Assembly (NCBI GenBank): GCA_001029295.1
Contig: LDXJ01000063.1
Location: forward strand, 62,001 to 126,000
DNA: 64,000 nt
Direction of reading: 5' to 3'
Source of the DNA: Peptococcaceae bacterium CEB3
GTDB lineage: Bacteria > Bacillota > Desulfitobacteriia > Desulfitobacteriales > Desulfitobacteriaceae
Below are positions 1 through 64,000 of the stretch, one piece after another; the stretch's first letter is position 1; each line of letters opens with the position of its first letter. Under the pieces are notes generated by a model, which was not told where the DNA came from, did no database searches, and worked only from the letters and a program-made list of their open reading frames with translations. A program made the translations under genes and the position numbers.

Positions 1-441
1 CTGGAAGAAACGGGTGAAATGATCCGAGATAAAGGGCGTGAGTTTGGTACGACTACGGGCCGTGCCAGACGTTGCGGCTGGTTCGATGCGGTCATCGCCC
101 GCTACGCCGTGAGGGTGAGCGGGATCTCCGATTTGGCCATGACCAAGCTCGATGTTTTAACAGGCTTGAAGAGCGTAAAGATTTGCGTCGGCTACCGGGT
201 GGACGGAGAGGTTCTCTATGAGTTTCCTCAAAGTCTGAAAGTCTTCCAGCGCAGCCAACCCGTTTATGAGGAAGTTCCCGGCTGGCAGGAGGATATTTCG
301 GAAGTGCGCAACTTTGAGGATTTGCCCGCAAATGCCCGCCTCTATATAGAGAAAATAGAGCAGCTCACCGGCGTGCCGGTTACCTTAGTGGCTGTGGGGC
401 CGGGACGGGAGCAGACCATCGTGCGAGGCGCAATTTTCTGA
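1..441 (+). CDS. purA: Adenylosuccinate synthetase, C-terminal part (5' truncated by window edge)
   Basis: PurA condenses IMP and aspartate, using GTP, into adenylosuccinate in cytosolic AMP synthesis. The frame is open from the first base, so only the last 146 codons are present. The fragment carries the family's C-terminal hallmarks: [18 protein letters not shown], the [13 protein letters not shown] segment that contacts IMP, and a final VGPGREQTI near the C-terminus. The stop at 439-441 lies at the normal family end. A GC-rich imperfect hairpin follows at about 447-500. The next gene is a tRNA 420 bp away, so this is the end of its transcript. Confidence 0.95.
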
Positions 442-772
442 GCCCCGCTGCCGGGTGCGGATGTTCCGAAAAGCATGGGTCCCCGCTGTCCCCGGCAGGG
501 TCCCGCCAAAACTGGCGAGCGTTGCAAGTGCTTAGCGAACCTTTCAGGCAAAGGAGCGTCCGCGCACGCAGAAGGCGCAGCGTTAGAACGCGCCTAAGGG
601 TTCACATGCAGGAATACCCAGAGGTTAGGCGCGTTAGCGGAGCCTTCGAGTACGCAGCTCCGGCGCCAAGGTGAGCGTGCACTGCAGAGCCGCTCGTTGA
701 CCCAAGAGTGCTGTAAAGTGCAAAGATAGCCACAGGATTTTGACGTATCCCTGCCTGCGTCCCTGCCGCCGC
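442..772. other. Intergenic stretch without a recognisable gene
   Basis: No frame here combines a ribosome binding site with a protein I recognise. The only structure I see is an 11-bp perfect inverted repeat (587-597 with 625-635, arms AACGCGCCTAA/TTAGGCGCGTT) around a 27-base loop. It lacks a T-run and is therefore not an obvious terminator. The GC-rich segment just after the purA stop may end that transcript. Confidence 0.4.
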
Positions 773-801
773 TTGACTAACTAACTGGCAAGGGGTATAA
801 T
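773..801 (+). promoter_or_regulatory. Promoter of tRNA-Gly
   Basis: A -35 box TTGACT (773-778) is separated by 17 bases from a perfect TATAAT (796-801). Predicted initiation is near 808, about 55 bases before the mature tRNA. It is a strong housekeeping (sigma-A type) promoter, consistent with a stable RNA gene. Confidence 0.8.
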
Positions 802-863
802 AAGTAATGTTCCGCTTGGTTTTGCTCGGCGGCAAGGCCGAGCTAATTTTACCGGTGGATTTT

Positions 864-939
864 GCGGATGTGGCTCAGCTGGTAGAGCATTGGCTTCCCA
901 AGCCGAGGGTCGCGAGTTCGAATCTCGTCATCCGCTCCA
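864..939 (+). tRNA. tRNA-Gly (anticodon CCC)
   Basis: A complete cloverleaf can be drawn. The acceptor arms GCGGATG (864-870) and CATCCGC (929-935) pair fully. The D-arm is GCTC/GAGC. The anticodon stem TTGGC/GCCGA holds loop TTCCCAA with anticodon CCC at 897-899. The T-arm GCGAG/CTCGT holds loop TTCGAAT. Discriminator T936 is followed by an encoded CCA (937-939). An integrase remnant lies immediately downstream on the other strand, so the 3' end of this tRNA was probably an attachment site. Confidence 0.95.
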
Positions 940-1189
940 TATGAAATCTAGACGCTGCAAGGGTTTGCGGCGTCTTTTGATTTTGTGCGTGGGAGTTAAA
1001 AAACACATTTGACAGCAACTTCATACCCTGTGGAGTATCGTGATCATAAATGTTCACAGTGGTACTCTTCTTAGCATGGCCTAACAGGCCGCTTACGTTT
1101 GGGACATTTTCTCCGCTGTCCAAAATTAATGTCGTCACAGTATGCCGCAAAAAGGTAGACAGCTTTGGCTGCAGAGAAAGAGCTACTGC
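875..1189 (-). pseudogene. Phage-type tyrosine recombinase (integrase), C-terminal remnant
   Basis: The minus-strand frame encodes the end of a tyrosine integrase: FLRHTVTTLILDSGENV, then SGLLGHAKKSTTVNIYDH. These resemble the HxLRH box and the GHxxxxTTxxYxH box that ends in the nucleophile Tyr. Everything upstream is missing, because a stop at 1190-1192 sits beside the end of hicB. The usual first His of the HxLRH motif also appears to be replaced. The frame runs into the antisense of tRNA-Gly, as is usual for integrases whose att site is a tRNA 3' end. It is a decayed relic and not expected to be active. Confidence 0.75.
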
Positions 1190-1587
1190 CTAAGCCCAAG
1201 ATGATCCTTGAGTGCGTTTTGCAGGGCGTTGGAGAAGTTTACCTGATTTTTTTCTGCTAAATCGTTAAGCCATTTGGGAATGGTTAGGGTTTTCTTAACG
1301 GCTTTATTTTCCATATGATCCCGGAATGCCGGCATCCAGGCTTCAACGAGGACGACAGCCTGATTTCTTTCGGTGTGAAGTTGGGCAACTGGGCGAGGTT
1401 CGGGAATTTCATCCCCGTCTTTCTCCATGCTATAAAGGTGTAATGCCATAGCTTCCCTAGCGTTTTTCATGGCCTCTTCAGTGGAATGAGCGCAAGGTAA
1501 GCAACCCGGTAAGTCGGGAAAATCGATAGAGATACCGTCATCCGCATAATCGAAAATGGCCGGGAAAATATAGCGGTCCTTTAACAT
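1183..1587 (-). CDS. hicB: HicB family antitoxin
   Basis: This is the antitoxin partner of the HicA mRNA interferase encoded just upstream. Residues 1-60 form the HicB partial RNase-H-like fold, with the typical GISIDFPDLPGC segment and a following helix (TEEAMKNAREAMALHL). The C-terminal 45 residues look like a small ribbon-helix-helix DNA-binding unit (KKTLTIPKWLNDLAEK). At 134 residues it matches long HicB proteins. It follows hicA by 55 bases in the same transcript. It probably neutralises HicA and represses its own operon through the palindrome in the promoter. Confidence 0.88.
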   Translation of the reverse strand: MLKDRYIFPAIFDYADDGISIDFPDLPGCLPCAHSTEEAMKNAREAMALHLYSMEKDGDEIPEPRPVAQLHTERNQAVVLVEAWMPAFRDHMENKAVKKTLTIPKWLNDLAEKNQVNFSNALQNALKDHLGLRQ

Positions 1588-1642
1588 TTGTTTTTCGTCC
1601 TTTCATCTAAATCAAGTAAATCAAGGGGAGCTAAAGCAGGGA

Positions 1643-1840
1643 TTAGTGGATGTTAATCTCCGCTATCTTAAAGATGCTCAGTACAGTCTTAATTGGGATG
1701 TCCTTTTGTGGATGCGTCACTGTCACCTTACCTTTTTTGGTTGGGTGTTTTAAGTGCCAGTGATCACCTTCGGTCGAGACATGATACCAGCCATCTTTTT
1801 TTAGAATTTTTATGATTTCCGTTGAAGAATAAGCTTTCAT
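1643..1840 (-). CDS. hicA: HicA family mRNA interferase toxin
   Basis: A 65-residue HicA: a small dsRBD-like fold that cleaves mRNA. The diagnostic stretch GDHWHLKHPTKKGKVTVTHP carries the conserved catalytic His (the first His after GD), and the protein ends with the usual helix before EINIH. The N-terminus (SSTEIIKILKKDGW) is also typical. A ribosome binding site (GGGAGAGG) precedes the ATG by 4 bases. It is the first gene of the hicAB operon, immediately downstream of an autoregulatory-looking promoter. Confidence 0.88.
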   Translation of the reverse strand: MKAYSSTEIIKILKKDGWYHVSTEGDHWHLKHPTKKGKVTVTHPQKDIPIKTVLSIFKIAEINIH

Positions 1841-1874
1841 GTACCTCTCCCTCTATCTTCCCCTCGCTGAGTTA

Positions 1875-1903
1875 AATATACCACGTATTATTATACGTGT
1901 CAA
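1875..1903 (-). promoter_or_regulatory. hicAB promoter with operator palindrome in the spacer
   Basis: On the minus strand a consensus -35 TTGACA (1903-1898) lies 17 bases from -10 TATATT (1880-1875). The spacer is almost filled by a perfect 7-4-7 inverted repeat, CACGTAT-N4-ATACGTG (1882-1899). A ribbon-helix-helix repressor bound there would block RNA polymerase directly, so HicB or HicAB autoregulation is the natural inference. Initiation is expected near 1868. Confidence 0.75.
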
Positions 1904-2034
1904 TTCATTATGACAATTATGACACCCCCCTTTTTCTTTGACCGGGCCTTTGTGCGTTCCCAGAGTTCACGTATAAAAACAAAAGAAAAGCCGAAAATAA
2001 GAGTAGGAAAACTTACCCTGGAAGGTGGACTAGA

Positions 2035-2484
2035 ATGGATAACAAGTTAATCTTCCGTTTAAAAGAATTTTACACGCTAGAGATTCTCCAGGTTGCTTTT
2101 TACGAGGCTCAAGCCAACTCCGCAACAGATGAATATTACAAAAAGGCATTTGAGAAAATCGTAGGGACCGAACAAGGGCACGTTGATTATTTTGCTGATA
2201 AAATCGTTCAAGCCAATGAAAAAGTCCCCTCCGTAGCCGGTTCAGTATTTCAGTTGGCTGGTAGTGTTGTTGGTGAAACTATGGAATTTGTCGGCAAATA
2301 TAATACTTGTATGTTTGGTGTTGCTCTAGAAAATAAGGCTACGGAAATGTATCGGACCTTTATTGATGAGACCAACATAAAGAACTATGTCAAGATTAAA
2401 GACACTCTCTTTAAAAATCTGCTCGACGAAGAGTTCCACGCATATTGGTTGCGGGATTACGCAACTAAACATCCGAATGCATAG
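2035..2484 (+). CDS. Ferritin-like di-iron protein
   Basis: A 149-residue all-helical protein of the ferritin-like superfamily. It has the spacing of a four-helix di-metal centre: E16 in helix 1, E46-x2-H49 (EQGH) in helix 2, E99 with E104 in helix 3, and E132-x2-H135 (EEFH) in helix 4. Members of this superfamily bind Fe or Mn and act in oxidative-stress defence or oxygenation. The exact subfamily (rubrerythrin-like without rubredoxin, or Coq7-like) cannot be decided by eye. It stands alone with its own ribosome binding site (GGAAGGTGG). Its codons are more AT-rich than the flanking core genes, in keeping with an acquired patch. Confidence 0.7.
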   Translation: MDNKLIFRLKEFYTLEILQVAFYEAQANSATDEYYKKAFEKIVGTEQGHVDYFADKIVQANEKVPSVAGSVFQLAGSVVGETMEFVGKYNTCMFGVALENKATEMYRTFIDETNIKNYVKIKDTLFKNLLDEEFHAYWLRDYATKHPNA

Positions 2485-2582
2485 ACAAGAAAGCATGTTT
2501 TCGATATAAGGGATTTCCCTGGCGGGAAGTAGTTTTATGTGGCTCTATTTGTCCGGGAGGCAAGGGAGTACAATCGAGTAGT

Positions 2583-3119
2583 CTATTTGATCCGGCGAAT
2601 ATGGGCGGTCTCCATTTGGAGCACATCTATCTTAGCCTCCAGGCGTTCCAACGTTGAGAATATTCTGTCGTTGTAATCTTTCTGGACTTCCCGCGCGTCG
2701 AACAGGGCCGTCACTTTCTGCCCCATTTCAGTTTCCATACGAATTTGGCTCGTCTTGACCTCTTGGAGGTCAGATTCGAAGCGGGACTGGCTCGTCTTGA
2801 CCTCTCGGAGGTCAGATTCGAAGCGGGACTGGCTCGTCTTGACCTCTTGGAGGTCAGATTCGAAGCGGGATTGGCTCGTCTTGACCTCTCGGAGGTCAGA
2901 TTCGAAGCGGGATTGGCTCGTCTTGACCTCTTGGAGGTCAGATTCGAAGCGGGATTGGCTCGCCTTGACCTCTTGAAGCTCACTTTTGGTAGCCATGTTT
3001 TGCTCTACGTCAGCAAATTTCTTGTCCATGCCGTCAAGTCTTTTGTCTATGCTGTCAAATCTTTTGTCCATGCCGTCAAATTTCTGGAGGACAACCTTTC
3101 GGAATTCTTCGTCAGTCAT
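2583..3119 (-). CDS. Coiled-coil protein with 14-residue internal repeats
   Basis: I do not recognise a specific family. The ATG at 3119 is chosen because AAGGAGAGG lies 7-8 bases upstream; this gives 178 residues. The first 50 residues contain heptads (FDGMDKRFDSIDKRLDGMDK). A block of near-identical 14-residue units follows, alternating LQEVKTSQSRFESD and LREVKTSQSRFESD. A last helical segment (TLERLEAKIDVLQMETAHI) closes the protein. The whole chain is predicted to be a long parallel coiled coil with no signal peptide or membrane segment. Similar proteins are common and variable in Clostridia. A structural or tethering role is only a guess. Confidence 0.65.
   Translation of the reverse strand: MTDEEFRKVVLQKFDGMDKRFDSIDKRLDGMDKKFADVEQNMATKSELQEVKASQSRFESDLQEVKTSQSRFESDLREVKTSQSRFESDLQEVKTSQSRFESDLREVKTSQSRFESDLQEVKTSQIRMETEMGQKVTALFDAREVQKDYNDRIFSTLERLEAKIDVLQMETAHIRRIK
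2746..2979. repeat. 42-bp tandem repeat array (about 5.5 copies) inside the coiled-coil gene
   Basis: Units of exactly 42 bp contain CTTGACCTCTYGGAGGTCAG then ATTCGAAGCGGGAYTGGCTCG. Alternating T/C at one position gives a higher-order 84-bp period. The period equals 14 codons, so copy-number change keeps the reading frame and lengthens the coiled coil by two heptads. The near identity of the copies implies recent expansion or ongoing homogenisation. Confidence 0.9.
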
Positions 3120-3178
3120 TCGTGATTCCTCTCCTTTTCTCTCGCTCTCGGCTTCCCTTCTTATACCATCCAATCAAT

Positions 3179-3304
3179 TCAAATGGTATTGGCATGAATT
3201 TTCACGTTCCGATCGGTACTGATGAGGAAATTTTTTGTGCTTGTCTTACGGAGAATATGCCGCTCCTGAGCTCGGCCTTTCAGCTCGTCCGCCGCATTGC
3301 TCAT
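3179..3304 (-). CDS. Possible 41-residue small protein of unknown function
   Basis: This minus-strand ORF begins MSNAADELKGRAQERHILRK and ends at TGA 3181-3179. An excellent GGGAGGTG ribosome binding site sits 7 bases from the ATG, and a TATAAT box lies at 3351-3346 on the same strand. It ends 60 bases before the coiled-coil gene and could be the first gene of that transcript. The peptide is charged and lacks a membrane segment. I recognise no homologue, so the call rests only on translation signals. Confidence 0.4.
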   Translation of the reverse strand: MSNAADELKGRAQERHILRKTSTKNFLISTDRNVKIHANTI

Positions 3305-3620
3305 GCACGAATCACCTCCCTTCTCGAAGCTCTGACACGACTCCTATTATATACCTTTACCGGCACTATGAGGACACCCATTCCGCACATTTCCCAGTAT
3401 TTTCTTTGGCAGAAACCGGCATTCATTCCCCACTTTTAAGTGGAAGTCTTCTGCTGAGTGCTGATAAAAGCGGACAACTAAACTTGCCCAATCCTCAGAG
3501 GGGCTATATAATTAAACGGATTATTTGCCTCATATCGCGAAATGAGCACAGGGTAAAGAGAAGCGCAGCAGATGCCAATGTCAACACGGGATAGGCGTTC
3601 CCGGTACAAGGAGAGACAAA
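3305..3620. other. Intergenic region before ybaK
   Basis: It contains, on the minus strand, a TATAAT (3351-3346) that could serve the small ORF and coiled-coil gene, without a convincing -35 box. A short hairpin CCACTT-TT-AAGTGG (3430-3443) resembles insertion-sequence ends seen elsewhere in the window. An AT-rich stretch near 3505-3530 (TATATAATTAAAC) may promote ybaK. No protein is evident. Confidence 0.4.
3430..3443. repeat. Short hairpin of the CCCACTT/AAGTGGG type
   Basis: CCACTT and AAGTGG flank two T bases; AAGTCTTCTGCTGAGTGCTG follows downstream. Related CCCACTT/AAGTGGG hairpins occur at 21498-21527 and 39698-39735. The shape recalls subterminal hairpins of IS200/IS605-type elements, but no transposase is present here. 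Confidence 0.35.
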
Positions 3621-4094
3621 ATGGCTATCGACCAAGTAAAGGAATATTTCAGGCAATGGAATATGGAGAATAGGATTCTGGAGTTTCAAGATTCAAGCGC
3701 AACCGTTGAGCTGGCGGCTAAGGCAGTAAACTGTGAGCCGAAGAGAATTGCGAAGACGTTATCGTTTCTGCTGGAAAACAGATGTATCCTGGTTGTCACG
3801 GCCGGTGACGCCAGAGTGGACAACCAAAAGTATAAGTTAGAGTTTGGGAGCAAGGCGAGGATGTTAGGATTCGATGAGGTGGTCAGATTTACGGGACATG
3901 CCGTCGGCGGAGTCTGTCCGTTTGGCGTAAAAGAAGGAGTCGTCACTTACCTGGATATTTCCCTGAAAAGATTTGAAACGGTTTTCCCGGCCTGCGGCAG
4001 CAGCAACAGTGCCATAGAACTTACGCTTGACGAGTTGCAACGATATTCCAAGGCCCGTGCCTGGATTGATGTGTGCAAAGATTGGCGGGTTTAG
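3621..4094 (+). CDS. YbaK/EbsC-family aminoacyl-tRNA deacylase
   Basis: A 157-residue single-domain protein of the YbaK/ProX fold, whose members hydrolyse mis-acylated tRNA such as Cys- or Ala-tRNA(Pro). Visible family features are KRIAKTLSFLL with the conserved catalytic-region Lys, VVTAGDARVDNQKY, and the glycine-rich GHAVGGVCPFGV loop followed by a YLDISL strand. The ATG at 3621 has GGAGAGAC 7-8 bases upstream. It appears monocistronic. Substrate specificity cannot be read from the sequence. Confidence 0.85.
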   Translation: MAIDQVKEYFRQWNMENRILEFQDSSATVELAAKAVNCEPKRIAKTLSFLLENRCILVVTAGDARVDNQKYKLEFGSKARMLGFDEVVRFTGHAVGGVCPFGVKEGVVTYLDISLKRFETVFPACGSSNSAIELTLDELQRYSKARAWIDVCKDWRV

Positions 4095-4174
4095 ACATCA
4101 TTTTACAAAGACATCTAGGCTGGCGTTTTTGAAAATAAAAAGAAATGTTGCCGCGGGGAGAATGGAAGGCTGAG

Positions 4175-5524
4175 ATGGATTTAGTTGTGGGCATGATGGC
4201 GGCGATTGGAGTTTTAATCGCCTTTATTTTGAAGGGGACTTTTGTCGGTTACCCACTGGTTCTTTGCCTCCTCATCTTTGCCGTTATTGCCTGGAAGCGA
4301 GGCTACCGGCTCCGGGAGGTGGCCCGGATGGCTTTGACAGGCGGCCGAAAAGCGTTCGTAGTCTTGAAGATCTTTGTTCTCATTGGGGCAATTACGGGGG
4401 CTTGGATGGCTTCCGGCACCGTGCCCGGGATCGTCTACTACGGAATAAAGTACATGAACCCCAACTATTTCATACTCTATGCCTTCATGGTGAGTTCGGC
4501 CGTGTCATTTCTGCTGGGTACCTCCTTGGGCACGGTAAGTACGGTAGGGGTTGCCCTCATTCTTATGGCCAAAAACGGAGATATGAACGCCAATATCGCG
4601 GCGGGTGCGATTATAGCCGGAGCCTATTTTGGAGACCGTTGTTCTCCCATGTCGTCGAGCGCTAACCTGGTTGCTAACCTGACGGAGACGAATCTCTACA
4701 CCAATATTAGGAACATGTTCAAGACTGCGGCTCCGGCTTTTGTCCTGTCCTCGGTTCTCTATTATATCATTTCCCTGCGTTATCCTTTAAGCTTTGTGGC
4801 CAGCCGGTTAGACGCGGAATTACTGAATATTTTCCGGATTAATGGCGAGGTGCTGATTCCGGCGCTGCTCGTCCTGCTCTTTGCCTTGTTTCGGCTGGAC
4901 ATTAAATTGGCCATGCTTCTGAGCGTGTTGGCCGCGGCTGGGATCGGGGTTCTGTTCCAGCAGCAGCATCTGAGCGAAGTTATGCGGGATATTGTCTTAG
5001 GGTATCGCTTAGACAAGGCCAGTCCACTCCAGTCCATCGTTCAGGGGGGCGGAATAATTTCCATGCTGAAGCCCTCGTTCGTCGTCTTTGTGTCTTGTGC
5101 CATGGCCGGCATTTTCGACGGAACCCGCATGCTCGGGAGCATTGAGGCGATTCTCCTGCGGGCGAAGAGCAGGGTTGCGCTTTTTGGCTGCACGGCGCTC
5201 GTCAGCCTTGTTACGGCAGCTCTAGGGTCCAATCAGTCCATCAGTCTTGTCCTTACTGAGCAATTGATGAAAAAAAGCTACGCAAGAAGTGAAAAAGGCA
5301 GCTACGATCTAGCCGTAGATTTGGAAAATACGGGAGAAGTCCTAGCCGCCTTGATTCCATGGAATATTGCGGCCCTGGTTCCGACTGTGACAATGAAAGT
5401 GGGCAGCGTTGGGTTTGTGCCCTACGCGCTTTATCTCTATCTGCTTCCGCTGACCCTTATGGTGTATTTTGCGGTTCGTTCTGCCCGGGACGCAAGAGGA
5501 GCGCATACGGAAAAAGTCGGCTGA
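4175..5524 (+). CDS. NhaC-family Na+/H+ antiporter
   Basis: A polytopic membrane protein of about 449 residues with 10-12 hydrophobic segments. The NhaC signature region is clear: AGAIIAGAYFGDRCSPMSSSANL, then LTETNLYTNIRNM. The family exchanges cytoplasmic Na+ (some members lactate or malate) for protons. I choose the ATG at 4175 because GGAAGG lies 5 bases upstream; the in-frame ATG at 4145 has no such site. The protein ends without an obvious terminator and a Spo0E-like gene follows 154 bases later. Confidence 0.9.
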   Translation: MDLVVGMMAAIGVLIAFILKGTFVGYPLVLCLLIFAVIAWKRGYRLREVARMALTGGRKAFVVLKIFVLIGAITGAWMASGTVPGIVYYGIKYMNPNYFILYAFMVSSAVSFLLGTSLGTVSTVGVALILMAKNGDMNANIAAGAIIAGAYFGDRCSPMSSSANLVANLTETNLYTNIRNMFKTAAPAFVLSSVLYYIISLRYPLSFVASRLDAELLNIFRINGEVLIPALLVLLFALFRLDIKLAMLLSVLAAAGIGVLFQQQHLSEVMRDIVLGYRLDKASPLQSIVQGGGIISMLKPSFVVFVSCAMAGIFDGTRMLGSIEAILLRAKSRVALFGCTALVSLVTAALGSNQSISLVLTEQLMKKSYARSEKGSYDLAVDLENTGEVLAALIPWNIAALVPTVTMKVGSVGFVPYALYLYLLPLTLMVYFAVRSARDARGAHTEKVG

Positions 5525-5678
5525 CGCTTGGCGGAGGCAGGTCACAACGAAGTTTGGGAAAATGTGGCGCTTCCGGCAGCCTTCCGACAAAAGAAGCCAA
5601 TATATGCTATTGCGGTAAAGGCTGGGAAGATGTATCCTGTAGCAGTGGGCAAACCTTCCAAGAAAGAAGGTGAAAATT

Positions 5679-5849
5679 GTGGAGCGCGAGTTGTTGGAGG
5701 AGCTGGAAACGTGGCGATGCAGAATGTATACGGTCGCTGCGGAAAAGGATTTGCGTGATCCGGAAGTTCTCATGATCAGTCAGCGAATTGATGTCTTGGT
5801 CAATCGGCTGTATGCTTTGGAGAGAGAAATAGATGCACACGCGGCCTGA
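5679..5849 (+). CDS. Spo0E-like sporulation phosphatase (small)
   Basis: A 56-residue protein starting at GTG 5679, behind GAAAGAAGG. It forms two helices with the Spo0E family core ISQRIDVLVNRLY, matching the SQxLD-type motif that contacts Spo0A~P. Family members are 50-85 residues long and dephosphorylate Spo0A~P, delaying sporulation. It sits alone between the antiporter and the SCIFF gene. The signature motif makes the family call fairly safe; phosphatase activity on Spo0A is inferred. Confidence 0.75.
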   Translation: MERELLEELETWRCRMYTVAAEKDLRDPEVLMISQRIDVLVNRLYALEREIDAHAA

Positions 5850-5911
5850 GGCAGGCGTTCCTGACATTTTGCGGGGCCGCCCGGAAGGGCTTCCTTTTGT
5901 ACGTGGCATCG

Positions 5912-5920
5912 TGCTATAAT
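5912..5920 (+). promoter_or_regulatory. Extended -10 promoter of the SCIFF gene
   Basis: TGCTATAAT is a perfect extended -10 element (TGn plus TATAAT, 5915-5920), without a good -35 box. Initiation near 5927 leaves a short leader with an AGGGGGGAG ribosome binding site 7 bases before the SCIFF start codon. Confidence 0.6.
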
Positions 5921-5955
5921 CAGTGAGAAGAGGTAGACCGAAGGGGGGAGTTTGA

Positions 5956-6096
5956 ATGGCTAAACATATTCAAACCGTGATTAGGGCGAATTTAAGTGCA
6001 AGCGTGAAGACCGGAGGGTGTGGTGCCTGTCAAACTTCATGCCAGTCAGCATGCAAAACGTCCTGTACGGTTGGAAATCAAGTGTGTGTCAAGTAG
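5956..6096 (+). CDS. scfA: SCIFF peptide (six cysteines in forty-five), ranthipeptide precursor
   Basis: A 46-residue peptide with the hallmark C-terminus GGCGACQTSCQSACKTSC, then TVGNQVC. Its six Cys are residues 22, 25, 29, 33, 37 and 44. SCIFF peptides are near-universal in Clostridia. Their cysteines are joined by the partner radical-SAM enzyme to neighbouring alpha or gamma carbons as thioethers, giving a ranthipeptide linked in some clostridia to quorum-type regulation. The maturase follows after 222 bases, matching the usual pair. The N-terminal half (MAKHIQTVIR) is the leader region. Confidence 0.95.
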   Translation: MAKHIQTVIRANLSASVKTGGCGACQTSCQSACKTSCTVGNQVCVK

Positions 6097-6318
6097 GTAC
6101 CCTTGTCTTTGTCGGCAGAAACCAGTGCTTAATCCCGTTGCGGAGGGAATAAGACGCAGGTACGGTTTCGGAACCCACCCCTGACTGGGATGGGTTCTGT
6201 TTCTGTTTTGATGGATTGTTTTGTGGATCATGGCAGCTATGGGTTCAAGTGCCCGCATCCCTGTGGCAGGCAGTGGGCGGCGATAACGGCCGGATTTTCG
6301 GTGAGAGAGAGGATTGTC

Positions 6319-7758
6319 ATGTTGGATTTGACCGGCTATAATTGGGAGAAAAATGTGCATGTATTTCGGCAGGGAGACCTCAATATTGTTTATGATGTAA
6401 ATTCGGGTTCTCTGCATATCGTCGACGAACTGACTTACCGGATTTTGCGGGTGTCGGGGACTTTAAGGGTCCTTTCGCCGGCGGAGATTAAGCGCGGGCT
6501 GGAGAGAGCCGCCGTGGATTTGGCTGCCGCGCGGGAAGTCCTGGACGAGCTGGCAGACCTGAAGGAAGAGGGTGTGCTCTTCTCAACGGAAGCGGAGGAG
6601 CTAGGCCCGAGGTACCCGGAGAAACCCCTGGTCAAGGCCATCTGTCTGCACGTGGCTCATGATTGCAATTTGCGTTGTGGCTACTGTTTTGCCGGATCGG
6701 GGGCTTTCGGCGGGAGCCGTATGTTAATGGATCCGGAAACCGGGAGGAGAGGAATTGACTTCGTCTTGTCCGCCTCCGGCCATCGCACTCACTGTGAGGT
6801 GGACTTTTTTGGCGGAGAGCCGCTGCTTAATTTTCCGCTTGTCCAAGAATTGGTTCACTATGGGCGGGAGGCAGCGGCAAAACGGCATAAGACTTTGAAG
6901 TTCACACTGACCACCAACGCGGTGCCTCTGACTAAGGAAATCGAGGAGTTTCTGGAAAAGGAAGATATCAGCGTCGTTTTGAGTTTAGATGGGCGGCCGG
7001 AAGTGCACGACAAAATGAGGCCCTTTGCCAACGGGCAGGGAAGTTATGACCGGGTGGTTCCGTCGATTCGGCGTTTTGCCCGGAGACGCCCGCAAAGTTC
7101 TCCTTATGCGGTTGGGACATATTATTATGTACGGGGAACCTACACCCACTTTAATTTGGACTTTGACCGGGATGTGGTCCACATGCTGGATTTGGGGCTT
7201 AAGCGAATATCGATGGAGCCTGTCGTCGCGTCTCCGGAAGAGCCCTACGCTTTCCAACCGGACGACTTGGAGACCATCCGGAAAAGTTATGATCGCCTGG
7301 GAGAGGAGATCATCGAACGGAGAGCGAGGGGCGAGGATTTCAGCTTTTTTCATTTCAATATGGCTTTAGAACAGGGCCCGTGTCTGCCCAAGCGGCTTGC
7401 GGGTTGTGGGGCGGGTCATGAATATGTGGCGATCTCCCCTGAAGGAGACCTTTATCCTTGTCATCAGTTCGTCGGTCAGGAACAATTTAAAATGGGTTCT
7501 CTTTATGCCGCCGATCCGCTGGGGCTGAACCGGGATCTGGTCGGGGCTTTTCGCACTGCGCACGTTTACGCCAAGCCCTCCTGCCGGGTCTGCTGGGCCC
7601 GTTTCTCCTGCAGCGGAGGGTGTCATGCCGCGAATTTCGCCGCGAGCGGAAGTTTGACGGAAGTTTACGCTTTGGGGTGTGAGTTCCAGAAAAAACGGTT
7701 GGAGATGGCCCTGTACCTCAAGGCGAAAGAGTTGCAGGCGGCGGGTCAGCACGACTGA
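6319..7758 (+). CDS. scfB: Radical SAM/SPASM SCIFF maturase (thioether-forming)
   Basis: Starts at ATG 6319 behind GAGAGAGAGG, giving 479 residues, the family's usual size. Residues 1-95 form the peptide-binding RRE-like domain (NIVYDVNSGSLHIVDELTY). The radical-SAM motif is C116-x3-C120-x2-C123 in HDCNLRCGYCFAG. The C-terminal SPASM/twitch region has many Cys: CGAGHEYVAISPEGDLYPC and CRVCWARFSCSGGC, then a final C in ALGCEF, binding auxiliary 4Fe-4S clusters. It installs thioether crosslinks in the adjacent SCIFF peptide using SAM and reductant. Confidence 0.95.
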   Translation: MLDLTGYNWEKNVHVFRQGDLNIVYDVNSGSLHIVDELTYRILRVSGTLRVLSPAEIKRGLERAAVDLAAAREVLDELADLKEEGVLFSTEAEELGPRYPEKPLVKAICLHVAHDCNLRCGYCFAGSGAFGGSRMLMDPETGRRGIDFVLSASGHRTHCEVDFFGGEPLLNFPLVQELVHYGREAAAKRHKTLKFTLTTNAVPLTKEIEEFLEKEDISVVLSLDGRPEVHDKMRPFANGQGSYDRVVPSIRRFARRRPQSSPYAVGTYYYVRGTYTHFNLDFDRDVVHMLDLGLKRISMEPVVASPEEPYAFQPDDLETIRKSYDRLGEEIIERRARGEDFSFFHFNMALEQGPCLPKRLAGCGAGHEYVAISPEGDLYPCHQFVGQEQFKMGSLYAADPLGLNRDLVGAFRTAHVYAKPSCRVCWARFSCSGGCHAANFAASGSLTEVYALGCEFQKKRLEMALYLKAKELQAAGQHD

Positions 7759-7908
7759 CTGAACGTGGAGATGTGCTTACATTCCCGGCATTGAATTTCG
7801 ATGTTTTCTCGCGCATATTCTCCAAAGGAGCCTGAACCAGGGAACCTGGATCAGAGCCCCGGCAAGGGTGCCCTGAAAAATAGGCGCTGACTAAGGGGGA
7901 GTGTTTTC

Positions 7909-9927
7909 TTGACGGAGGTTGTTCGTTCGGCTTGCCCTTTGAACTGCCCGGACAGCTGCGCTTTTCTCGTTGAAAAGACGCAACAGGGACTGCGGGTTTA
8001 CGGTGACAGGGAGAACCCCATAACGCGCGGGTTTATTTGCGCTAAAGGACGGGCCTTAGCTGAACGAGTGTTTTCGCGCGACCGTTTGCGGTTTCCGCAG
8101 CTTCGGGCGGGAGCCTCCTGGAAACGGATATCCTGGGACGAAGTGTACGAACTTTTGGCAAGGGAAATCCGGCAGACTTTGGCGGAAACGGGCCCCCGGG
8201 GAATTCTTCATCATTTCGACTATGGCCATAACGGGGTTTTGCGGGCGCTAGACCGCCGATTTTTTCAGGCCTTGGGCGGCGCAACGGAGCCCAGGGGAAG
8301 TATGTGCTGGGGCGCCGGTTACCGGGCCCAGGAAATAGATTTCGGGGCGGTTCGCAGCAGCCTCTGGCAAGATCTGGTCCGGGCAGGGTTGATCATTCTT
8401 TGGGGGCGCGATCCGGCCGTTACGAACATCCACCTCCTGCCCGTTCTGCGGGAAGCGAGAAGGCAGGGGGCGAAGCTTATTGTCATCAATCCTGTCAGGG
8501 TCAGGAGTGCGGCTTTCGCAGACGCCTACTTCAGGGTTCATCCGGGCACAGACGGGGCTTTGGCTTTGGGCTTGGCGCACATTATTCTGGACCGTGGGTG
8601 GCAGGACAAAGACTTTGTCGAGGCCCATGTTGAGGGCTTTTCCGATTTTGCCGTCAGGGTGAAAGATTTCCCCCCGGCAAAGGTCTCCGCTCTCACCGGC
8701 ATGAGGGTGGAGGATATTCACTCTTTGGCGGAGTTGATTCGTCAGGAAAAACCGGTCTCATTCGTTTTGGGGTACGGACTGCAACGCTACACCCATGGGG
8801 GCAATACGGTTCGAGCCATCGATGCCCTGGCCGCGCTGACAGGCAATGTCGGGCGCCCCGGAGCGGGGGTTCACTTCGCTCACGCTTACCATAAAGGGAA
8901 GTTGAACAGTCTTTCTCTCCCCCCGGAGGACTGGCAAAGCCGGACATTTCCTCACGCTCTTCTGGCGCAAGGCTTAAGGCAAGCTGATCCGCCCGTGCGC
9001 ATGGCCTTTGTCACGCGCTCCAATCCGCTGGCTCAGCAGCCGGATTCCCTGCTTTGGCGGGAAGCATGGCAGGGAATTCGCTTTAAAGTCGTGCTTGATA
9101 CGGTTATGACAGAGACGGCCAAGCAGTCGGATCTCGTCCTGCCGGTCACGACTGTCTTCGAGGAAGAAGACTTGATCGCCACCTCGTGGAGTCCGTTTCT
9201 CCAATATGCGGGCAAAGTGTTGGAACCCCAAGGGGAAGCGAAACCGGAACCGCTTCTCTTCACAGAATTGGCCCGCGGATTGGGTTTGGGACGCTATTTT
9301 CCGTTTACGGCCTCAGAGTGGCTGGAATACGTGCTCGAACCCTTGGCACAGCAGGGGGTCACTCTGGGCCGATTGAAAGAAGGGCCTCTCCGGGCACCCT
9401 ATATTCCTGAGGTGGCCTGGGAAGATTGCCACTTTGCAACTCCGTCGGGAAAGGTCGAGTTATTTTCCGAAGTGGCCCGGAAGGAATCGGGCGATCCTGT
9501 GGCGAATTTTACCGGGGAACGGTCCGGAGTCCCGGACGGAGACGGATCCGAGCTCGAGGAAGAAACGGCGGAATTTCCGTTTTATCTTTTGACTCCTCAC
9601 CCGGCGGCGGGGATTCACTCCCAATTTATGGAGGGAAAAGAACTCCGGGTCTATATTCACCCCTCCCTGGCCGCACGATTCAGACTTTCACCGGGGGACA
9701 TGGTCCTTGTTTCGACTGCCGGGGGGCAGTTGCGGGCGCCGGTGGCAGTTTCGGAAGCTATTCACCCCGGCAGTGTTGTCATTCCGGAGGGCGCCGGTGG
9801 CAGTTTCGGAAGCTATTCACCCCGGCAGTGTTGTCATTCCGGAGGGCGCCGCGGCAGGGGGGATGGGGGTAAATCAGCTGATCAGAGGCAGGGTGTCAGA
9901 TTTGGGAGAGAGCACATCTTATTATGA
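7909..9927 (+). CDS. Molybdopterin oxidoreductase (DMSO reductase family), C-terminus frameshifted
   Basis: Starts at TTG 7909, 8 bases after AGGGGGAG. The N-terminus has the 4Fe-4S motif C9-x3-C13-x3-C17 and C44 (GFICAKGRAL). The molybdopterin domain follows (WGRDPAVTNIH and SFVLGYGLQRYTHGGNT). The dinucleotide-binding C-terminal domain begins near residue 550 (FYLLTPHPAAGIHSQF). A perfect 55-bp tandem duplication (9734-9843) shifts the frame after VVIPEG, replacing the expected tail with about 40 unrelated residues. Removing one copy restores GVNQLIRGRVSDLGES and a stop at 10006. There is no signal peptide or partner subunit, and the substrate is unknown. The enzyme may be inactive or the shift may be an assembly fault. 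Confidence 0.85.
   Translation: MTEVVRSACPLNCPDSCAFLVEKTQQGLRVYGDRENPITRGFICAKGRALAERVFSRDRLRFPQLRAGASWKRISWDEVYELLAREIRQTLAETGPRGILHHFDYGHNGVLRALDRRFFQALGGATEPRGSMCWGAGYRAQEIDFGAVRSSLWQDLVRAGLIILWGRDPAVTNIHLLPVLREARRQGAKLIVINPVRVRSAAFADAYFRVHPGTDGALALGLAHIILDRGWQDKDFVEAHVEGFSDFAVRVKDFPPAKVSALTGMRVEDIHSLAELIRQEKPVSFVLGYGLQRYTHGGNTVRAIDALAALTGNVGRPGAGVHFAHAYHKGKLNSLSLPPEDWQSRTFPHALLAQGLRQADPPVRMAFVTRSNPLAQQPDSLLWREAWQGIRFKVVLDTVMTETAKQSDLVLPVTTVFEEEDLIATSWSPFLQYAGKVLEPQGEAKPEPLLFTELARGLGLGRYFPFTASEWLEYVLEPLAQQGVTLGRLKEGPLRAPYIPEVAWEDCHFATPSGKVELFSEVARKESGDPVANFTGERSGVPDGDGSELEEETAEFPFYLLTPHPAAGIHSQFMEGKELRVYIHPSLAARFRLSPGDMVLVSTAGGQLRAPVAVSEAIHPGSVVIPEGAGGSFGSYSPRQCCHSGGRRGRGDGGKSADQRQGVRFGREHILL
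9734..9843. repeat. Perfect 55-bp tandem duplication
   Basis: Bases 9734-9788 are repeated exactly at 9789-9843, and GGGCGCCG occurs again at 9844. Fifty-five is not a multiple of three, so the duplication breaks the oxidoreductase frame. The 7-8 base repeats at the boundaries suit replication slippage. Confidence 0.95.
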
Positions 9928-10078
9928 GGAGCACTGCGCCCTGCGAGACGGGACAGAGCGCGGAAGCGCAAAGGACGGCCCAGAGGACGGAAAGCTGGGG
10001 CCCTGACGGAAAACCTGGTCCTGACGGAACAAAAGACCTTTTGGCCGGAGGCTGCAGAGGATTTCGGGGGGAGGGAGA

Positions 10079-10729
10079 GTGAGTATGAACAAAAAGACGC
10101 AAAAGGTGCTGACAATTATCCTGGCCGTATTTGTGACTGTGAGCATGCTGGGTTCCGCGGCTTTCAGTTTCTTCTATCCGGGTTCCAATGTTCCGCCTTC
10201 TTCAGCCGCCACTCCACCGTCTTCTACCGGGGCCGCGGCAGCGGCCGAGGCCCAGTATCATCAGGCGCAGAGCCAAGTGCGAGGTCTTTTGCAAAAGGTC
10301 AAAAGTCAGCCGGATGATCTGACTCTGAAAGAACAATTGGCCAACGCTTATTATGATCTGGGCTTGGCCGCGAGCCAAAGTGCGCCGGCCGAAGCGCGCG
10401 GGGACTTTGCCCAAGCGGTTCAGACCTATCAAAAGGTACTCAAAGTTAAGAAAGATACCAATCTCGTGCTTGATTTAGCGACGGCTGCCCTTTATGCCGG
10501 TCAAAACAGTTTGGCGGAGAAAAGTTACCAGGAGGCCCTGGCTCAAAAACCGGATTCCTTTGACGTTCTCTACAGCTATGGACTGTTCCTGGCGCAGGCC
10601 AAACAGGACTATGCCGGGGCGCTGAAACTGTGGCAAAAGGCGCTGGCCGAAGAGCCCGGCAATGCTAACGCGGCCCAGTTGAGAAAGCTTATTGTCCAGG
10701 TGGAAGGGCTGCAGAAGGCGAAGCCCTAG
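10079..10729 (+). CDS. Membrane-anchored tetratricopeptide repeat protein
   Basis: About 216 residues from GTG 10079 (an ATG two codons later is also possible; GGGGGGAGGGAG precedes both). Residues 8-30 form an N-terminal membrane anchor or uncleaved signal, followed by a Pro/Ser/Ala linker (about 35-55). Three to four TPR units follow (DDLTLKEQLANAYYDLGLAA, DFAQAVQTYQKVLKV, SLAEKSYQEALAQKPDSFDV and GALKLWQKALAEEPGN). TPRs mediate protein contacts. The partner is unknown. It is followed closely by walJ. Confidence 0.8.
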   Translation: MSMNKKTQKVLTIILAVFVTVSMLGSAAFSFFYPGSNVPPSSAATPPSSTGAAAAAEAQYHQAQSQVRGLLQKVKSQPDDLTLKEQLANAYYDLGLAASQSAPAEARGDFAQAVQTYQKVLKVKKDTNLVLDLATAALYAGQNSLAEKSYQEALAQKPDSFDVLYSYGLFLAQAKQDYAGALKLWQKALAEEPGNANAAQLRKLIVQVEGLQKAKP

Positions 10730-10773
10730 CTAAGGGAGCCGGGGAAAATGCGTGGTCAAGAGGTGACGGAATT

Positions 10774-11583
10774 TTGCACTTTGCAACATTGGCCAGTGGA
10801 AGTTCGGGGAATGCGATTTTGGTGGGTGAAGGGGACAGGGGTTTTGTGGTCGATTGCGGGATCAGTGCCAAGCGCCTGGTGGGGAACCTGGCGATCCTGC
10901 ACGTTCCGCCGGAGCAGATCGAAGGCATTATTGTCACCCATGAACATATTGATCACATTAAAGGAATCGGAGTCTTGGCCCGCAAATTAAAAATTCCCAT
11001 CTTGGCCACGGCCGGGTTGTGGGAGGAGATCGGCCTAGCAGCGGGCCCCCTGAAAGATGAACAAAAGATTATTATTCCGGAGGAAGTTTCCCTGGCCGGT
11101 CTTGATATCAAGCTTTTTCCGACATCGCATGACAGCCGGGAAAGCTACGGACTGAAGATTACGCGTCAAACCGCCGGCAAAAAAAGGCTCACCTTAGGGA
11201 TCGCGACGGACAGCGGAACGGTTACGCAAGTGATGCATGAGCACTTGCGCGGCTGTGATGCCTTGGTGGTCGAGGCTAACCACGATGAGGAGAAGCTTTG
11301 GCAAGGGCGTTACCCCTGGCCTTTGAAAAGGCGGATTGCGGGAATTTACGGCCATTTGGAGAACAGTCAGATTGCCGAGGGTCTGTTGAGCTGGATCGGG
11401 GAAAATACACAACGGGTCGTTTTGGCCCATTTGAGCGAGGAGAATAATACCCCGGAGGCCGCCTTGACCGCTGTTCTGCGCGTGCTGAGGGGTTCCCATA
11501 TTGCCAAAGAGAATCCGGAACTTCGTTTGAGGGTAGCACCCCGCCATACTCCGCATGAACTTATCTATTTACGTGAAGAATAG
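10774..11583 (+). CDS. walJ: WalJ/YycJ-type metallo-beta-lactamase-fold hydrolase
   Basis: A 269-residue protein with the MBL signature H56-x-H58-x-D60-H61 (VTHEHIDHIKG), the FPTSHDS strand, the GIATDSG turn and a late HLSEENN motif. YycJ proteins are 5'-3' exonucleases tied to the WalRK cell-wall regulon and to coordination of division with replication. TTG 10774 is used, 6 bases after AGAGGTGACG. The order walJ-htrA-rlmH is the conserved distal part of the walRK locus, but walR and walK are not in the window. Confidence 0.9.
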   Translation: MHFATLASGSSGNAILVGEGDRGFVVDCGISAKRLVGNLAILHVPPEQIEGIIVTHEHIDHIKGIGVLARKLKIPILATAGLWEEIGLAAGPLKDEQKIIIPEEVSLAGLDIKLFPTSHDSRESYGLKITRQTAGKKRLTLGIATDSGTVTQVMHEHLRGCDALVVEANHDEEKLWQGRYPWPLKRRIAGIYGHLENSQIAEGLLSWIGENTQRVVLAHLSEENNTPEAALTAVLRVLRGSHIAKENPELRLRVAPRHTPHELIYLREE

Positions 11584-11602
11584 ATTAAGGGAGGTAGAAG
11601 CT

Positions 11603-12751
11603 ATGGGCTATTACAAGGGATCAAACTACTCTTTCGGCAGGGGACCCCGCCTTCTGCCGACGGCGGTGGTGGCTTTGCTGAGTGCCGTGCTTGGCGGAAT
11701 TTTGGCGCTCGGCTTTGGCCATTCCCTATATGGAAACCGGCCGGTACAGCCGCCGGGCGGTAATCCGGTGACCATTACGCAAGCCAGTGCTCCGCCTGTG
11801 ACCTCCGGCGCCCAGCCCAATTTCCCGGCGGTTGAGATCGCCAAGACGGTCGGGCCCACGGTCGTCGGGATTGCCAATTTCCAAGGATCGAGCGGTCTGT
11901 TCGGGGGGCAGGGTCTGAGTGAGTACGGAAGCGGGTCGGGGTTTATTATTGACGCCAAGAACGGGTACATCGTGACCAACTACCACGTTATTGACGGAGC
12001 CCAGAAATTGGTTGTGAGCTTAGCGGACGGCCGCAATCTGGAGGCGAAGGTCGTGGGGGGGGATCCCCGCACGGATCTGGCGGTCATAAAGATTAGCGCG
12101 AACAATCTGACGGCCGCGCAATTGGGCGATTCCAACAAACTGCAGGTCGGAGAACCGGTGGTCGCGATAGGGAACCCGGGAGGGCAGGAATTTGCCCGTT
12201 CCGTCACCGTGGGGGTCGTTTCGGCGACAAATAGGGTTTTGAATCTGCAAGGGGAAGCCAGTTTTAACCTGATTCAGACGGATGCCGCGATCAATCCGGG
12301 CAACAGCGGCGGACCTTTGGTGAATTATCAGGGACTTGTGATCGGCATCAATTCGGCTAAAAACCAGGAGCCCGGCTTTGAAGGGATGGGGTTTGCCATC
12401 CCGATCTCGGACGCCCTGCCCACGATCAAACAGTTGATTGAAAAAGGGTATGCCAGCCATCCCGCGCTCTTGGTCAGTATCGATTCGCGCTACAATGCCG
12501 AGTACGCGGCCCAGGAGGGTTGGCCGCAAGGCGCTTATGTGGCGCAGGTGAACGCCGGCGGCCCCGCGGCCCAAGCGGGTATCAAACCCGGGGACGTGAT
12601 TACCAAGGTCAATGGCATACGAGTCCGCAATTCTCTCGAGTTGACCCACGAACTGTTCAAGTATAAGGCGGGGGAAAAAGTAACCGTGACGATTTTCCGC
12701 AACGGTACTTCGATCAACGTCCCTGTGGTTCTGTCGGGGCTCAAGTCTTAG
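11603..12751 (+). CDS. htrA: HtrA/DegP-like membrane-anchored serine protease
   Basis: A 382-residue protease. It has a basic N-terminus, a transmembrane anchor at about 19-38, a Pro-rich linker, a trypsin-like domain with the triad H128 (TNYHVI), D158 (RTDLAVI) and S235 (NPGNSGGP), and a C-terminal PDZ domain (about 290-380, AAQAGIKPGDVITKVNG). It degrades misfolded proteins outside the membrane. The ATG at 11603 follows AAGGGAGG by 7 bases. It starts just after walJ and is 4 bases from rlmH, so the three are probably co-transcribed. Confidence 0.95.
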   Translation: MGYYKGSNYSFGRGPRLLPTAVVALLSAVLGGILALGFGHSLYGNRPVQPPGGNPVTITQASAPPVTSGAQPNFPAVEIAKTVGPTVVGIANFQGSSGLFGGQGLSEYGSGSGFIIDAKNGYIVTNYHVIDGAQKLVVSLADGRNLEAKVVGGDPRTDLAVIKISANNLTAAQLGDSNKLQVGEPVVAIGNPGGQEFARSVTVGVVSATNRVLNLQGEASFNLIQTDAAINPGNSGGPLVNYQGLVIGINSAKNQEPGFEGMGFAIPISDALPTIKQLIEKGYASHPALLVSIDSRYNAEYAAQEGWPQGAYVAQVNAGGPAAQAGIKPGDVITKVNGIRVRNSLELTHELFKYKAGEKVTVTIFRNGTSINVPVVLSGLKS

Positions 12752-12755
12752 CGCT

Positions 12756-13214
12756 ATGTTTGAGATCAAAATTATCGCTGCCGGCAAAATCCGCGAACGT
12801 TACCTGCAAGAAGGCGCAGCGGCTTACCGGCAGCGCTTGCGGGCGCACGCTCGGGTCGATATCGTGGAAGTGGCGGATGAGCCCTGCCCGCAGAGGCTTT
12901 CCGAGGCGGAAGAAGAAAATGTGAGGACCCGGGAAGGGAAGCGTTTGTTGGGCAGGGTTTCGGGGGACGATTTCGTGGTCCTTTTGGATATAGAAGGCCG
13001 GGAAATGGATTCCTCCGGTTTTGCGCACCTGCTGGAGGAGCTGGCGGAGCGTGGAAAGACCCGCCTCGTTTTCATCATCGGAGGTTCTTTAGGGGTGGCC
13101 GACAGAGTGCGGAGGAGAGCCGATTTTCGCTGGTCTTTCTCCCGGCTCACTTTTCCCCATCAACTGATGCGCTTGGCGCTCCTGGAACAGCTTAACAGAA
13201 TTTTGGTCAGGTAA
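12756..13214 (+). CDS. rlmH: RlmH-family 23S rRNA pseudouridine-1915 N3-methyltransferase, lacking the C-terminal tail
   Basis: A SPOUT-class methyltransferase of 152 residues. The SAM-binding knot is intact: FIIGGSLGVADRV, then FSRLTFPHQLMRLALLEQ. Typical RlmH proteins continue for about 16 more residues (IYRAF...GEPYHK), with a conserved PYHK tail that helps form the active site across the dimer. Here the chain ends LLEQLNRILVR, and no alternative frame restores the tail. Position after htrA is canonical. A second RlmH-like gene that keeps the tail lies convergent 92 bases downstream, so the two may work together. Confidence 0.9.
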   Translation: MFEIKIIAAGKIRERYLQEGAAAYRQRLRAHARVDIVEVADEPCPQRLSEAEEENVRTREGKRLLGRVSGDDFVVLLDIEGREMDSSGFAHLLEELAERGKTRLVFIIGGSLGVADRVRRRADFRWSFSRLTFPHQLMRLALLEQLNRILVR

Positions 13215-13306
13215 GAAGTCTTACGAATGGATGAAGCTGACAGACGAAAGCCGATGGGTCGAAGCGACTGATTATCTCGGCAGCGGGAGTCGGGGCCGGA
13301 AGAGTC

Positions 13307-13876
13307 CTACTTGTGGTAAGGTTCGTGATTTAGAATGCGGTAAGCGCGATAGAGCTGTTCGTATACCAGCGTGGCCTGTAAGCCCAGGTCCATGTCCAAA
13401 GGAGTCAGGGTCAGGATCTCATATTCAGGATATACGGCGGAAGACGAGAGAGCAGGCGACGAAAGAGGGGAAGACGAGGAAGCTGGCGACGAGACAGGGG
13501 AAGACGAGAAAGCAGAAGGCGAGAAAGGGGATACTTCAGCTTGATCCGGGATGATCCGGGGTGCGTTCCGGATGAGTCCTGTCAAGGTAGGGAGTAAGTT
13601 GGGCGCACTCAGTATAAAGGCGGTTTCCGAGATTCCCGCAAACATTAAGGTGTTGATTCTGTCGGCCAATTTCTCGGAGGACAGCGATTCTCCGCCATTG
13701 TGGGATATCAGGATCTTGTGAACTTGCGGGGAGAGATCGCTCCTCAGTTGTTCACCGGATATGAAGGGCACTTGGCGTATCCGGCAATACCGGGTTAAAC
13801 GCTTTTCGTACTCACGTATGGCATCGACGTAGAAACCCTCGATTTTTCCCCCTAAGAGATAAACACTGAAGTTCAT
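13307..13876 (-). CDS. RlmH-like SPOUT protein with degenerate SAM loop and Ser/Pro insert
   Basis: 189 residues, starting at ATG 13876 with GGAGGAC 8 bases upstream, so it looks expressed. The N-terminus (MNFSVYLLGGKIEGFYVDAIREYEKRL) and the C-terminus (VYEQLYRAYRILNHEPYHK) are RlmH-like. The glycine-rich SAM loop is replaced by FILSAPNLLP, and the FPHQL segment is replaced by LDMDLGLQ. A 30-residue Ser/Pro insert encoded by three 30-bp repeats lies just before the C-terminal strand; without it the length is 159, the usual RlmH length. Methylation alone looks unlikely. It may be a partner subunit of the preceding RlmH, or a decaying paralogue. Confidence 0.75.
   Translation of the reverse strand: MNFSVYLLGGKIEGFYVDAIREYEKRLTRYCRIRQVPFISGEQLRSDLSPQVHKILISHNGGESLSSEKLADRINTLMFAGISETAFILSAPNLLPTLTGLIRNAPRIIPDQAEVSPFSPSAFSSSPVSSPASSSSPLSSPALSSSAVYPEYEILTLTPLDMDLGLQATLVYEQLYRAYRILNHEPYHK
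13441..13530. repeat. Three tandem 30-bp repeats in the RlmH-like gene
   Basis: Units at 13441-13470, 13471-13500 and 13501-13530 each begin AAGACGAG and end with GGGG. On the minus strand they encode 10-residue units such as PLSSPALSSS and PVSSPASSSS. The period is a multiple of three, so the frame is kept. Confidence 0.9.
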
Positions 13877-13934
13877 GAGAAAATGTCCTCCGTTATGGTG
13901 CTAAGATGAGTCGCTCCGTTTTGCAAGCGGCTTA

Positions 13935-14075
13935 TTTGTTGTTCGCCGGCGGGGAAACCTCGCTTCCCGCACGATTGTTCGGTGGGGACTCAAAAGTTCC
14001 GGTGAGAGTTGCCGGGCAAAGGCCGAGTCAGCGCAGAGATAGGCGAAGGTTTACATTTCAGGGAGGAAGTCCAAA
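13935..14075 (+). promoter_or_regulatory. Structured leader, possibly a diverged c-di-AMP (ydaO/yuaA) riboswitch
   Basis: The non-coding stretch upstream of the cell-wall-binding protein has an outer stem TTCGCC (13942-13947) / GGCGAA (14042-14047). Inside are segments reminiscent of the ydaO class: GCCGGCGGGGAAACC, TGGGGACTC, CCGGTGAGAG and GGCCGAGTCAGC, followed by a purine-rich GGGAGGAAG. The diagnostic GTCAGCTAACC core is only partly kept. ydaO elements usually control cell-wall hydrolases and binding proteins, which fits the downstream gene. The class assignment is tentative. Confidence 0.35.
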
Positions 14076-14276
14076 CTTTTGCGTAGTTTAGCATGAATCG
14101 GGCAGGAATTCCAGAGGCGTCTGTCGAAAAGGTAGCACAGCATCGAAAGGGCGCTCCGAAGGCGTCTTCTTAAAGGGGCTTGTCGAGAGACAGGCGGAGG
14201 ACCCGGAAGCGGGAGAAGGAGGTGGGTTTTGGCGACAGGATTATTCGAAAATCGATGGAGGAGATTTTGACGAACA

Positions 14277-16415
14277 ATGAGTGTGGACAAGGTTTTCCGG
14301 CAAAGAATGCGTGGGACCCACTTTCTCTTGACCGTCATGTTGGCGGCCGTTTTTTGTTTCTCGTTTGCGCCAAGGGTTTTTGCGGCCACTACATCGTTTG
14401 ATACCGCCAGCACCGCGGTGCTCCCCGGCAGCATTGCGGGCACTGATCGTATCGGGACGGCCATCAAGATTGCCCAAGCCGGATGGCCCGACGGTTCGCA
14501 AAACGTGCTGGTCGTTCCCGCGGACCGGGCCAATTTGGTGGATGCGCTGTCGGCGGCTCCCCTGGCCGGGCAGCTCAAAGCACCGATTCTCGTTACCTAC
14601 AAGTCGGGGTTGGATTCCCGGGTCGCGGCGGAAATAACGGCTTTGCAAGCGACCCATATCTATGCGATTGGCGCGCTCAGCCCTGCCGTCGTCAATTCTC
14701 TGAAGGGGATCGCCGGAGCAAGTGTGATTCCGCTGCAAGGCGCATCCCGGACGGATACGGCCGCTTTGGTAGCGAAGCAATTGACAGGCAGCCGGGGGTC
14801 TTTTGTGGTCGGCTATAATGGTATTCCCGATGCGCTTTCCGCCTCTTCCTATGCGGCCGCTAACGGTTATGCCATTCTCATCGCCAACCCGAACGGAACT
14901 CTGCCCTCGTCTGAGGCCCCTTTCACCGGCGCTGGGGTCTATGTCCTGGGCGGGCCATCATTGGTCGCAGATATTCCGGGGGCAACTCGTCTCGCCGGGA
15001 CGGACCGTTACGCGACGAACGAGAAAATCATTACCGGTCTGACGTTTAAATATGACAAAGTCTATTTAGCGAACGGTGAGACGATGGTCGACGCCTTGGC
15101 GGGTTCATCTCTGGCCGCGCAGACCGATTCCCCTATGGTCCTCGTTAACAGTGACACAACCAAGCCTATTCCCGCCAATGTCAGCAAAGAGTTTACTTAC
15201 GGTACTCAGGTCATTGGCCTAGGCGGGAGCGGAGTTGTTCCGGCCAGTCTTCTCAACTTGGCGCAGCAAGCCGCCGGTACGGTGGTCTCGGCAGCTCCGG
15301 TCAGCGTAACGACCAAGGCTGGTCAGGCGCCCGTATTGCCGGCCACCGTGACGGCCACGATGAGTGACGGTACAACTCAGAGTGTTGCGGTGACGTGGGC
15401 AAGTGTGGCATCAAGTGTGTACGCCGCCCCCGGAACGTTTGCGGTGAGCGGGGAAATTGCGCGCTCGGCCGTTAAGGCCAAGGCGAATGTGGTGGTGACC
15501 GGGTCCGCGCCAACGCTAACCGGCTTGCCGCCGGTGAGCATCGCGACCACCGTCGGAAATCCCCCCGTGTTACCGGCGACGTTGACGGCGACGATGAGTG
15601 ACGGAACAACTCGGGTTGTGGCAGTCACTTGGTCCAACGTCGCTCCGAGCCAATACGCTTCGGCGGGAACATTTGTCGTCGTGGGCAGAGTGGCGGATTC
15701 GACCTTGACGGCTACGGCTACGGTAACGGTAACAGTGACTTCGGTCAAGCCAGTGTACTATGGCAGCGATTCCGGTACGGGCAGTTCTCCTTTCACGCCA
15801 GATTTCTATATTGGCCAACTGGGTTACGGAACCCATGAGCATTTCGATCCGAGTTCGGGCGGGGACGATCACAGTGGCTCTTACTTTAACGGCAGCGGCG
15901 CGGCCAAAGCTACCTGGATTTACGGTTACTGGCTGGTGTCAGGGCTTAGTGCCGCACCCAAGGGGATAACGGCCGCCGCCTGGGGGCAAAAACAAGCACA
16001 GGTGGCTTACCAGGCCTTTCAGGATTTGAGTAAGTACTATGGTTCCAAGGTCAAGCCGGTTGTGTTTGTGGATGTTGAAGACTGCGGCGGAGGGCTGGAT
16101 GCCAAGGACTACACGAATAATCAGCAAATTTACACGTCCTTTGTCAACTGGCTCAGGCAGAACAGTACGGTAAAAGTCGGGACCTATTCGAGTCCGTCTG
16201 AGTGGGGCAGCCTGACCATGGGGTCAAACTTTGCGCCCCTCACACCGGGGTATTATTGGGTGGCCGATTATCCCGACGTGGGTGGACATCCTGATCAAAA
16301 CGCCTTGACCCCGTCCAATCCGTTTTGGGTCAACTTTCCCCAAACGAGTGAACAAGCCGAAATATGGCAATTTGAGGGAACTCCAGATTACAATGTGGCC
16401 CGCGTTCTTCCCTAA
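14277..16415 (+). CDS. Secreted cell-wall-binding protein with CWB2 repeats, Big_4 domains and a GH25-like DUF1906 domain
   Basis: 712 residues with a signal peptide cleaved near FAPRVFA-A (about 36). Three cell-wall-binding repeat 2 modules follow (about 50-330; e.g. GTDRIGTAIKIAQAGWP and LAGTDRYATNEKI), which in this family anchor to anionic wall polymers. Two bacterial Ig-like type 4 domains come next (about 340-500; each has ATMSDGTT). The C-terminal 220 residues form a TIM-barrel, glycoside-hydrolase-like DUF1906 domain (FYIGQLGYGT, VVFVDVEDCGGG, YYWVADYP and EIWQFEGTPDY). GGAGGAG lies 15 bases upstream of the ATG. It is probably a surface wall-remodelling or adhesion protein. Confidence 0.88.
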   Translation: MSVDKVFRQRMRGTHFLLTVMLAAVFCFSFAPRVFAATTSFDTASTAVLPGSIAGTDRIGTAIKIAQAGWPDGSQNVLVVPADRANLVDALSAAPLAGQLKAPILVTYKSGLDSRVAAEITALQATHIYAIGALSPAVVNSLKGIAGASVIPLQGASRTDTAALVAKQLTGSRGSFVVGYNGIPDALSASSYAAANGYAILIANPNGTLPSSEAPFTGAGVYVLGGPSLVADIPGATRLAGTDRYATNEKIITGLTFKYDKVYLANGETMVDALAGSSLAAQTDSPMVLVNSDTTKPIPANVSKEFTYGTQVIGLGGSGVVPASLLNLAQQAAGTVVSAAPVSVTTKAGQAPVLPATVTATMSDGTTQSVAVTWASVASSVYAAPGTFAVSGEIARSAVKAKANVVVTGSAPTLTGLPPVSIATTVGNPPVLPATLTATMSDGTTRVVAVTWSNVAPSQYASAGTFVVVGRVADSTLTATATVTVTVTSVKPVYYGSDSGTGSSPFTPDFYIGQLGYGTHEHFDPSSGGDDHSGSYFNGSGAAKATWIYGYWLVSGLSAAPKGITAAAWGQKQAQVAYQAFQDLSKYYGSKVKPVVFVDVEDCGGGLDAKDYTNNQQIYTSFVNWLRQNSTVKVGTYSSPSEWGSLTMGSNFAPLTPGYYWVADYPDVGGHPDQNALTPSNPFWVNFPQTSEQAEIWQFEGTPDYNVARVLP

Positions 16416-16561
16416 AAAGAAGCAATACGTGAGAGGAAATAGTACGTAATAGGAGACAGTATTTGAAGTGAGTGGGGGCGATTCCAAAAGGTCCTGGCTG
16501 AATATGGGTGATCAGGTTTATTTTGGCTGGACGAATGTCGGCTTTGAATCCGGCCGACGGG

Positions 16562-16590
16562 TTGACAAAACCTTGTTTAGGTTAGATAAT
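16562..16590 (+). promoter_or_regulatory. Promoter of the lysine riboswitch/lysA transcript
   Basis: A consensus TTGACA (16562-16567) lies 17 bases from GATAAT (16585-16590). Initiation is predicted near 16597, just before the riboswitch P1 stem. It is a typical housekeeping promoter. Confidence 0.8.
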
Positions 16591-16613
16591 CATAAAGTAA
16601 TTATATCCTGTCA

Positions 16614-16783
16614 GGGATAGAGGCGCGGTTGATTATGAGTAGGCACCGGGAGCTGGCAAGCGATGAGAGGTGCGGAAAGGAATAACCGCCGAAGTACGGC
16701 CTGGGCCGCAGGTCCGTGCTGGTCCGGCACCGAATAGGTGTCTGACTGTCATCCGGTTTTGGGGCCGGATGGAGCGCTATCTC
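16614..16783 (+). promoter_or_regulatory. Lysine riboswitch (L box)
   Basis: The P1 arms GGGATAG (16614-16620) and CTATCTC (16777-16783) pair. Conserved L-box core segments appear in order: AGGCGCGG, GAGTAGG, GGAAAGGAATAACCGCCGAAG, CTGTCATCCGG and GGATGGAGCGCTATCTC. Binding of lysine stabilises P1, which lets the downstream terminator form. It controls the diaminopimelate decarboxylase gene that follows. Confidence 0.93.
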
Positions 16784-16821
16784 GCATGTCTGGGCAGAAG
16801 CCGGCTTCGGGCCGGATTTTC

Positions 16822-16857
16822 GGACGGTTTGCGAGATGCGCAGCCGTCCTTTTTATT
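16822..16857 (+). terminator. Riboswitch-controlled intrinsic terminator
   Basis: The stem GGACGG (16822-16827) / CCGTCC (16844-16849) is followed by a T-rich run (16849-16857). The loop segment 16830-16837 is an exact complement of 16779-16786 in the 3' arm of P1. An antiterminator can therefore form only when lysine is absent and P1 is open. Confidence 0.85.
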
Positions 16858-16904
16858 CACTGATTTTCAGTCCCATTCACTCACGAGTTTGGAGGAATTA
16901 AATC

Positions 16905-18158
16905 GTGGCCGCAAAGAACCTGCCTTTTACGAAGGAACAGTTGGAGCAGATCATCGCCGAATACGGTTCGCCGTTTCATATTTACGATGAGCAGGCAATC
17001 AGGGAAAACGCCCGCCGTTTAATTAAGGCCTTTGCCTGGGCGCCGGAATTTGAAGAGTATTTTGCCGTGAAGGCAACTCCCAATCCTTACATTTTAAAAG
17101 TCTTGCGTGAGGAGGGATTCGGAGCGGACTGCAGTTCTCTGGCTGAACTCATTCTGGCGGAGAAAGCCGGGATTTGCGAAGAGAATATCATGCTCACTTC
17201 CAACGATACCCCGGCTGAAGAATACGAAAAAGCCCGGGCCTTAGGGGCGATCATTAACCTTGATGATATCAGCCATATTGACTATCTGGAGAAGTATGCG
17301 GGGCTGCCGGAAATGCTCTCTTTCCGCTATAATCCCGGGCCGCTGCGCGCGGGTGGAAACGCCATCATCGGTAACCCCGAAGAAGCCAAGTACGGGCTGA
17401 CCGGGGAACAACTCCTGCAAGCCTACCGGATTGCTCAAGCTAAGGGAGTTCGACGCTTCGGCATTCACACCATGGTCATATCCAATGAACTCGATCCGGC
17501 TTACTTCATCGAAACCGCTAAGATGATGTTTGATCTGGTGGTCTTCATTTACCGAGAGCTCGGAATCTGGATTGAAATGGTCAATTTGGGAGGAGGGATT
17601 GGGATCCCTTACCGGCCCGAGGAAGAAGCGGTTGACTTGGAGTTTGTCGCCCAAGGGATTCGGGAAGCGTATGAGAATACCATTGTTGCGGAAGGTCTGC
17701 ATCCCCTCAAGCTGGCCATGGAGTGTGGGCGCATGATCACCGGTCCTTACGGTTACTTGGTGGCTAAGGTCCTGCACAAGAAGGAGATCTACCGGGACTA
17801 TGTCGGCCTGGACGCGAGCATGGCGAACTTGATGCGCCCGGCGATTTATGGTGCTTATCATCATTTGACGGTTATGGGAAAAGAGGATTGGCCTCAGGAC
17901 CATATCTATGACGTCACAGGGAGCCTATGTGAAAATAACGATAAATTTGCCGTCCAACGCCCCCTGCCCAGAATCGATATCGGGGACGTCGTCGTCATCC
18001 ACGACACCGGGGCGCACGGTCACGCTATGGGTTTCAATTACAATGGCAAGCTGCGTTCGGCTGAACTCCTGCTCGGGCCGGATGGCCGGGTGAAGCTGAT
18101 TCGTCGGGCCGAGACACTGGAAGATCATTTTGCTACCCTGGACTTTGCCGGTCTTTGA
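16905..18158 (+). CDS. lysA: Diaminopimelate decarboxylase
   Basis: A fold-type III PLP enzyme that decarboxylates meso-diaminopimelate to lysine, the last step of lysine synthesis. The PLP Lys is K56 in EYFAVKATPNP. The phosphate-binding glycine loop is VNLGGGIGIPY, and the second-subunit active-site segment is GSLCENNDKF. The GTG start at 16905 follows TTGGAGGAATT by 6 bases. Its 417 residues are normal for the family. The upstream lysine riboswitch strongly supports the biosynthetic role over other members of the Orn/DAP/Arg decarboxylase family. Confidence 0.93.
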   Translation: MAAKNLPFTKEQLEQIIAEYGSPFHIYDEQAIRENARRLIKAFAWAPEFEEYFAVKATPNPYILKVLREEGFGADCSSLAELILAEKAGICEENIMLTSNDTPAEEYEKARALGAIINLDDISHIDYLEKYAGLPEMLSFRYNPGPLRAGGNAIIGNPEEAKYGLTGEQLLQAYRIAQAKGVRRFGIHTMVISNELDPAYFIETAKMMFDLVVFIYRELGIWIEMVNLGGGIGIPYRPEEEAVDLEFVAQGIREAYENTIVAEGLHPLKLAMECGRMITGPYGYLVAKVLHKKEIYRDYVGLDASMANLMRPAIYGAYHHLTVMGKEDWPQDHIYDVTGSLCENNDKFAVQRPLPRIDIGDVVVIHDTGAHGHAMGFNYNGKLRSAELLLGPDGRVKLIRRAETLEDHFATLDFAGL

Positions 18159-18235
18159 ACAGCCTGCTCGGGCGCGCCGGACAAGTACGGACTTCAAAGT
18201 GGATTTATGTGCTAAATACTTAAATGCGTTCGGGG

Positions 18236-18275
18236 ATGTCCTCTCTTCGTGTATAATTGAAGAGAGGACATTTTT
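18236..18275 (+). terminator. Terminator after lysA
   Basis: A perfect 13-bp stem, ATGTCCTCTCTTC (18236-18248) with GAAGAGAGGACAT (18259-18271), is followed by a T-run. It separates lysA from the sigma-54 activator gene. Confidence 0.9.
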
Positions 18276-18293
18276 GATCTTGGGGTGATGCTT

Positions 18294-19733
18294 ATGACGG
18301 GGATAGGCCAAATCCGCTCTTTCGTTCAGGAATACGCGGAAGTCATAGCTCAAGTCTTGGAAGTCGATGTAACCATCGTCGATGAGGAACGCATACGGAT
18401 CGGGGGAACCGGTCCGTATAAAGCCAAAGTCGGCCAGTTTGTCCCTTCCGGCTCCCTCTTCCAGAGGATTCTGGAGACGGGCAAGCCTGGGGCGGTGCCC
18501 GACCAGGACCGACATCCGGCTTGCCGCAACTGTGCCATCGCCGGTGAATGCCTTGAACTGGCCACTATGGGTTTCCCGATTCTCAAGCAAGGACAGCCCG
18601 TCGGCGTGATCGGGATCATGGCGGTGACTCCGGAGCAGAAGCAGAAAATCATCCTTTCCTCCGCCAAGCTGGCCGATTTTCTCAGCCATATGAGCAGCCT
18701 CTTGGAAAGTAAGCTGGTATTGATGGAAGCGAACCAAAAGCTGCAATACCAAGTTCGGGAGGCTATGCAGGTCATTAGCCAGAACTGCTCATTTGGGTCG
18801 ATGGTCGGACAATCGGAGGCTTACCGTAATTTGGTAGAGGAAGCAGGGAGGGTCTCGTGCGGCACATCCACGGTGTTGATTCGGGGGGAGAGCGGCACGG
18901 GCAAAGAGTTGCTGGCCAGGGCTATCCATGGCGCCAGCGGCCGGCGTGAGAGGCCTTTTGTCGTGGTCAATTGTCCGTCTCTGCCCAATAATCTGTTGGA
19001 AAGCGAACTCTTCGGCTATGAAGGGGGAGCCTTCACCGGGGCCAACCGGGGTGGCAAGCCGGGCAAGTTTGAACTGGCGCAGCAGGGGACGATTTTTTTA
19101 GATGAAATCGGGGATTTGCCCTTGACCCTTCAACCCAAATTGCTGCGGGTGCTTCAAGAGAGAACCGTGGACAGGATCGGGGGCAAGAAACCCATTTCAC
19201 TCGATGTGCGCGTAATTTCCGCGACTCATCGGGATTTGGAGGGCATGGTCCGGAGCGGGACTTTTCGTGCTGATCTCTATTACCGGCTGAACGTGATTCC
19301 GCTTTTTATTCCTCCCCTGCGGGAGCGCAGAGAAGATATTGAGCTTTATTTGCGCCACTTCCTCCGTAAATATGCCCAGAGGCTGGGCAAAGAGATTTCG
19401 GAAGTTGAACCTGATTTGGTGCAATGGTTTAACACCTACGACTGGCCGGGCAACGTACGGCAGGTGGAAAACGTGGTGGAATATTTGGTGAACATGGCCC
19501 AGTCAAATAAAATCGGGCTGGCCGAAATGCCTCGGAATTTGGTCGAACAGACAAGGGCCGTGGCGCTGCCAGGCTCCAGTTTGAACCAGCGGCTGGCGGA
19601 CTATGAAAAAAATCTTTTGGCCGGATATTTGAGTAAAGGCGCTTCCTTAGAAGCCAAGAAGAGGGTAGCCGAGGAATTGCAAATCAGTTTGGCGACTCTT
19701 TACCGCCGGCTGGAAAAATACGATTTGATTTAA
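18294..19733 (+). CDS. Sigma-54-dependent transcriptional activator, likely of cysteine desulfidase
   Basis: 479 residues from ATG 18294 (GGGTGAT 5 bases upstream). Residues 1-150 are a GAF-like sensor with a Cys cluster C77-x2-C80-x5-C86, possibly binding a metal, an iron-sulfur cluster or thiols. The AAA+ domain has Walker A GESGTGKE (198-205), the sigma-54-contacting GAFTGA loop (245-250), Walker B IFLDEIGD and the WPGNVRQ motif. A C-terminal Fis-type helix-turn-helix (about 440-479) binds DNA. The L-cysteine desulfidase gene follows behind a -24/-12 promoter. In C. difficile a sigma-54 activator (CdsR) controls the equivalent gene, so the same job is inferred here. Confidence 0.85.
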
Positions 19734-20033
19734 GGACTTAAACTGGCAAAGATGACATGATTTTTCAGATATAAGGCAAATCTTCTTCTCAAGTATGATA
19801 AGAACTTCGCGGCTATGAGAAGCAAGCCGGGGCTGGGCTCGGCCCCAAAAGTTATCAAAGCTGAGAAGTGACGGAAAGAAAGGGGCGGGACCCGTTCACT
19901 GCTGCCGCGGAGGGGCTGCCGAGTCCGAGCACCCGAAGAAATCGCCGCTCCCCTGCTTGTGGAGCACCTCACCCTATTCTCACCAGTCCCGGAAACGCGT
20001 CTCCCTGTATTTTGCGAGGATGGGGGCCGCAGA
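19734..20033. other. Activator-to-desulfidase intergenic region (upstream activating zone)
   Basis: About 300 non-coding bases lie between the sigma-54 activator and its presumed target promoter. An activator of this class normally binds inverted repeats 80-150 bases upstream of the -24 box, i.e. about 19885-19955 here. I see no unambiguous palindrome. No protein-coding frame with a ribosome binding site is evident. Confidence 0.4.
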
Positions 20034-20049
20034 TGGTATGATTGTTGCA
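20034..20049 (+). promoter_or_regulatory. Sigma-54 (-24/-12) promoter of the cysteine desulfidase gene
   Basis: TGGTATGATTGTTGCA matches the consensus TGGCAYGnnnnTTGCA, with the invariant GG (20035-20036) exactly 10 bases before GC (20047-20048). Initiation should fall near 20060. A weaker alternative with the same GG-N10-GC spacing sits at 20068-20083. Location between an AAA+ activator and a cysteine desulfidase supports the call. Confidence 0.75.
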
Positions 20050-20153
20050 TTGAATCTATCAATCAGCCGGCAAGGATTTGGCTGGCAAAGATTTAAAGGG
20101 AAATGCCTGGGACGAGTTCCGCTGAGTGTTTCCGGGGTGAGGGGGCTAAAATT

Positions 20154-21455
20154 TTGCCAGAGCAAGGGCAAGAGCAAGAGCTGATTTCTTTATTGCGCAC
20201 AGAGGTTAAACCGGCCTTGGGTTGTACGGAACCGGCGGCCGTGGCTTTGGCCGTCGCTACGGCGCGGGATTATTTGGGAGGCAGAATTGACAGGATAAAA
20301 CTGGCCGTGAGCGGTAACATCTATAAAAATGCTTTGGCCGTGACGATTCCCCACACGCAAGAGGCAGGCCTGGAAATGGCCGCGGTCCTTGGCCTGTTAA
20401 AGGGAAAGGCCGACAGGGGGCTGGAGGTTTTTGCGGGGGTTGAGTCCGCCGACGTAGAGGAGGCCAAACTTCTCGTGGGCGGGGGTTTGGCACAAGTCCG
20501 CATAGCCGATCGCGAAGGCATTTTTATTGAGGCTCATTTGGAGGGGGAACGGGGTTGGGCAGAAGTTGTAATTGCCGGTGGACATACCCAGGTTGTATCT
20601 GTGAACCTCAACGGCAAGAGCAGAGAGCAAAGAGAGGATTACAGCGGGCAAGAGAAAGGAAGCGACTGGTTCTCTGACGAATATAAGCTGAGTGAATTAG
20701 TGGAGCAAGTGGAGAAATTTCGACTGGAAGACATTGAGTTTTTGCGGGATGGGCTAGAGATGAACCTGGCCATGGCGGAATTAGGTTTACGGTCAAAGCC
20801 CGGCCTGGCGTTGGGAGCGGGCCTTAAAGCCCTGATCGAAAGAGGGTTCCTCAGCGACGATGTCGGCAACCGGGCCCGCGCAGCCGTGGCCGGCGCCTGT
20901 GACGCCCGCATGGCCGGAATGGATCATCCGGTTATGAGCACTATGGGGAGCGGTAACCACGGGATTGTGGCTATAGTCACCGTGGCAGTTTTGGCGCGAG
21001 AGATAGGGGCGACTGAGGAGAGAACCTTGCGCGCTTTAGCCTTGAGTCATTTAGTTACGGCTTTTGTCAAACAGTATACTGGCAGGCTTTCTACGATGTG
21101 CGGTTGTGCGGTTGCTGCCGGGGCCGGCGCCGCGGCGGCCGCCACCTGGCTGCAAGGAGGCAAGGCCGAGCAGGTCGGCGGAGCGGTGCAGAACATCATA
21201 GGGAACTTGGCGGGGATGATTTGTGACGGGGCTAAGGGAGGGTGTGCGTTTAAGCTTTCAACTGCTGCCTCCGAAGCGATCCTTGCTTCCGAAATGGCTT
21301 TGGCTGGGATCATTATTAATCCGGTTGACGGGATTATTTCTCCGACGGTGGAGGATACCGTACGCAACCTGGGTCGGCTCAGTTCGGCGGGTATGACTTG
21401 TGCCGAGAAGACGATCCTGGATATTATGCTCCACAAAGAGAAAAGAGCGGTGTGA
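20154..21455 (+). CDS. L-cysteine desulfidase (CdsB/YhaM family)
   Basis: Breaks L-cysteine into pyruvate, ammonia and sulfide using an iron-sulfur cluster. Family marks are VKPALGCTEPAAVALA, HPVMSTMGSGNHGI, STMCGCAVAAGAGA and MICDGAKGGCAFK, whose Cys residues serve as cluster ligands. I favour TTG 20154, about 9 bases after GGTGAGGGGG, because homologues begin a few residues before this helix; an ATG at 20103 is also in frame. It is monocistronic, with a terminator at 21498. The sigma-54 promoter suggests induction by cysteine and use as a carbon or energy source or for detoxification. Confidence 0.88.
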   Translation: MPEQGQEQELISLLRTEVKPALGCTEPAAVALAVATARDYLGGRIDRIKLAVSGNIYKNALAVTIPHTQEAGLEMAAVLGLLKGKADRGLEVFAGVESADVEEAKLLVGGGLAQVRIADREGIFIEAHLEGERGWAEVVIAGGHTQVVSVNLNGKSREQREDYSGQEKGSDWFSDEYKLSELVEQVEKFRLEDIEFLRDGLEMNLAMAELGLRSKPGLALGAGLKALIERGFLSDDVGNRARAAVAGACDARMAGMDHPVMSTMGSGNHGIVAIVTVAVLAREIGATEERTLRALALSHLVTAFVKQYTGRLSTMCGCAVAAGAGAAAAATWLQGGKAEQVGGAVQNIIGNLAGMICDGAKGGCAFKLSTAASEAILASEMALAGIIINPVDGIISPTVEDTVRNLGRLSSAGMTCAEKTILDIMLHKEKRAV

Positions 21456-21497
21456 CTATCCGACCATCTGGATTGACGCCCAGGCCGAACAGGCTGC

Positions 21498-21530
21498 GGG
21501 ACTCCCACTTCTACAAGTGGGAGTCCCTTT
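21498..21530 (+). terminator. Long hairpin terminator after the cysteine desulfidase gene
   Basis: A perfect 13-bp stem, GGGACTCCCACTT (21498-21510) with AAGTGGGAGTCCC (21515-21527), is followed by TTT. Its CCCACTT/AAGTGGG core resembles hairpins at 3430 and 39698, so it might instead be a relic of a mobile-element end. Terminator function is likely given its position. Confidence 0.7.
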
Positions 21531-21560
21531 GGATAATTAGGGAATCCTTAAGCCACACTA
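21531..21560 (+). promoter_or_regulatory. Candidate sigma-G promoter of sleB-ypeB
   Basis: GGATA (21531-21535) and CACACTA (21554-21560), 18 bases apart, loosely fit the forespore sigma-G pattern (GnATA and CATnnTA). sleB and ypeB are forespore genes in other spore formers, which makes the location reasonable. The match is imperfect. Confidence 0.35.
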
Positions 21561-21589
21561 ATTGGGAAATCCAAAAGTGAGGTGAGGGT

Positions 21590-22273
21590 ATGCTTAGTCG
21601 CAGACGTTTGGGCGTAACGCTCGGCATCGTTTTGAGTCTCATTCTCAGCACCGTGGCCCTTGGGGCTTTGGGCGACCGGCTGTTGTCGCGAGGTACCAAC
21701 GGCTCGGATGTGCGCGAGATGCAGGCCAAGTTGATTCAGCTGGGTTACCCGGTCGGGCCGCTGGACGGGAAGTTCGGATCCAGAACGGAAAATGCGGTGC
21801 GTAAGTTTCAACAGGACCATGGTCTGAAAGTGGACGGGATAGCGGGACCCAAGACGATTGGGGAGCTCAGCCATTTGACCGGAAGCAGCACCAATGCGTC
21901 CGGGGTGGCGTTGGGGAACAAGAGTGCCGATGTCAACCTTCTGGCCCATATCGTGAACGGGGAAGCGCGGGGGGAGCCGTTCATCGGGCAGGTGGCCGTA
22001 GCGGCGGTCGTTCTCAACCGGCTCAAGAATCCGGCCTTTCCCAAGACTATCGCCGGGGTGATTTATCAACCGGGGGCTTTTTCCAGCGTTAGCGACGGCC
22101 AGGTCAACAAGCAGCCTACGGCGTCCTCTATCCGGGCCGCTCGCGAAGCGCTTTCCGGGGTTGATCCTTCTCACGGGGCGCTCTATTTCTTCAACCCGGC
22201 TAAGACGAGTAACCGCTATATTTGGTCTCGGCCGGAGATCACCAAAATCGGCCAGCAGATTTTCACGAGTTAG
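21590..22273 (+). CDS. sleB: Spore cortex-lytic enzyme SleB
   Basis: A lytic transglycosylase that depolymerises cortex peptidoglycan during germination. Its 227 residues comprise a signal peptide or anchor (about 8-28), a peptidoglycan-binding domain 1 (about 30-95; GSDVREMQAKLIQLGY and VRKFQQDHGLKVDGIAGP) and a C-terminal Hydrolase_2/SleB domain with the catalytic-region Glu in HIVNGEARGEPFIGQVAVAAV. GAGGTGAGGG precedes the ATG. ypeB follows after 12 bases, the classic two-gene operon in which YpeB is needed for SleB stability in the dormant spore. Confidence 0.95.
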   Translation: MLSRRRLGVTLGIVLSLILSTVALGALGDRLLSRGTNGSDVREMQAKLIQLGYPVGPLDGKFGSRTENAVRKFQQDHGLKVDGIAGPKTIGELSHLTGSSTNASGVALGNKSADVNLLAHIVNGEARGEPFIGQVAVAAVVLNRLKNPAFPKTIAGVIYQPGAFSSVSDGQVNKQPTASSIRAAREALSGVDPSHGALYFFNPAKTSNRYIWSRPEITKIGQQIFTS

Positions 22274-22285
22274 GAGGGGGATCAT

Positions 22286-23665
22286 ATGCGTGATCGGATG
22301 CGCAAGGCTTGGATTGGCACTTTAGCAGTCGCCTTGCTGGTTTCTTTGGCTTGGGGTGTCAATGAATACCAGTCGGCTAAACAGTACCGGATCGCTCTGG
22401 ACGTTCAGCACCAGCGTTCGCTGCAGGGAATTGCCGGTCATCTGGACCAACTCGATACTGACCTGGCCAAGGGTGCGGTGGCGGGGTCCGCCAATCAGCA
22501 GGTGCTCTATCTGGGGCGTGTCTCAAGTCAAAGCGAGGCGGCTAACCACGACTTAGCCCAATTGCCGGCAGACCAAACGGGCCTAAGTTATGTGGGGCAG
22601 CTCTTGGCCCAAACGGCGGCCTTCGCCAACTCCCTATCTCAGCGCGTAGCGGTGGGGGACGCAATTTCGCCGGCTGAGGCAAAAACGCTCAACGATATGC
22701 ATACCAGAGTTATCCAGGTCAACCGCAAGGTACAAGATCTGCTCGTCCGCACCAATACGGAAAACCTGGCCTGGACGGGAACTCCGACCAGATTCAATCT
22801 CGCCGGGATTTTCGGCCGGACCCAGGTGGCTGAGGCGGCGGCCGAAGGGCAGGCCGGGTCGGCTCCCCACTCTGTGCGCAACGGTCTGGAGCAGCTGGAC
22901 ACGAGTCTGGAAAAGCTGCCCCCGCTCAAGTATCAGGGTGAGTATTCCACCCGTTCGGTCGCCAAACCGCTGGGTTTGCCGGCGGGGCAGGTCAGTCGTC
23001 AGCAGGCTCAGAGTGTGGCGCGGGATTTTCTCACTAAGGCCGGGTACCAAGGTCTGGTGCCGGTGCCGGCGGGTGAGACCAAAGGGCCTTTGGCGGCCTA
23101 CACGTTTACCGCTAAGACCGCTTATCTGGAGGTCAGCCGCCAGGGAGGTGTGGTGCTGCTCTTCCGCGATCAGAGGCCGATCGGGACCCGCACCCTCAGT
23201 GCGGCCCAAGGGCAGAGCAAAGCGGCGGCTATTCTTCATGCTTTACACTGGAATCTGGCCTTCACCTCGGTGGAGGATGACGGATCCTACATCCAGTTGG
23301 CGGCGGTCAGTGAAGAAAAGGGGATCTATTATTACCCGGACAAAGTTCGCCTGATGGTGGCCTTGGACAATGGCCAGCTTGTCGGTTATGATGCCACAGC
23401 CTATTGGGCTTTCCACCACACCAGAAGTTTTCCGGGCCCGCGTATCACCCTGGCGGAGGCCGAGAAAAAACTTCCCGCCGGCTTCAGCCTTACCTCCACC
23501 CATCTCGCGGTCATTCCCAGGCCCGGGAACCGAGAGGTATTGTGTTATGAACTGCGGGGGCGGTATCGGGGTGAGGAATATCTCATCTACGTGGATGCGC
23601 TCAACGGTAAAGAGGAGAAAATCGAGCGGGTTATTCATACCCCGCGGGGCGACTTCATCCAGTAG
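22286..23665 (+). CDS. ypeB: Germination protein YpeB
   Basis: 459 residues: an N-terminal membrane segment (about 9-26), a helical central region (about 40-200) and C-terminal PepSY-like repeats (e.g. SVARDFLTKAGYQGLVPV and AEKKLPAGFSLTSTHLAVIP). YpeB localises SleB in the spore integument and protects it until germination. It is preceded by TAGGAGGGG, 6-7 bases before the ATG, and is translationally close to sleB. Length and position match the Bacillus and Clostridium pair. Confidence 0.92.
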   Translation: MRDRMRKAWIGTLAVALLVSLAWGVNEYQSAKQYRIALDVQHQRSLQGIAGHLDQLDTDLAKGAVAGSANQQVLYLGRVSSQSEAANHDLAQLPADQTGLSYVGQLLAQTAAFANSLSQRVAVGDAISPAEAKTLNDMHTRVIQVNRKVQDLLVRTNTENLAWTGTPTRFNLAGIFGRTQVAEAAAEGQAGSAPHSVRNGLEQLDTSLEKLPPLKYQGEYSTRSVAKPLGLPAGQVSRQQAQSVARDFLTKAGYQGLVPVPAGETKGPLAAYTFTAKTAYLEVSRQGGVVLLFRDQRPIGTRTLSAAQGQSKAAAILHALHWNLAFTSVEDDGSYIQLAAVSEEKGIYYYPDKVRLMVALDNGQLVGYDATAYWAFHHTRSFPGPRITLAEAEKKLPAGFSLTSTHLAVIPRPGNREVLCYELRGRYRGEEYLIYVDALNGKEEKIERVIHTPRGDFIQ

Positions 23666-23916
23666 ATCCCTGGGGACGCATATGCCGGGAAGGTGGCGAC
23701 CCTTCCGCCGGTTTTGTCCTAGCTAGGACAGCCCGGCAAGGGTCAAGCCGGCACAGGGCGGTGCCAGGAGCAGCCTACCTTGAGGCTGCTCCTTCCCTGC
23801 CTTATAATATATTAGGTAAGCGATAGCCGGAATTGGCTAAGCCGGTGTCTGAACCCGGCCCTAACCCGGGCAACACAAGACCCCGGTGCGGGAAGAGGGC
23901 TTGGAAAGGAGGGCAT

Positions 23917-24381
23917 GTGGGGAATTCGGATGAAGACGAGAGGATGGCGGGCAAAAAAAACGTCCTGATTAGAGTCGTCGGAACACAGAAATTCTCCGAA
24001 GGAGAAACCGATAGGTTGGAATTTGTCACGACAGGGGCGTTTTACGAACGGCAGGGGGCCTTTTATCTGCTTTACCGCGAATCAGAAGTCAGCGGTATGG
24101 CGGGAGTCACGACTTCCCTCCGCATCGAAGGAAAGCATATTACCTTAAATCGTATGGGAAAGGCGGAGTTGAAACAGGAATTCCAACCGGGGATTTTGCA
24201 CCGGGGGAGATATGTCACGTCTTTCGGAACACTTTGGCTGAGCGTGTTGACAACCGAATTGGAATATGACTTGACAGTTATGGGGGGACGTATTAGTCTA
24301 GAATATGATCTTTTTGCGGATGATGCCTTGGTGAGCCATAACGGCCTGGAAATTATCATAAAGGAGGAGCCTCCTCGATGA
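23917..24381 (+). CDS. DUF1934 family beta-barrel protein (YwiB-like)
   Basis: 154 residues from GTG 23917 (AAAGGAGG a few bases upstream; a shorter start at ATG 23944 is possible). It has the DUF1934 pattern of a small lipocalin-like beta barrel: GKKNVLIRVVGTQ, YLLYRESEVSGMAGVTTSLRI and ISLEYDLFADDALVSHNGLEI. Function is unknown in the family. It overlaps argS by 4 bases (ATGA), the same arrangement as ywiB-argS in Bacillus, which suggests translational coupling. Confidence 0.85.
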   Translation: MGNSDEDERMAGKKNVLIRVVGTQKFSEGETDRLEFVTTGAFYERQGAFYLLYRESEVSGMAGVTTSLRIEGKHITLNRMGKAELKQEFQPGILHRGRYVTSFGTLWLSVLTTELEYDLTVMGGRISLEYDLFADDALVSHNGLEIIIKEEPPR

Positions 24382-26063
24382 GTCTCTATGCACGGATAGC
24401 CCAGAAGATTGAACGCAATTTGGCGGAAGCGGCTGCAAAAGCTAAGACTCAAGGTGAGTTAGATTTCGGGGAATTGCCTTCTTTCGTTTTAGAAGAACCG
24501 CGCGAACGTCAGCACGGGGACCTGGCCACAAACCTGGGTATGGTTCTGGCCAAACAGGCTAAGCGTTCGCCCCGGGAGGTCGCCGAAATCTTAATCCGCC
24601 ATTTGGAGACGGATAATACTTGGATAGAGTCGTCAGAGATTGCCGGTCCCGGTTTTATTAATTTCCGGCTTAATCCGCGCTGGCTGAGCGCCGTCATTCC
24701 CGAAGTTTTGCGGGAAGGGCAGGCCTATGGACGGGTGAATCTGGGGCAGGGAAAAAAGGTTCAAGTGGAATTCGTCAGCGCTAATCCAACGGGGCTCCTC
24801 CATATGGGAAATGCCCGCGGAGCGGCTCTGGGGGACAGTCTGGCGTCTCTGTTACAGATGGCTGGCTATGAGGTCAGCCGTGAATTTTACATTAATGACG
24901 CCGGCAATCAGATTCACAATTTTGCCCTGTCTTTAGAAGCACGCTATCTTCAGCTTCTGGGACAGGATGCCCCGATCCCGGAAGGCGGGTACCACGGTGA
25001 AGATCTTTTGGACACTGTTCAAGGGCTCATGGATCGGGATGGTGATAAATATTTAAATATGGATGCCGGCCTGAGGCAGGAATTTCTCGTACGCTATGCC
25101 TTAGCGGAAAAGATGGGACAGATCAGGGAGACGCTCAAAGATTTTGGGGTGGAGTATGACGTTTGGTTCAGTGAACAATCTCTGCATGATTCCGGCTTCG
25201 TCCGTTCCACCATGGAGGACATGGAGAAAAAGGGCTATATCTACGAGAAAGAGGGGGCCCTTTGGCTGAAATCCACCTTGTTCGGAGACGAAAAAGATGA
25301 GGTTGTTGTGCGCAGCAACGGAATACCGACTTACTTTGCGGCGGACATTGCCTATCACCGGAACAAATTTGAACGCGGCTTTGATCAAGTGATTAATATT
25401 TGGGGGGCGGACCACCACGGGCATGTGGCAAGAATGAAAGGCGCGATGGCGGCTTTGGGCATTGATCCCGATCGACTGCAGATCATTCTCATGCAGTTGG
25501 TGCGTCTGATCCAGAATGGCGAAGTCGTGAGGATGTCCAAACGTTCCGGTCAGTACATTACCTTGCGCGAGTTAATGGACGAAGTGGGGAAGGATGCGGC
25601 CCGTTTCACCTTTATTCTGCGCGACCCGGATTCCGCCGTGGAATTTGATCTGGATTTGGCGAAATCCCAATCCGCCGATAACCCGGTCTACTACATCCAG
25701 TATGCCCATGCCCGGCTTTGCAGCATTTTGCGCCAGGCCGGGGACACGGAGGCCGAGGCGGAGATTCCTGCCGAACGGGAACTGGAACTCCTTCTCGACA
25801 GTCAGGAAGAACGGGCTCTTTTGAAAAAGATGGCGGATTTTCCCGATGAAATTTCCTTGGCCGCACGGTTGCTGGAACCCCACCGTCTGGCCCGGTATGT
25901 GCTTGATTTGGCCGGGCTTTTTCACACGTTTTACAACAGCCACAGGGTTTTGGTCGAGGAAGAGGGTTTGCGCAGGGCGCGTCTGGCTTTAATTCGCTCA
26001 ACCCGACAGGTCATTGCCAATGTTTTGGGGATTTTGGGCGTGTCAGCGCCGGAACGGATGTAA
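24378..26063 (+). CDS. argS: Arginyl-tRNA synthetase
   Basis: A class I synthetase of 561 residues that charges tRNA-Arg. It has the N-terminal Add1 domain (1-120), the HIGH-type motif in PTGLLHMGNARGAALGDS, the KMSKS-type motif in VVRMSKRSGQYITL, and a C-terminal DALR anticodon-binding domain (YIQYAHARLCSILRQAG onwards). The start overlaps the ywiB stop, with AAGGAGGAG upstream. The stop codon lies inside the first unit of a 21-bp repeat array. Confidence 0.96.
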   Translation: MSLYARIAQKIERNLAEAAAKAKTQGELDFGELPSFVLEEPRERQHGDLATNLGMVLAKQAKRSPREVAEILIRHLETDNTWIESSEIAGPGFINFRLNPRWLSAVIPEVLREGQAYGRVNLGQGKKVQVEFVSANPTGLLHMGNARGAALGDSLASLLQMAGYEVSREFYINDAGNQIHNFALSLEARYLQLLGQDAPIPEGGYHGEDLLDTVQGLMDRDGDKYLNMDAGLRQEFLVRYALAEKMGQIRETLKDFGVEYDVWFSEQSLHDSGFVRSTMEDMEKKGYIYEKEGALWLKSTLFGDEKDEVVVRSNGIPTYFAADIAYHRNKFERGFDQVINIWGADHHGHVARMKGAMAALGIDPDRLQIILMQLVRLIQNGEVVRMSKRSGQYITLRELMDEVGKDAARFTFILRDPDSAVEFDLDLAKSQSADNPVYYIQYAHARLCSILRQAGDTEAEAEIPAERELELLLDSQEERALLKKMADFPDEISLAARLLEPHRLARYVLDLAGLFHTFYNSHRVLVEEEGLRRARLALIRSTRQVIANVLGILGVSAPERM

Positions 26064-26162
26064 ACCTATATTTTGTTAATGTAGACCTCTGCCTTGTTAA
26101 TGTAGACCTATATTTTGTTTAATGTAGACCTATGCTTTGTTAATGTAAACCTATGTTTGAGG
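26058..26162. repeat. Five imperfect 21-22 bp tandem repeats between argS and rpoE
   Basis: Units start at 26058, 26079, 26100, 26122 and 26143. Each begins ATGTARACCT and most end TTTGTTA. The first unit overlaps the argS stop codon and the last runs up to the rpoE ribosome binding site. No hairpin with a T-run is visible. Confidence 0.9.
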
Positions 26163-26177
26163 AAAGGCGGTGGAATT

Positions 26178-26678
26178 TTGGCGCAATCTTTTGGTCAAGG
26201 GAGGCTCTCCAGTAGTACCGATATTGCTTTCGAACTTTTGAAAACTCACGGTCGCCCGATGAACTATCGAGATTTAATCGGGTTAATTCTGCAGAAAAAG
26301 GAACTGCCCCAAAGTCCCGAGCAGGTATCCGCAGTGCTGACCCAGATAAACCTTGACACCCGCTTTGCTTATGCGGGCTCAGGGGAATGGGGTTTGAAGG
26401 TTTGGCTTCCCACCCGTACTTCAAAACGTATGCCATCCATCACCCTGATGAATAAGTCGGTGGCTTATGATGATGAAGACACGGCTAAAACGTCTCCGCC
26501 GGACGGGGAGGATCCGGAAAACGGGGAGCACCGCTATGAGGGCCAAGAGGATCCGGGCGAGGCGGGAGACGCTTTGGATGATGAAGATGAAGATGAAGAC
26601 GAAGATAAAGATGAGGAAGACATGGCAGAGGGAGATGAGGAGGAAGAGGACGGAGGCGGGCGCAAAGGCCGGTGGTAA
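26178..26678 (+). CDS. rpoE: RNA polymerase delta subunit
   Basis: About 166 residues from TTG 26178 (GAAAGGCGGTGG upstream). The N-terminal HARE-HTH domain (SSSTDIAFELLKTHGRPMNYRDLIGLI) is followed by a highly acidic tail (DEDEDEDEDKDEEDMAEGDEEEEDG), the standard delta architecture. Delta is a Firmicute RNA polymerase subunit that raises promoter selectivity and helps recycle polymerase. The order rpoE-pyrG is as in Bacillus. The basic last residues GGGRKGRW are unusual after the acidic tail. Confidence 0.9.
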   Translation: MAQSFGQGRLSSSTDIAFELLKTHGRPMNYRDLIGLILQKKELPQSPEQVSAVLTQINLDTRFAYAGSGEWGLKVWLPTRTSKRMPSITLMNKSVAYDDEDTAKTSPPDGEDPENGEHRYEGQEDPGEAGDALDDEDEDEDEDKDEEDMAEGDEEEEDGGGRKGRW

Positions 26679-26747
26679 AGGAGACGTCGGCCAAGCAACA
26701 GAAGAAAAGGAGACCTCGCCGAAGTAACAGAAGCGGCTGGTTGGTTC

Positions 26748-26776
26748 TTGACAGGTCTTTTGAATAAGGCTAGAAT
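26748..26776 (+). promoter_or_regulatory. pyrG promoter
   Basis: TTGACA (26748-26753), a 17-base spacer and TAGAAT (26771-26776) make a strong promoter. Initiation is predicted at about 26783, only about 16 bases before an intrinsic terminator, indicating leader attenuation. Confidence 0.8.
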
Positions 26777-26798
26777 ACAAAGCAATAGGAAAAATAAT

Positions 26799-26829
26799 GC
26801 TAGTGCGGCTGGACGGACTAGCTTTTTTT
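26799..26829 (+). terminator. Leader attenuator of pyrG
   Basis: GCTAGT (26799-26804) pairs with ACTAGC (26817-26822), followed by seven T. It lies between the promoter and pyrG, so it must be read through for expression. Bacillus pyrG uses a similar early terminator controlled by CTP through reiterative G addition, but the predicted start here lacks the GGG run. Confidence 0.8.
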
Positions 26830-26875
26830 GTGTGTCGCAGCCGGGTCGTGTATTGGATCGGCACATTCAACCTGA

Positions 26876-28534
<1,659 letters not shown>

Positions 28535-28691
28535 CTCCGGCGTGACGCGATTCACTTTAAGGTTCGTAAAGATAACCGGATTGTCATCAAGGCCGCTTAT
28601 TCTGTTCTTGGCATAGACGGGACTAGAAGGGCGGGGATGAAGGCAAGACTTGTAGCAAGAAGGTTTTCCGCAGGAATGGAGGATTCGGGGC

Positions 28692-29828
28692 ATGGCCTAT
28701 GCCACAAAATGGATTGACGTAAACGAACGGGCGCGCTTTGACGCTTTTTTGACCCATCATTATAAGGGACACATTTTACAGACCTGGGAATGGGGGGAGA
28801 TCAAGAGCCGTACGGGCTGGCGGCCCTGGCGGCTCCTCGTGGAAGAGGATGGAGAGATCAAAGCGGCGGCTTCGGTATTGGAGCGAAAGCTTCCCTTAGT
28901 GGGGGTACCCATTTTTTACGTTCCGCGCGGCCCCGTCCTGACCTGGCATGATCGGGAACTCTTCGACGCGGTGTTGCGGGCGTTTAAAGGGTTGGCGAAA
29001 AAGAGGGGTGCGATCTTTCTGAAAATCGACCCGGATATCCCCTCCTCCGACCGGGAACTGGAACAGTTTTTGCACAGCCGGGGTTTCCGCTCGGCGGAAA
29101 CGGGCAAAGGGTTTGAGGGGGTACAGCCAAAATATGTGTTCCGCTTGGATATAGCTCCGAAGGAAGAGGAGCTGCTGGCCGGGATGCACCAAAAAACGCG
29201 CTATAATATCCGTTTGGCCCAAAAAAAAGGGGTGCGGGTCCGGCGCGGGGCACGGGCGGATTTGCCCGAATTTTACCGTGTGCTGAAAGAGACGACCGAA
29301 AGGGACCGCTTTCTCGTCCGCGCTTATTCTTATTTTGAGGATATGTTTGACACCTTGGTACCGGCCGGCTTGGCGGAACTTTTCATAGGCGAGTACCAAG
29401 GTCAGGTTGTGGCCGGGACCCTGGCCTTCAGGCTGGGGGACAAAGCCTGGTACATCTATGGGGCATCTTCCAACAGCCACAGGAATGTAATGCCCAACTA
29501 CCTGATCCAGTGGGAAATGATTCGCTGGGCCAAGTCTCTGGGCTGCACGATGTATGATTTCCGGGGTGTTCCGGGGCACTTGACGGAGGACAACCCCCTT
29601 TACGGGCTTTACCGGTTTAAGAAAGGCTTCAACGGCGAATATACCGAATTTATCGGGGAGTGGGATTTGGTCTACCGGCCATTTGTCTACTTTCTCTGGC
29701 GGCATCTGGAACCGATCTATTCCGATGTCGTAAAGAGCCTCATCGGCAGGCTGCGCCGCCGGAAGGGCGGCTCGGGTAAGAGTGATGATGAAAACTCCGG
29801 CGCCGTGGCCACCAAGCGAACCGTCTGA
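28692..29828 (+). CDS. FemA/FemB-family aminoacyltransferase (peptidoglycan cross-bridge type)
   Basis: 378 residues with two GNAT-like halves. FemAB marks include HILQTWEWGEIKSRTGW, FYVPRGPV, MHQKTRYNIRLAQKKGV, YIYGASSNSHRNVMPNYLIQWEMI and a terminal YDFRGVPG with FKKGFNGEYTEFIG. These enzymes transfer amino acids from aminoacyl-tRNA to the lipid-linked muropeptide stem. The helical arm between the halves is short. Start ATG 28692 follows GGAGGATTCGGGGC. Alanine racemase follows 91 bases later, so both are probably peptidoglycan genes of one transcript. Confidence 0.85.
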   Translation: MAYATKWIDVNERARFDAFLTHHYKGHILQTWEWGEIKSRTGWRPWRLLVEEDGEIKAAASVLERKLPLVGVPIFYVPRGPVLTWHDRELFDAVLRAFKGLAKKRGAIFLKIDPDIPSSDRELEQFLHSRGFRSAETGKGFEGVQPKYVFRLDIAPKEEELLAGMHQKTRYNIRLAQKKGVRVRRGARADLPEFYRVLKETTERDRFLVRAYSYFEDMFDTLVPAGLAELFIGEYQGQVVAGTLAFRLGDKAWYIYGASSNSHRNVMPNYLIQWEMIRWAKSLGCTMYDFRGVPGHLTEDNPLYGLYRFKKGFNGEYTEFIGEWDLVYRPFVYFLWRHLEPIYSDVVKSLIGRLRRRKGGSGKSDDENSGAVATKRTV

Positions 29829-29919
29829 GTAAGGCAAAGGTCCGTGGGGCTGGATGCCGCCTGGGTAAGTGTGGCATCGACAAAGAGTGAAGTCGCCGTG
29901 GGGCAGAAAGGTGAGGAGT

Positions 29920-31155
29920 ATGGCGCGGGCGTGGATTGAAGTGAACCTGGACGCGGTGGCCGTCAATTACCGGGCCGCGGTTAAACTGCTGCGGCCCGGG
30001 TCGCGCTGTATGGCTGTGGTCAAGGCTGATGGCTATGGACTCGGTGCGGTTCAGGTTGCTCTCCGGTTGGAGGAATGCGGGTGTGAAGCCTTTGCGGTGA
30101 CATCGGTGGAAGAGGGTCTGGTGTTGCGCGAGCACGGAATCAAAGGTATCATTCTCGTCTTGGGTCCAAGCGCGCGTCCCGAATGGGCGGCGGCCGTGTC
30201 TTCCGGTTTGCAGCTCAGCATTTCCGATCAAGCCTCAATTGCCGAGCTCGATGACCTGGCCGGCAAACAAGGGGTGCGGGCGGAAATTCATCTCAAATTG
30301 GAAACAGGAATGGGGCGTACGGGTTTTCCTCCGGCAGAGGTGGAAGAGCTCGCTTCCCGCCTGCGGGGAGCCAAAAATCTGGCGGTCATGGGGGTTTATA
30401 CCCACTTCGCTCGAGCGGCTCAGCGGGATCGCACATATACGGAACGGCAGTACAAAGTCTTTCTTGACGGAACGGCGCGCTTGGCAAGCGCCGGAGTGCG
30501 GCCGCAATGGAAGCATGTGTGCAACAGCGCGGCTTTTTTGGAGTTTCCCGACTGGCATCTGGATTTTGTCCGTTTAGGCACGCTTTTGGTCGGACATCTG
30601 CCCGGAGTGGGCTTTCAGGGGCGTATTACCCTTCGGGACCCCTGGACGGCAAAATGCCGGGTGCTCAGTGTGCGCCGGGTGGCCAAAGGTACGTACGTGG
30701 GGTATCAGAGCACTTACCGGACCGGTGCTGATACGCAGCTGGCGGTGATCCCCGTGGGGTATGCCGACGGGTTCGGTCTCGAACCCCGCCTGGTGCCCCA
30801 AGGCTGGGTCGATTTGTTAAAGATTTTTATCAAAAATTTTGCCCTCATGTTCGGGGTAGTGTTGGGCCGGGAAAAAGTCAGTTTGCGCGGGCGCACGGTG
30901 CGCGTGGCCGGGAAAATCGGCATGCAGCTGACGGTTCTGGACGTGGGTTTGGATGAATGCCTCCCCGGGGATGAGGTTTGCCTTCCTTTACGCAGGACGT
31001 CGGCGAATCCCCGGCTGCCGCGCCTGTACCTGCGTGAGGGAAGAATATTTGCGGAACGCCGCTTGAAAGAAGGATTTTCCCGAGTTGACCAAGAATATCC
31101 TATGCTGAAGGACGATCCGGCCGGGATGAAAGGGAAAGCGTATACTGCGGACTGA
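29920..31155 (+). CDS. alr: Alanine racemase (variant active-site segment)
   Basis: A fold-type III PLP enzyme giving D-alanine for peptidoglycan. The PLP Lys is K35 in AVVKADGYGLG. LKLETGMGRTGF, HFARAAQRD and the second-subunit Tyr region (TYVGYQSTYRTGADTQLAVIPVGYADGF) are typical. The segment usually reading C/S-M-D reads GKIGMQLTVLDV here, so the Asp is Gln. The C-terminus is about 40 residues longer than usual and basic. ATG 29920 is chosen because GGTGAGGAG is next to it. The same family includes VanT-like serine racemases, but no membrane domain is present. Confidence 0.85.
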   Translation: MARAWIEVNLDAVAVNYRAAVKLLRPGSRCMAVVKADGYGLGAVQVALRLEECGCEAFAVTSVEEGLVLREHGIKGIILVLGPSARPEWAAAVSSGLQLSISDQASIAELDDLAGKQGVRAEIHLKLETGMGRTGFPPAEVEELASRLRGAKNLAVMGVYTHFARAAQRDRTYTERQYKVFLDGTARLASAGVRPQWKHVCNSAAFLEFPDWHLDFVRLGTLLVGHLPGVGFQGRITLRDPWTAKCRVLSVRRVAKGTYVGYQSTYRTGADTQLAVIPVGYADGFGLEPRLVPQGWVDLLKIFIKNFALMFGVVLGREKVSLRGRTVRVAGKIGMQLTVLDVGLDECLPGDEVCLPLRRTSANPRLPRLYLREGRIFAERRLKEGFSRVDQEYPMLKDDPAGMKGKAYTAD

Positions 31156-31169
31156 AGGGGATGACAGAA

Positions 31170-31556
31170 TTGGCAAAAGTTCTGGTAGTGGACGACCAGC
31201 TGGGCGTGCGGCTGCTCCTCTACGAGACGTTTCGGGAGGATCAGCATGAGGTGGAGATGGCGGCGAACGGCAGTGAAGCAATTCGGTTGGCAGGGGAATT
31301 TTGCCCGGATTTAATTCTGATGGATATGAAAATGCCCGGCATGAACGGGATGGAGACATTGCGGCAAATTCGGTCTTTGAAGATAAAGGCACAGGTTATG
31401 ATGATGACCGCCTATGGAGACGTACATAACATGGAGCAGGCCAGGGAGTTGGGGGCCGTTCATTACTTGACGAAGCCGTTCGACCTTTTTGAACTCCGCG
31501 ACAAGGTTGCCGAAATTCTCGGGGGAAAAGGGCAGGAGCCCCCGGCGGGGAGCTGA
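31170..31556 (+). CDS. spo0F: Spo0F-like sporulation response regulator
   Basis: A single-domain receiver of about 128 residues: acidic pair D8-D9, phospho-acceptor D52 (LILMDMKMPGMNG), Thr in MMMTAYGD and Lys in YLTKPF. There is no output domain. In Bacillus Spo0F relays phosphate from sensor kinases to Spo0B and Spo0A. I prefer TTG 31170 because AAGGGG lies 9 bases away, whereas the ATG at 31161 would leave no spacing. Position before fba and transaldolase matches the Bacillus spo0F locus. Most Clostridia lack the full relay, so its partner here is uncertain. Confidence 0.8.
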   Translation: MAKVLVVDDQLGVRLLLYETFREDQHEVEMAANGSEAIRLAGEFCPDLILMDMKMPGMNGMETLRQIRSLKIKAQVMMMTAYGDVHNMEQARELGAVHYLTKPFDLFELRDKVAEILGGKGQEPPAGS

Positions 31557-31727
31557 TAGAATCCCCGGGAAGAAACGGGCAGAAGTTCCGAAGGAAACGG
31601 AGGAAGTCCACCGGCGCGGCCCTGACGGGATTTTTGGGGTCCGCCTCCTATGTTTGGCAGATTTCGGCGAGTCGGCAGGAAATTTTAAGTGAGTGCCGAA
31701 GTATATGCTAGAAAGAGGTGGAAGTCA

Positions 31728-32408
31728 ATGATTCTGGCGACGAATGCAACGGTTGCAATTCAGTGTCCCCGCTGCGGGCAGTTGGAGTTTCAGGCTCTGT
31801 CGCTTTTCGCGCTGGCGGGGAGAGAAAGGATAAGGCTGGCTTGTGACTGCGGCGCCCCCATCCTCGACCTTGCGAGCAGCGACCGCCGGCAATTTAATAT
31901 ATCTTACCAATGTGCTTTTTGCGGGGAGAATCACTATCTGAGGGTTAACCGGAAGGTCATCTGGGGTAAGGAAGTATTGCCTCTTATTTGCCCGGAGATG
32001 GAATCCTCGGTAGGATTTATCGGGCCCAAACAAAAAGTAGCCCAGGCTTGTCAGGAACGGGAGAAGTCTATCGGTGAATTGGCAACGGAATTAGGTTACG
32101 AAGAAGAGTTTGAGAATCCGGAGGTTATGCTCAAGATCCTTGACCACCTGCACCGCTTGGCCAAGGAAGGAACGCTCGGCTGCCGCTGCGGCAACAAACA
32201 GCTTTCTTTTGAACTGCAGCCGGATCGGATAGAATTATACTGTGAATATTGCGAAGCGCTGGGAATCATTCATGCCGACAATGCGGATAATATTCAAGCG
32301 GTGGAAGGAATGACTTCGCTCTATTTGGAAGAAAATAAGACATGGCAAATCAACCGTCCTGTGCGGGGACAAAACTTTGCTAAACCAAAAGAGGAGGAAC
32401 ATCTATGA
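31728..32408 (+). CDS. Cysteine-rich zinc-ribbon-like protein of unknown function
   Basis: 226 residues from ATG 31728 (AAAGAGGTGG upstream). I do not recognise the family. It has several paired cysteines: CPRC (13-16), CDC (39-41), CAFC (62-65), a lone Cys in LICPE, CRC (about 162-164) and CEYC (about 183-186). The pairs suggest three rubredoxin-knuckle-like zinc or iron sites separated by beta-rich segments and a helical middle part. There is no signal or membrane segment. It overlaps fba by 4 bases, so it is co-translated with that glycolytic enzyme and lies just after spo0F. A redox or metal-sensing link is speculative. Confidence 0.6.
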   Translation: MILATNATVAIQCPRCGQLEFQALSLFALAGRERIRLACDCGAPILDLASSDRRQFNISYQCAFCGENHYLRVNRKVIWGKEVLPLICPEMESSVGFIGPKQKVAQACQEREKSIGELATELGYEEEFENPEVMLKILDHLHRLAKEGTLGCRCGNKQLSFELQPDRIELYCEYCEALGIIHADNADNIQAVEGMTSLYLEENKTWQINRPVRGQNFAKPKEEEHL

Positions 32409-33280
32409 GTTTGGTCCCCGTTGCCGGGCTTTTGCGCGAAGCCCAAAAAGGGCATTACGCCGTAGGGGCGTTCAATTGCAACAACATGGAGATAGTGCAG
32501 GCAATCGTGGCCGCCGCGGAAGCCGAACAGGCCCCAGTTATCATTCAGGCGAGTCAGGGAGCGATTAAATACGCGGGGGTTGAATACATCGGAGTCCTGG
32601 CCCGTCAGGCCGCGGAAAAGGCGAAAGTTCCCGTAGCTCTGCATCTCGATCACGGAACGGGCTTCACCCAGGTCATGCAATGCGTACGCAGCGGTTTTAC
32701 CTCGGTGATGATAGACGGTTCGAAGCTGCCCTTGCCGGACAACATCGCTCTGACGAACAAGGTGATAGAGGCTGTTCATCCCTTGGGTTTGTCCGTGGAA
32801 GCGGAGTTGGGGAAGATCGGGGGGACGGAAGACGATATCAGCGTGACGGCCCGGGATGCGCTGTTCACGGACCCAGAGGAAGCGGCCGAGTTTGTTCGGG
32901 CAACCGGAGTGGATTCCCTGGCGGTGGCCATTGGGACGGCTCACGGCCGCTACCAAGGAGTACCTCAACTGGATTTTGAGCGTCTGCGCCGGATTACAGC
33001 CCGGATATCCGCGCCCATTGTCCTTCACGGGTCTTCGGGGGTTCCGGATGAGGCGATTCAAGAGGCGATTGCCCTGGGTGTCTGTAAAGTGAATATCGAT
33101 ACCAATATTCGGGAGGCCTTTGTTTTGGCGGCTCGCGGAGTTTTGGCGGAGAATCCCGAGGAAATTGATCCGCGCAAGGTGTTGGGACCGGCCAGGGAAG
33201 CGGCAACCGAGGTGATTCGGGGGAAAATGCGGGTCTTCGGCACGTCCGGAAAGGCCCGAAGCGGGATCGATATTGCCTGA
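32405..33280 (+). CDS. fba: Class II fructose-bisphosphate aldolase
   Basis: A Zn-dependent aldolase of 291 residues cleaving fructose 1,6-bisphosphate to DHAP and glyceraldehyde 3-phosphate. Metal and substrate motifs are visible: [44 protein letters not shown] and VCKVNIDTN. It overlaps the Cys-rich gene by 4 bases (ATGA). Transaldolase and class II FBPase follow, making a lower-glycolysis/gluconeogenesis cluster. Confidence 0.95.
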
Positions 33281-33310
33281 GGCCATTGCGGCCGGGGCAC
33301 AAAATATAGG

Positions 33311-33333
33311 GCGGCGGCCGGTTCGGCCGCCGC
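33311..33333. other. Perfect GC hairpin between fba and transaldolase
   Basis: GCGGCGGCCG (33311-33320), loop GTT, CGGCCGCCGC (33324-33333). It lacks a T-run, so it is more likely an mRNA-stabilising or processing element that sets different levels of the two enzymes than a terminator. Confidence 0.6.
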
Positions 33334-33353
33334 TTAAGAATGAGGTGGCAAAC

Positions 33354-34001
33354 ATGCAGTTTTTCTTGGACTCAGCTAATCCGCAAGAAGTAAAGGAAGC
33401 CTGGGACATGGGGGTGATTGCCGGGATTACGACCAATCCCAGCCTGGTGGCCAAAGAAGGAGAGGATTTTCATACCCTGTTGGGCAAACTGACGCAAATC
33501 GTTCAGGGTCCGATCAGCGCCGAAGTCATCGCCCTCGATCATGAGGGTATGCTCAAGGAGGCCCGGGATTTAGCGGGGTTCCACGAAAATATCGTCGTGA
33601 AGATCCCGATGACGGAAGCGGGGCTGAAGACGGTCAAAGTCTTGGCTGCCGAAGGCATCCGGACCAATGTGACTCTGATTTTTTCACCGGTCCAGGCCTT
33701 GTTGGCGGCCAGGGCGGGAGCGACCTACGTCAGCCCGTTCTTGGGCCGGTTGGACGACATCGGGGAGAACGGACTGAATCTGGTGGCGGACATTGCCGAG
33801 GTTTTCCAGGTACATGAATTGGGGACCAAAATCATCGCGGCCAGCATTCGCAACCCGGTGCATGTTACCGAATCGGCAAGATTGGGCGCGCATTTTGCGA
33901 CTGTTCCTTTTGCGGTCCTCAGGCAGTTGTTCCGGCACCCCTTGACCGAAGCGGGTATTGAAAAGTTCCTAGCGGATTGGAAAAAGCTTGAACAGAGATA
34001 A
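33354..34001 (+). CDS. tal: Transaldolase / fructose-6-phosphate aldolase-like (TalC type)
   Basis: 215 residues from ATG 33354 (GAGGTGG upstream), the short TalC/FSA subfamily. It has [29 protein letters not shown], the Schiff-base Lys in [48 protein letters not shown] and [13 protein letters not shown]. Enzymes of this group transfer a dihydroxyacetone unit in the pentose phosphate pathway or act as F6P aldolase. Neighbouring fba and glpX support a central carbon role. Confidence 0.92.
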
Positions 34002-34104
34002 AAAGTATGGCACAATAAGGCTGTGGCGGGGTAAATGTGAAGCATAATTTGCCCTGACAGAGCCTTTGTGCTCTGAGAATCCGCAGAGAGAGGTGGCGGG
34101 ATCT

Positions 34105-35079
34105 TTGGAAAGAGAATTAACGATGGAATTTGCCCGGGTAACCGAGGCGGCGGCTTTGGCCTCTGCCCGCTGGGTCGGGCGTGGGAACAAAGAGGCGGCG
34201 GACGACGCGGCTGTGGAGGCCATGCGGTCTGTCTTCGACACCATCCGGATGAAGGGGACCGTGGTGATCGGCGAGGGTGAAATGGACGAGGCGCCCATGC
34301 TTTATATCGGGGAAAAGTTGGGAACCGGAGAAAGCCCCGAGGTCGACGTGGCTGTGGATCCTTTGGAAGGGACGAATATTGTCTCCAAGGGGTTGACCGG
34401 GGCGATCGCCGTAGTGGCCGTGGCTAAGAAAGGCGGTTTGTTGCACGCGCCCGATATGTACATGGATAAAATCGCGGTGGGTCCCGCCGCCAAAGGGGCC
34501 GTACATTTGGACGCCCCTGTGCGGGAGAATCTGGTTGCGGTAGCCAAGGCCCTCAATAAGAAAATGGATGATTTGACGGTTGTCATCCTGGATCGGCCGC
34601 GTCACCGGGCAATGATTGAAGAGGTGCGGAACTGCGGGGCCAGGATACGCCTGATATCGGACGGGGATGTTTCGCCGGCGGTTGCCTGTGCTTTTGAAGG
34701 AACGGGCGTTGACGTGATGATGGGAGTCGGCGGGGCGCCGGAAGGGGTCCTGGCCGCGGCGGCTCTTCGCTGCATGGGCGGAGAAATGCAGGGCAGGCTC
34801 TGGCCCGAGAATGAGCAGGATGTGGAGCGAGCCAAAGTGTTGGGAATCAAGGACGTAAACAAGCTCTTGACTCTGAACGATCTGGCCAGCAGTGATAACG
34901 TGTTCTTTGCGGCCACAGGAATTACGGAAGGGCATCTTCTGCGCGGGGTCACGTTTACCGCCCAGGGGGCGGTTACGCATACAGTGGTCATGCGGGGGAG
35001 CAGCGGAACCGTGCGCTTTATCGAGGCCCACCATTCCTTTGACCGGAAACCGAAGTATGCGATGAAGGGTGCCTTTTGA
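34105..35079 (+). CDS. glpX: Class II fructose-1,6-bisphosphatase
   Basis: About 324 residues from TTG 34105 (GAGAGGTGG upstream; ATG 34123 is an alternative). GlpX signatures are present: GRGNKEAADDAAVEAMR, VVIGEGEMDEAPMLYIGE, the metal-site VDVAVDPLEGTNI, GVGGAPEGVLAAAA and a late GITEGHLLRGV. It performs the gluconeogenic step opposing phosphofructokinase. In Bacillus the following gene is rho, which is absent here; rpmE comes next. Confidence 0.95.
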   Translation: MERELTMEFARVTEAAALASARWVGRGNKEAADDAAVEAMRSVFDTIRMKGTVVIGEGEMDEAPMLYIGEKLGTGESPEVDVAVDPLEGTNIVSKGLTGAIAVVAVAKKGGLLHAPDMYMDKIAVGPAAKGAVHLDAPVRENLVAVAKALNKKMDDLTVVILDRPRHRAMIEEVRNCGARIRLISDGDVSPAVACAFEGTGVDVMMGVGGAPEGVLAAAALRCMGGEMQGRLWPENEQDVERAKVLGIKDVNKLLTLNDLASSDNVFFAATGITEGHLLRGVTFTAQGAVTHTVVMRGSSGTVRFIEAHHSFDRKPKYAMKGAF

Positions 35080-35199
35080 ACCGATGGGAGCTATTTCTGT
35101 GTTCTGTCGGTGATACTATTGCGGCCCGGGAGTCTGCCCCTGAATAGTCACCTTGACGAAAAGGTTCGGGGGGAATTTCCCCATTTCCCGGTTCGGCTC

Positions 35200-35228
35200 T
35201 TGACCCGAAATTTGTTCCTGTGTTAAAA
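35200..35228 (+). promoter_or_regulatory. rpmE promoter
   Basis: TTGACC (35200-35205), 17 bases, TTAAAA (35223-35228); TAAAAT one base later is an alternative -10. It gives a leader of about 33 bases before the rpmE GTG. Confidence 0.65.
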
Positions 35229-35267
35229 TAGTTGAAGCTGACTGTATCCAGGGAAGAAGGTGAGGAC

Positions 35268-35468
35268 GTGAAAAAGAAGATTCATCCGAAATATGAGCAG
35301 ACCACCATTACCTGCGCTTGCGGCGAGGTGATTCACACCGCCAGTACGCGCAAGGATATTAAGGTCGAAATCTGCTCAAAATGCCATCCCTTCTACACCG
35401 GGGTTCAGCGTTTTGTCGATAGCGGAGGCCGCGTAGATCGGTTTAAGAAGAAATACGGGATGCAATAA
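35268..35468 (+). CDS. rpmE: Ribosomal protein bL31 (zinc-binding form)
   Basis: 66 residues from GTG 35268 (GAAGGTGAGGA upstream). The C+ form of bL31 is shown by the zinc ligands in TCACGEV and [10 protein letters not shown]. It ends [11 protein letters not shown] as usual. It has its own promoter and a strong terminator and is therefore monocistronic. The zinc-binding type can be replaced by a C- paralogue when zinc is short in some bacteria; no such paralogue is in the window. Confidence 0.95.
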
Positions 35469-35521
35469 TAACGGCCTGCTTAGATGCGCGGGAGTTTCAC
35501 CCGGACTCCCGGGCCGTTGCG

Positions 35522-35559
35522 GGGTAAAAAGGCAGAGCGCAAGCTCTGCCTTTTTACCC
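35522..35559. terminator. Strong bidirectional terminator after rpmE
   Basis: A perfect 17-bp inverted repeat with a GCAA tetraloop: GGGTAAAAAGGCAGAGC (35522-35538) and its complement (35543-35559), including an A-tract and a T-tract. It can end transcription on both strands. Confidence 0.92.
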
Positions 35560-35696
35560 TATCGGAAAGTATAAAGCAGCATTTGTGCGCCCGCTGACAG
35601 ACTTTCGCGCCATGGGGGGTCTGTTGAAATTCGCTGCTCTCTGAAGAAACGCGGAGCGCCGGACGAAAGGAGGACGGCGGTTTCGCACCGCATGGG

Positions 35697-36680
35697 GTGT
35701 CTGCCGCCGAATGTTTTATGCTAAGACACTTAGAGTCTGGGTCCCTCAAAGCTCGCAGCCGGGGTTCCCTTCCGACCTCTGATTCCCGGTCTCCCGCGAG
35801 TAAGGTCCGGCCGGTTCAGTATGGGGGGCAGGCCGTTATCGAGGGTGTTATGATGCGGGGTCCTCGTGAGAGCGCTATTGCCGTGCGCCTGCCGGACGGA
35901 CAGATCGAAGTGACGTGTCAGGAGACGGGTTCCTGGTCCTCCCGCCCTTTCTTGAAATTGCCTTTGGTACGAGGGTTCGTGGCCTTGCTCGATTCCTTGA
36001 TCGTGGGGATTAAGGCTCTGACTTTTTCCGCCGGCCGCGCTGCCGGGGAAGAGGAGGGAGAAGAACTGGGCTTTGGCGAGATGCTTTTGACGATCATTTT
36101 CGCCTTGGGTTTGGGTTTGCTCCTCTTTGTCGGTGTGCCGGCGGAAACGGCCCATTTGCTGCAGGGGCTGGTCCGCGGTCCGGTTGGGCAAAACCTGTTG
36201 GAGGGCGGCATCCGCCTGGCCGTGTTTCTGATCTATATCGGGGGCATTTCCCGCCTCAAAGATGTCCGGCGCCTCTTTCAGTACCATGGGGCTGAACACA
36301 AGGCCATCTATACTCATGAGGCGGGGGAGGAACTCAGCGTCGGGAACGCGCGCAAGTTTTCCACCCTGCATCCCCGCTGCGGCACAAGCTTTCTCCTCAT
36401 CGTAGTTGTGACCAGTATTGTGGTATTTTCCTTTTTGGGTGTCAAGCCTTTGTGGTGGCGCTTTTTATCCCGTATTCTTCTCATGCCGGTGGTAGCCGGA
36501 ATCGCTTATGAGATTCTAAAGTTCACAGCCCGCCGGCTGGATTCGCCGTTGCTGGGCTGGCTCGTCGTTCCGGGGCTTTGGCTGCAGCGCCTGACGACCC
36601 GGGAACCGGACGACAGCCAACTCGAAGTGGCCTTGGCGGCCCTGGAGAGAGTTCTGGCATCCGGGCAAGAGCTGAGGTAA
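35697..36680 (+). CDS. DUF1385 integral membrane protein (YqhQ-like)
   Basis: Up to 327 residues. The DUF1385 core starts at VQYGGQAVIEGVMMRGP and contains PLVRGFVALLDSL, several membrane helices (about 130-150, 175-195, 235-280), RRLFQYHGAEHKAIYTHEAG and LHPRCGTSFLL. The biochemical role is unknown. Start choice is uncertain: GTG 35697 has no close ribosome binding site, although AAAGGAGGA lies about 25 bases upstream, and the first 40 residues are not shared by the family core. It lies between rpmE and prfA, a common clostridial order. Confidence 0.8.
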   Translation: MSAAECFMLRHLESGSLKARSRGSLPTSDSRSPASKVRPVQYGGQAVIEGVMMRGPRESAIAVRLPDGQIEVTCQETGSWSSRPFLKLPLVRGFVALLDSLIVGIKALTFSAGRAAGEEEGEELGFGEMLLTIIFALGLGLLLFVGVPAETAHLLQGLVRGPVGQNLLEGGIRLAVFLIYIGGISRLKDVRRLFQYHGAEHKAIYTHEAGEELSVGNARKFSTLHPRCGTSFLLIVVVTSIVVFSFLGVKPLWWRFLSRILLMPVVAGIAYEILKFTARRLDSPLLGWLVVPGLWLQRLTTREPDDSQLEVALAALERVLASGQELR

Positions 36681-36731
36681 AGACCGCCCACTCTTGCGGG
36701 TTAAAGCACTCTGAAAAGGTGAAGGTGAAAC

Positions 36732-37802
36732 ATGCTGGAAAAATTGCAGGAAATCGAGCGGAAATATGATGAACTCTCCCAGCTTCTGAGTGATCCGGGA
36801 GTTATTGCCGATCAGGAGGCCTGGCAAAAGTACGCCAAGGCCCAAGCCGGGTTGACGGAAATTGTGACTGTTTTCCGGGAGTACCGGGAGGCAGAGCGGC
36901 AGCTGCGGGAAACTGTTTCCTTATTGGTCGAGGAATCGGATCCCGAACTGCGGGAAATGGCTGAGGAGGAGCGCAAGGGTCTGGAGAAGAGGAAAGAAGA
37001 ACTGGAAGAGCAAATGAAAATTCTGCTCCTGCCCAAGGATCCTAATGATGACAAGAATGTCATCATGGAAATCCGGGCAGGGACGGGCGGGGAGGAAGCC
37101 GCTTTATTTGCCGGCGACCTATATAAAATGTATTCCCGTTATGCGGAGAAGCAGGGCTGGCGGACGGAACTTCTCAGCGCCAGTTATACCGATATCGGGG
37201 GGTTTAAAGAGATTATCTTTTTGGTGGAAGGGCAGGGCGCTTTCAGCAAACTCAAGTTTGAAAGCGGGACCCACCGGGTACAAAGAATTCCTGCCACGGA
37301 ATCGGGAGGGCGAATTCATACCTCTGCCGCTACGGTGGCGGTTTTGCCGGAGGCGGAAGAGGTGGAGGTGGACATTAATCCCAATGATATTCGGGTAGAC
37401 ATTTTTTGTTCCAGCGGGCCGGGCGGACAGTCTGTCAATACCACCCAATCCGCGGTCCGAATCACCCACCTGCCGACGGGAATTGTCGTTTCCTGCCAGG
37501 ACGAGAAGTCCCAGCACAAGAACAAAGACAAAGCCCTGCGGGTTTTACGGGCCCGGCTGTTGGAGCGGGCTAAGGAGCAGCAGATGGGTGAAGTGGCCTC
37601 AGTGCGCAGGAACCAGGTTGGAAGCGGGGATCGGAGTGAACGGATCCGGACCTATAATTTCCCGCAAGGACGGGTGACGGATCATCGGATCGGGTTGACG
37701 CTCCATCGCCTGGAAGCGGTGCTTTTAGGGGATCTCGATGAAATCATCCGGGGCTTGACGACATCGGAGCAGGCCGAACGCCTCAAAGCCGAGGTCGTAT
37801 GA
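36732..37802 (+). CDS. prfA: Peptide chain release factor 1
   Basis: 356 residues, the normal RF1 length. It has an N-terminal coiled coil, the domain 2 decoding loop region (the tripeptide is expected near 180-190), and the catalytic GGQ in [26 protein letters not shown]1 releases peptides at UAA and UAG. AAAGGTGAAGG precedes the ATG. Its stop overlaps prmC by 4 bases; PrmC methylates the GGQ glutamine, so the coupling is functional. Confidence 0.96.
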
Positions 37803-38626
37803 GGATCATGGAGGCCTTGCGCTGGGGTGAAGCGCAACTGGAGACCGAAGGGGTGGAGGATCCGCGCTTCAATGCCGACCTGATGCTGAGCGCGGTGCTG
37901 GCGCTTGCCCGGGATCGCCTCTATCTCGAAAGGGAGCGGGTTCTGGGGCCGGAGGAAGAGAGGCGCTTTTCCGCTTTGCTCTCCAGGCGCCGGGCCAGGG
38001 AACCTCTGCAATACATTCTGGGCAGCCAGGACTTTATGGGTTTAAACTTTTATGTGGACAGGCGCGTCTTAATCCCGCGGCCGGAGACAGAATGTCTGGC
38101 GGTTCAATTCTTGGCGGCGGTTCCGACGGCGGAAACGGTAAAAGTCTTGGATTTGTGCACGGGAAGCGGCGTCTTGGCTCTGACGGCAGCCGTGTATCGC
38201 CCGGGGGCCCGCGTGACCGGGACGGACTTGTCCGAAGACGCCCTGGCTGTGGCCAGGCTCAATGCCCGGCGTTTGCGGGCGTCAGCGGACTGGAGGCAGG
38301 GCGACTTTCTGGATCCGGTCAGGGGAGAAAGGTGGGATTGGATTTTATGCAACCCTCCTTACGTTACCTGCCGCGAGTACGAAGCCACAGCTCCCGAAAT
38401 CCGGTTTGAACCGAAACAGGCTCTGGTGGGGGGAGAGGATGGCTTGGATTTCTACCGGCGCTTAGCTTCGGAGGTGCGGGCTTTTCTCAATCCCGCGGGG
38501 AGACTGTTGCTGGAAATCGGCTGGCGGCAAGCGACGGCTGTCTGCGACCTGCTGAACCAACAGGGTCTGAAAACCGAAGTTTACCGGGACCTGGCCCGCA
38601 AGGACCGGGTGATTTTGGCGAGGTGA
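37799..38626 (+). CDS. prmC: Release factor glutamine methyltransferase
   Basis: A 275-residue SAM enzyme that N5-methylates the GGQ glutamine of release factors. The N-terminal five-helix domain contains [30 protein letters not shown]. The Rossmann motif is [13 protein letters not shown] and the substrate-Gln-binding motif is CNPPYV. It is coupled to prfA by a 4-base overlap and followed directly by the threonylcarbamoyl-AMP synthase. In Bacillus spoIIR lies between these two, but not here. Confidence 0.95.
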
Positions 38627-38631
38627 GAAAC

Positions 38632-39708
38632 ATGGAGACGAAAAGGATTTACATCAGTACCCATCAGCCGGGCCGGGAGGCTTTGGCCGAGGCGGCGCGC
38701 ATTCTGCGGGACGGGGGTCTCGTGGCTTTTCCCACGGAAACGGTCTATGGTCTGGGAGCCAATGCAGTGGATGCCGCCGCTTGTGCTCAAATCTTTCGGG
38801 TGAAAGGCCGCCCTCAGGATAACCCGCTCATTGTGCACGTGCGCGGCAAGGCTGAGGCATTGCCTTTGATCAGAGAATGGAGTGAGGCAGCGGAACTGTG
38901 CGCGCGGAAGTTCTGGCCGGGGCCGCTCACCTTAGTCTTGCCCAAAAGTTCGGTCATTCCGGATGAGGTGACAGCCGGTTTGGACACGGTGGGGATTCGC
39001 GTGCCCAGCCATCCGGTCGCTCTGGCTCTCATTGAAGAGGCGGGGCTGCCGGTGGCGGCTCCGAGTGCCAATTTGTCCGGAAGGCCGAGTCCGACCAGCG
39101 GAGCGCATGTCTGGCAGGATCTGAGGGGGGCAATTCCCCTGATCCTGGATGCTGGCGGAACCCAGGTGGGTCTTGAATCTACAGTTCTCGATCTGAGCGC
39201 GGGGATTCCCACGATTCTGCGTCCGGGAGGGGTCACCCGTGAGCAGCTGGAGAGGTTGCTAGGGCGGGTCAGTGTCGACAAGCCGTCTCCGGACCGGCCG
39301 CCCAAAGCTCCGGGCATGAAGTATCGTCACTATGCCCCCAAAGGGGATTTGCTGGTCATTAGCGGAGGGCGGGAAAAGGGCCTGGAACAGATGGCGGAGG
39401 AGATTGCCAAGGCGCATCGGCGCAACAAGAAAGTAGGGGTTCTTTGTACTTTGGAAAGTGCCCCTGTTTTGCATGCCCAACTTCCCGATCTTTTGTTTGT
39501 CTTGGGTTCGGAGGGTCGTCCGGAGGAAGTGGCGAGCAACCTCTTTGAAGGCTTGAGGCTTTGTGACAGCCAGGAGATAGAGGTCATCCTGGCTGAAGGA
39601 ACGGAGGAAAGCGGAATCGGGGTTGCGGTTATGAACCGTCTGAAGAAAGCGGCCGGACAAAAAGTCATCCCGATTTCACCTGCGCAGGGATCAACTACCC
39701 CCACTTAA
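38632..39708 (+). CDS. L-threonylcarbamoyladenylate synthase (Sua5/YwlC type)
   Basis: 358 residues from ATG 38632 (GAGGTGA 5 bases upstream). The YrdC domain (about 15-210) has GLVAFPTETVYGLGANA, KGRPQDNPLIVHV, KFWPGPLTLVL, VAAPSANLSGRPSPT and GLESTVLDL. The C-terminal Sua5 domain (about 230-350) starts APGMKYRHYAPKGDLL. The enzyme makes the activated intermediate for the t6A37 modification of tRNA from Thr, bicarbonate and ATP. The stop codon lies within the left arm of a hairpin. Confidence 0.95.
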   Translation: METKRIYISTHQPGREALAEAARILRDGGLVAFPTETVYGLGANAVDAAACAQIFRVKGRPQDNPLIVHVRGKAEALPLIREWSEAAELCARKFWPGPLTLVLPKSSVIPDEVTAGLDTVGIRVPSHPVALALIEEAGLPVAAPSANLSGRPSPTSGAHVWQDLRGAIPLILDAGGTQVGLESTVLDLSAGIPTILRPGGVTREQLERLLGRVSVDKPSPDRPPKAPGMKYRHYAPKGDLLVISGGREKGLEQMAEEIAKAHRRNKKVGVLCTLESAPVLHAQLPDLLFVLGSEGRPEEVASNLFEGLRLCDSQEIEVILAEGTEESGIGVAVMNRLKKAAGQKVIPISPAQGSTTPT

Positions 39709-39735
39709 CGCATTAATCGGCGTTCGAAGTGGGGG
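39698..39735. repeat. Compound hairpin overlapping the sua5 stop codon
   Basis: The outer stem is CCCCCACTT (39698-39706) / AAGTGGGGG (39727-39735) and the inner stem AACGC/GCGTT. No T-run follows. The outer motif recalls the hairpins at 3430 and 21498. It may act as a transcript end or be a relic of an IS200/IS605-like end. Confidence 0.55.
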
Positions 39736-39885
39736 CTTGGGGAAACCTTAGAGGTCGGGGCCTTGCGCTGAGCATTGGTAAATACGGCGTGAATGCCGCC
39801 GCGGTTGCGGGCATATGATAAAAGAGCCTCGGCGGCAAACTCTGAGTGTTGGCGGGGCGTTGAAAGCAACCGGGGGGTGCACAGC

Positions 39886-40485
39886 TTGAGTCAGGGCTGG
39901 GTCGTCGTTATAGCCATTGCTTTGGGAGCGGATGCTTTTTCTCTGGCCCTGGCCATAGGACTTACCGGAATCAGCAAGCGGATGATCTTCCGCTTATCTA
40001 TGCTGGTCGCCTTGTTTCACGTCTTGATGCCTTTGGCGGGGTTGGTTGCGGGCCAGACTTTGGGCCTGTTTCTGGGGCGTGTCGCCAAAGGCGCGGGTGC
40101 GCTGATCCTGTTCTGGCTCGGAGCCAGAATGCTCTATCCGGTCTTGAGGCCCAAAACGGAGCACTGGCCCCTTTCCCGGGGTATGGGGGCAGAGAAAGAA
40201 AGAAAGCTGCCCGCCGGGATTTCCCTGGAAGGGGCGGGGCTTTTCGCCCTGGCCGCGAGCGTCAGCGTGGACGCCCTCAGTGTGGGATTTTCCCTGGGGA
40301 CGATGGGAGGAGCGGTTGGCCGGACGGTGATCATCATCGGCTGTGCCGCGGGTTTCATGACCTTTGCCGGCCTTGTTTTGGGGCGGCTCCTGGGAACTTG
40401 GGCCGGAGAAAAAGCGGAGTTCTTTGGCGGCCTGGCTCTGGTTCTGATCGGTCTCAAGATTGCTCTGGCGCTTCCGAAAGTATAG
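39886..40485 (+). CDS. mntP: Manganese efflux pump MntP
   Basis: 199 residues from TTG 39886 (GGGGGGTG 6 bases upstream). It has six membrane helices in two DUF204 repeats, each with the metal-site acidic motif: ALGADAFSLALAIGL near the N-terminus and ASVSVDALSVGFSLG in the second half. It exports Mn2+. The central loop (PKTEHWPLSRGMGAEKERK) is longer than in E. coli MntP. Position between sua5 and ywlE equals Bacillus ywlD. Confidence 0.92.
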   Translation: MSQGWVVVIAIALGADAFSLALAIGLTGISKRMIFRLSMLVALFHVLMPLAGLVAGQTLGLFLGRVAKGAGALILFWLGARMLYPVLRPKTEHWPLSRGMGAEKERKLPAGISLEGAGLFALAASVSVDALSVGFSLGTMGGAVGRTVIIIGCAAGFMTFAGLVLGRLLGTWAGEKAEFFGGLALVLIGLKIALALPKV

Positions 40486-40622
40486 CGTCGGAAGGGGCGC
40501 GAGGTATTCATACTTCCGCCCGTGTGGACAAGCTTTGTCGGAGCGGGCCTAGGGGGACGGCTCACTTTTGTGTTATACTTGATAGGGTCCGGTCACCCGG
40601 AGGAAGGGGAACGGAGAAAGCT

Positions 40623-41075
40623 ATGGACATTCTATTTGTTTGCAGCGGCAATACCTGCCGCAGCCCGATGGCTGAAGCGATCGCCAAGAGCATGTTCGGT
40701 TCCTGGGCTGGGGTTCATTCTGCCGGTATTGGGGCCTGGGAAGGTGACGGAGCCAGCCCGCAGGCTCTTCAGGTCATGGAGGAACGGGGCCTGAGTTTAA
40801 GGGAGCATCGGGCGGCCCGGCTGACGCGCTCCTTGGTGGAGGGGGCGAGTTGGGTGATTCCCATGACTCGGGACCAGGAACGTGTGCTCAAGGAAAAGTA
40901 TCCCGAGTCCGCCGGAAAGATCCGGCGTCTGGGGGACTGGGGTCACCTGTCCGCAGATGTGACTGACCCGTGGGGAGGACCAGTGGAACGTTATAGGGAG
41001 TGTGCCAATGAGATCGCGCGGTTACTCGAAGATGTCCGCGGGGCCCTGGCAAGTCCTGAGGCAAACCGGGCATAG
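40623..41075 (+). CDS. ywlE: Low-molecular-weight phosphatase, probable protein-arginine phosphatase YwlE
   Basis: 150 residues from ATG 40623 (GGAAGGGGAACGGAGAAAG upstream). The P-loop is C7-SGNTC-R13 followed by SPMAEA, with general acid Asp in TDPWGG. Thr11 in the loop is the residue that distinguishes YwlE-type arginine phosphatases from tyrosine phosphatases. YwlE removes the McsB-added phospho-arginine mark in Firmicutes. The gene order mntP-ywlE-rpiB is that of Bacillus. Confidence 0.9.
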   Translation: MDILFVCSGNTCRSPMAEAIAKSMFGSWAGVHSAGIGAWEGDGASPQALQVMEERGLSLREHRAARLTRSLVEGASWVIPMTRDQERVLKEKYPESAGKIRRLGDWGHLSADVTDPWGGPVERYRECANEIARLLEDVRGALASPEANRA

Positions 41076-41132
41076 AATCCGGGCAAAGGTCAAAAACTAG
41101 GAACTAAAGGGAAGAACGTGGAGGCGGAGAAG

Positions 41133-41582
41133 ATGAAAGTGGCCTTGGGCGCGGACCACGGGGGATATGAGTTAAAAGAAGCGGTGAAAACATTTTTGCA
41201 AGGTAAAGGAATCAGGGTGCTGGACTTGGGGACGCATTCGACAGCCTCCGTGGATTACCCTGCCTATGGCTTTGCGGTTGGCAGTGCCGTGACGGCAGGT
41301 GAAGCGGATTTTGGCATTGCGGTCTGCGGCACAGGCCTGGGGATCTCCATGGCGGCCAACAAGGTCCCGGGCATCCGGGCCGCCGTATGTACCGAGACCT
41401 ATTCCGCTCGCATGGCCAGAGAGCATAACGATGCCAACGTGCTGGCTTTGGGCGGCAGGGTGACGGGAGTCGGCCTCGCCCAAGACATCGTGGAGGTTTT
41501 CTTGCGCACGGATTTCGCGGGGGGGCGTCACGCCAAAAGGGTAGGGATGATTGCCGCCATCGAACGCGGTGAGAAAATTTAG
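41133..41582 (+). CDS. rpiB: Ribose-5-phosphate isomerase B
   Basis: 149 residues from ATG 41133 (GGAGGCGGAG 5 bases upstream). It has MKVALGADHGGYELKE, the HSTASVDYPAYG strand, catalytic Cys in IAVCGTGLGISMAANK, and ARMAREHNDANVLALGGRV. It interconverts ribulose and ribose 5-phosphates in the pentose phosphate pathway, cooperating with the transaldolase encoded upstream. Confidence 0.95.
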   Translation: MKVALGADHGGYELKEAVKTFLQGKGIRVLDLGTHSTASVDYPAYGFAVGSAVTAGEADFGIAVCGTGLGISMAANKVPGIRAAVCTETYSARMAREHNDANVLALGGRVTGVGLAQDIVEVFLRTDFAGGRHAKRVGMIAAIERGEKI

Positions 41583-41622
41583 AGAGGAGGGCGCGGGTCC
41601 TTTGCGGGGCCTGCGTTGAGAG

Positions 41623-42249
41623 ATGCCGGAAGAATTGGACGGGATCCTGGAAGATATTTCTCAGACCTGGGATAAAGTGCTGAGGGACTTTTTTCTGCAG
41701 GCCGGTCTGCGCCCGCGGCAAATTCTCGTTCTCGGCTGCAGCACGAGCGAGGTTTTGGGTCAGAAGATAGGCCAAGGGAGCAGCCTGGAAGTGGCCCGGG
41801 TCTTGCTGCCCCCGCTTCTGGAGAGAGTGCGCCAACTCGATCTGTTCTTGGCGGTACAGGGGTGTGAGCATATTAACAGAGCGCTTGTGGTCGAGGAGGC
41901 GTGTGTTGATTTCTACCGCTTGGAAGCGGTGACGGTTCTGCCGGCTTTGCACGCGGGGGGCGCGATGGCGATGAAAGCCTGGGAGAAGTTTGAGGCGCCG
42001 GTGATGGTCGAACGGATTCAGGGGCACGCGGGCATAGATATCGGAGACACGTTTATCGGCATGCATCTGAAGCCGGTGGCGGTCCCGATCCGTTTGTTCA
42101 CAAAATCCATCGGGCAGGCGCACCTGACTATGGCGCGGACCCGGCCTCGGCTAATCGGGGGCAAGAGGGCGGACTACCCGGAACAGAACAGAGGTCGGAA
42201 GTCGGAAGCCGGAGGTCAGAACAGAGGTCGGAATAGGGTTAGCATTTGA
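41623..42249 (+). CDS. DUF436/TIGR01440 family protein (YwlG-like)
   Basis: A 208-residue conserved protein of unknown function: VLGCSTSEVLGQKIG, FLAVQGCEHINRALVVEE, HAGGAMAMKAWEKFEAP and GHAGIDIGDTFIGMHLKPVAVP are family blocks. The family domain ends near residue 185. The remaining basic tail (QNRGRKSEAGGQNRGRN) comes from a 33-bp-offset direct repeat of CAGAACAGAGGTCGGA (42184 and 42217) and looks like a recent extension. It lies between rpiB and glyA as in Bacillus. Confidence 0.9.
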   Translation: MPEELDGILEDISQTWDKVLRDFFLQAGLRPRQILVLGCSTSEVLGQKIGQGSSLEVARVLLPPLLERVRQLDLFLAVQGCEHINRALVVEEACVDFYRLEAVTVLPALHAGGAMAMKAWEKFEAPVMVERIQGHAGIDIGDTFIGMHLKPVAVPIRLFTKSIGQAHLTMARTRPRLIGGKRADYPEQNRGRKSEAGGQNRGRNRVSI

Positions 42250-42267
42250 CAAGGAGTTGGCAAAAGA

Positions 42268-43524
42268 ATGGACAGCATCAAGAAATGGGTGGAACCGCAA
42301 GATCCGGAAGTGGCCGGGGCGATTGAACTTGAGGAAAGCCGGCAGAGAAACAAGATTGAGCTGATCGCGTCGGAGAACTTTGTCAGCCGGGCTGTGATGG
42401 CGGCTCAAGGTTCCGTGCTTACTAACAAATATGCGGAGGGGTATCCGGGGAAACGCTATTACGGCGGCTGCGAAAATGTCGACATTGTGGAAAACATCGC
42501 GCGGGACCGCGCCAAGAAGATATTCGGAGCCGAGCACGCCAATGTTCAGCCTCATTCGGGTACCCAGGCTAATGTTGCCGTATATTTTGCCGTACTGAAA
42601 CCCGGAGACACGATTCTGGGCATGAATCTGGCCCACGGCGGTCATCTCACCCATGGAAGCCCGGTCAATCTTTCTGGGAAATATTTTAATGTCATCCCCT
42701 ATGGCGTCAGGTCTGATACGGAACGCATCGATTATGATGAGATCAGGAAGCTGGCCCGTGCCCATCATCCCAAGATGATTGTGGCGGGCGCGAGTGCCTA
42801 CCCCAGAGTGATAGACTTTCCACTCCTGCAAGAAATTGCGCGGGAGGCGGGGGCGTACTTGATGGTGGACATGGCCCATATCGCGGGTCTGGTGGCGACG
42901 GGACATCACCCCAGTCCGGTTCCCTATGCCGACTTTGTCACCACGACGACACATAAGACTTTGCGCGGCCCGCGGGGAGGAATGATTCTGACCAAGGCGG
43001 ACTACGCTCAAAAGATTGACAAGGCCATTTTTCCCGGGACACAGGGCGGTCCGCTCATGCACGTCATCGCGGCTAAGGCCGTAGCTTTGGGTGAGGTTAT
43101 GCGCCCTGAGTTTAAGGAGTACTGCGGGCGCATTATCGACAATGCCGCTTCGCTGGCGCAGGCCTTATCGGCCGAGGGTTTCCGGCTGGTTTCCGGCGGT
43201 ACGGACAACCACCTGGTTCTTGTCGATGTGCGTTCCAAAGGCCTGAGCGGCAAAGATGCCGAACATATTCTGGATGAAATCGGGATTACGGTCAACAAGA
43301 ACACGATTCCCTTTGACCCGGCCGGCCCGAACGTGACCAGCGGGATCCGGCTCGGAACCCCTGCCGTGACCACCCGGGGGATGACGACGGACGCGATGGG
43401 GCGTATCGCCCGCGCCATTAACCTCGCTTTGAGCTCACAGTCGGATGCCGCCAAACTGGCGGAGGCCGGGGAAATTGTTGGCGGGCTCTGTCGGGAGTTT
43501 CCACTTTATCCGGACCTCGGCTAG
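42268..43524 (+). CDS. glyA: Serine hydroxymethyltransferase
   Basis: A 418-residue PLP enzyme that interconverts serine and glycine with tetrahydrofolate, supplying one-carbon units. It has [46 protein letters not shown], the PLP Lys in [13 protein letters not shown] and [23 protein letters not shown] lies upstream of the ATG. The length is typical. Confidence 0.97.
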
Positions 43525-43557
43525 GTCATAATAAAAGTTCCAGGAGAGGAGTGAAGT

Positions 43558-44193
43558 TTGCGGATGGCCAATCTGCACATTCTTGATCACCCGCTCATAC
43601 AGCATAAGCTTTCCCTGATCCGTGACAAGAACACCGGTTCCAAAGATTTTCGCGACTTGGTGGAAGAAGTGGCCATGCTCATGGCCTATGAGGTGACTCG
43701 GGACTTCTCCTTGCAAGATGTAGAGATTGAAACCCCTGTGGCCATGGCGACCACCAAAATGATCTCGGGAAGAAAAGTCGGGCTGGTGCCGATTCTGCGG
43801 GCGGGGCTGGGAATGGTGGCCGGAATGCTGAGGCTCATCCCGGCCGCCAAGGTAGGGCATGTCGGGCTTTACCGGGACCCGGAGACCTTGAAGCCGGTGG
43901 AGTACTATTGCAAACTCCCCCCCGACGTGGAAGAACGGGATCTGATCGTCATCGACCCGATGCTGGCTACCGGAGGGTCGGCGAGCGCCGCCATCACTTT
44001 TCTCAAGGAACGGGGAGCGCGCAATATCAAGCTCATGTGTCTGATAGCCGCTCCTGAAGGGGTGGAAGCCGTGGATAGGGCTCACCCTGATGTTGATATC
44101 TTTGTCGCGGCTGTCGATAAACACTTAAATGAACACGGCTACATTGTTCCCGGGTTGGGAGACGCCGGGGACAGACTATTCGGTACGAAATGA
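43558..44193 (+). CDS. upp: Uracil phosphoribosyltransferase
   Basis: A 211-residue salvage enzyme making UMP from uracil and PRPP. It has [36 protein letters not shown] and the PRPP loop [16 protein letters not shown], then [14 protein letters not shown] at the C-terminus. The TTG start at 43558 follows AGGAGAGGAG; ATG 43564 is possible. It overlaps the dCMP deaminase gene by 4 bases, so the two pyrimidine enzymes are translationally coupled. Confidence 0.97.
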
Positions 44194-44657
44194 GCGCGGG
44201 CCAGGATGAGCGCCCAAGCTGGGATGATTATTTTATGCAGCTGGCCCGGGTGGTCGCCGGACGGTCGACTTGCCTGCGGCGCCAGGTCGGGGCCGTCATT
44301 GTCAAAGACAAGCAAATATTGAGCACGGGTTATAACGGCAGCCCCTCCGGACTCAAACATTGCGCCGAAGTCGGCTGTTTGAGAGAAGCCCTCAACATTC
44401 CTTCCGGCCAACGCACCGAGATTTGCCGGGCGGTCCATGCCGAGCAGAATGCCTTGGTGCAGGCCGCCAAGCACGGAGTCTCCATTGACGGCGCCGATAT
44501 TTACACCACGCTGGAGCCGTGCGTGCTCTGCACAAAACTTCTCATCAACGCTGGCATCCGCAGGGCCGTCTTTCTGCTTCCCTATCAGGATGCGCTGGCC
44601 AGGGAATTGGCGGAAGAAGCCGGGATGGAGAGAGTGCGGTTGGGGCCGACCCTTTGA
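44190..44657 (+). CDS. dCMP deaminase (ComEB-type cytidine/deoxycytidylate deaminase)
   Basis: A 155-residue Zn deaminase converting dCMP to dUMP. Zinc and catalytic motifs are AVHAEQNAL (His, Glu) and [11 protein letters not shown] (Cys-Cys), plus [13 protein letters not shown] and an N-terminal [11 protein letters not shown]. The start overlaps the upp stop. Together with upp it feeds dTMP and UMP pools. Confidence 0.93.
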
Positions 44658-44686
44658 GAAGCTGAACTCGGAGGAAGGGGGGACTT

Positions 44687-45832
44687 ATGGAGCAGGAACG
44701 CAAAGTCATGGTCGTTTTCGGCACGCGGCCGGAGGCGATCAAGATGGCCCCGGTGATCCAAGAACTGCGCGGGACTCCGGGAATTCACTGCACCGTCGCT
44801 GTGACGGCCCAGCACCGGGAGATGCTGGATCAGGTCTTGAACCTCTTTGGGATCGTGCCGGACTATGACTTGAACCTAATGCGCCGGGGGCAGACTCTGC
44901 CCGACCTGACGAGCCGGGCACTCGGCGGGCTGAGTGAAATCTTCGGCAAGGAAAAACCTCTTCTGGTCCTCGTTCACGGGGACACCACGACAACCTTCGC
45001 GGCGGCTTTGGCGGCATTTTATGCCCGAATTCCGGTTGGCCATGTGGAGGCCGGCTTGCGCACAGGGGACAAATATTCCCCCTTCCCGGAGGAAATCAAC
45101 CGTAAATTAACGGGGGCCCTGGCGGATGTTCACTTCGCTCCTACGGTGACCGCGCGGGCCAACCTTTTGCGGGAGGGGGTGGAACCCGAGTCCGTCATCG
45201 TGACGGGCAATACAGTCATAGATGCGCTCTTGGCCACGGTGCGGCCGGATTACCGTTTTGGGAGCGAAGAACTGCGTAGAATTTTGCGGGAAGGGTCGGA
45301 CGGCCGGATGATTCTGGTCACGACCCACCGCCGGGAGAATTTAGGGGAACCCATGCGGGAGATTTACAGGGCCTTGGTCCAAGTCTTGGACGAATTTCCG
45401 GACGCCTATGTGGTTTTTCCGGTTCACCGCAACCCGGAGGTGAGAAAAACAGTTCGCGCGGTTCTCGGAGACCTTGCTCGGGTTCACCTAATCGAGCCCT
45501 TGGATTACGGGCCTTTTGCTAACCTTATGGCGCGTGCCCACTTTGTACTGACCGATTCGGGCGGGATTCAGGAAGAAGCCCCCTCTTTGGGCAAGCCGGT
45601 TTTGGTGGTAAGGGATACCACGGAGCGGCCGGAGGCCGTGGCCGCGGGCACCGTCGCCCTTGCCGGCACGGAGTATGAAAGAGTACTGTGGCATTTGCGC
45701 CGGCTCCTGGGGGACAAGGCCGCTTACGAGGGAATGGCCCGGGCGGCAAACCCTTACGGGGATGGCCGGGCTGCCCGGCGCATCGCGGAGCATATCCGGA
45801 ACCGATCTTTGAGTCATATTGAGTCATCTTGA
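44687..45832 (+). CDS. mnaA: UDP-N-acetylglucosamine 2-epimerase (non-hydrolysing)
   Basis: 381 residues, interconverting UDP-GlcNAc and UDP-ManNAc. It has VVFGTRPEAIKMAPVI, VTAQHREMLDQVL, VHGDTTTTFAAALAAF, VGHVEAGLRTGDKYSPFPEE, VTTHRRENLGEPM and LTDSGGIQEEAPSLGKPVLV. ManNAc is the donor sugar for TagA, encoded at 58.3 kb, so the two probably serve one wall-polymer pathway. GGAAGGGGGG precedes the ATG. Position before the atp operon matches Bacillus. Confidence 0.95.
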   Translation: MEQERKVMVVFGTRPEAIKMAPVIQELRGTPGIHCTVAVTAQHREMLDQVLNLFGIVPDYDLNLMRRGQTLPDLTSRALGGLSEIFGKEKPLLVLVHGDTTTTFAAALAAFYARIPVGHVEAGLRTGDKYSPFPEEINRKLTGALADVHFAPTVTARANLLREGVEPESVIVTGNTVIDALLATVRPDYRFGSEELRRILREGSDGRMILVTTHRRENLGEPMREIYRALVQVLDEFPDAYVVFPVHRNPEVRKTVRAVLGDLARVHLIEPLDYGPFANLMARAHFVLTDSGGIQEEAPSLGKPVLVVRDTTERPEAVAAGTVALAGTEYERVLWHLRRLLGDKAAYEGMARAANPYGDGRAARRIAEHIRNRSLSHIESS

Positions 45833-45844
45833 TCGGGCTGGGGC

Positions 45845-45872
45845 TTGACAATGCATAGGACCCAGTGATAAT
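45845..45872 (+). promoter_or_regulatory. Promoter of the atp operon
   Basis: TTGACA (45845-45850) is 16 bases from GATAAT (45867-45872). Initiation near 45880 leaves a leader of about 100 bases before atpZ. No other promoter of this quality is seen before atpB. Confidence 0.7.
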
Positions 45873-45976
45873 GTTAAAAATAAACAGAGAAAAAGACGAA
45901 AATTCTTCGCTCGAAAAGCAGGAATTCGGACTTGAATGGCGAATTAGCAATCGTGAACGGTTTCGAGGAGTTTCTC

Positions 45977-46207
45977 ATGAAGGACGGCCGGAAAGGTTGG
46001 CTTAAAGCGGTATCCGTTGGCTCCACTATTCCTGTTACCTTTGTCGGGTCAGTCATGGGTGGGTTCTATCTGGGCCGCTATTTGGATAATCTTTTGGGAA
46101 GCCGGCCGTGGTTACAGCTTTTACTTATGTTTGGCGGGATGGTCTTGGGTGGGTTTTATCTCGTGTATGTGTTAAAGGCCTTGGGGACGTCGGACGATGA
46201 AAAATAA
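45977..46207 (+). CDS. atpZ: AtpZ-like small membrane protein of the ATP synthase operon
   Basis: 76 residues from ATG 45977 (GAGGAG 6 bases upstream; longer TTG/GTG starts lack this). Two transmembrane helices (about 14-32 and 42-62) with glycine motifs GSVMGGFYLGRYLD and FGGMVLGGFYL are typical of AtpZ/AtpI. AtpZ with AtpI is proposed to form a Ca2+/Mg2+ channel or to aid c-ring assembly. It overlaps atpI by 11 bases. Confidence 0.8.
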   Translation: MKDGRKGWLKAVSVGSTIPVTFVGSVMGGFYLGRYLDNLLGSRPWLQLLLMFGGMVLGGFYLVYVLKALGTSDDEK

Positions 46208-46550
46208 TTCAGTCGCCTTGTGGGGAGGCGTGTCCGGCTTATTCTTTGCGATGGCTTTGAGCGGTCGCTGGGACCTTCTGGGAGCGGTAGTGGGTTACCT
46301 TCTGGGTTTTCTGAATTCCGCCTGGCTCTATCGCGATACCCAACGCATCGTCGAGATGGACTTGCGCGGGGCCCTGACCAGAATGCGTCGCAGTCTCTTT
46401 GCCCGCCTCGCTCTCGTAACGGCGGTGGTCGTCGGGGTGGCCCGTTTACAAAAGAGCTGGCTGCCTGATTTAGCCTTGGGGATAGCGGCAGGGTTGTTAA
46501 TATCCCTTGTCTCTTATATGCGCCGTCAAATTATGAACGGAAAGGAGTGA
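46197..46550 (+). CDS. atpI: ATP synthase subunit I
   Basis: 117 residues with four hydrophobic segments. The GYLLGFLNSAWLYRD block is the usual AtpI signature. AtpI assists assembly of the c-ring and is not part of the finished enzyme. It starts inside the end of atpZ and is followed by atpB after 8 bases, with AAAGGAGTGAT as the next ribosome binding site. Confidence 0.85.
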   Translation: MKNNSVALWGGVSGLFFAMALSGRWDLLGAVVGYLLGFLNSAWLYRDTQRIVEMDLRGALTRMRRSLFARLALVTAVVVGVARLQKSWLPDLALGIAAGLLISLVSYMRRQIMNGKE

Positions 46551-46558
46551 TATAAGAA

Positions 46559-47311
46559 GTGAATGAAGAAACCATAATTTGGCACCTGGGAAACATGACT
46601 TTTCACGGCCGTACTCTGGTAATGACGTGGATGGTCATGGCCGTCATGTTGGTTTTTATGTTTATCGGCGTACGCAGGTTGACGAGCGGAAAGCCTGGCA
46701 AAATGCAGAACATTCTGGAATGGGTTGTCGATTTTGTTTCGAAGTTGGTAACCGATAACGGTATGGAGATGGAAAAAGCCCGCCCCCTTTTAAGTTACCT
46801 CTTGACGTTAATCATGTTTATTTTCTTCTCGAACTTGGTCAGCGTCCTTCCCAATTTTACCTTTAACCTGTTCCAATATTTCCATATCGATGCCGGACAA
46901 CTGAACAAGATCTTCGAAGGAGCTACTTTGCAGGCACCGACCGCCGACATCAACACAACTCTGGCCTTGGCTATCTTAACCATCATTTTGGTTGTCGGCA
47001 TGGGAATCAGACACAAAGGAGTCCATTACTTTCATCATTTTATCGAACCGTTTCCGGTGTTCCTGCCCATCGAAATACTGGACCTGCTGGCTAAGCCGAT
47101 GACCCTGGCTTTCCGTCTTTTCGGCAACATCTTTGCCGGTGAGGTTCTAATCAAAGTCATCCTTATGCTGCCTGGCGTCTGGGTTTTACCGGGAGTCCTT
47201 CCGAACACCATCTGGCTCGGATTCTGTGTCTTTGTTGCAGCTATCCAATCCTTTGTTTTCACGGTCCTTACGACGGCCTACATTTCTCAGGCCGTTGCCG
47301 AATTGCACTAG
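46559..47311 (+). CDS. atpB: ATP synthase F0 subunit a
   Basis: 250 residues from GTG 46559, with five to six membrane helices. The proton-channel helix has the essential Arg in AKPMTLAFRLFGNIFAGEVL, and the last helix is FVFTVLTTAYISQAVAELH. It forms the two half-channels beside the c-ring. The 176-base gap to atpE is the largest within the operon. Confidence 0.95.
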   Translation: MNEETIIWHLGNMTFHGRTLVMTWMVMAVMLVFMFIGVRRLTSGKPGKMQNILEWVVDFVSKLVTDNGMEMEKARPLLSYLLTLIMFIFFSNLVSVLPNFTFNLFQYFHIDAGQLNKIFEGATLQAPTADINTTLALAILTIILVVGMGIRHKGVHYFHHFIEPFPVFLPIEILDLLAKPMTLAFRLFGNIFAGEVLIKVILMLPGVWVLPGVLPNTIWLGFCVFVAAIQSFVFTVLTTAYISQAVAELH

Positions 47312-47472
47312 GCGGCTAGGTGCCTTATCGATTGTGCTTGTGTTCTTAAAGTACTAATTGAGATTGAGGGCCTGAGTCCAACCGACACATGGGTTTTAAT
47401 GCCCGCGGATTTTCAGCGCCTGCAGCGCTGAGAGCATAGTTGATTCCGATCTCAGTTTTCCGGATAATTTGA

Positions 47473-47715
<243 letters not shown>

Positions 47716-47816
47716 GAGACCGATGCGGGTGTGTCACCCGTGGCTTCAAGGGGGGACGACAAGTTCCCCCTTGAAAAAGTATCCCCGGACCAACCAGCCT
47801 GGAGAGGGAGGTAGAC

Positions 47817-48305
47817 ATGGGAATATCTATTGACTACACGATTGTGGCACAGGTCTTGTCTTTCCTCGTACTTGTATGGATCATCGCCAAGTTTGCCTGG
47901 AACCCGCTGATGAAAGTGATGGAGGACAGGCGCACCTTTATTGAGACCAGCTTGGCTACCGCGGAGAAAGAGAAGCGACAGGCCGAACAGATAAAAAAAG
48001 AATATCAAGAGGAAATGCGCAAAGCCCGGCAAGAGGCGCAGGAGATCATTGCCAAGGCCACCAAGGCCGGCGGCGAACGCGCCCAAGAAGTTTTAAACCA
48101 AGCCCGGGAAGAAGCCGTCAAAGTGAAATCCGCCGCCTTGGTCGATATCCAGCGGGAGAGGGACCGGGCGGTAGCCGAGGTCAAGGCCCAGGTCGCCGAC
48201 TTGTCGGTTACCATCGCCGAGAAAATTATTCAGCAGAAGATTGACCTCGCCGGCCAGGATCAGTTGATTGAGCAATTTATTCAAGAGGTAGGGGAGATGC
48301 AGTAA
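47817..48305 (+). CDS. atpF: ATP synthase F0 subunit b
   Basis: 162 residues: an N-terminal membrane helix (DYTIVAQVLSFLVLVWIIAKFAW) and a long charged coiled coil forming the peripheral stalk. GGGAGG lies upstream of the ATG. It ends ATGCAGTAATG, abutting atpH with one shared base. Confidence 0.94.
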   Translation: MGISIDYTIVAQVLSFLVLVWIIAKFAWNPLMKVMEDRRTFIETSLATAEKEKRQAEQIKKEYQEEMRKARQEAQEIIAKATKAGGERAQEVLNQAREEAVKVKSAALVDIQRERDRAVAEVKAQVADLSVTIAEKIIQQKIDLAGQDQLIEQFIQEVGEMQ

Positions 48306-48859
48306 TGCTTAACGGTGCTTTAGCCCGCCGCTACGCCGAAGCCTTGTTTGAGATTGCCTCAGAAGAAAAGAAACTCGACTCGATCGACAAGGAACTGGGA
48401 GAGTTGATGCAACTCATTGAGGAGCAAGACGAGGTCGCTCGGGTTTTGCAGCATCCCCATATTTCCGCCGGCGAGAAGAAGGCCTTAATGGACAAACTTC
48501 TCCAAGGACAGGTGGGTGATGTGGTCCGCCACTTCTTCTACTTGCTCATCGATCGCCGGCGTCAGGACTTTCTGCCTCTGATTGTGCGGGAATTCAGGCA
48601 CCTGGCGGACGAAGCCAGACATATTATCGAGGCCCGGGTGGCCAGTGCGGTGGCACTCAACCAGAGTCAGACGGAAAGGCTGAGGGAACGCCTGAGCCGA
48701 ATGACCGGCAAAACGGTTTCCCTCAAAACAGAGCTGCGTCCGGAACTGATCGGAGGGGTGCTGGTGCAAGTGGGAGACCGGGTGATGGATGGGACGATCA
48801 AGCATGCCTTGGAGCGCATGCGCGAGGACCTGCTCGCAACATCGGGGGAAGTGTCCTAG
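48305..48859 (+). CDS. atpH: ATP synthase F1 subunit delta
   Basis: 184 residues linking the peripheral stalk to the F1 head. LARRYAEALFEIASEE at the N-terminus and the C-terminal RPELIGGVLVQVGDRVMDGTIKHALERM block are the family ends. It is translationally coupled to atpF. Confidence 0.94.
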   Translation: MLNGALARRYAEALFEIASEEKKLDSIDKELGELMQLIEEQDEVARVLQHPHISAGEKKALMDKLLQGQVGDVVRHFFYLLIDRRRQDFLPLIVREFRHLADEARHIIEARVASAVALNQSQTERLRERLSRMTGKTVSLKTELRPELIGGVLVQVGDRVMDGTIKHALERMREDLLATSGEVS

Positions 48860-48887
48860 AGTGAGTCTGAGCAACTTAACCGGCTGA

Positions 48888-50453
<1,566 letters not shown>

Positions 50454-50474
50454 ATGAGAAGGGAGTAGGTGAGA

Positions 50475-52752
<2,278 letters not shown>

Positions 52753-52755
52753 GCC

Positions 52756-53172
52756 ATGGCGGGAACATTCAAACTGCGGGTGGTAGCGCCGGAAGGGCAG
52801 ATCTTACGGGAAGATTGCGAGTTTGTCGTACTGCCCGGCGAAGTGGGAGAACTGGGCATTCTCCGCAATCACGCCCCGCTCATTGCCGGATTGCGGGTGG
52901 GTGTGGTCCGTTATACGATTGACGCCAAGATCAAACTTATGGCCATTTCCGGCGGGTTCGTCGAAGTCGCGGATAACGTGGTCAGTCTCCTGGCGGACAC
53001 GGCCGAACCGGGGGACACCATCGACCTCAAGAGGGCGTTGGAGGCGAAGGAGAGGGCCGAGAAGCGTTTGTCGCACCCCGGAGGGGATATGGATCTGCGG
53101 CGGGCCGAGCTGGCCCTGCGCAGAGCCCTTGCCCGGATCAGCGCGGCCGAAGGCGGCGCCAAGTATCATTAA
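52756..53172 (+). CDS. atpC: ATP synthase F1 subunit epsilon
   Basis: 138 residues: a beta-sandwich (LRVVAPEGQILREDCEFVVLPGEVGELGILRNHAPLI) and a C-terminal helical hairpin (AKERAEKRL and LRRAELALRRALARI) that can inhibit the enzyme. It is the last gene of the atp operon, ended by a strong terminator. Confidence 0.95.
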   Translation: MAGTFKLRVVAPEGQILREDCEFVVLPGEVGELGILRNHAPLIAGLRVGVVRYTIDAKIKLMAISGGFVEVADNVVSLLADTAEPGDTIDLKRALEAKERAEKRLSHPGGDMDLRRAELALRRALARISAAEGGAKYH

Positions 53173-53183
53173 GCATTGTGGTC

Positions 53184-53216
53184 AAAGCCCCCATTTGCGC
53201 GAATGGGGGCTTTGTG
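53184..53216 (+). terminator. Terminator of the atp operon
   Basis: AAAGCCCCCATT (53184-53195) pairs perfectly with AATGGGGGCTTT (53202-53213) around TGCGCG. A short T-rich stretch follows. Confidence 0.9.
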
Positions 53217-53310
53217 TGTTCAAATCTTCAATTCTCTGCGCGAAGGCGTTTTCTTTCCCCATCTTTGGCAACACTAATAGTGAAAAACGAGAAAAAAGGT
53301 GTTGCCTGTT

Positions 53311-53985
53311 ATGGCTCCTGTGGCCGCGGTTTTCAACCCCAAGCAAAAACTGAATCCTGCCGGGCGCAAAAGGGTTGGGCTGAGCGCCCTCCTGATTCTC
53401 TGCCTCTTAACCTGCGCTCCCTTGGCCTTGGCCCATTTCCGCCCAGATACGAACGGACTCAGCCGCGAGCCGGCAGCGCGGGTTGGCCTGCTTTTGGCCT
53501 CGGGCTTAAGCAAGTCGACACAGGCGAAGGTGCACATCATTTTTTGGCTGCCCCGTTCCCCGGGCCGGCAGTGGTTGGAAGGCTTGCCGGAGGGGTGGCA
53601 CTGGACGGAGACAGCATCTCCCCCGGAAACTCAGGGCCCCGCCACGGTTGCGGGGACAGCCACGGTCACTCTTGCGGAGGAAAGGGGCGTCCTGAACCTT
53701 TATCAAGGTCTCTCGGCCGCGGCGGCCCGGATCGGCGGACTGGCCTACTTTGACGAAAGGATTGGGCAGCCGCTGGACATCTTTCGCTACTTCAGCCTTC
53801 TGGGGGTTCAGCCGAGCCAATGGGCCTACTCCGGGACCACGTTCTCTTTGGCCGGGTACTGTGAAGGTGGTGTGAAACCGGTGCGGGCCGGCCCCGACCG
53901 GATCAACTTGCAATTGCTCACCCGTTCGCACGGGGGGGAAGGAGAGACGGTCTTGGCCATGCCGACCTTGTTGGAGGAATTCTGA
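53311..53985 (+). CDS. YwmB-like protein with signal peptide
   Basis: About 224 residues from ATG 53311 (AAAAAAGGTG upstream). A cleaved signal (VGLSALLILCLLTCAPLALA) is followed by a YwmB-type alpha/beta domain ending AMPTLLEEF. The sequence is weakly conserved, and the call rests largely on position between the atp operon and murA-spoIID, where ywmB lies in Bacillus. YwmB is an exported protein of unclear function with a TATA-binding-protein-like fold. Confidence 0.65.
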   Translation: MAPVAAVFNPKQKLNPAGRKRVGLSALLILCLLTCAPLALAHFRPDTNGLSREPAARVGLLLASGLSKSTQAKVHIIFWLPRSPGRQWLEGLPEGWHWTETASPPETQGPATVAGTATVTLAEERGVLNLYQGLSAAAARIGGLAYFDERIGQPLDIFRYFSLLGVQPSQWAYSGTTFSLAGYCEGGVKPVRAGPDRINLQLLTRSHGGEGETVLAMPTLLEEF

Positions 53986-54087
53986 TCTGATCACGGAAAT
54001 GAGCCGGATTGCGCCGAGAAGCAGGAAATCGGCGGCGGGAGGACGAACTATTATGACTTAGACGTAATTAGGGGGTGCTTTCGACAC

Positions 54088-55338
54088 TTGAGCAAATTTG
54101 TGGTTATTGGCGGGAAACCGCTGCAAGGCACCGTGACAGTGAGCGGAGCAAAAAACGCAGTTCTTCCGATTATTGCCGCCAGCCTGCTCACAGCCGAGCC
54201 CGTGGTGCTGGAGGACGCTCCGGACCTTCTTGATGTGAGCGTCATGAGTCAGGTTGTGCAGGCGGTGGGCGCACACGTGGTTCGGGAAGGGACGACTCTG
54301 CGTCTTCAGGCCGGGCAAATCCTCAACATAGAGACACCGCATGATCTTGTATCAAAAATGCGGGCATCTTTTGTCACCATGGGCCCGCTTTTGGCCCGCG
54401 AAGGACATGTACGCATTTCCCACCCGGGAGGGTGCGCGATCGGTTCCAGGCCGATTAACTGGCACTTGAAAGGGCTGGAAGCCTTGGGTGCCGAGATCCG
54501 GATGGATCACGGGTATTTGGACGCCCGGGCGGAGACGCTCAGAGGAGCGCGGATTTACCTGGATTTTCCCAGTGTGGGTGCCACGGAAAACATCATGATG
54601 GCGGCGGTGCTGGCCCAGGGTGTCACTATCCTGGAAAACGCGGCCCAAGAACCGGAGATAGTTGATCTGGCAAACTTTCTCAACGAGATGGGCGCCAGGG
54701 TTCGCGGAGCAGGGACAAGCATCGTCCATATCGAGGGAGTCAGAGAACTGCACGGTGCGGAGCATCTTGTCATACCCGATCGGATCGAGGCAGGCACTTA
54801 CCTGTTGATGGCGGCTGCCGCGGGTGGAGATGTGCTGGTTGAAAATGTAATCATTGATCATTTAAAACCCGTCCTGGCCAAGATAGAGGAGGCGGGCATC
54901 CATTTTGAGGAGGAAGGGGATGGGGTGAGAATCGTCCGGGAGGGCCCTTATAAAGCGGCGGACGTCAAAACCCAGGTCCATCCCGGCTTCCCGACGGATC
55001 TCCAAGCTCCTTTTATGGCTCTTCTGGCCAAGGCACAAGGGTCCGCTATGGTGACTGAGACAGTTTTCGAAAACCGGTTTATGCACGTCGACGAGTTGAA
55101 ACGGATGGGAGCCGACATCAAAATTGACGGTCGCAGCGCCCTGGTTCAGGGGGTTCCCCGCTTGGCCGCCGCTCCGGTGGCCGCGGCTGACTTGAGAGCG
55201 GGGGCCGCCCTGATCTTGGCGGCGCTCGCGGCGGAAGGTACGACTGAGATCTCCGGGGCGGAGCACATCGACCGGGGATACGAACGCATAGAAGAGAAAC
55301 TGGTGGGAATCGGCGGGCAAATTCGCCGGGAGGACTAG
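54088..55338 (+). CDS. murA: UDP-N-acetylglucosamine 1-carboxyvinyltransferase
   Basis: The first committed step of peptidoglycan synthesis (PEP plus UDP-GlcNAc). 416 residues from TTG 54088 (AGGGGGTG upstream). The sugar loop is SGAKNAVLP and the catalytic Cys is C116 in [11 protein letters not shown], the residue alkylated by fosfomycin. Other blocks are [13 protein letters not shown] and [13 protein letters not shown]. It lies directly upstream of spoIID, as murAA does in Bacillus. Confidence 0.96.
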
Positions 55339-55367
55339 AAGCGCCAACTTTTCTTCCGCTCACAACC

Positions 55368-55394
55368 ATATTTTTCACACACCCCGCATAATAT
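55368..55394 (+). promoter_or_regulatory. Sigma-E promoter of spoIID
   Basis: ATATT (55368-55372) is 14 bases from CATAATAT (55387-55394), matching the mother-cell sigma-E consensus (kmATATT, N14, CATACAnT). Initiation near 55401 falls after the ATG at 55398, so the spoIID start must be the GTG at 55431. Confidence 0.75.
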
Positions 55395-55430
55395 CTGATG
55401 AAAGGCTTGTACAGAAAGAGGGGCGTCGGG

Positions 55431-56390
55431 GTGAAGAAGGAATGGCTGTGGATTCTTCTCTTATCACTGTGTCTAATCATCCTCTTGCCGTGGAGCGTGC
55501 TGCGCTGGCGCAATGAAAAGCCGCCCGGCCGGGACTTTCGCATACGCGTTCTTCTTCCCAGCCACCAAGTTGAGACTCTGCCTCTGGAGGAGTATTTGGT
55601 GGGAGTTTTAGCGGCGGAAATGCCGGCGGATTTTGCTTCTCAAGCCCTGGAGGCTCAGGCGGTGGCCGCACGGACTTACGCGGCTAAACGTCTCAGCCAT
55701 GTCCCGGCTCCGGATCCCGGTTATGATGTCGATACGACCGTAAAGACGCAAGCTTGGCTGAATGACGCGCAAATGCGGCAAAAATGGGGTTGGTTCGCCT
55801 ATTGGCGCAATAAGGCCAAGCTGGAAAAGGCGGTTCAGGCCACCCGGGGCGAGGTCTTAGTGTATAACGGGGATTACATTGACGCCTTTTATTTCAGCAG
55901 CTGCGGGCGCAAGCCTACGGAGCGGGCGGAGGACGTCTGGGGAAGTTCCAGACCCTATCTGCAAAACGTCTCTTCGGAGGAGCAAGATCCGTTGCGTTTT
56001 GTGGAACACTATACCTTCACCCGGCAGCAACTGGCGCAGAAATTGGGGCTGCAGGCGGTCCCCAGAGCGCTCCTGTCCACGGACTTTGAGGTGACGTCCC
56101 TGACCGCGGCGGGCAGGGCCAAAACAGTGACCGTCCTGGGCCGAACCTTTCAGGCTAACCAGTTCCGCCTCCTGCTCGGACTTGCTTCGACCGACATCGA
56201 GTGGGCGGTGAAACCAGACGAGCTAAAAATAACCACCTATGGCAAAGGGCATGCCGTGGGGCTTTCCCAATACGGGGCGAATGACATGGCGCGCCGCGGG
56301 GCAACCTACCAGCAGATCCTGGCTCACTTTTATCCGGGCGCTAAAATTATGTCCCTCTCGGCCAAGAACGGGACTTCCCCCTCTCAGTGA
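55431..56390 (+). CDS. spoIID: Stage II sporulation protein D (septal peptidoglycan lytic transglycosylase)
   Basis: 319 residues from GTG 55431, set by the sigma-E promoter and by GAGGGG upstream. It has an N-terminal membrane anchor (about 4-20), then VLLPSHQVETLPLEEYLVGVLAAEMPADF (catalytic Glu region), LEAQAVAARTYA, and FSSCGRKPTERAEDVWG, with the late GKGHAVGLSQYGANDMA motif. SpoIID degrades septal peptidoglycan with SpoIIP and SpoIIM during engulfment. Confidence 0.95.
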   Translation: MKKEWLWILLLSLCLIILLPWSVLRWRNEKPPGRDFRIRVLLPSHQVETLPLEEYLVGVLAAEMPADFASQALEAQAVAARTYAAKRLSHVPAPDPGYDVDTTVKTQAWLNDAQMRQKWGWFAYWRNKAKLEKAVQATRGEVLVYNGDYIDAFYFSSCGRKPTERAEDVWGSSRPYLQNVSSEEQDPLRFVEHYTFTRQQLAQKLGLQAVPRALLSTDFEVTSLTAAGRAKTVTVLGRTFQANQFRLLLGLASTDIEWAVKPDELKITTYGKGHAVGLSQYGANDMARRGATYQQILAHFYPGAKIMSLSAKNGTSPSQ

Positions 56391-56469
56391 TGACGGACCG
56401 GAAAAGTTATCTTCCCCGGCAGGATTAGAAAGGGGTGGGAGTGGGAACTCTAATCCCGAGGTGACCCTA

Positions 56470-56730
56470 ATGAACCAGAACAAACGTTATAAAGAACGGC
56501 CGGGAGGACAATTCAGCGCGGACTTTACCCGCCGGTTGGCCTGGACTTTGCAAATAGTCTTCTTTACCTTGGCCATCATCCTGGCCCTGGTGTTTTCTCT
56601 GCCCTCGGTGCCCAAGAACCTGTGCTCCGCGCATGGCTGGGAACCGGCTCCGGCCGGGGTCTCCGCGGCGGCCCGCAAGCAGGCCTCCGAAAACCCCTTT
56701 GCCTATCACAAAGTAATCGCCCCTAACTAA
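56470..56730 (+). CDS. Short single-pass membrane protein at the spoIIQ position
   Basis: 86 residues from ATG 56470 (GAGGTGA upstream). A basic N-terminus is followed by one transmembrane helix (about 23-45, LAWTLQIVFFTLAIILALVF) and a 40-residue outside tail with a single Cys. In many spore formers spoIIQ, a membrane protein with a LytM peptidase domain, lies between spoIID and spoIIID. Here the anchor-like part is present without any peptidase domain. It may be an unrelated small protein or a drastically shortened SpoIIQ. Expression with spoIID is likely. Confidence 0.6.
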   Translation: MNQNKRYKERPGGQFSADFTRRLAWTLQIVFFTLAIILALVFSLPSVPKNLCSAHGWEPAPAGVSAAARKQASENPFAYHKVIAPN

Positions 56731-56750
56731 GACAGGATTTACCAATTGCG

Positions 56751-56776
56751 AGACATCCCTTCGGGGATGTCTTTTT
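56751..56776 (+). terminator. Terminator of the spoIID transcript
   Basis: AGACATCCC (56751-56759) and GGGATGTCT (56764-56772) form a tight hairpin followed by a T-run. It separates spoIID and the small membrane gene from spoIIID. Confidence 0.88.
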
Positions 56777-56832
56777 CGCTGGCGAATGCATATAAATGAA
56801 CTAAAAATCGGGCGCAAGAAGGAGGGCTCGGC

Positions 56833-57081
56833 GTGCAGGAATACATTCGCAAGCGGGTTTTGGAAATCGGAAGTTATATTATGGAATCGAGTGCCACCGT
56901 TCGCCAGACTGCGGATATTTTCGGAGTGAGTAAGAGCACCGTACATAAAGATGTCACGGAACGCCTGCCGTTGATCAATGAAAAGCTGGCCATGGAGGTC
57001 AAGCACATTCTGGAAAATAACAAGGCCGAACGTCATATCCGGGGCGGAGAGGCGACCCGGAAAAAGTACCAGGAAAGCTGA
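56833..57081 (+). CDS. spoIIID: Sporulation transcriptional regulator SpoIIID
   Basis: 82 residues from GTG 56833 (GAAGGAGGGC upstream). The helix-turn-helix ATVRQTADIFGVSKSTVHKDVTERL is nearly identical to the family. SpoIIID activates and represses mother-cell genes after sigma-E. A basic C-terminal helix (ATRKKYQ) adds minor-groove contacts. Its own terminator follows at 57235. Confidence 0.97.
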   Translation: MQEYIRKRVLEIGSYIMESSATVRQTADIFGVSKSTVHKDVTERLPLINEKLAMEVKHILENNKAERHIRGGEATRKKYQES

Positions 57082-57234
57082 GGCCGGATAAAAACCTGTT
57101 GCCAATCGGAAGAGGATAAGGCACCGGTTGCCAAGAGCCGTAAGACGCCGGACGCGAAACCCATAACAAATTGACAAAAAAGAGAAAAAGGAAAAAGGAA
57201 TTGGCGGATTTATAACGAATACATCTATGCCAGT

Positions 57235-57268
57235 GTACAAATCTCCCGGCGGGGAGATTGTACTTTTT
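57235..57268 (+). terminator. Terminator after spoIIID
   Basis: GTACAAATCTCCC pairs with GGGAGATTGTAC (one bulged A), followed by five T. Confidence 0.85.
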
Positions 57269-57320
57269 CCGGACAAATCTTTGTTTGGACAAGCCGGTCA
57301 GAGAAAGGGGATTCTCCGCG

Positions 57321-58310
57321 GTGTTTGGAATGGAGTTGGGAATTGACTTGGGAACAGCCAGTGTTCTCGTCTATGTTAAGGGCAAAGGGATCGTTTTGCG
57401 CGAGCCTTCGGTAGTGGCAATCGACAAGGCGACGAACAAGAGAATCGCTGTCGGTGAAGAAGCCCGCTCCATGCTGGGCCGCACGCCGGGCAATATCGTG
57501 GCCGTCCGCCCTATGCGGGACGGTGTGATTGCCGATTACAGGACGACGGAACTCATGCTGAGATATTTTTTAGAAAAGGCGGGCGCGAAACGCTGGCTGT
57601 TTTTCGGGCCCAAAGTTGTCGTCTGTATCCCTTCCGGCATTACGGAAGTAGAGGAGAGGGCGGTCAAACAAGCGGCTTACCAGGCCGGGGCAAAACGGGT
57701 CAAAGTTGTGGAGGAACCCTATGCGGCCGCTTTGGGTGCCGGTTTGGATATTTCGGGTCCGACCGGGAATATGGTGGTGGACATCGGGGGAGGAACCACG
57801 GATATTGCGGTGCTTTCCCTTCAGGGCATCGTAACGAAGCGCAGCCTGAGGATGGGAGGGGACAGACTGGATGAGGCCATTATCCGTTTTGTCCGCCGGG
57901 AGCACAACCTCTTGATTGGAGAACGCACCGCGGAAGAGATAAAGATGCTGGTGGGCGCAGCCATTCCCGAAGGTCGTCCGGACAACGACCGGATCGAGGT
58001 GCGGGGCCGCAACCTGGTCAGCGGCCTGCCCAAGACGGTAAGTGTCGACTCTCGGACTTGTTACCAGGCTTTGGCGGAAACGATAGACGCCATTGTCGCC
58101 GCGGTCAAAGAGGTCTTGGAGAGGACGCCGCCGGAATTATCCGCGGATATTCTCAATAAAGGAATCATTATGACCGGAGGGGGATCCCTGCTTTACGGGT
58201 TCGATACGCGAATTGCCAGGGCGACAGGCTTGCCGGTGAGTTTAGCGGAAGACCCGATTTCCTGTGTCGTTCTCGGCACAGGAAGTGTCCTGGAAGGGAT
58301 ATTCCGTTAG
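57321..58310 (+). CDS. mbl: MreB-like actin homologue (Mbl type)
   Basis: 329 residues from GTG 57321 (GAAAGGGG upstream). Actin-family ATP motifs: phosphate 1 GIDLGTASVLVYVKGKGIVL, phosphate 2 VVDIGGGTTDIAVL, and adenosine motif IIMTGGGSLLYGFD. It organises lateral wall synthesis. Position after spoIIID is that of mbl in Bacillus, which favours Mbl over MreB (normally next to mreC and mreD). Confidence 0.93.
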   Translation: MFGMELGIDLGTASVLVYVKGKGIVLREPSVVAIDKATNKRIAVGEEARSMLGRTPGNIVAVRPMRDGVIADYRTTELMLRYFLEKAGAKRWLFFGPKVVVCIPSGITEVEERAVKQAAYQAGAKRVKVVEEPYAAALGAGLDISGPTGNMVVDIGGGTTDIAVLSLQGIVTKRSLRMGGDRLDEAIIRFVRREHNLLIGERTAEEIKMLVGAAIPEGRPDNDRIEVRGRNLVSGLPKTVSVDSRTCYQALAETIDAIVAAVKEVLERTPPELSADILNKGIIMTGGGSLLYGFDTRIARATGLPVSLAEDPISCVVLGTGSVLEGIFR

Positions 58311-58328
58311 GGAGAGAGCGGGCAGAGA

Positions 58329-59036
58329 ATGAGGGTCGATATATTGGGCATCGAACTCGACGCCTTGAGCATGGCCGAATGCGTCGCCCGTATAGCGGGC
58401 GCGGTCGAGGCACATTCCCGTCTCCGGGTGGTGACGGCCAATCCGGAGATGATCTGCGCGGCCGGAAAGGACCCTGACCTGCGCCGGGTGATAAATTCCG
58501 CGGGCTTGGTGACCGCGGACGGAGTGGGTGTGGTTTGGGCAGCCGGAAGATTGGGAACGCCGGTTCCCGAACGGGTCACGGGGATTGACCTGCTGGAAGC
58601 GCTTTTTCCGCTGGCCAGCCGCCGGCACTGGCGCATCTGCTTGCTCGGCGCCCGCCCGGGTGTTGCCGCGGAGGCCGCCCGCCGCGTCGGAGAGAGTTGC
58701 CCGGGCATCGTCTGGCAGGCGGCCCACGGCTATTTTGATCCGGCGGAAGAGGCGGACGTCATTAAGAGAATCGGAGACTTTAAGCCGGACCTGCTCTTGG
58801 CCGGCCTGGGGGCTCCCCGGCAGGAGTTTTGGTTGGCTGAGCACGAGGGCTTGGCCACTGTTTCGATGGGCGTCGGGGGCAGCTTCGATACCCTGGCCGG
58901 CTTGATCGGGCGGGCTCCCGCCTGGTTGAGGAGGATGCGCCTGGAATGGCTCTATCGTTTACTGAAAGAGCCCCGGCGCTGGCGCCGCCAGGCGGTTCTG
59001 CCGGGGTTTGTCTTAAAGGTGTGGCGCGGGCGCTAA
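58329..59036 (+). CDS. tagA: WecG/TagA/CpsF glycosyltransferase (ManNAc transferase)
   Basis: 235 residues of the GT26 family: VVTANPEMICAAGKDPDLRRVINSAGLVTADGVGVVWAA, GIDLLEAL, GARPGVAAEAA and GLGAPRQEFWLAEH. TagA adds ManNAc to lipid-linked GlcNAc, the start of a wall teichoic-acid-like polymer. UDP-ManNAc would come from the mnaA product at 44.7 kb. It is 18 bases after mbl. Confidence 0.93.
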   Translation: MRVDILGIELDALSMAECVARIAGAVEAHSRLRVVTANPEMICAAGKDPDLRRVINSAGLVTADGVGVVWAAGRLGTPVPERVTGIDLLEALFPLASRRHWRICLLGARPGVAAEAARRVGESCPGIVWQAAHGYFDPAEEADVIKRIGDFKPDLLLAGLGAPRQEFWLAEHEGLATVSMGVGGSFDTLAGLIGRAPAWLRRMRLEWLYRLLKEPRRWRRQAVLPGFVLKVWRGR

Positions 59037-59062
59037 AAAAACAGGCTCAGGTTGAGGACAAG

Positions 59063-59090
59063 CCCCCCGAAAATCCATGTGGAGGGCGTA
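59063..59090 (+). promoter_or_regulatory. Candidate SigI-type autoregulatory promoter (or tagA terminator hairpin)
   Basis: CCCCCC (59063-59068) and CGTA (59087-59090) are 18 bases apart, resembling SigI promoters, which have a C-run at -35 and CGWA at -10. The same bases can form a GCCCCCC/GGAGGGC hairpin, so a terminator for tagA is the competing reading. Confidence 0.35.
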
Positions 59091-59141
59091 TTCTTCTATT
59101 AGGGTACTCATGTTTGAACGAAGCTCTAGGGGGACGGGGAT

Positions 59142-59858
59142 ATGCCGGAATGGCCGGAGCCGATCAAACGCTGGGATGACCTTAGGCACGATCGGCAAAC
59201 CAGGGAGGATTTCCTAGCACAATCCCAACCTTTCATACGCCATGTCGCGGTACAGACCTGTGGAAGGTTTCTTGAGTGGGGCCGGGATGAGGAATTGTCA
59301 GTGGCCCTCATTGCTTTCGATGAGTCGATCAACCGCTTCGAGCCCGGGAAAGGAGTTCCCTTTCTGGCCTTTGCCCGGCTCTTGATTAAAAGGCGGCTGA
59401 TCGATTATTTCCGCCGGCAAAAACATAATGACGCCCTGCCTTTGGACGCGGCGGAGGTTGGTCAAAGCGTCGACCTCGGGCTCAGTGTTTCGGAGTTTCG
59501 GGAACAGGAGGAGAACCGTGAGCGGGCGCAGGAAATTCAGGAGTTTGCCGCGGAGTTGCGTAAGTGGGGACTTAATTTCAGGGATTTGGTGCAAGCATCT
59601 CCCAAACATCGCGATACGAGGGCTTCTTTGTTGAGGGCAGCGAACATATTGGCTTTTAACCCCACATTGTGGCGGCAGGTTGAGGAAAAAGGGAAAGTCC
59701 CGATTCAGGCTTTGGCGGTGGAATCGGGATTCCACCCCAAAGTACTGGAACGGGGCAGAAAGTATCTGCTGGCCGTGGCTCTGCTGATGGCGCGCAGGCA
59801 CGATTACCTTTATTTGCGGGAATATGTCATCCCTCCGGAAAGGAGGACCGCGCTATGA
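59142..59858 (+). CDS. sigI: RNA polymerase sigma-I factor
   Basis: 238 residues. The sigma-2-like region is FIRHVAVQTCGRFLEWGRDEELSVALIAFDESINRFEPGKGVPFLAFARLLIKRRLIDYFR, the typical SigI pattern, and a C-terminal SigI-specific helical DNA-binding domain (VPIQALAVESGFHPKVLERGRKYLLAVALL) follows. SigI responds to heat or to wall polysaccharide signals through the membrane anti-sigma RsgI. It overlaps rsgI by 4 bases. Confidence 0.93.
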   Translation: MPEWPEPIKRWDDLRHDRQTREDFLAQSQPFIRHVAVQTCGRFLEWGRDEELSVALIAFDESINRFEPGKGVPFLAFARLLIKRRLIDYFRRQKHNDALPLDAAEVGQSVDLGLSVSEFREQEENRERAQEIQEFAAELRKWGLNFRDLVQASPKHRDTRASLLRAANILAFNPTLWRQVEEKGKVPIQALAVESGFHPKVLERGRKYLLAVALLMARRHDYLYLREYVIPPERRTAL

Positions 59859-61630
59859 AGACCGAAAAAGCGGTTGTATTAGAGAGGTCGGGGAATACCT
59901 GCACCGTCTTGACAGCGGATGGCTCTTTTCGCAGGGTGCGAGCGCCTCTGGCTGCCCAAGTCGGGCAGGAGATTGAAATCAGGGAATCGCGCGGCCTGAC
60001 AAACCGCGGGGGATTCCGGGTTTGGGCGACCGCCGCGGTTCTGCTGTTCCTGGCCCTGACGGGTACCTGGCTGGCCGGGGGCCGGTTAACCGGAATGAAA
60101 ACCAAGGCGGTAGGACTGAAAGAGGTTCCCGCAGCTATCCTGTCCGTGGATATCAATCCGAGTCTGGAACTGCAATTAGACGGACAGGCGCGCGTACTCC
60201 GGATCAAAGCGTTGAATGCCGATGCCCGCACTCTCCTGAAGGGTGTTGCTTACCAAGGCCAGCCGGATCAGGAGGTTTTGGCGGAGATCGTGGGGCGCGC
60301 GCAGAAACTTCATTTTCTCAGCCGGGAGCATCCCTGGATCCTCCTGGGATTAGCCCCTATGGACGGAAAGGAAGCGGCCCTTACCGAGTACCATCTGTCC
60401 GCCGTGGCGGGGCGCCTGGCGGTTCAAATGGACGCGGGGGGAAACACCTTTCACGTTGCTGCCTATCAATTGAATGGGACCGAGCAAAAACAAGCCGTGG
60501 CGCAGGGTTTGACACCCGGTCAATATGCCTTGTGGCGCAGTGCCAAAAAAGCGGGTTTTTCCCTGACGGCAAAAGCCATGTCCGATCCCGCGCAAAGGGA
60601 CCGTCTTCTGTCCGAACCGAAGGTGCAGGCCGAGACCCGTTCTTTGGGAGGAGTTCTCGACCTGGGACAGGCAATCCCGAACCGCGGCGGGGGGCAAGCC
60701 CTCTTGGGGCAAGGTGCCGCGACGAAGGCCCTTCCCCAAGAGAGCACAGGCAGGCCGGCGGGAAGCGCGGCCGGGCTGCGGGCGAATCCGGCGGACGGGA
60801 CGACGCCGGCCGGGACGGCTTCCTCAGGGAAGGTCCGCGGCGGGAGTGCCCCCGGGCGGACGTTCCCCGTACAGGTCGCTCCTGGCAGGCCGACCCCCGC
60901 TAAGCCGGTTGAGACAGTACCGCCGGCAAGGAGCACTCCGCCGGGAGGGCAAGGAAGCGGGGCGGCGGCAGGGAACAAGACCGGGACAAGAGACGGTGCC
61001 GGACCCACGCTCCCGCAGAGCGGCCAAGGCGCTTCAGCCCGGGATTGGGAGAGATTTTACCGTGATTTCATAAAACGGATCCCCACGAGCGGGATCCGGG
61101 GTCAGGGCGGACTGTCCTCAGAAAAGTGGCGGGAAATGTTCGAGCAATCCTGGCAAAAAACGTTCGGCAAACCCCCTGACAAATCCCTGGGCGAATCCTG
61201 GGACAAGGCCCTGGGCAGGGCTCTTGACAGAGTGGGGGCCGACTCTTGGGACAAGGCCCTCAGCAAGTCTCTCGACAAAGCGGGGGCAGAATCCTGGGAC
61301 AAGGCCCTCAACAGGCCCCTTGACAAATCTTTGGGTGAATCTTTGAGCAAGATCCTTAGAGACTCTCTCGACAAACCCCTGAAGGGATCTTTAGACAACG
61401 CTCTTGGCAAGACTTTCGCCAAACCTCTGGCTGGTTCCTTAGGAAATAGGCCGGGTTCAAAGCCCGAGGATCCGATCATAAAAGCGTTCGGTCTCAGCCG
61501 CCATTTTCTCGACAGTAAACTCCTGCCGGCGCCCATCGGCGGAACGGACAAGGGATGCGGCCAACACGGGGTCGGACAAGACGGCGGCGCAAGCCCGGGC
61601 CAGGGCTTCGGGTTCACCGGGGGGGACTAA
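59855..61630 (+). CDS. rsgI: Anti-sigma-I factor RsgI with 16-residue repeats
   Basis: 591 residues. An N-terminal RsgI anti-sigma domain (1-50) is followed by a single membrane helix (about 57-78) and the periplasmic RsgI_N-like domain containing AILSVDINPSLELQLD. A long Pro/Gly/Ala-rich linker (about 290-400) follows, then six 16-residue repeats (434-529). The last 59 codons run antisense through the 3' end of the convergent glycosyltransferase gene and look unselected. The extracellular end normally senses a polysaccharide or undergoes cleavage; no carbohydrate-binding domain is recognised here. Confidence 0.88.
   Translation: MKTEKAVVLERSGNTCTVLTADGSFRRVRAPLAAQVGQEIEIRESRGLTNRGGFRVWATAAVLLFLALTGTWLAGGRLTGMKTKAVGLKEVPAAILSVDINPSLELQLDGQARVLRIKALNADARTLLKGVAYQGQPDQEVLAEIVGRAQKLHFLSREHPWILLGLAPMDGKEAALTEYHLSAVAGRLAVQMDAGGNTFHVAAYQLNGTEQKQAVAQGLTPGQYALWRSAKKAGFSLTAKAMSDPAQRDRLLSEPKVQAETRSLGGVLDLGQAIPNRGGGQALLGQGAATKALPQESTGRPAGSAAGLRANPADGTTPAGTASSGKVRGGSAPGRTFPVQVAPGRPTPAKPVETVPPARSTPPGGQGSGAAAGNKTGTRDGAGPTLPQSGQGASARDWERFYRDFIKRIPTSGIRGQGGLSSEKWREMFEQSWQKTFGKPPDKSLGESWDKALGRALDRVGADSWDKALSKSLDKAGAESWDKALNRPLDKSLGESLSKILRDSLDKPLKGSLDNALGKTFAKPLAGSLGNRPGSKPEDPIIKAFGLSRHFLDSKLLPAPIGGTDKGCGQHGVGQDGGASPGQGFGFTGGD
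61154..61441. repeat. Six 48-bp repeats in rsgI encoding DKALxxxLDKxGxESW-like units
   Basis: Six in-frame 16-codon units run from 61154 to 61441, e.g. DKALGRALDRVGADSW and DKALSKSLDKAGAESW. The later units are more diverged (DNALGKTFAKPLAGSL). The pattern is amphipathic and rich in Asp-Lys pairs. Confidence 0.9.
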
Positions 61631-62566
61631 GAGGCCGTCCCGTCCGTCCCGGATCAGTTCGGGGATCCCGCCGGCATGGGAGGCGACGAGCGGGATTCCG
61701 GCTTGCATGGCCTCCAGAAGGACCAATCCCATCCCTTCACTGAGGGAAGGCAGGACAAAAAGGTCGAAGACCGGCAGGAGCCGCTCGGCTTGGGGAAGGA
61801 ATCCCGGTAAGGTGAAAGGGATTCCTTCTTTTTCTAGTTGCTCGGCGATGAGCGGGCGCAAAGGGCCTTCCCCGATCATGAGGAGGTGAAGGCCGGGAAA
61901 CTGCCGCCGCAGGATTTGGGCGGCCTGAACTAATTGCTCCGGCCCTTTGCAGGGATGAAAGCGAGCGATATTGCCGACGACTCGGGCTTCGGCGGGTATA
62001 TTCCAGCGCCGGCGCCAGGCGGCGCGTTCGACAACCGGATCCGTCGAAGGAGTGAGTTCCCGGCCGTTATAAATAACCTCGATATTTTTTCCTCCCCGGG
62101 CCGCAACCTCGGGCATCAGGGCTTTGGAGATGACGATTTGTCCTTGGCTCAACGGGAGGGTCAGCCGGTCAAGCCAGACCGCGGCGCGGGCGGTGCGCGC
62201 AGACAAGTAGTCGCGGGCCAGGGAACTGTGCACGGTGGAGATATTAGGCAGGCCCAGCCAACGCCCGATCAGGCGCCCGAAAAGGTTGGCCCGCATGCCG
62301 TGGCTGTGCAGGAGCGTCACGTTCTCAGAGCGAATCCAACGCACCAACTGAGGCCAAGGGCCGGGATCGGTTTTGCGACGCTGGGGAAACGTTTTCACCT
62401 TCAACCCCCGGGCCGCGGCAGCTTCGCCCAGGGGCCCCGCGACGAGACAAGCCAGGAGCGGGGCGTAGCGTCGGCTGTCGAGGTGAGAAAGAAGGGTGAG
62501 GACGTGCTGCTCCGCCCCACCTATTTCTCCTCCGCCGATAATATGTAAGACTCTGACTGGGCCCAT
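61457..62566 (-). CDS. Glycosyltransferase family 4 protein
   Basis: About 370 residues from ATG 62566 (GGAAGGGAAGATG upstream). GT-B fold with N-terminal [20 protein letters not shown] and the GT4 donor-site E-x7-E in [52 protein letters not shown] lies in the middle. The acceptor is unknown. The neighbouring O-antigen-ligase-like and tagA genes suggest a cell-surface glycan. It is convergent with rsgI, whose frame overlaps its last 174 bases. Confidence 0.92.
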
Positions 62567-62713
62567 GGAACATCTTCCCTTCCCGGAGAAATTGGGGTAT
62601 ACTGGCAGTATGAGCGGAATAAGGTTAAAGAGGAGTCTTGCCCCTCTCGCACTATCATAAAGGAAGATGGCGCGATCGCGCAAGTCGGACGGGCTTCTAA
62701 GGAGGATTTGTCA

Positions 62714-63157
62714 ATGTTGGACAGCAGGGAAATTCAGAAAATCATTCCCCATCGTTATCCTTTTCTCCTGGTTGATCGCATTTTGGAAATCGAGGGCAAC
62801 AGGGCGGTGGGGATTAAGAATGTTTCGGCGAACGAGCCGTTTTTTCAGGGACATTTCCCCGGCTACCCGATTATGCCCGGAGTCCTGATCTTGGAGGCCA
62901 TCGCCCAGGTGGGTGCGGTACTGGTCCTGAGACAGGAGAAGTTCGCGGGCTACATAGCCCTGTTTGCCGGGATGGATGACGTACATTTTAAGAAGCCGGT
63001 GTTTCCGGGGGATCAACTGCGCTTGGAGGCGGAGATGGTGAAATTTAAAGGACTGATTGGCATCGCGGAGGGAAGGGCCTATGTGGGTGAGGAATTGGCC
63101 GCCAGGGGGACTTTAAAATTCGCCTTGAGGCCGGGCACGGAGCCCTATGAAAAGTGA
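62714..63157 (+). CDS. fabZ: 3-hydroxyacyl-ACP dehydratase FabZ
   Basis: 147 residues from ATG 62714 (AAGGAGGATT 7 bases upstream). Hot-dog fold with [17 protein letters not shown] and the catalytic motif [17 protein letters not shown] (His, and Glu on the following helix). It dehydrates 3-hydroxyacyl-ACP in fatty acid elongation. It stands apart from other fab genes in this window and overlaps the next membrane gene by 11 bases. Confidence 0.95.
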
Positions 63158-64000
63158 CCCCGCCGGTGGGATAATATTTGATTCGAGCAGCCAAGCCAGG
63201 AGCAGCAAAGAGCATGCCCTGGTTTTTTTACTCTGGGCCGCTCTCCTGGCCCACGGCTTATTCTTTGCGCGGGATCTCTTGGCTTTGGCCTTGCTGCCGG
63301 GGCTGTACCTGCTCTTCCGGCGAGATGATCTCAGAGCAGCCTTTCACTCTTTGCGGGTTAAGCCAAGAGAGGGCACCTTGGAACTGACCGCCACTGATGC
63401 CCTGCTCCTGCTTATGTCCGGACTGTCCCTGACGGGCTTGTTGCACCCGGTTAAAGCGGAGGAGGGTTGGTTGGAGGCCATCCGCTTCCTTCTGTACTGG
63501 TTTGTTTACCGCTGGGGACGAGAGGCGGCCCGGAATTCAAAAGGAGAAGAACGGCTGATGAGGGCTGCCGGGTGGGCGGCTCTCGCCTTGGGAATTTCGG
63601 CCTGGCTGCCTTGGGCCGCACATGTCTGGCCCCCTCCGGGTCCGCCGGAGGCCGGCAGACTGAGTTCCTGGTTCGGCTATCCCAACGCCGCGGCGGCGTT
63701 CTTGGGTGCCGTTCTGCTGCTTCCGCGCATAGACATACGCCTGAAACTCGTTCTCATCCCGTTCTTCCTCAGCACCGGGTCCAGAGCCGGCCTGGCACTC
63801 TTCCTGGGCATTCTGGTTTTGCAAGGGCTTATAGCCTTGAAGTCCGGGGTAAAACCGTCACAAGCAGAGCCCGGACGGCGGACCCGTTGTGTCTTGTCAG
63901 AAAGTATAAACTTCCGGCGGGATGCGAACCTTGGCGTCCGCGGGCGCCTCGCCCGTTTGTTCGGCCGAAGCAAGCGGGGCGCCGGGCGAGGTTTCCTTGT
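63147..64000 (+). CDS. O-antigen ligase/polymerase-like membrane protein (3' truncated by window edge)
   Basis: An open frame from ATG 63147, overlapping the fabZ end, to the window edge (284 codons). It has at least five hydrophobic segments, such as [33 protein letters not shown] and [16 protein letters not shown]. The pattern [23 protein letters not shown] followed by [17 protein letters not shown] is typical of Wzy/WaaL proteins (loop before, and SxxRxxxL after). It would polymerise or ligate lipid-linked glycans, in line with the adjacent glycosyltransferase. Confidence 0.7.

Follow-up and report, generated by a model that had tools for sequence, protein, structure and literature searches.

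A 55-bp tandem duplication in Peptococcaceae bacterium CEB3 displaces the conserved C-terminus of a molybdopterin oxidoreductase, probably through recent and revertible slippage

The window analysed here is a stretch of 64,000 nucleotides from the genome of Peptococcaceae bacterium CEB3, a draft of 64 contigs and 5.31 Mb. Within it, a gene of the CISM/DMSO-reductase superfamily lies downstream of a SCIFF peptide maturase gene and contains, close to its 3' end, two head-to-tail copies of a 55-bp segment. The relevant features are the following.

5956-6096, + strand: 46-aa peptide with six cysteines, presumed SCIFF-type precursor (ORF read by eye)
6190-7758, + strand: SCIFF peptide maturase ScfB, the upstream neighbour (TIGR03974, 557.6 bits, cut-off 425)
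7909-9927, + strand: molybdopterin oxidoreductase ORF (CISM/DMSO-reductase superfamily), 672 aa, TTG start, 629 native residues followed by 43 out-of-frame residues (ORF list, Pfam, orthologue alignment)
9734-9788, + strand: first 55-bp copy (Tandem Repeats Finder, string comparison)
9789-9843, + strand: second, identical 55-bp copy, the frame being shifted after the first copy (Tandem Repeats Finder, string comparison)
9844-9851, + strand: 8-bp third partial copy, GGGCGCCG, a microhomology footprint together with the copies at 9734 and 9789 (string comparison, end-homology count)
9852-10006, + strand: coding sequence of the native C-terminus, now displaced into the other frame, which ends at 10006 and encodes the motif GVNQL...SDLGESTSYY (ORFs, orthologue alignment)

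Three Pfam profiles score above their cut-offs in the 672-residue product, namely PF04879, PF00384 and PF01568 (Fe4S4, molybdopterin and dinucleotide-binding domains), which places the protein in the CISM/DMSO-reductase superfamily and bears out the molybdopterin oxidoreductase named in the original prediction. No named subtype (formate dehydrogenase, Nap, DMSO reductase or other) could be assigned: with the shifted protein as the query, no NCBIfam cut-off was reached among the 25 listed of 27 families, the best being TIGR01591 with 223.8 bits against a cut-off of 666.25. The source genome also encodes less similar paralogues, of which the best three share 33-35% identity.

The coding frame opened at 7909 has no stop before 9927. 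Since 55 equals 3n+1, the second copy makes this frame lose the family C-terminus and end in unrelated residues, with 51 native residues lost (of which 32 align with the family) and 43 gained. The native end is encoded in the frame that stops at 10006, which is open from 9707. In the shifted protein, the PF01568 match stops at profile position 82 of 110; the frame ending at 10006 matches positions 61-106, below the cut-off (19.2 vs 26.8 bits).

The two copies are identical by direct string comparison, and Tandem Repeats Finder delimits an array at 9734-9851 (118 bp) with a period of 55, 2.1 copies, 100% matches and no indels, so that the exact duplication initially described is confirmed. The 8 bp placed directly after the second copy match the start of the unit. 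In the genome, the array is unique and gives two overlapping matches, both on contig 63 (71734-71796 and 71789-71851). At the orthologue loci, no exact direct repeat longer than 10 bp occurs in the 37 ORF ends scanned, which belong to the 17 orthologues and to ORFs next to them; an exact 55-bp tandem repeat in unique sequence is therefore not a product of chance.

The family search covered 45 genomes (E <= 1e-60) and found matches in 40 of them. An orthologue, defined by at least 59% identity (the next matches have at most 37%), is present in 18 of the 45 genomes, including that of the window. The 17 other orthologues exclude a gene that ends after residue 285, its C-terminus being beyond reach (L012), as well as paralogues at 30-35% identity (L031-L042); L004-L011 are the same genes as rows of the 45-genome search and were counted once. 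One of the 17 (L030) is without its N-terminus because its contig ends. All 17 carry one copy of the 55-bp unit and keep the family C-terminus, in agreement with the earlier claim that the duplication diverts the frame and leaves this C-terminus in the frame stopping at 10006. The 43-residue shifted tail occurs at the C-terminus of none of the 17. The possibility, raised with the original prediction, that homologues naturally end in the shifted frame thus fails, and a natural variant C-terminus was rejected on the same count.

In the sister species Acididesulfobacillus acetoxydans, the gene (L003) is intact and encodes 666 aa with 88% identity. Excerpts of the corresponding genome report (PMC8982180) indicate PacBio sequencing polished with Illumina reads, and an average amino acid identity of 89.3% between CEB3 and A. 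acetoxydans. For the genus, a metagenome bin at 96% ANI to Acididesulfobacillus sp001029295 has also been described (PMC13188906). By tblastn, the match to L003 spans residues 1-672 of the shifted query; over the shifted tail, this match is a DNA-level likeness in an unused L003 frame, the gene's own frame ending in the family C-terminus.

The genetic neighbourhood is shared as well. A same-strand upstream ORF ending in CSGGCH(A/S)AN was found at 16 of the 17 orthologue loci by alignment of ORF ends, the 17th being cut by its contig. The recurrence of this maturase-motif ORF beside the oxidoreductase suggests, at the level of gene order, a functional link between the SCIFF maturase-like ORF and the enzyme. 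We take the 46-aa six-cysteine peptide to be a member of the SCIFF-type family. Among the papers listed by a literature search, we found none that links SCIFF or ranthipeptides with molybdopterin in its title or the first lines of its abstract.

Conservation in the lost block is no lower than in the remainder of the protein. Across the 16 full-length orthologues, 13 of its 32 columns are invariant vs 180 of the 626 preceding ones, and 12 of 32 vs 157 of 626 when the truncated L030 is counted. We compared AlphaFold models of the intact L003 protein and of the shifted protein, taking the best of five for each (mean pLDDT from 80.4 to 62.0 for L003 and from 75.1 to 61.1 for the shifted protein). 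The mean pLDDT of the best models is 80.4 for L003 vs 75.1 for the shifted protein; it lies at 66-73 over residues 621-666 of L003 (the last 46) vs 20-31 from residue 621 onwards in the shifted protein, partly because no relative aligns to the new tail, and at 83-88 vs 42-64 over residues 581-620. Among the 50 structural matches listed (Z 29.8-35.2), the L003 model aligns with solved relatives from end to end (from residue 1-4 to residue 661-666), and the alignment extends to the C-terminus of formate dehydrogenases and Nap. In enzymes of this family, the terminal part of domain IV contributes to holding the two dinucleotide cofactors. As it is the end of the molybdopterin-dinucleotide-binding domain that is lost, the enzyme encoded by the two-copy gene is, judging from conservation and models, most likely inactive or weakened. 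Some residual activity of the shifted protein is possible, since the Fe4S4 and main molybdopterin domains are untouched by the frame shift.

Could the altered protein nevertheless be functional, either because the new C-terminus is tolerated or because +1 ribosomal frameshifting restores the native C-terminus with an insertion of 18 residues? As the 10006 frame is open from 9707, the ribosome could shift by +1 at any point of the overlap downstream of the first copy, and the frame is otherwise intact and shows purifying selection relative to L003. Indeed, in the comparison with L003, the 609 codons that precede the junction have a dN/dS of 0.157, and the 33 codons of the displaced tail have 0.199, a value that is imprecise for so few codons. 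Both values, however, mostly reflect the time before the duplication, and the lost block, besides its conservation, is present in all 17 other orthologues, which makes a functional protein very unlikely. Loss or attenuation of activity remains the reading that we favour, and the duplication appears to be recent relative to the split from the sister species (dS of 0.35 to L003), because the copies are identical, decay is not visible and there is no other stop.

Concerning its origin, the locus combines exact head-to-tail copies, a short direct repeat at both ends and at the junction, and a single-copy state in every other orthologue, all of which characterise microhomology-mediated tandem duplications. 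The 8-bp repeats at the ends of the unit are the expected footprint of microhomology-mediated slippage. Short boundary repeats suggesting slippage had been proposed from the outset, and they do fit slippage, with a length of 8 bp in place of the 7 written (GGGCGCC). Of 458,346 random 55-bp segments drawn from the sampled genome away from the array, 99 have end homology of at least 8 bp (2.2e-4; 0.022%). At the same site, the longest exact match at a shift of 55 is 1-4 bp in the 17 other orthologues, so the slippage site is private to the source genome among the genomes compared. We suggest that a recent ancestor of this Acididesulfobacillus strain carried a single-copy gene in which two of these direct repeats lay at a distance of 55 bp. 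As the gene was replicated, the nascent strand would have re-paired with the upstream repeat, and the segment (repeat plus 47 bp) would have been copied twice. The product of such a slippage would be A-R-B-R-B-R-C, which is the anatomy observed, and the array could shrink back to one copy via the same slippage. Slippage, as against another microhomology mechanism, is what we infer. A special DNA structure was also considered as a cause and rejected: the hairpin potential of the unit is unremarkable (z of -1.35 to -1.49 vs shuffles, three stretches folded), the unit folding no better than many shuffles, and we therefore make no claim of hairpin-driven slippage.

The same anatomy might be expected from an assembly or library artefact, in which the genome has one copy and the second stems from a faulty join between contigs or from a chimeric PCR product. 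The copies are perfect and the draft is in 64 contigs. Moreover, 55 is a common assembler word length, and a join without overlap trimming leaves exactly such a repeat. The Illumina reads of CEB3, at 112 bp (PMC4541261), are also shorter than the 118-bp array. CEB3 was, however, assembled by Newbler and Mira from 454 plus Illumina reads (PMC4541261), which makes the word-length idea inapplicable. A blind join would have no reason to land on 8-bp direct repeats, given the above frequency of 2.2e-4, and a 55-bp exact tandem repeat is found nowhere else in the 464,000 bases surveyed, which make up about 9% of the genome. The join at a k-mer is thus disfavoured by the footprint, by the lack of other 55-bp repeats and by an overlap-type assembly. 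In addition, the authors of a long-read study of Mycobacterium tuberculosis, in an excerpt that deals with an older reference, expect assembly errors to collapse copies and not to expand them (PMC12817950). For these reasons, we consider an artefact unlikely.

The repeat background of both genomes was also surveyed. In the sampled part of the source genome (464 kb at 54.6% G+C), exact tandem duplications with a unit of 12-400 bp amount to 18 rows, some of them overlapping, and the 55-bp array is the only one whose unit exceeds 28 bp. In 400,000 bases of A. acetoxydans, there are 53 rows, many within few arrays, and seven of them have units of 33-63 bp; units of about this size therefore occur elsewhere in the genus. 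At L063, L068 and L069, A. acetoxydans has clusters of exact repeat arrays whose units measure 14, 18, 19 and 21 bp, and the Acididesulfobacillus lineage seems rich in tandem repeats. Other frame breaks were screened by comparing sister-genome ORFs with the sampled stretches (at least 70% identity, 349 pairs), a comparison outside which the oxidoreductase gene falls because two sampled stretches break off within its sister copy. Five of the 349 pairs looked split between frames, two of these in the window; by eye, one of the two seems to be the sister ORF extended out of frame across a gene junction, presumably mreB/wecG-like.

The allele is ordinary in kind. Its closest precedent is rpoS819 of Escherichia coli, a 46-bp tandem duplication at the 3' end of rpoS, which is likewise a unit that is not a multiple of three, lies near a gene's 3' end and alters the C-terminus. 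According to excerpts of two reports (PMC5444009, PMC7160681), rpoS819 yields a longer, attenuated protein and makes up 70% of the population after 12 h of growth, the remainder being wild-type, with a 92-bp form present from day 10. RpoS is, however, a regulator for which a growth advantage of the allele in starvation was reported, whereas the gene described here encodes a redox enzyme. Similarly, in fission yeast ssp1, a segment of the coding region is duplicated between microhomologies and causes a premature stop; these duplications are reversible as summarised in part of a review (PMC13207564), but they concern a eukaryote, whereas we describe one event in one draft bacterial genome. Finally, M. 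tuberculosis promoters gain and lose units of similar size (57 bp for dop), and such repeats are reported to be variable in isogenic populations, with a rate of 1e-2 to 1e-3 per chromosome (PMC12817950). Those repeats lie in promoters and alter expression, whereas the 55-bp unit lies in a coding region and shifts the frame. By analogy, reversion to one copy by slippage is likely and copy-number heterogeneity in culture is plausible; as the array can shrink by the same slippage, some cells may carry the intact form.

Such precedents lead to the question of a dedicated phase-variation (contingency) locus, in which the enzyme would be switched by gain or loss of the unit and the slippage site would be under selection. 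With a length of 3n+1, a unit located at a gene's end would switch the frame, and the rpoS819 and M. tuberculosis repeats indicate, in the extracts cited above, that repeats of this size can vary in cultures. The slippage-prone repeat expected in relatives at the same site was not found, none of the 17 other orthologues, all single-copy, having an exact match above 4 bp at a shift of 55, and there is no multi-copy array. Phase variation usually switches surface antigens and modification enzymes, whereas the gene described here encodes a redox enzyme, and inspection by eye shows no export signal at its N-terminus. With the boundary repeats absent at this site in all 17, we regard an evolved switch as highly improbable.

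Of the three readings originally left side by side, recent inactivation or attenuation is thus favoured, while the phase-variation switch and the assembly artefact are both disfavoured. We consider it probable that this is an accidental allele, born of a recent slippage duplication, which disables or weakens the CISM-family molybdoenzyme and could revert. More speculatively, the culture might be a mixture of one-copy and two-copy cells in which the two-copy allele was selected, since a weakened SCIFF-linked molybdoenzyme would help in acidic or laboratory growth; we find this rather doubtful, but if it were true, the 8-bp repeats would act as a fortuitous, reversible off-switch.

Annotations of the gene should note the frame-disrupting duplication, and the species should not be called devoid of the enzyme. 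More generally, the case illustrates how a conserved enzyme of a reference genome can be silently disabled when slippage occurs once between a pair of short repeats, with a simple way back, and the allele offers a natural test of the cellular role of this uncharacterised molybdoenzyme.

Other repeats were noticed in the window. At 2745-2982, a 42-bp array of 5.7 copies encodes in-frame 14-aa repeats (ESDLQEVKTSQSRF) in a coiled-coil-like reading frame of the minus strand and thus keeps the frame, in contrast to the frame-breaking 55-bp unit. At 61172-61341, a 48-bp array, also a multiple of three, encodes 16-aa repeats. Downstream of the oxidoreductase, two rlmH-like genes face each other, at 12756-13214 (+ strand) and 13307-13876 (- strand). 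The second is divergent (best score 47.7 bits vs a cut-off of 172) and contains an in-frame 15/30-bp repeat array at 13437-13531; a similar second ORF, of 158 aa, occupies the corresponding place in A. acetoxydans.

Follow-up and report, generated by a model that had tools for sequence, protein, structure and literature searches.

Two adjacent RlmH paralogues that share out the catalytic residues of the family look like a maintained two-subunit enzyme

Two convergent genes of the RlmH family, denoted rlmH-A and rlmH-B, lie side by side in the genome of Peptococcaceae bacterium CEB3, within the 64,000-nucleotide stretch of contig LDXJ01000063.1 (positions 62,001 to 126,000) that was analysed as a whole and is referred to here as the window. 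The product of A keeps the SAM pocket and lacks the catalytic C-terminal tail, and the product of B keeps the tail and lacks the pocket. The pair resembles a two-subunit enzyme that is being maintained more than a duplicate in decay. We consider it very probable that A and B constitute an obligate heterodimeric RlmH with a single composite site methylating pseudouridine 1915, a reading strongly supported by sequence evidence and by no experiment. The complex, its catalysis, its target and the inactivity of either subunit alone are all inferred; no complex was modelled, and no biochemical data are at hand. The features of the locus are as follows:

11555–12751, + strand: htrA-like serine protease gene from the ORF list, directly upstream of A with a 4-nt gap.
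12756–13214, + strand: rlmH-A, 152 aa, putative SAM-binding RlmH subunit without the catalytic C-terminal tail.
13307–13876, − strand: rlmH-B, 189 aa, putative tail donor convergent to A, with no SAM loop, no FPHQ and an intact PYHK.
13310–13414, − strand: strand β5, helix α5 and tail of B (LTLTPLDMDLGLQATLVYEQLYRAYRILNHEPYHK), containing the equivalents of E138, R142, Y152, H153 and K154.
13439–13531, no strand assigned: 30-bp tandem repeat (3.1 copies, TRF), in frame, in the disordered Ser/Pro/Ala insert of B.
13877–13891, − strand: ribosome binding site region of B, GGAGGacattttctc before the ATG, read from the sequence.

The htrA-like gene is the usual neighbour of rlmH here, and the same gene order is present at loci L034 and L035. 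The A protein contains the SAM loop FIIGGSLG and the TFPHQL segment and terminates at LLEQLNRILVR without PYHK, so that both the open reading frame and the motifs ascribed to it in the original prediction were confirmed. In the alignment it retains G103, G107, TFPHQ with H129, and E138 (E. coli numbering). It scores 152 bits against PF02590 (cut-off 27), with a profile match that stops at position 144 of 154, passes the NCBIfam RlmH model NF000985 (181 versus a threshold of 172) and matches the RlmH structure 1to0 by sequence with an E value of 5e-41. No relic of a tail was found in any frame within the 75 nt that follow the A stop codon.

The B gene is convergent to A, 92 bp downstream of it, and carries a GGAGG about 10 nt 5' of its ATG. 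The glycine-rich loop is replaced by FILSAPNLLP, MDLGLQ is present where canonical RlmH carries FPHQL, and the tail, YRILNHEPYHK, is perfect; hence the four properties originally attributed to B, namely a perfect tail, a ribosome binding site, an altered SAM loop and the loss of FPHQL, all hold on the sequence. Furthermore, about 19 residues between β2 and α2 are missing. B is recognized by PF02590 (54.4 bits, cut-off 27) and fails NF000985 (48.8, threshold 172); against a B-type profile it reaches 161.6 bits, compared with at most 104.5 for canonical RlmH. The low-complexity insert spans 57 residues in the window B, 26 in that of Acididesulfobacillus acetoxydans (G001, a closed genome of 4.52 Mb from the same genus) and almost none elsewhere. 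Judged by sequence, the window B would be unusual solely by this insert of 30-bp repeats.

Two further observations concern the surroundings of the pair. A large secreted protein with cell-wall-binding-2-like repeats (window 14277–16415) adjoins it, as it does in A. acetoxydans. Near the 3' end of a molybdopterin oxidoreductase ORF (7909–9927), a 55-bp unit is perfectly repeated in tandem (2.1 copies, window 9734–9851), and the C-terminus encoded there is unlike that of the A. acetoxydans protein; given this difference and a repeat length not divisible by 3, the end of this ORF looks frameshifted.

In E. coli RlmH, two monomers jointly build the active site (Koh et al. 2017, PMC5430550). From one monomer come K11, K42, R43 and the SAM pocket, of which the 103-GGPEG-107 loop and H129 are part, and the other provides R25, R26, R142, R154 and the tail; E138, Y152, H153 and R154 are indispensable (PMC5430550). 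These positions were tabulated in 67 canonical, 16 A and 17 B proteins, in E. coli numbering with the sequence taken from the PDB match. Ten of the 16–17 aligned pairs come from one genus and hence are not independent.

On the SAM side, G103 is invariant in canonical (67/67) and A proteins (16/16) and present in 14 of the 17 B proteins, and G107 and H129, equally invariant in the first two groups (67/67 and 16/16 each), occur in no B protein (0/17). The pocket with its glycine-rich loop and TFPHQ is found in all 16 A proteins and not in B. The K42/R43 loop is likewise retained in A and deleted in 17/17 B. That B no longer binds SAM is inferred from its residues. On the partner side the pattern is reversed: K25 (canonical 67/67), R26 (66/67), Y141 (67/67) and R142 (67/67) are each kept in 17/17 B and in only 9, 2, 10 and 5, respectively, of the 16 A proteins, ten of which carry Lys at position 26. 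Y152 and H153, present in 67/67 canonical and 17/17 B proteins, occur in none of A, and the few A entries in the tail columns are alignment filler (e.g. NHL) and not a real tail. A YH[KR] tail is therefore present in 17/17 B and no A, and the two proteins jointly carry pocket and tail. The equivalents of E138, R142, Y152, H153 and K154 are conserved in all 17 B proteins.

The complementary motif losses originally proposed were borne out, in that the residues kept and lost match the cis/trans assignment of the E. coli crystal structure. Since R26, R142 and the K42/R43 loop lay outside that earlier description, they provide an independent check of the split. What counts against a simple partition is that A and B both keep E138, which such a partition does not require; E138 and Q139 are retained in canonical, A and B proteins alike. 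K11 aligned uncleanly.

Single-chain AlphaFold2 models were obtained for the B proteins of A. acetoxydans (pLDDT 78.5, pTM 0.75) and of the window (pLDDT 75.5, pTM 0.68); no dimer was modelled. Both show the order β1-α1-β2-α2-β3-α3-β4, then no regular α4 and a disordered insert, followed by β5-α5. In the window B, residues 97–147 fall below a pLDDT of 50 and a helix spans residues 164–182. Solved RlmH structures are the top matches of both models (Foldseek E of about 1e-10), far above other SPOUT proteins, and the VIA-align Z scores of the window B are 19.4 to 1to0, 19.0 to 4fak and 16.9 to 5twj, compared with at most 10.9 for other SPOUT proteins. B is thus predicted by these models to have the RlmH SPOUT fold.

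The proposal that related genomes should contain RlmH pairs with their motifs divided in this way was met: A and B lie next to each other in 17 genomes from seven genera and six families, the window genome included. In all 17 the paralogous subunits, one of them without the SAM loop, are adjacent, in convergent orientation in 15 and in tandem in two (G123 and G460). Finding the same split in 16 other genomes excludes chance. The same convergent pair is present in A. acetoxydans, and the closed genome G016, from another genus of the window's family, carries a convergent pair with a compact B of 132 residues without insert. A B profile run against 398 genomes from the phylum revealed six further pairs (G105, G123, G327, G358, G452 and G460), in each of which A is adjacent to B and its PF02590 match ends at 141–149 of 154. 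With an improved profile, B-type proteins score 161–214 bits and the best canonical RlmH 104.5, and the gap between is empty. All ten species of the genus that includes G327 carry the pair, the 3' ends of A and B overlapping by 10 bp in most of them, whereas only one RlmH gene, a complete one, is found in the sister genera. These counts cover this phylum. Because the pair-bearing genomes are related, the number of independent events outweighs the raw counts.

Two outcomes that would have refuted the heterodimer reading did not materialize. A third complete rlmH was found neither in the window genome (a scan of the 5.3-Mb, 98.5% complete assembly detected no third RlmH-family gene) nor in the closed pair-bearing relatives G001, G016 and G474–G477, and no third intact RlmH was detected in any of the 17 pair-bearing genomes. 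Nor was a relative found with a complete A beside a frameshifted relic of B. Moreover, among the genomes scanned with PF02590, an intact tail-less RlmH always lies beside B, B is missing wherever RlmH is complete, and every B found is accompanied by a tail-less A. A further scan of genome contigs returned only the A. acetoxydans pair and one canonical gammaproteobacterial RlmH; in viral contigs, a split RlmH was not found, only canonical RlmH.

Two genomes with apparently two RlmH copies were rejected as candidates. In G010 the two copies reflect a contig break and not a split pair. G191 has a complete RlmH and a frameshifted, near-identical copy about 7 kb away (L066 4671–5150 and 11769–12247), which is not of the B type; it is a recent ordinary duplicate in decay and contrasts with the split pair. 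In G003 only convergent relics of the B tail and the A helix remain (L036 6539–6622, + strand, and 6686–6739, − strand), with another gene between them and htrA; as the relics of both lie convergently side by side, A and B were lost together. Separately, a strong hairpin is located between the convergent A and B stop codons in G016 (L035 about 6356–6394) and G358 (L064 about 2147–2185), which could be a shared bidirectional terminator. No comparable hairpin between A and B was seen on reading the window sequence.

A and B are both under purifying selection. Between the window and A. acetoxydans, ω is 0.21 for A (95% CI 0.12–0.37) and 0.29 for the B core (CI 0.17–0.50), compared with 0.08 for htrA; the constraint on A is somewhat weaker than that on its neighbours htrA and mbl, a point against the heterodimer reading. 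Within the ten-species genus the median ω is 0.17 for A and 0.19 for B.

In the phylogenetic tree the B genes form a single clade (support 99/99). The A proteins, analysed without the tail columns, require at least six state changes, and a tree that unites all A in one clade fits worse by 105 log units and is rejected (p-AU 0.0003). The A of G016 groups (100/99) with the complete RlmHs of its own genus, sharing about 79% identity with them, and for the A genes of the G327 genus the sister group consists of complete RlmHs of their family. As A nests among the complete RlmHs of its relatives, the tail was lost several times, always beside B. Certain A proteins sit on long branches whose position in the tree is uncertain. 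A single clade of the three A genes of the window's family (window, G001 and G016) escapes formal rejection (p 0.056), which leaves the number of tail losses within this family uncertain. We lean, by a narrow balance, towards B being a dedicated tail donor of single origin that entered, or was kept in, unrelated lineages beside a resident rlmH, which then lost its own tail independently, a repeated ratchet from homodimer to obligate heterodimer; B, lacking the bight-2 loop and helix α4, may be a SPOUT protein whose knot no longer works or is absent altogether.

In the proposed mechanism, A would hold the methyl donor in its knotted SAM pocket, and B, an RlmH-derived protein without such a pocket, would serve as the second protomer of an antiparallel dimer. 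Its tail (Y152, H153 and K154, with E138 and R142) and the basic patch K25/R26 would be inserted beside the pocket of A, giving a dimer with one active site in a fixed orientation that would methylate pseudouridine 1915 in helix 69 of 23S rRNA. Helix 69 is unchanged in the window genome, G001 and G016, and RluA-family pseudouridine synthases are present, and for these reasons pseudouridine 1915 is the most likely, though inferred, target.

Genus g6 of the window's family (about 30 genomes, most nearly complete, e.g. G006 and G014) has no RlmH-family gene, which also counts against the heterodimer reading. Since it lives without RlmH, the modification is dispensable there; either it was lost or an unknown enzyme replaces RlmH. 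Helix 69 and RluA-family synthases are present in g6 despite the absence of RlmH. A B-type gene was considered as an explanation for the missing RlmH and was not found there with the B profiles.

The original prediction had named decay as the simpler alternative: a duplicated rlmH with both copies degenerating, A truncated and B a relic. The low-complexity repeat insert in B, the roughly 30 g6 genomes without RlmH and the mere fragments of both genes in G003 are what such a process might leave. However, the low ω of A and B (well below 1), the fixation of the pair across a ten-species genus and the repeated loss of the A tail only where B is present contradict it. Open frames with the same split persist in 17 genomes, the tail and the trans residues of B are invariant in 17/17, the insert of B changes length in frame and no tail relics occur in the 75 nt after the A stop codon, and we regard decay as highly improbable.

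Equally improbable is the possibility that A, as a monomer or homodimer, functions by an altered mechanism and that B is a separate protein, for instance a ribosome-binding regulator occupying the same site through its RlmH tail. E138 is kept in all A copies and the two genes are physically separate, convergent in 15 of 17 genomes, as this would allow; but Y152, H153 and R154, each essential in E. coli, are all missing from A, which loosens precisely the partner-side residues R26 and R142, and in no genome was B found other than beside a tail-less A. Least plausible of all is a genuine A-B heterodimer with a changed substrate, such as another pseudouridine or uridine in rRNA. B has indeed lost one basic loop (the K42/R43 region), and the dimer orientation would now be fixed; yet this loop is a feature of the SAM-side monomer and survives in A, helix 69 shows no change and no RlmH gene besides A and B was found in the genome. 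An obligate heterodimer acting on pseudouridine 1915 remains the preferred reading.

RlmH (YbeA/OrfX, PF02590, COG1576) is regarded as a minimal SPOUT homodimer. The A/B pair resembles it in fold, in its position after htrA and in jointly holding all catalytic residues, with a composite site between protomers. It differs in consisting of two gene products that contribute half a site each, B without the SAM pocket and A without the tail, and in having one possible site instead of two. Trypanosoma brucei mt-LAF5/6 is also a SPOUT dimer of two different proteins, involved in large-subunit rRNA assembly; it belongs to the mitochondrion, has the A-loop as its site of action (2'-O type by context) and is unrelated to RlmH (cited in PMC12123411). 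METTL3-METTL14 and Trm6-Trm61 similarly combine an active SAM-binding subunit with a paralogue required for activity, and METTL14 does not bind SAM (PMC10908127, PMC5007650). These are, however, eukaryotic Rossmann-fold enzymes, and the RlmH partner would itself donate essential tail residues. No description of a split RlmH pair was found in the open-access literature, preprints and most subscription journals being outside the search. Open-access accounts of bacterial RlmH and related SPOUT proteins describe homodimers or monomers, the Trypanosoma mitochondrial heterodimer being the sole exception.

A review of SPOUT enzymes suggests that only one RlmH site acts (PMC9508554). If the A-B enzyme is real, it would be a natural single-site enzyme that settles by construction whether one or two sites act, and its division places every residue on either the SAM side or the tail side. 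Annotation pipelines will label A or B as a complete RlmH or as a fragment. The pair would offer a bacterial, experimentally easy case of the repeated evolution of an obligate heteromer.
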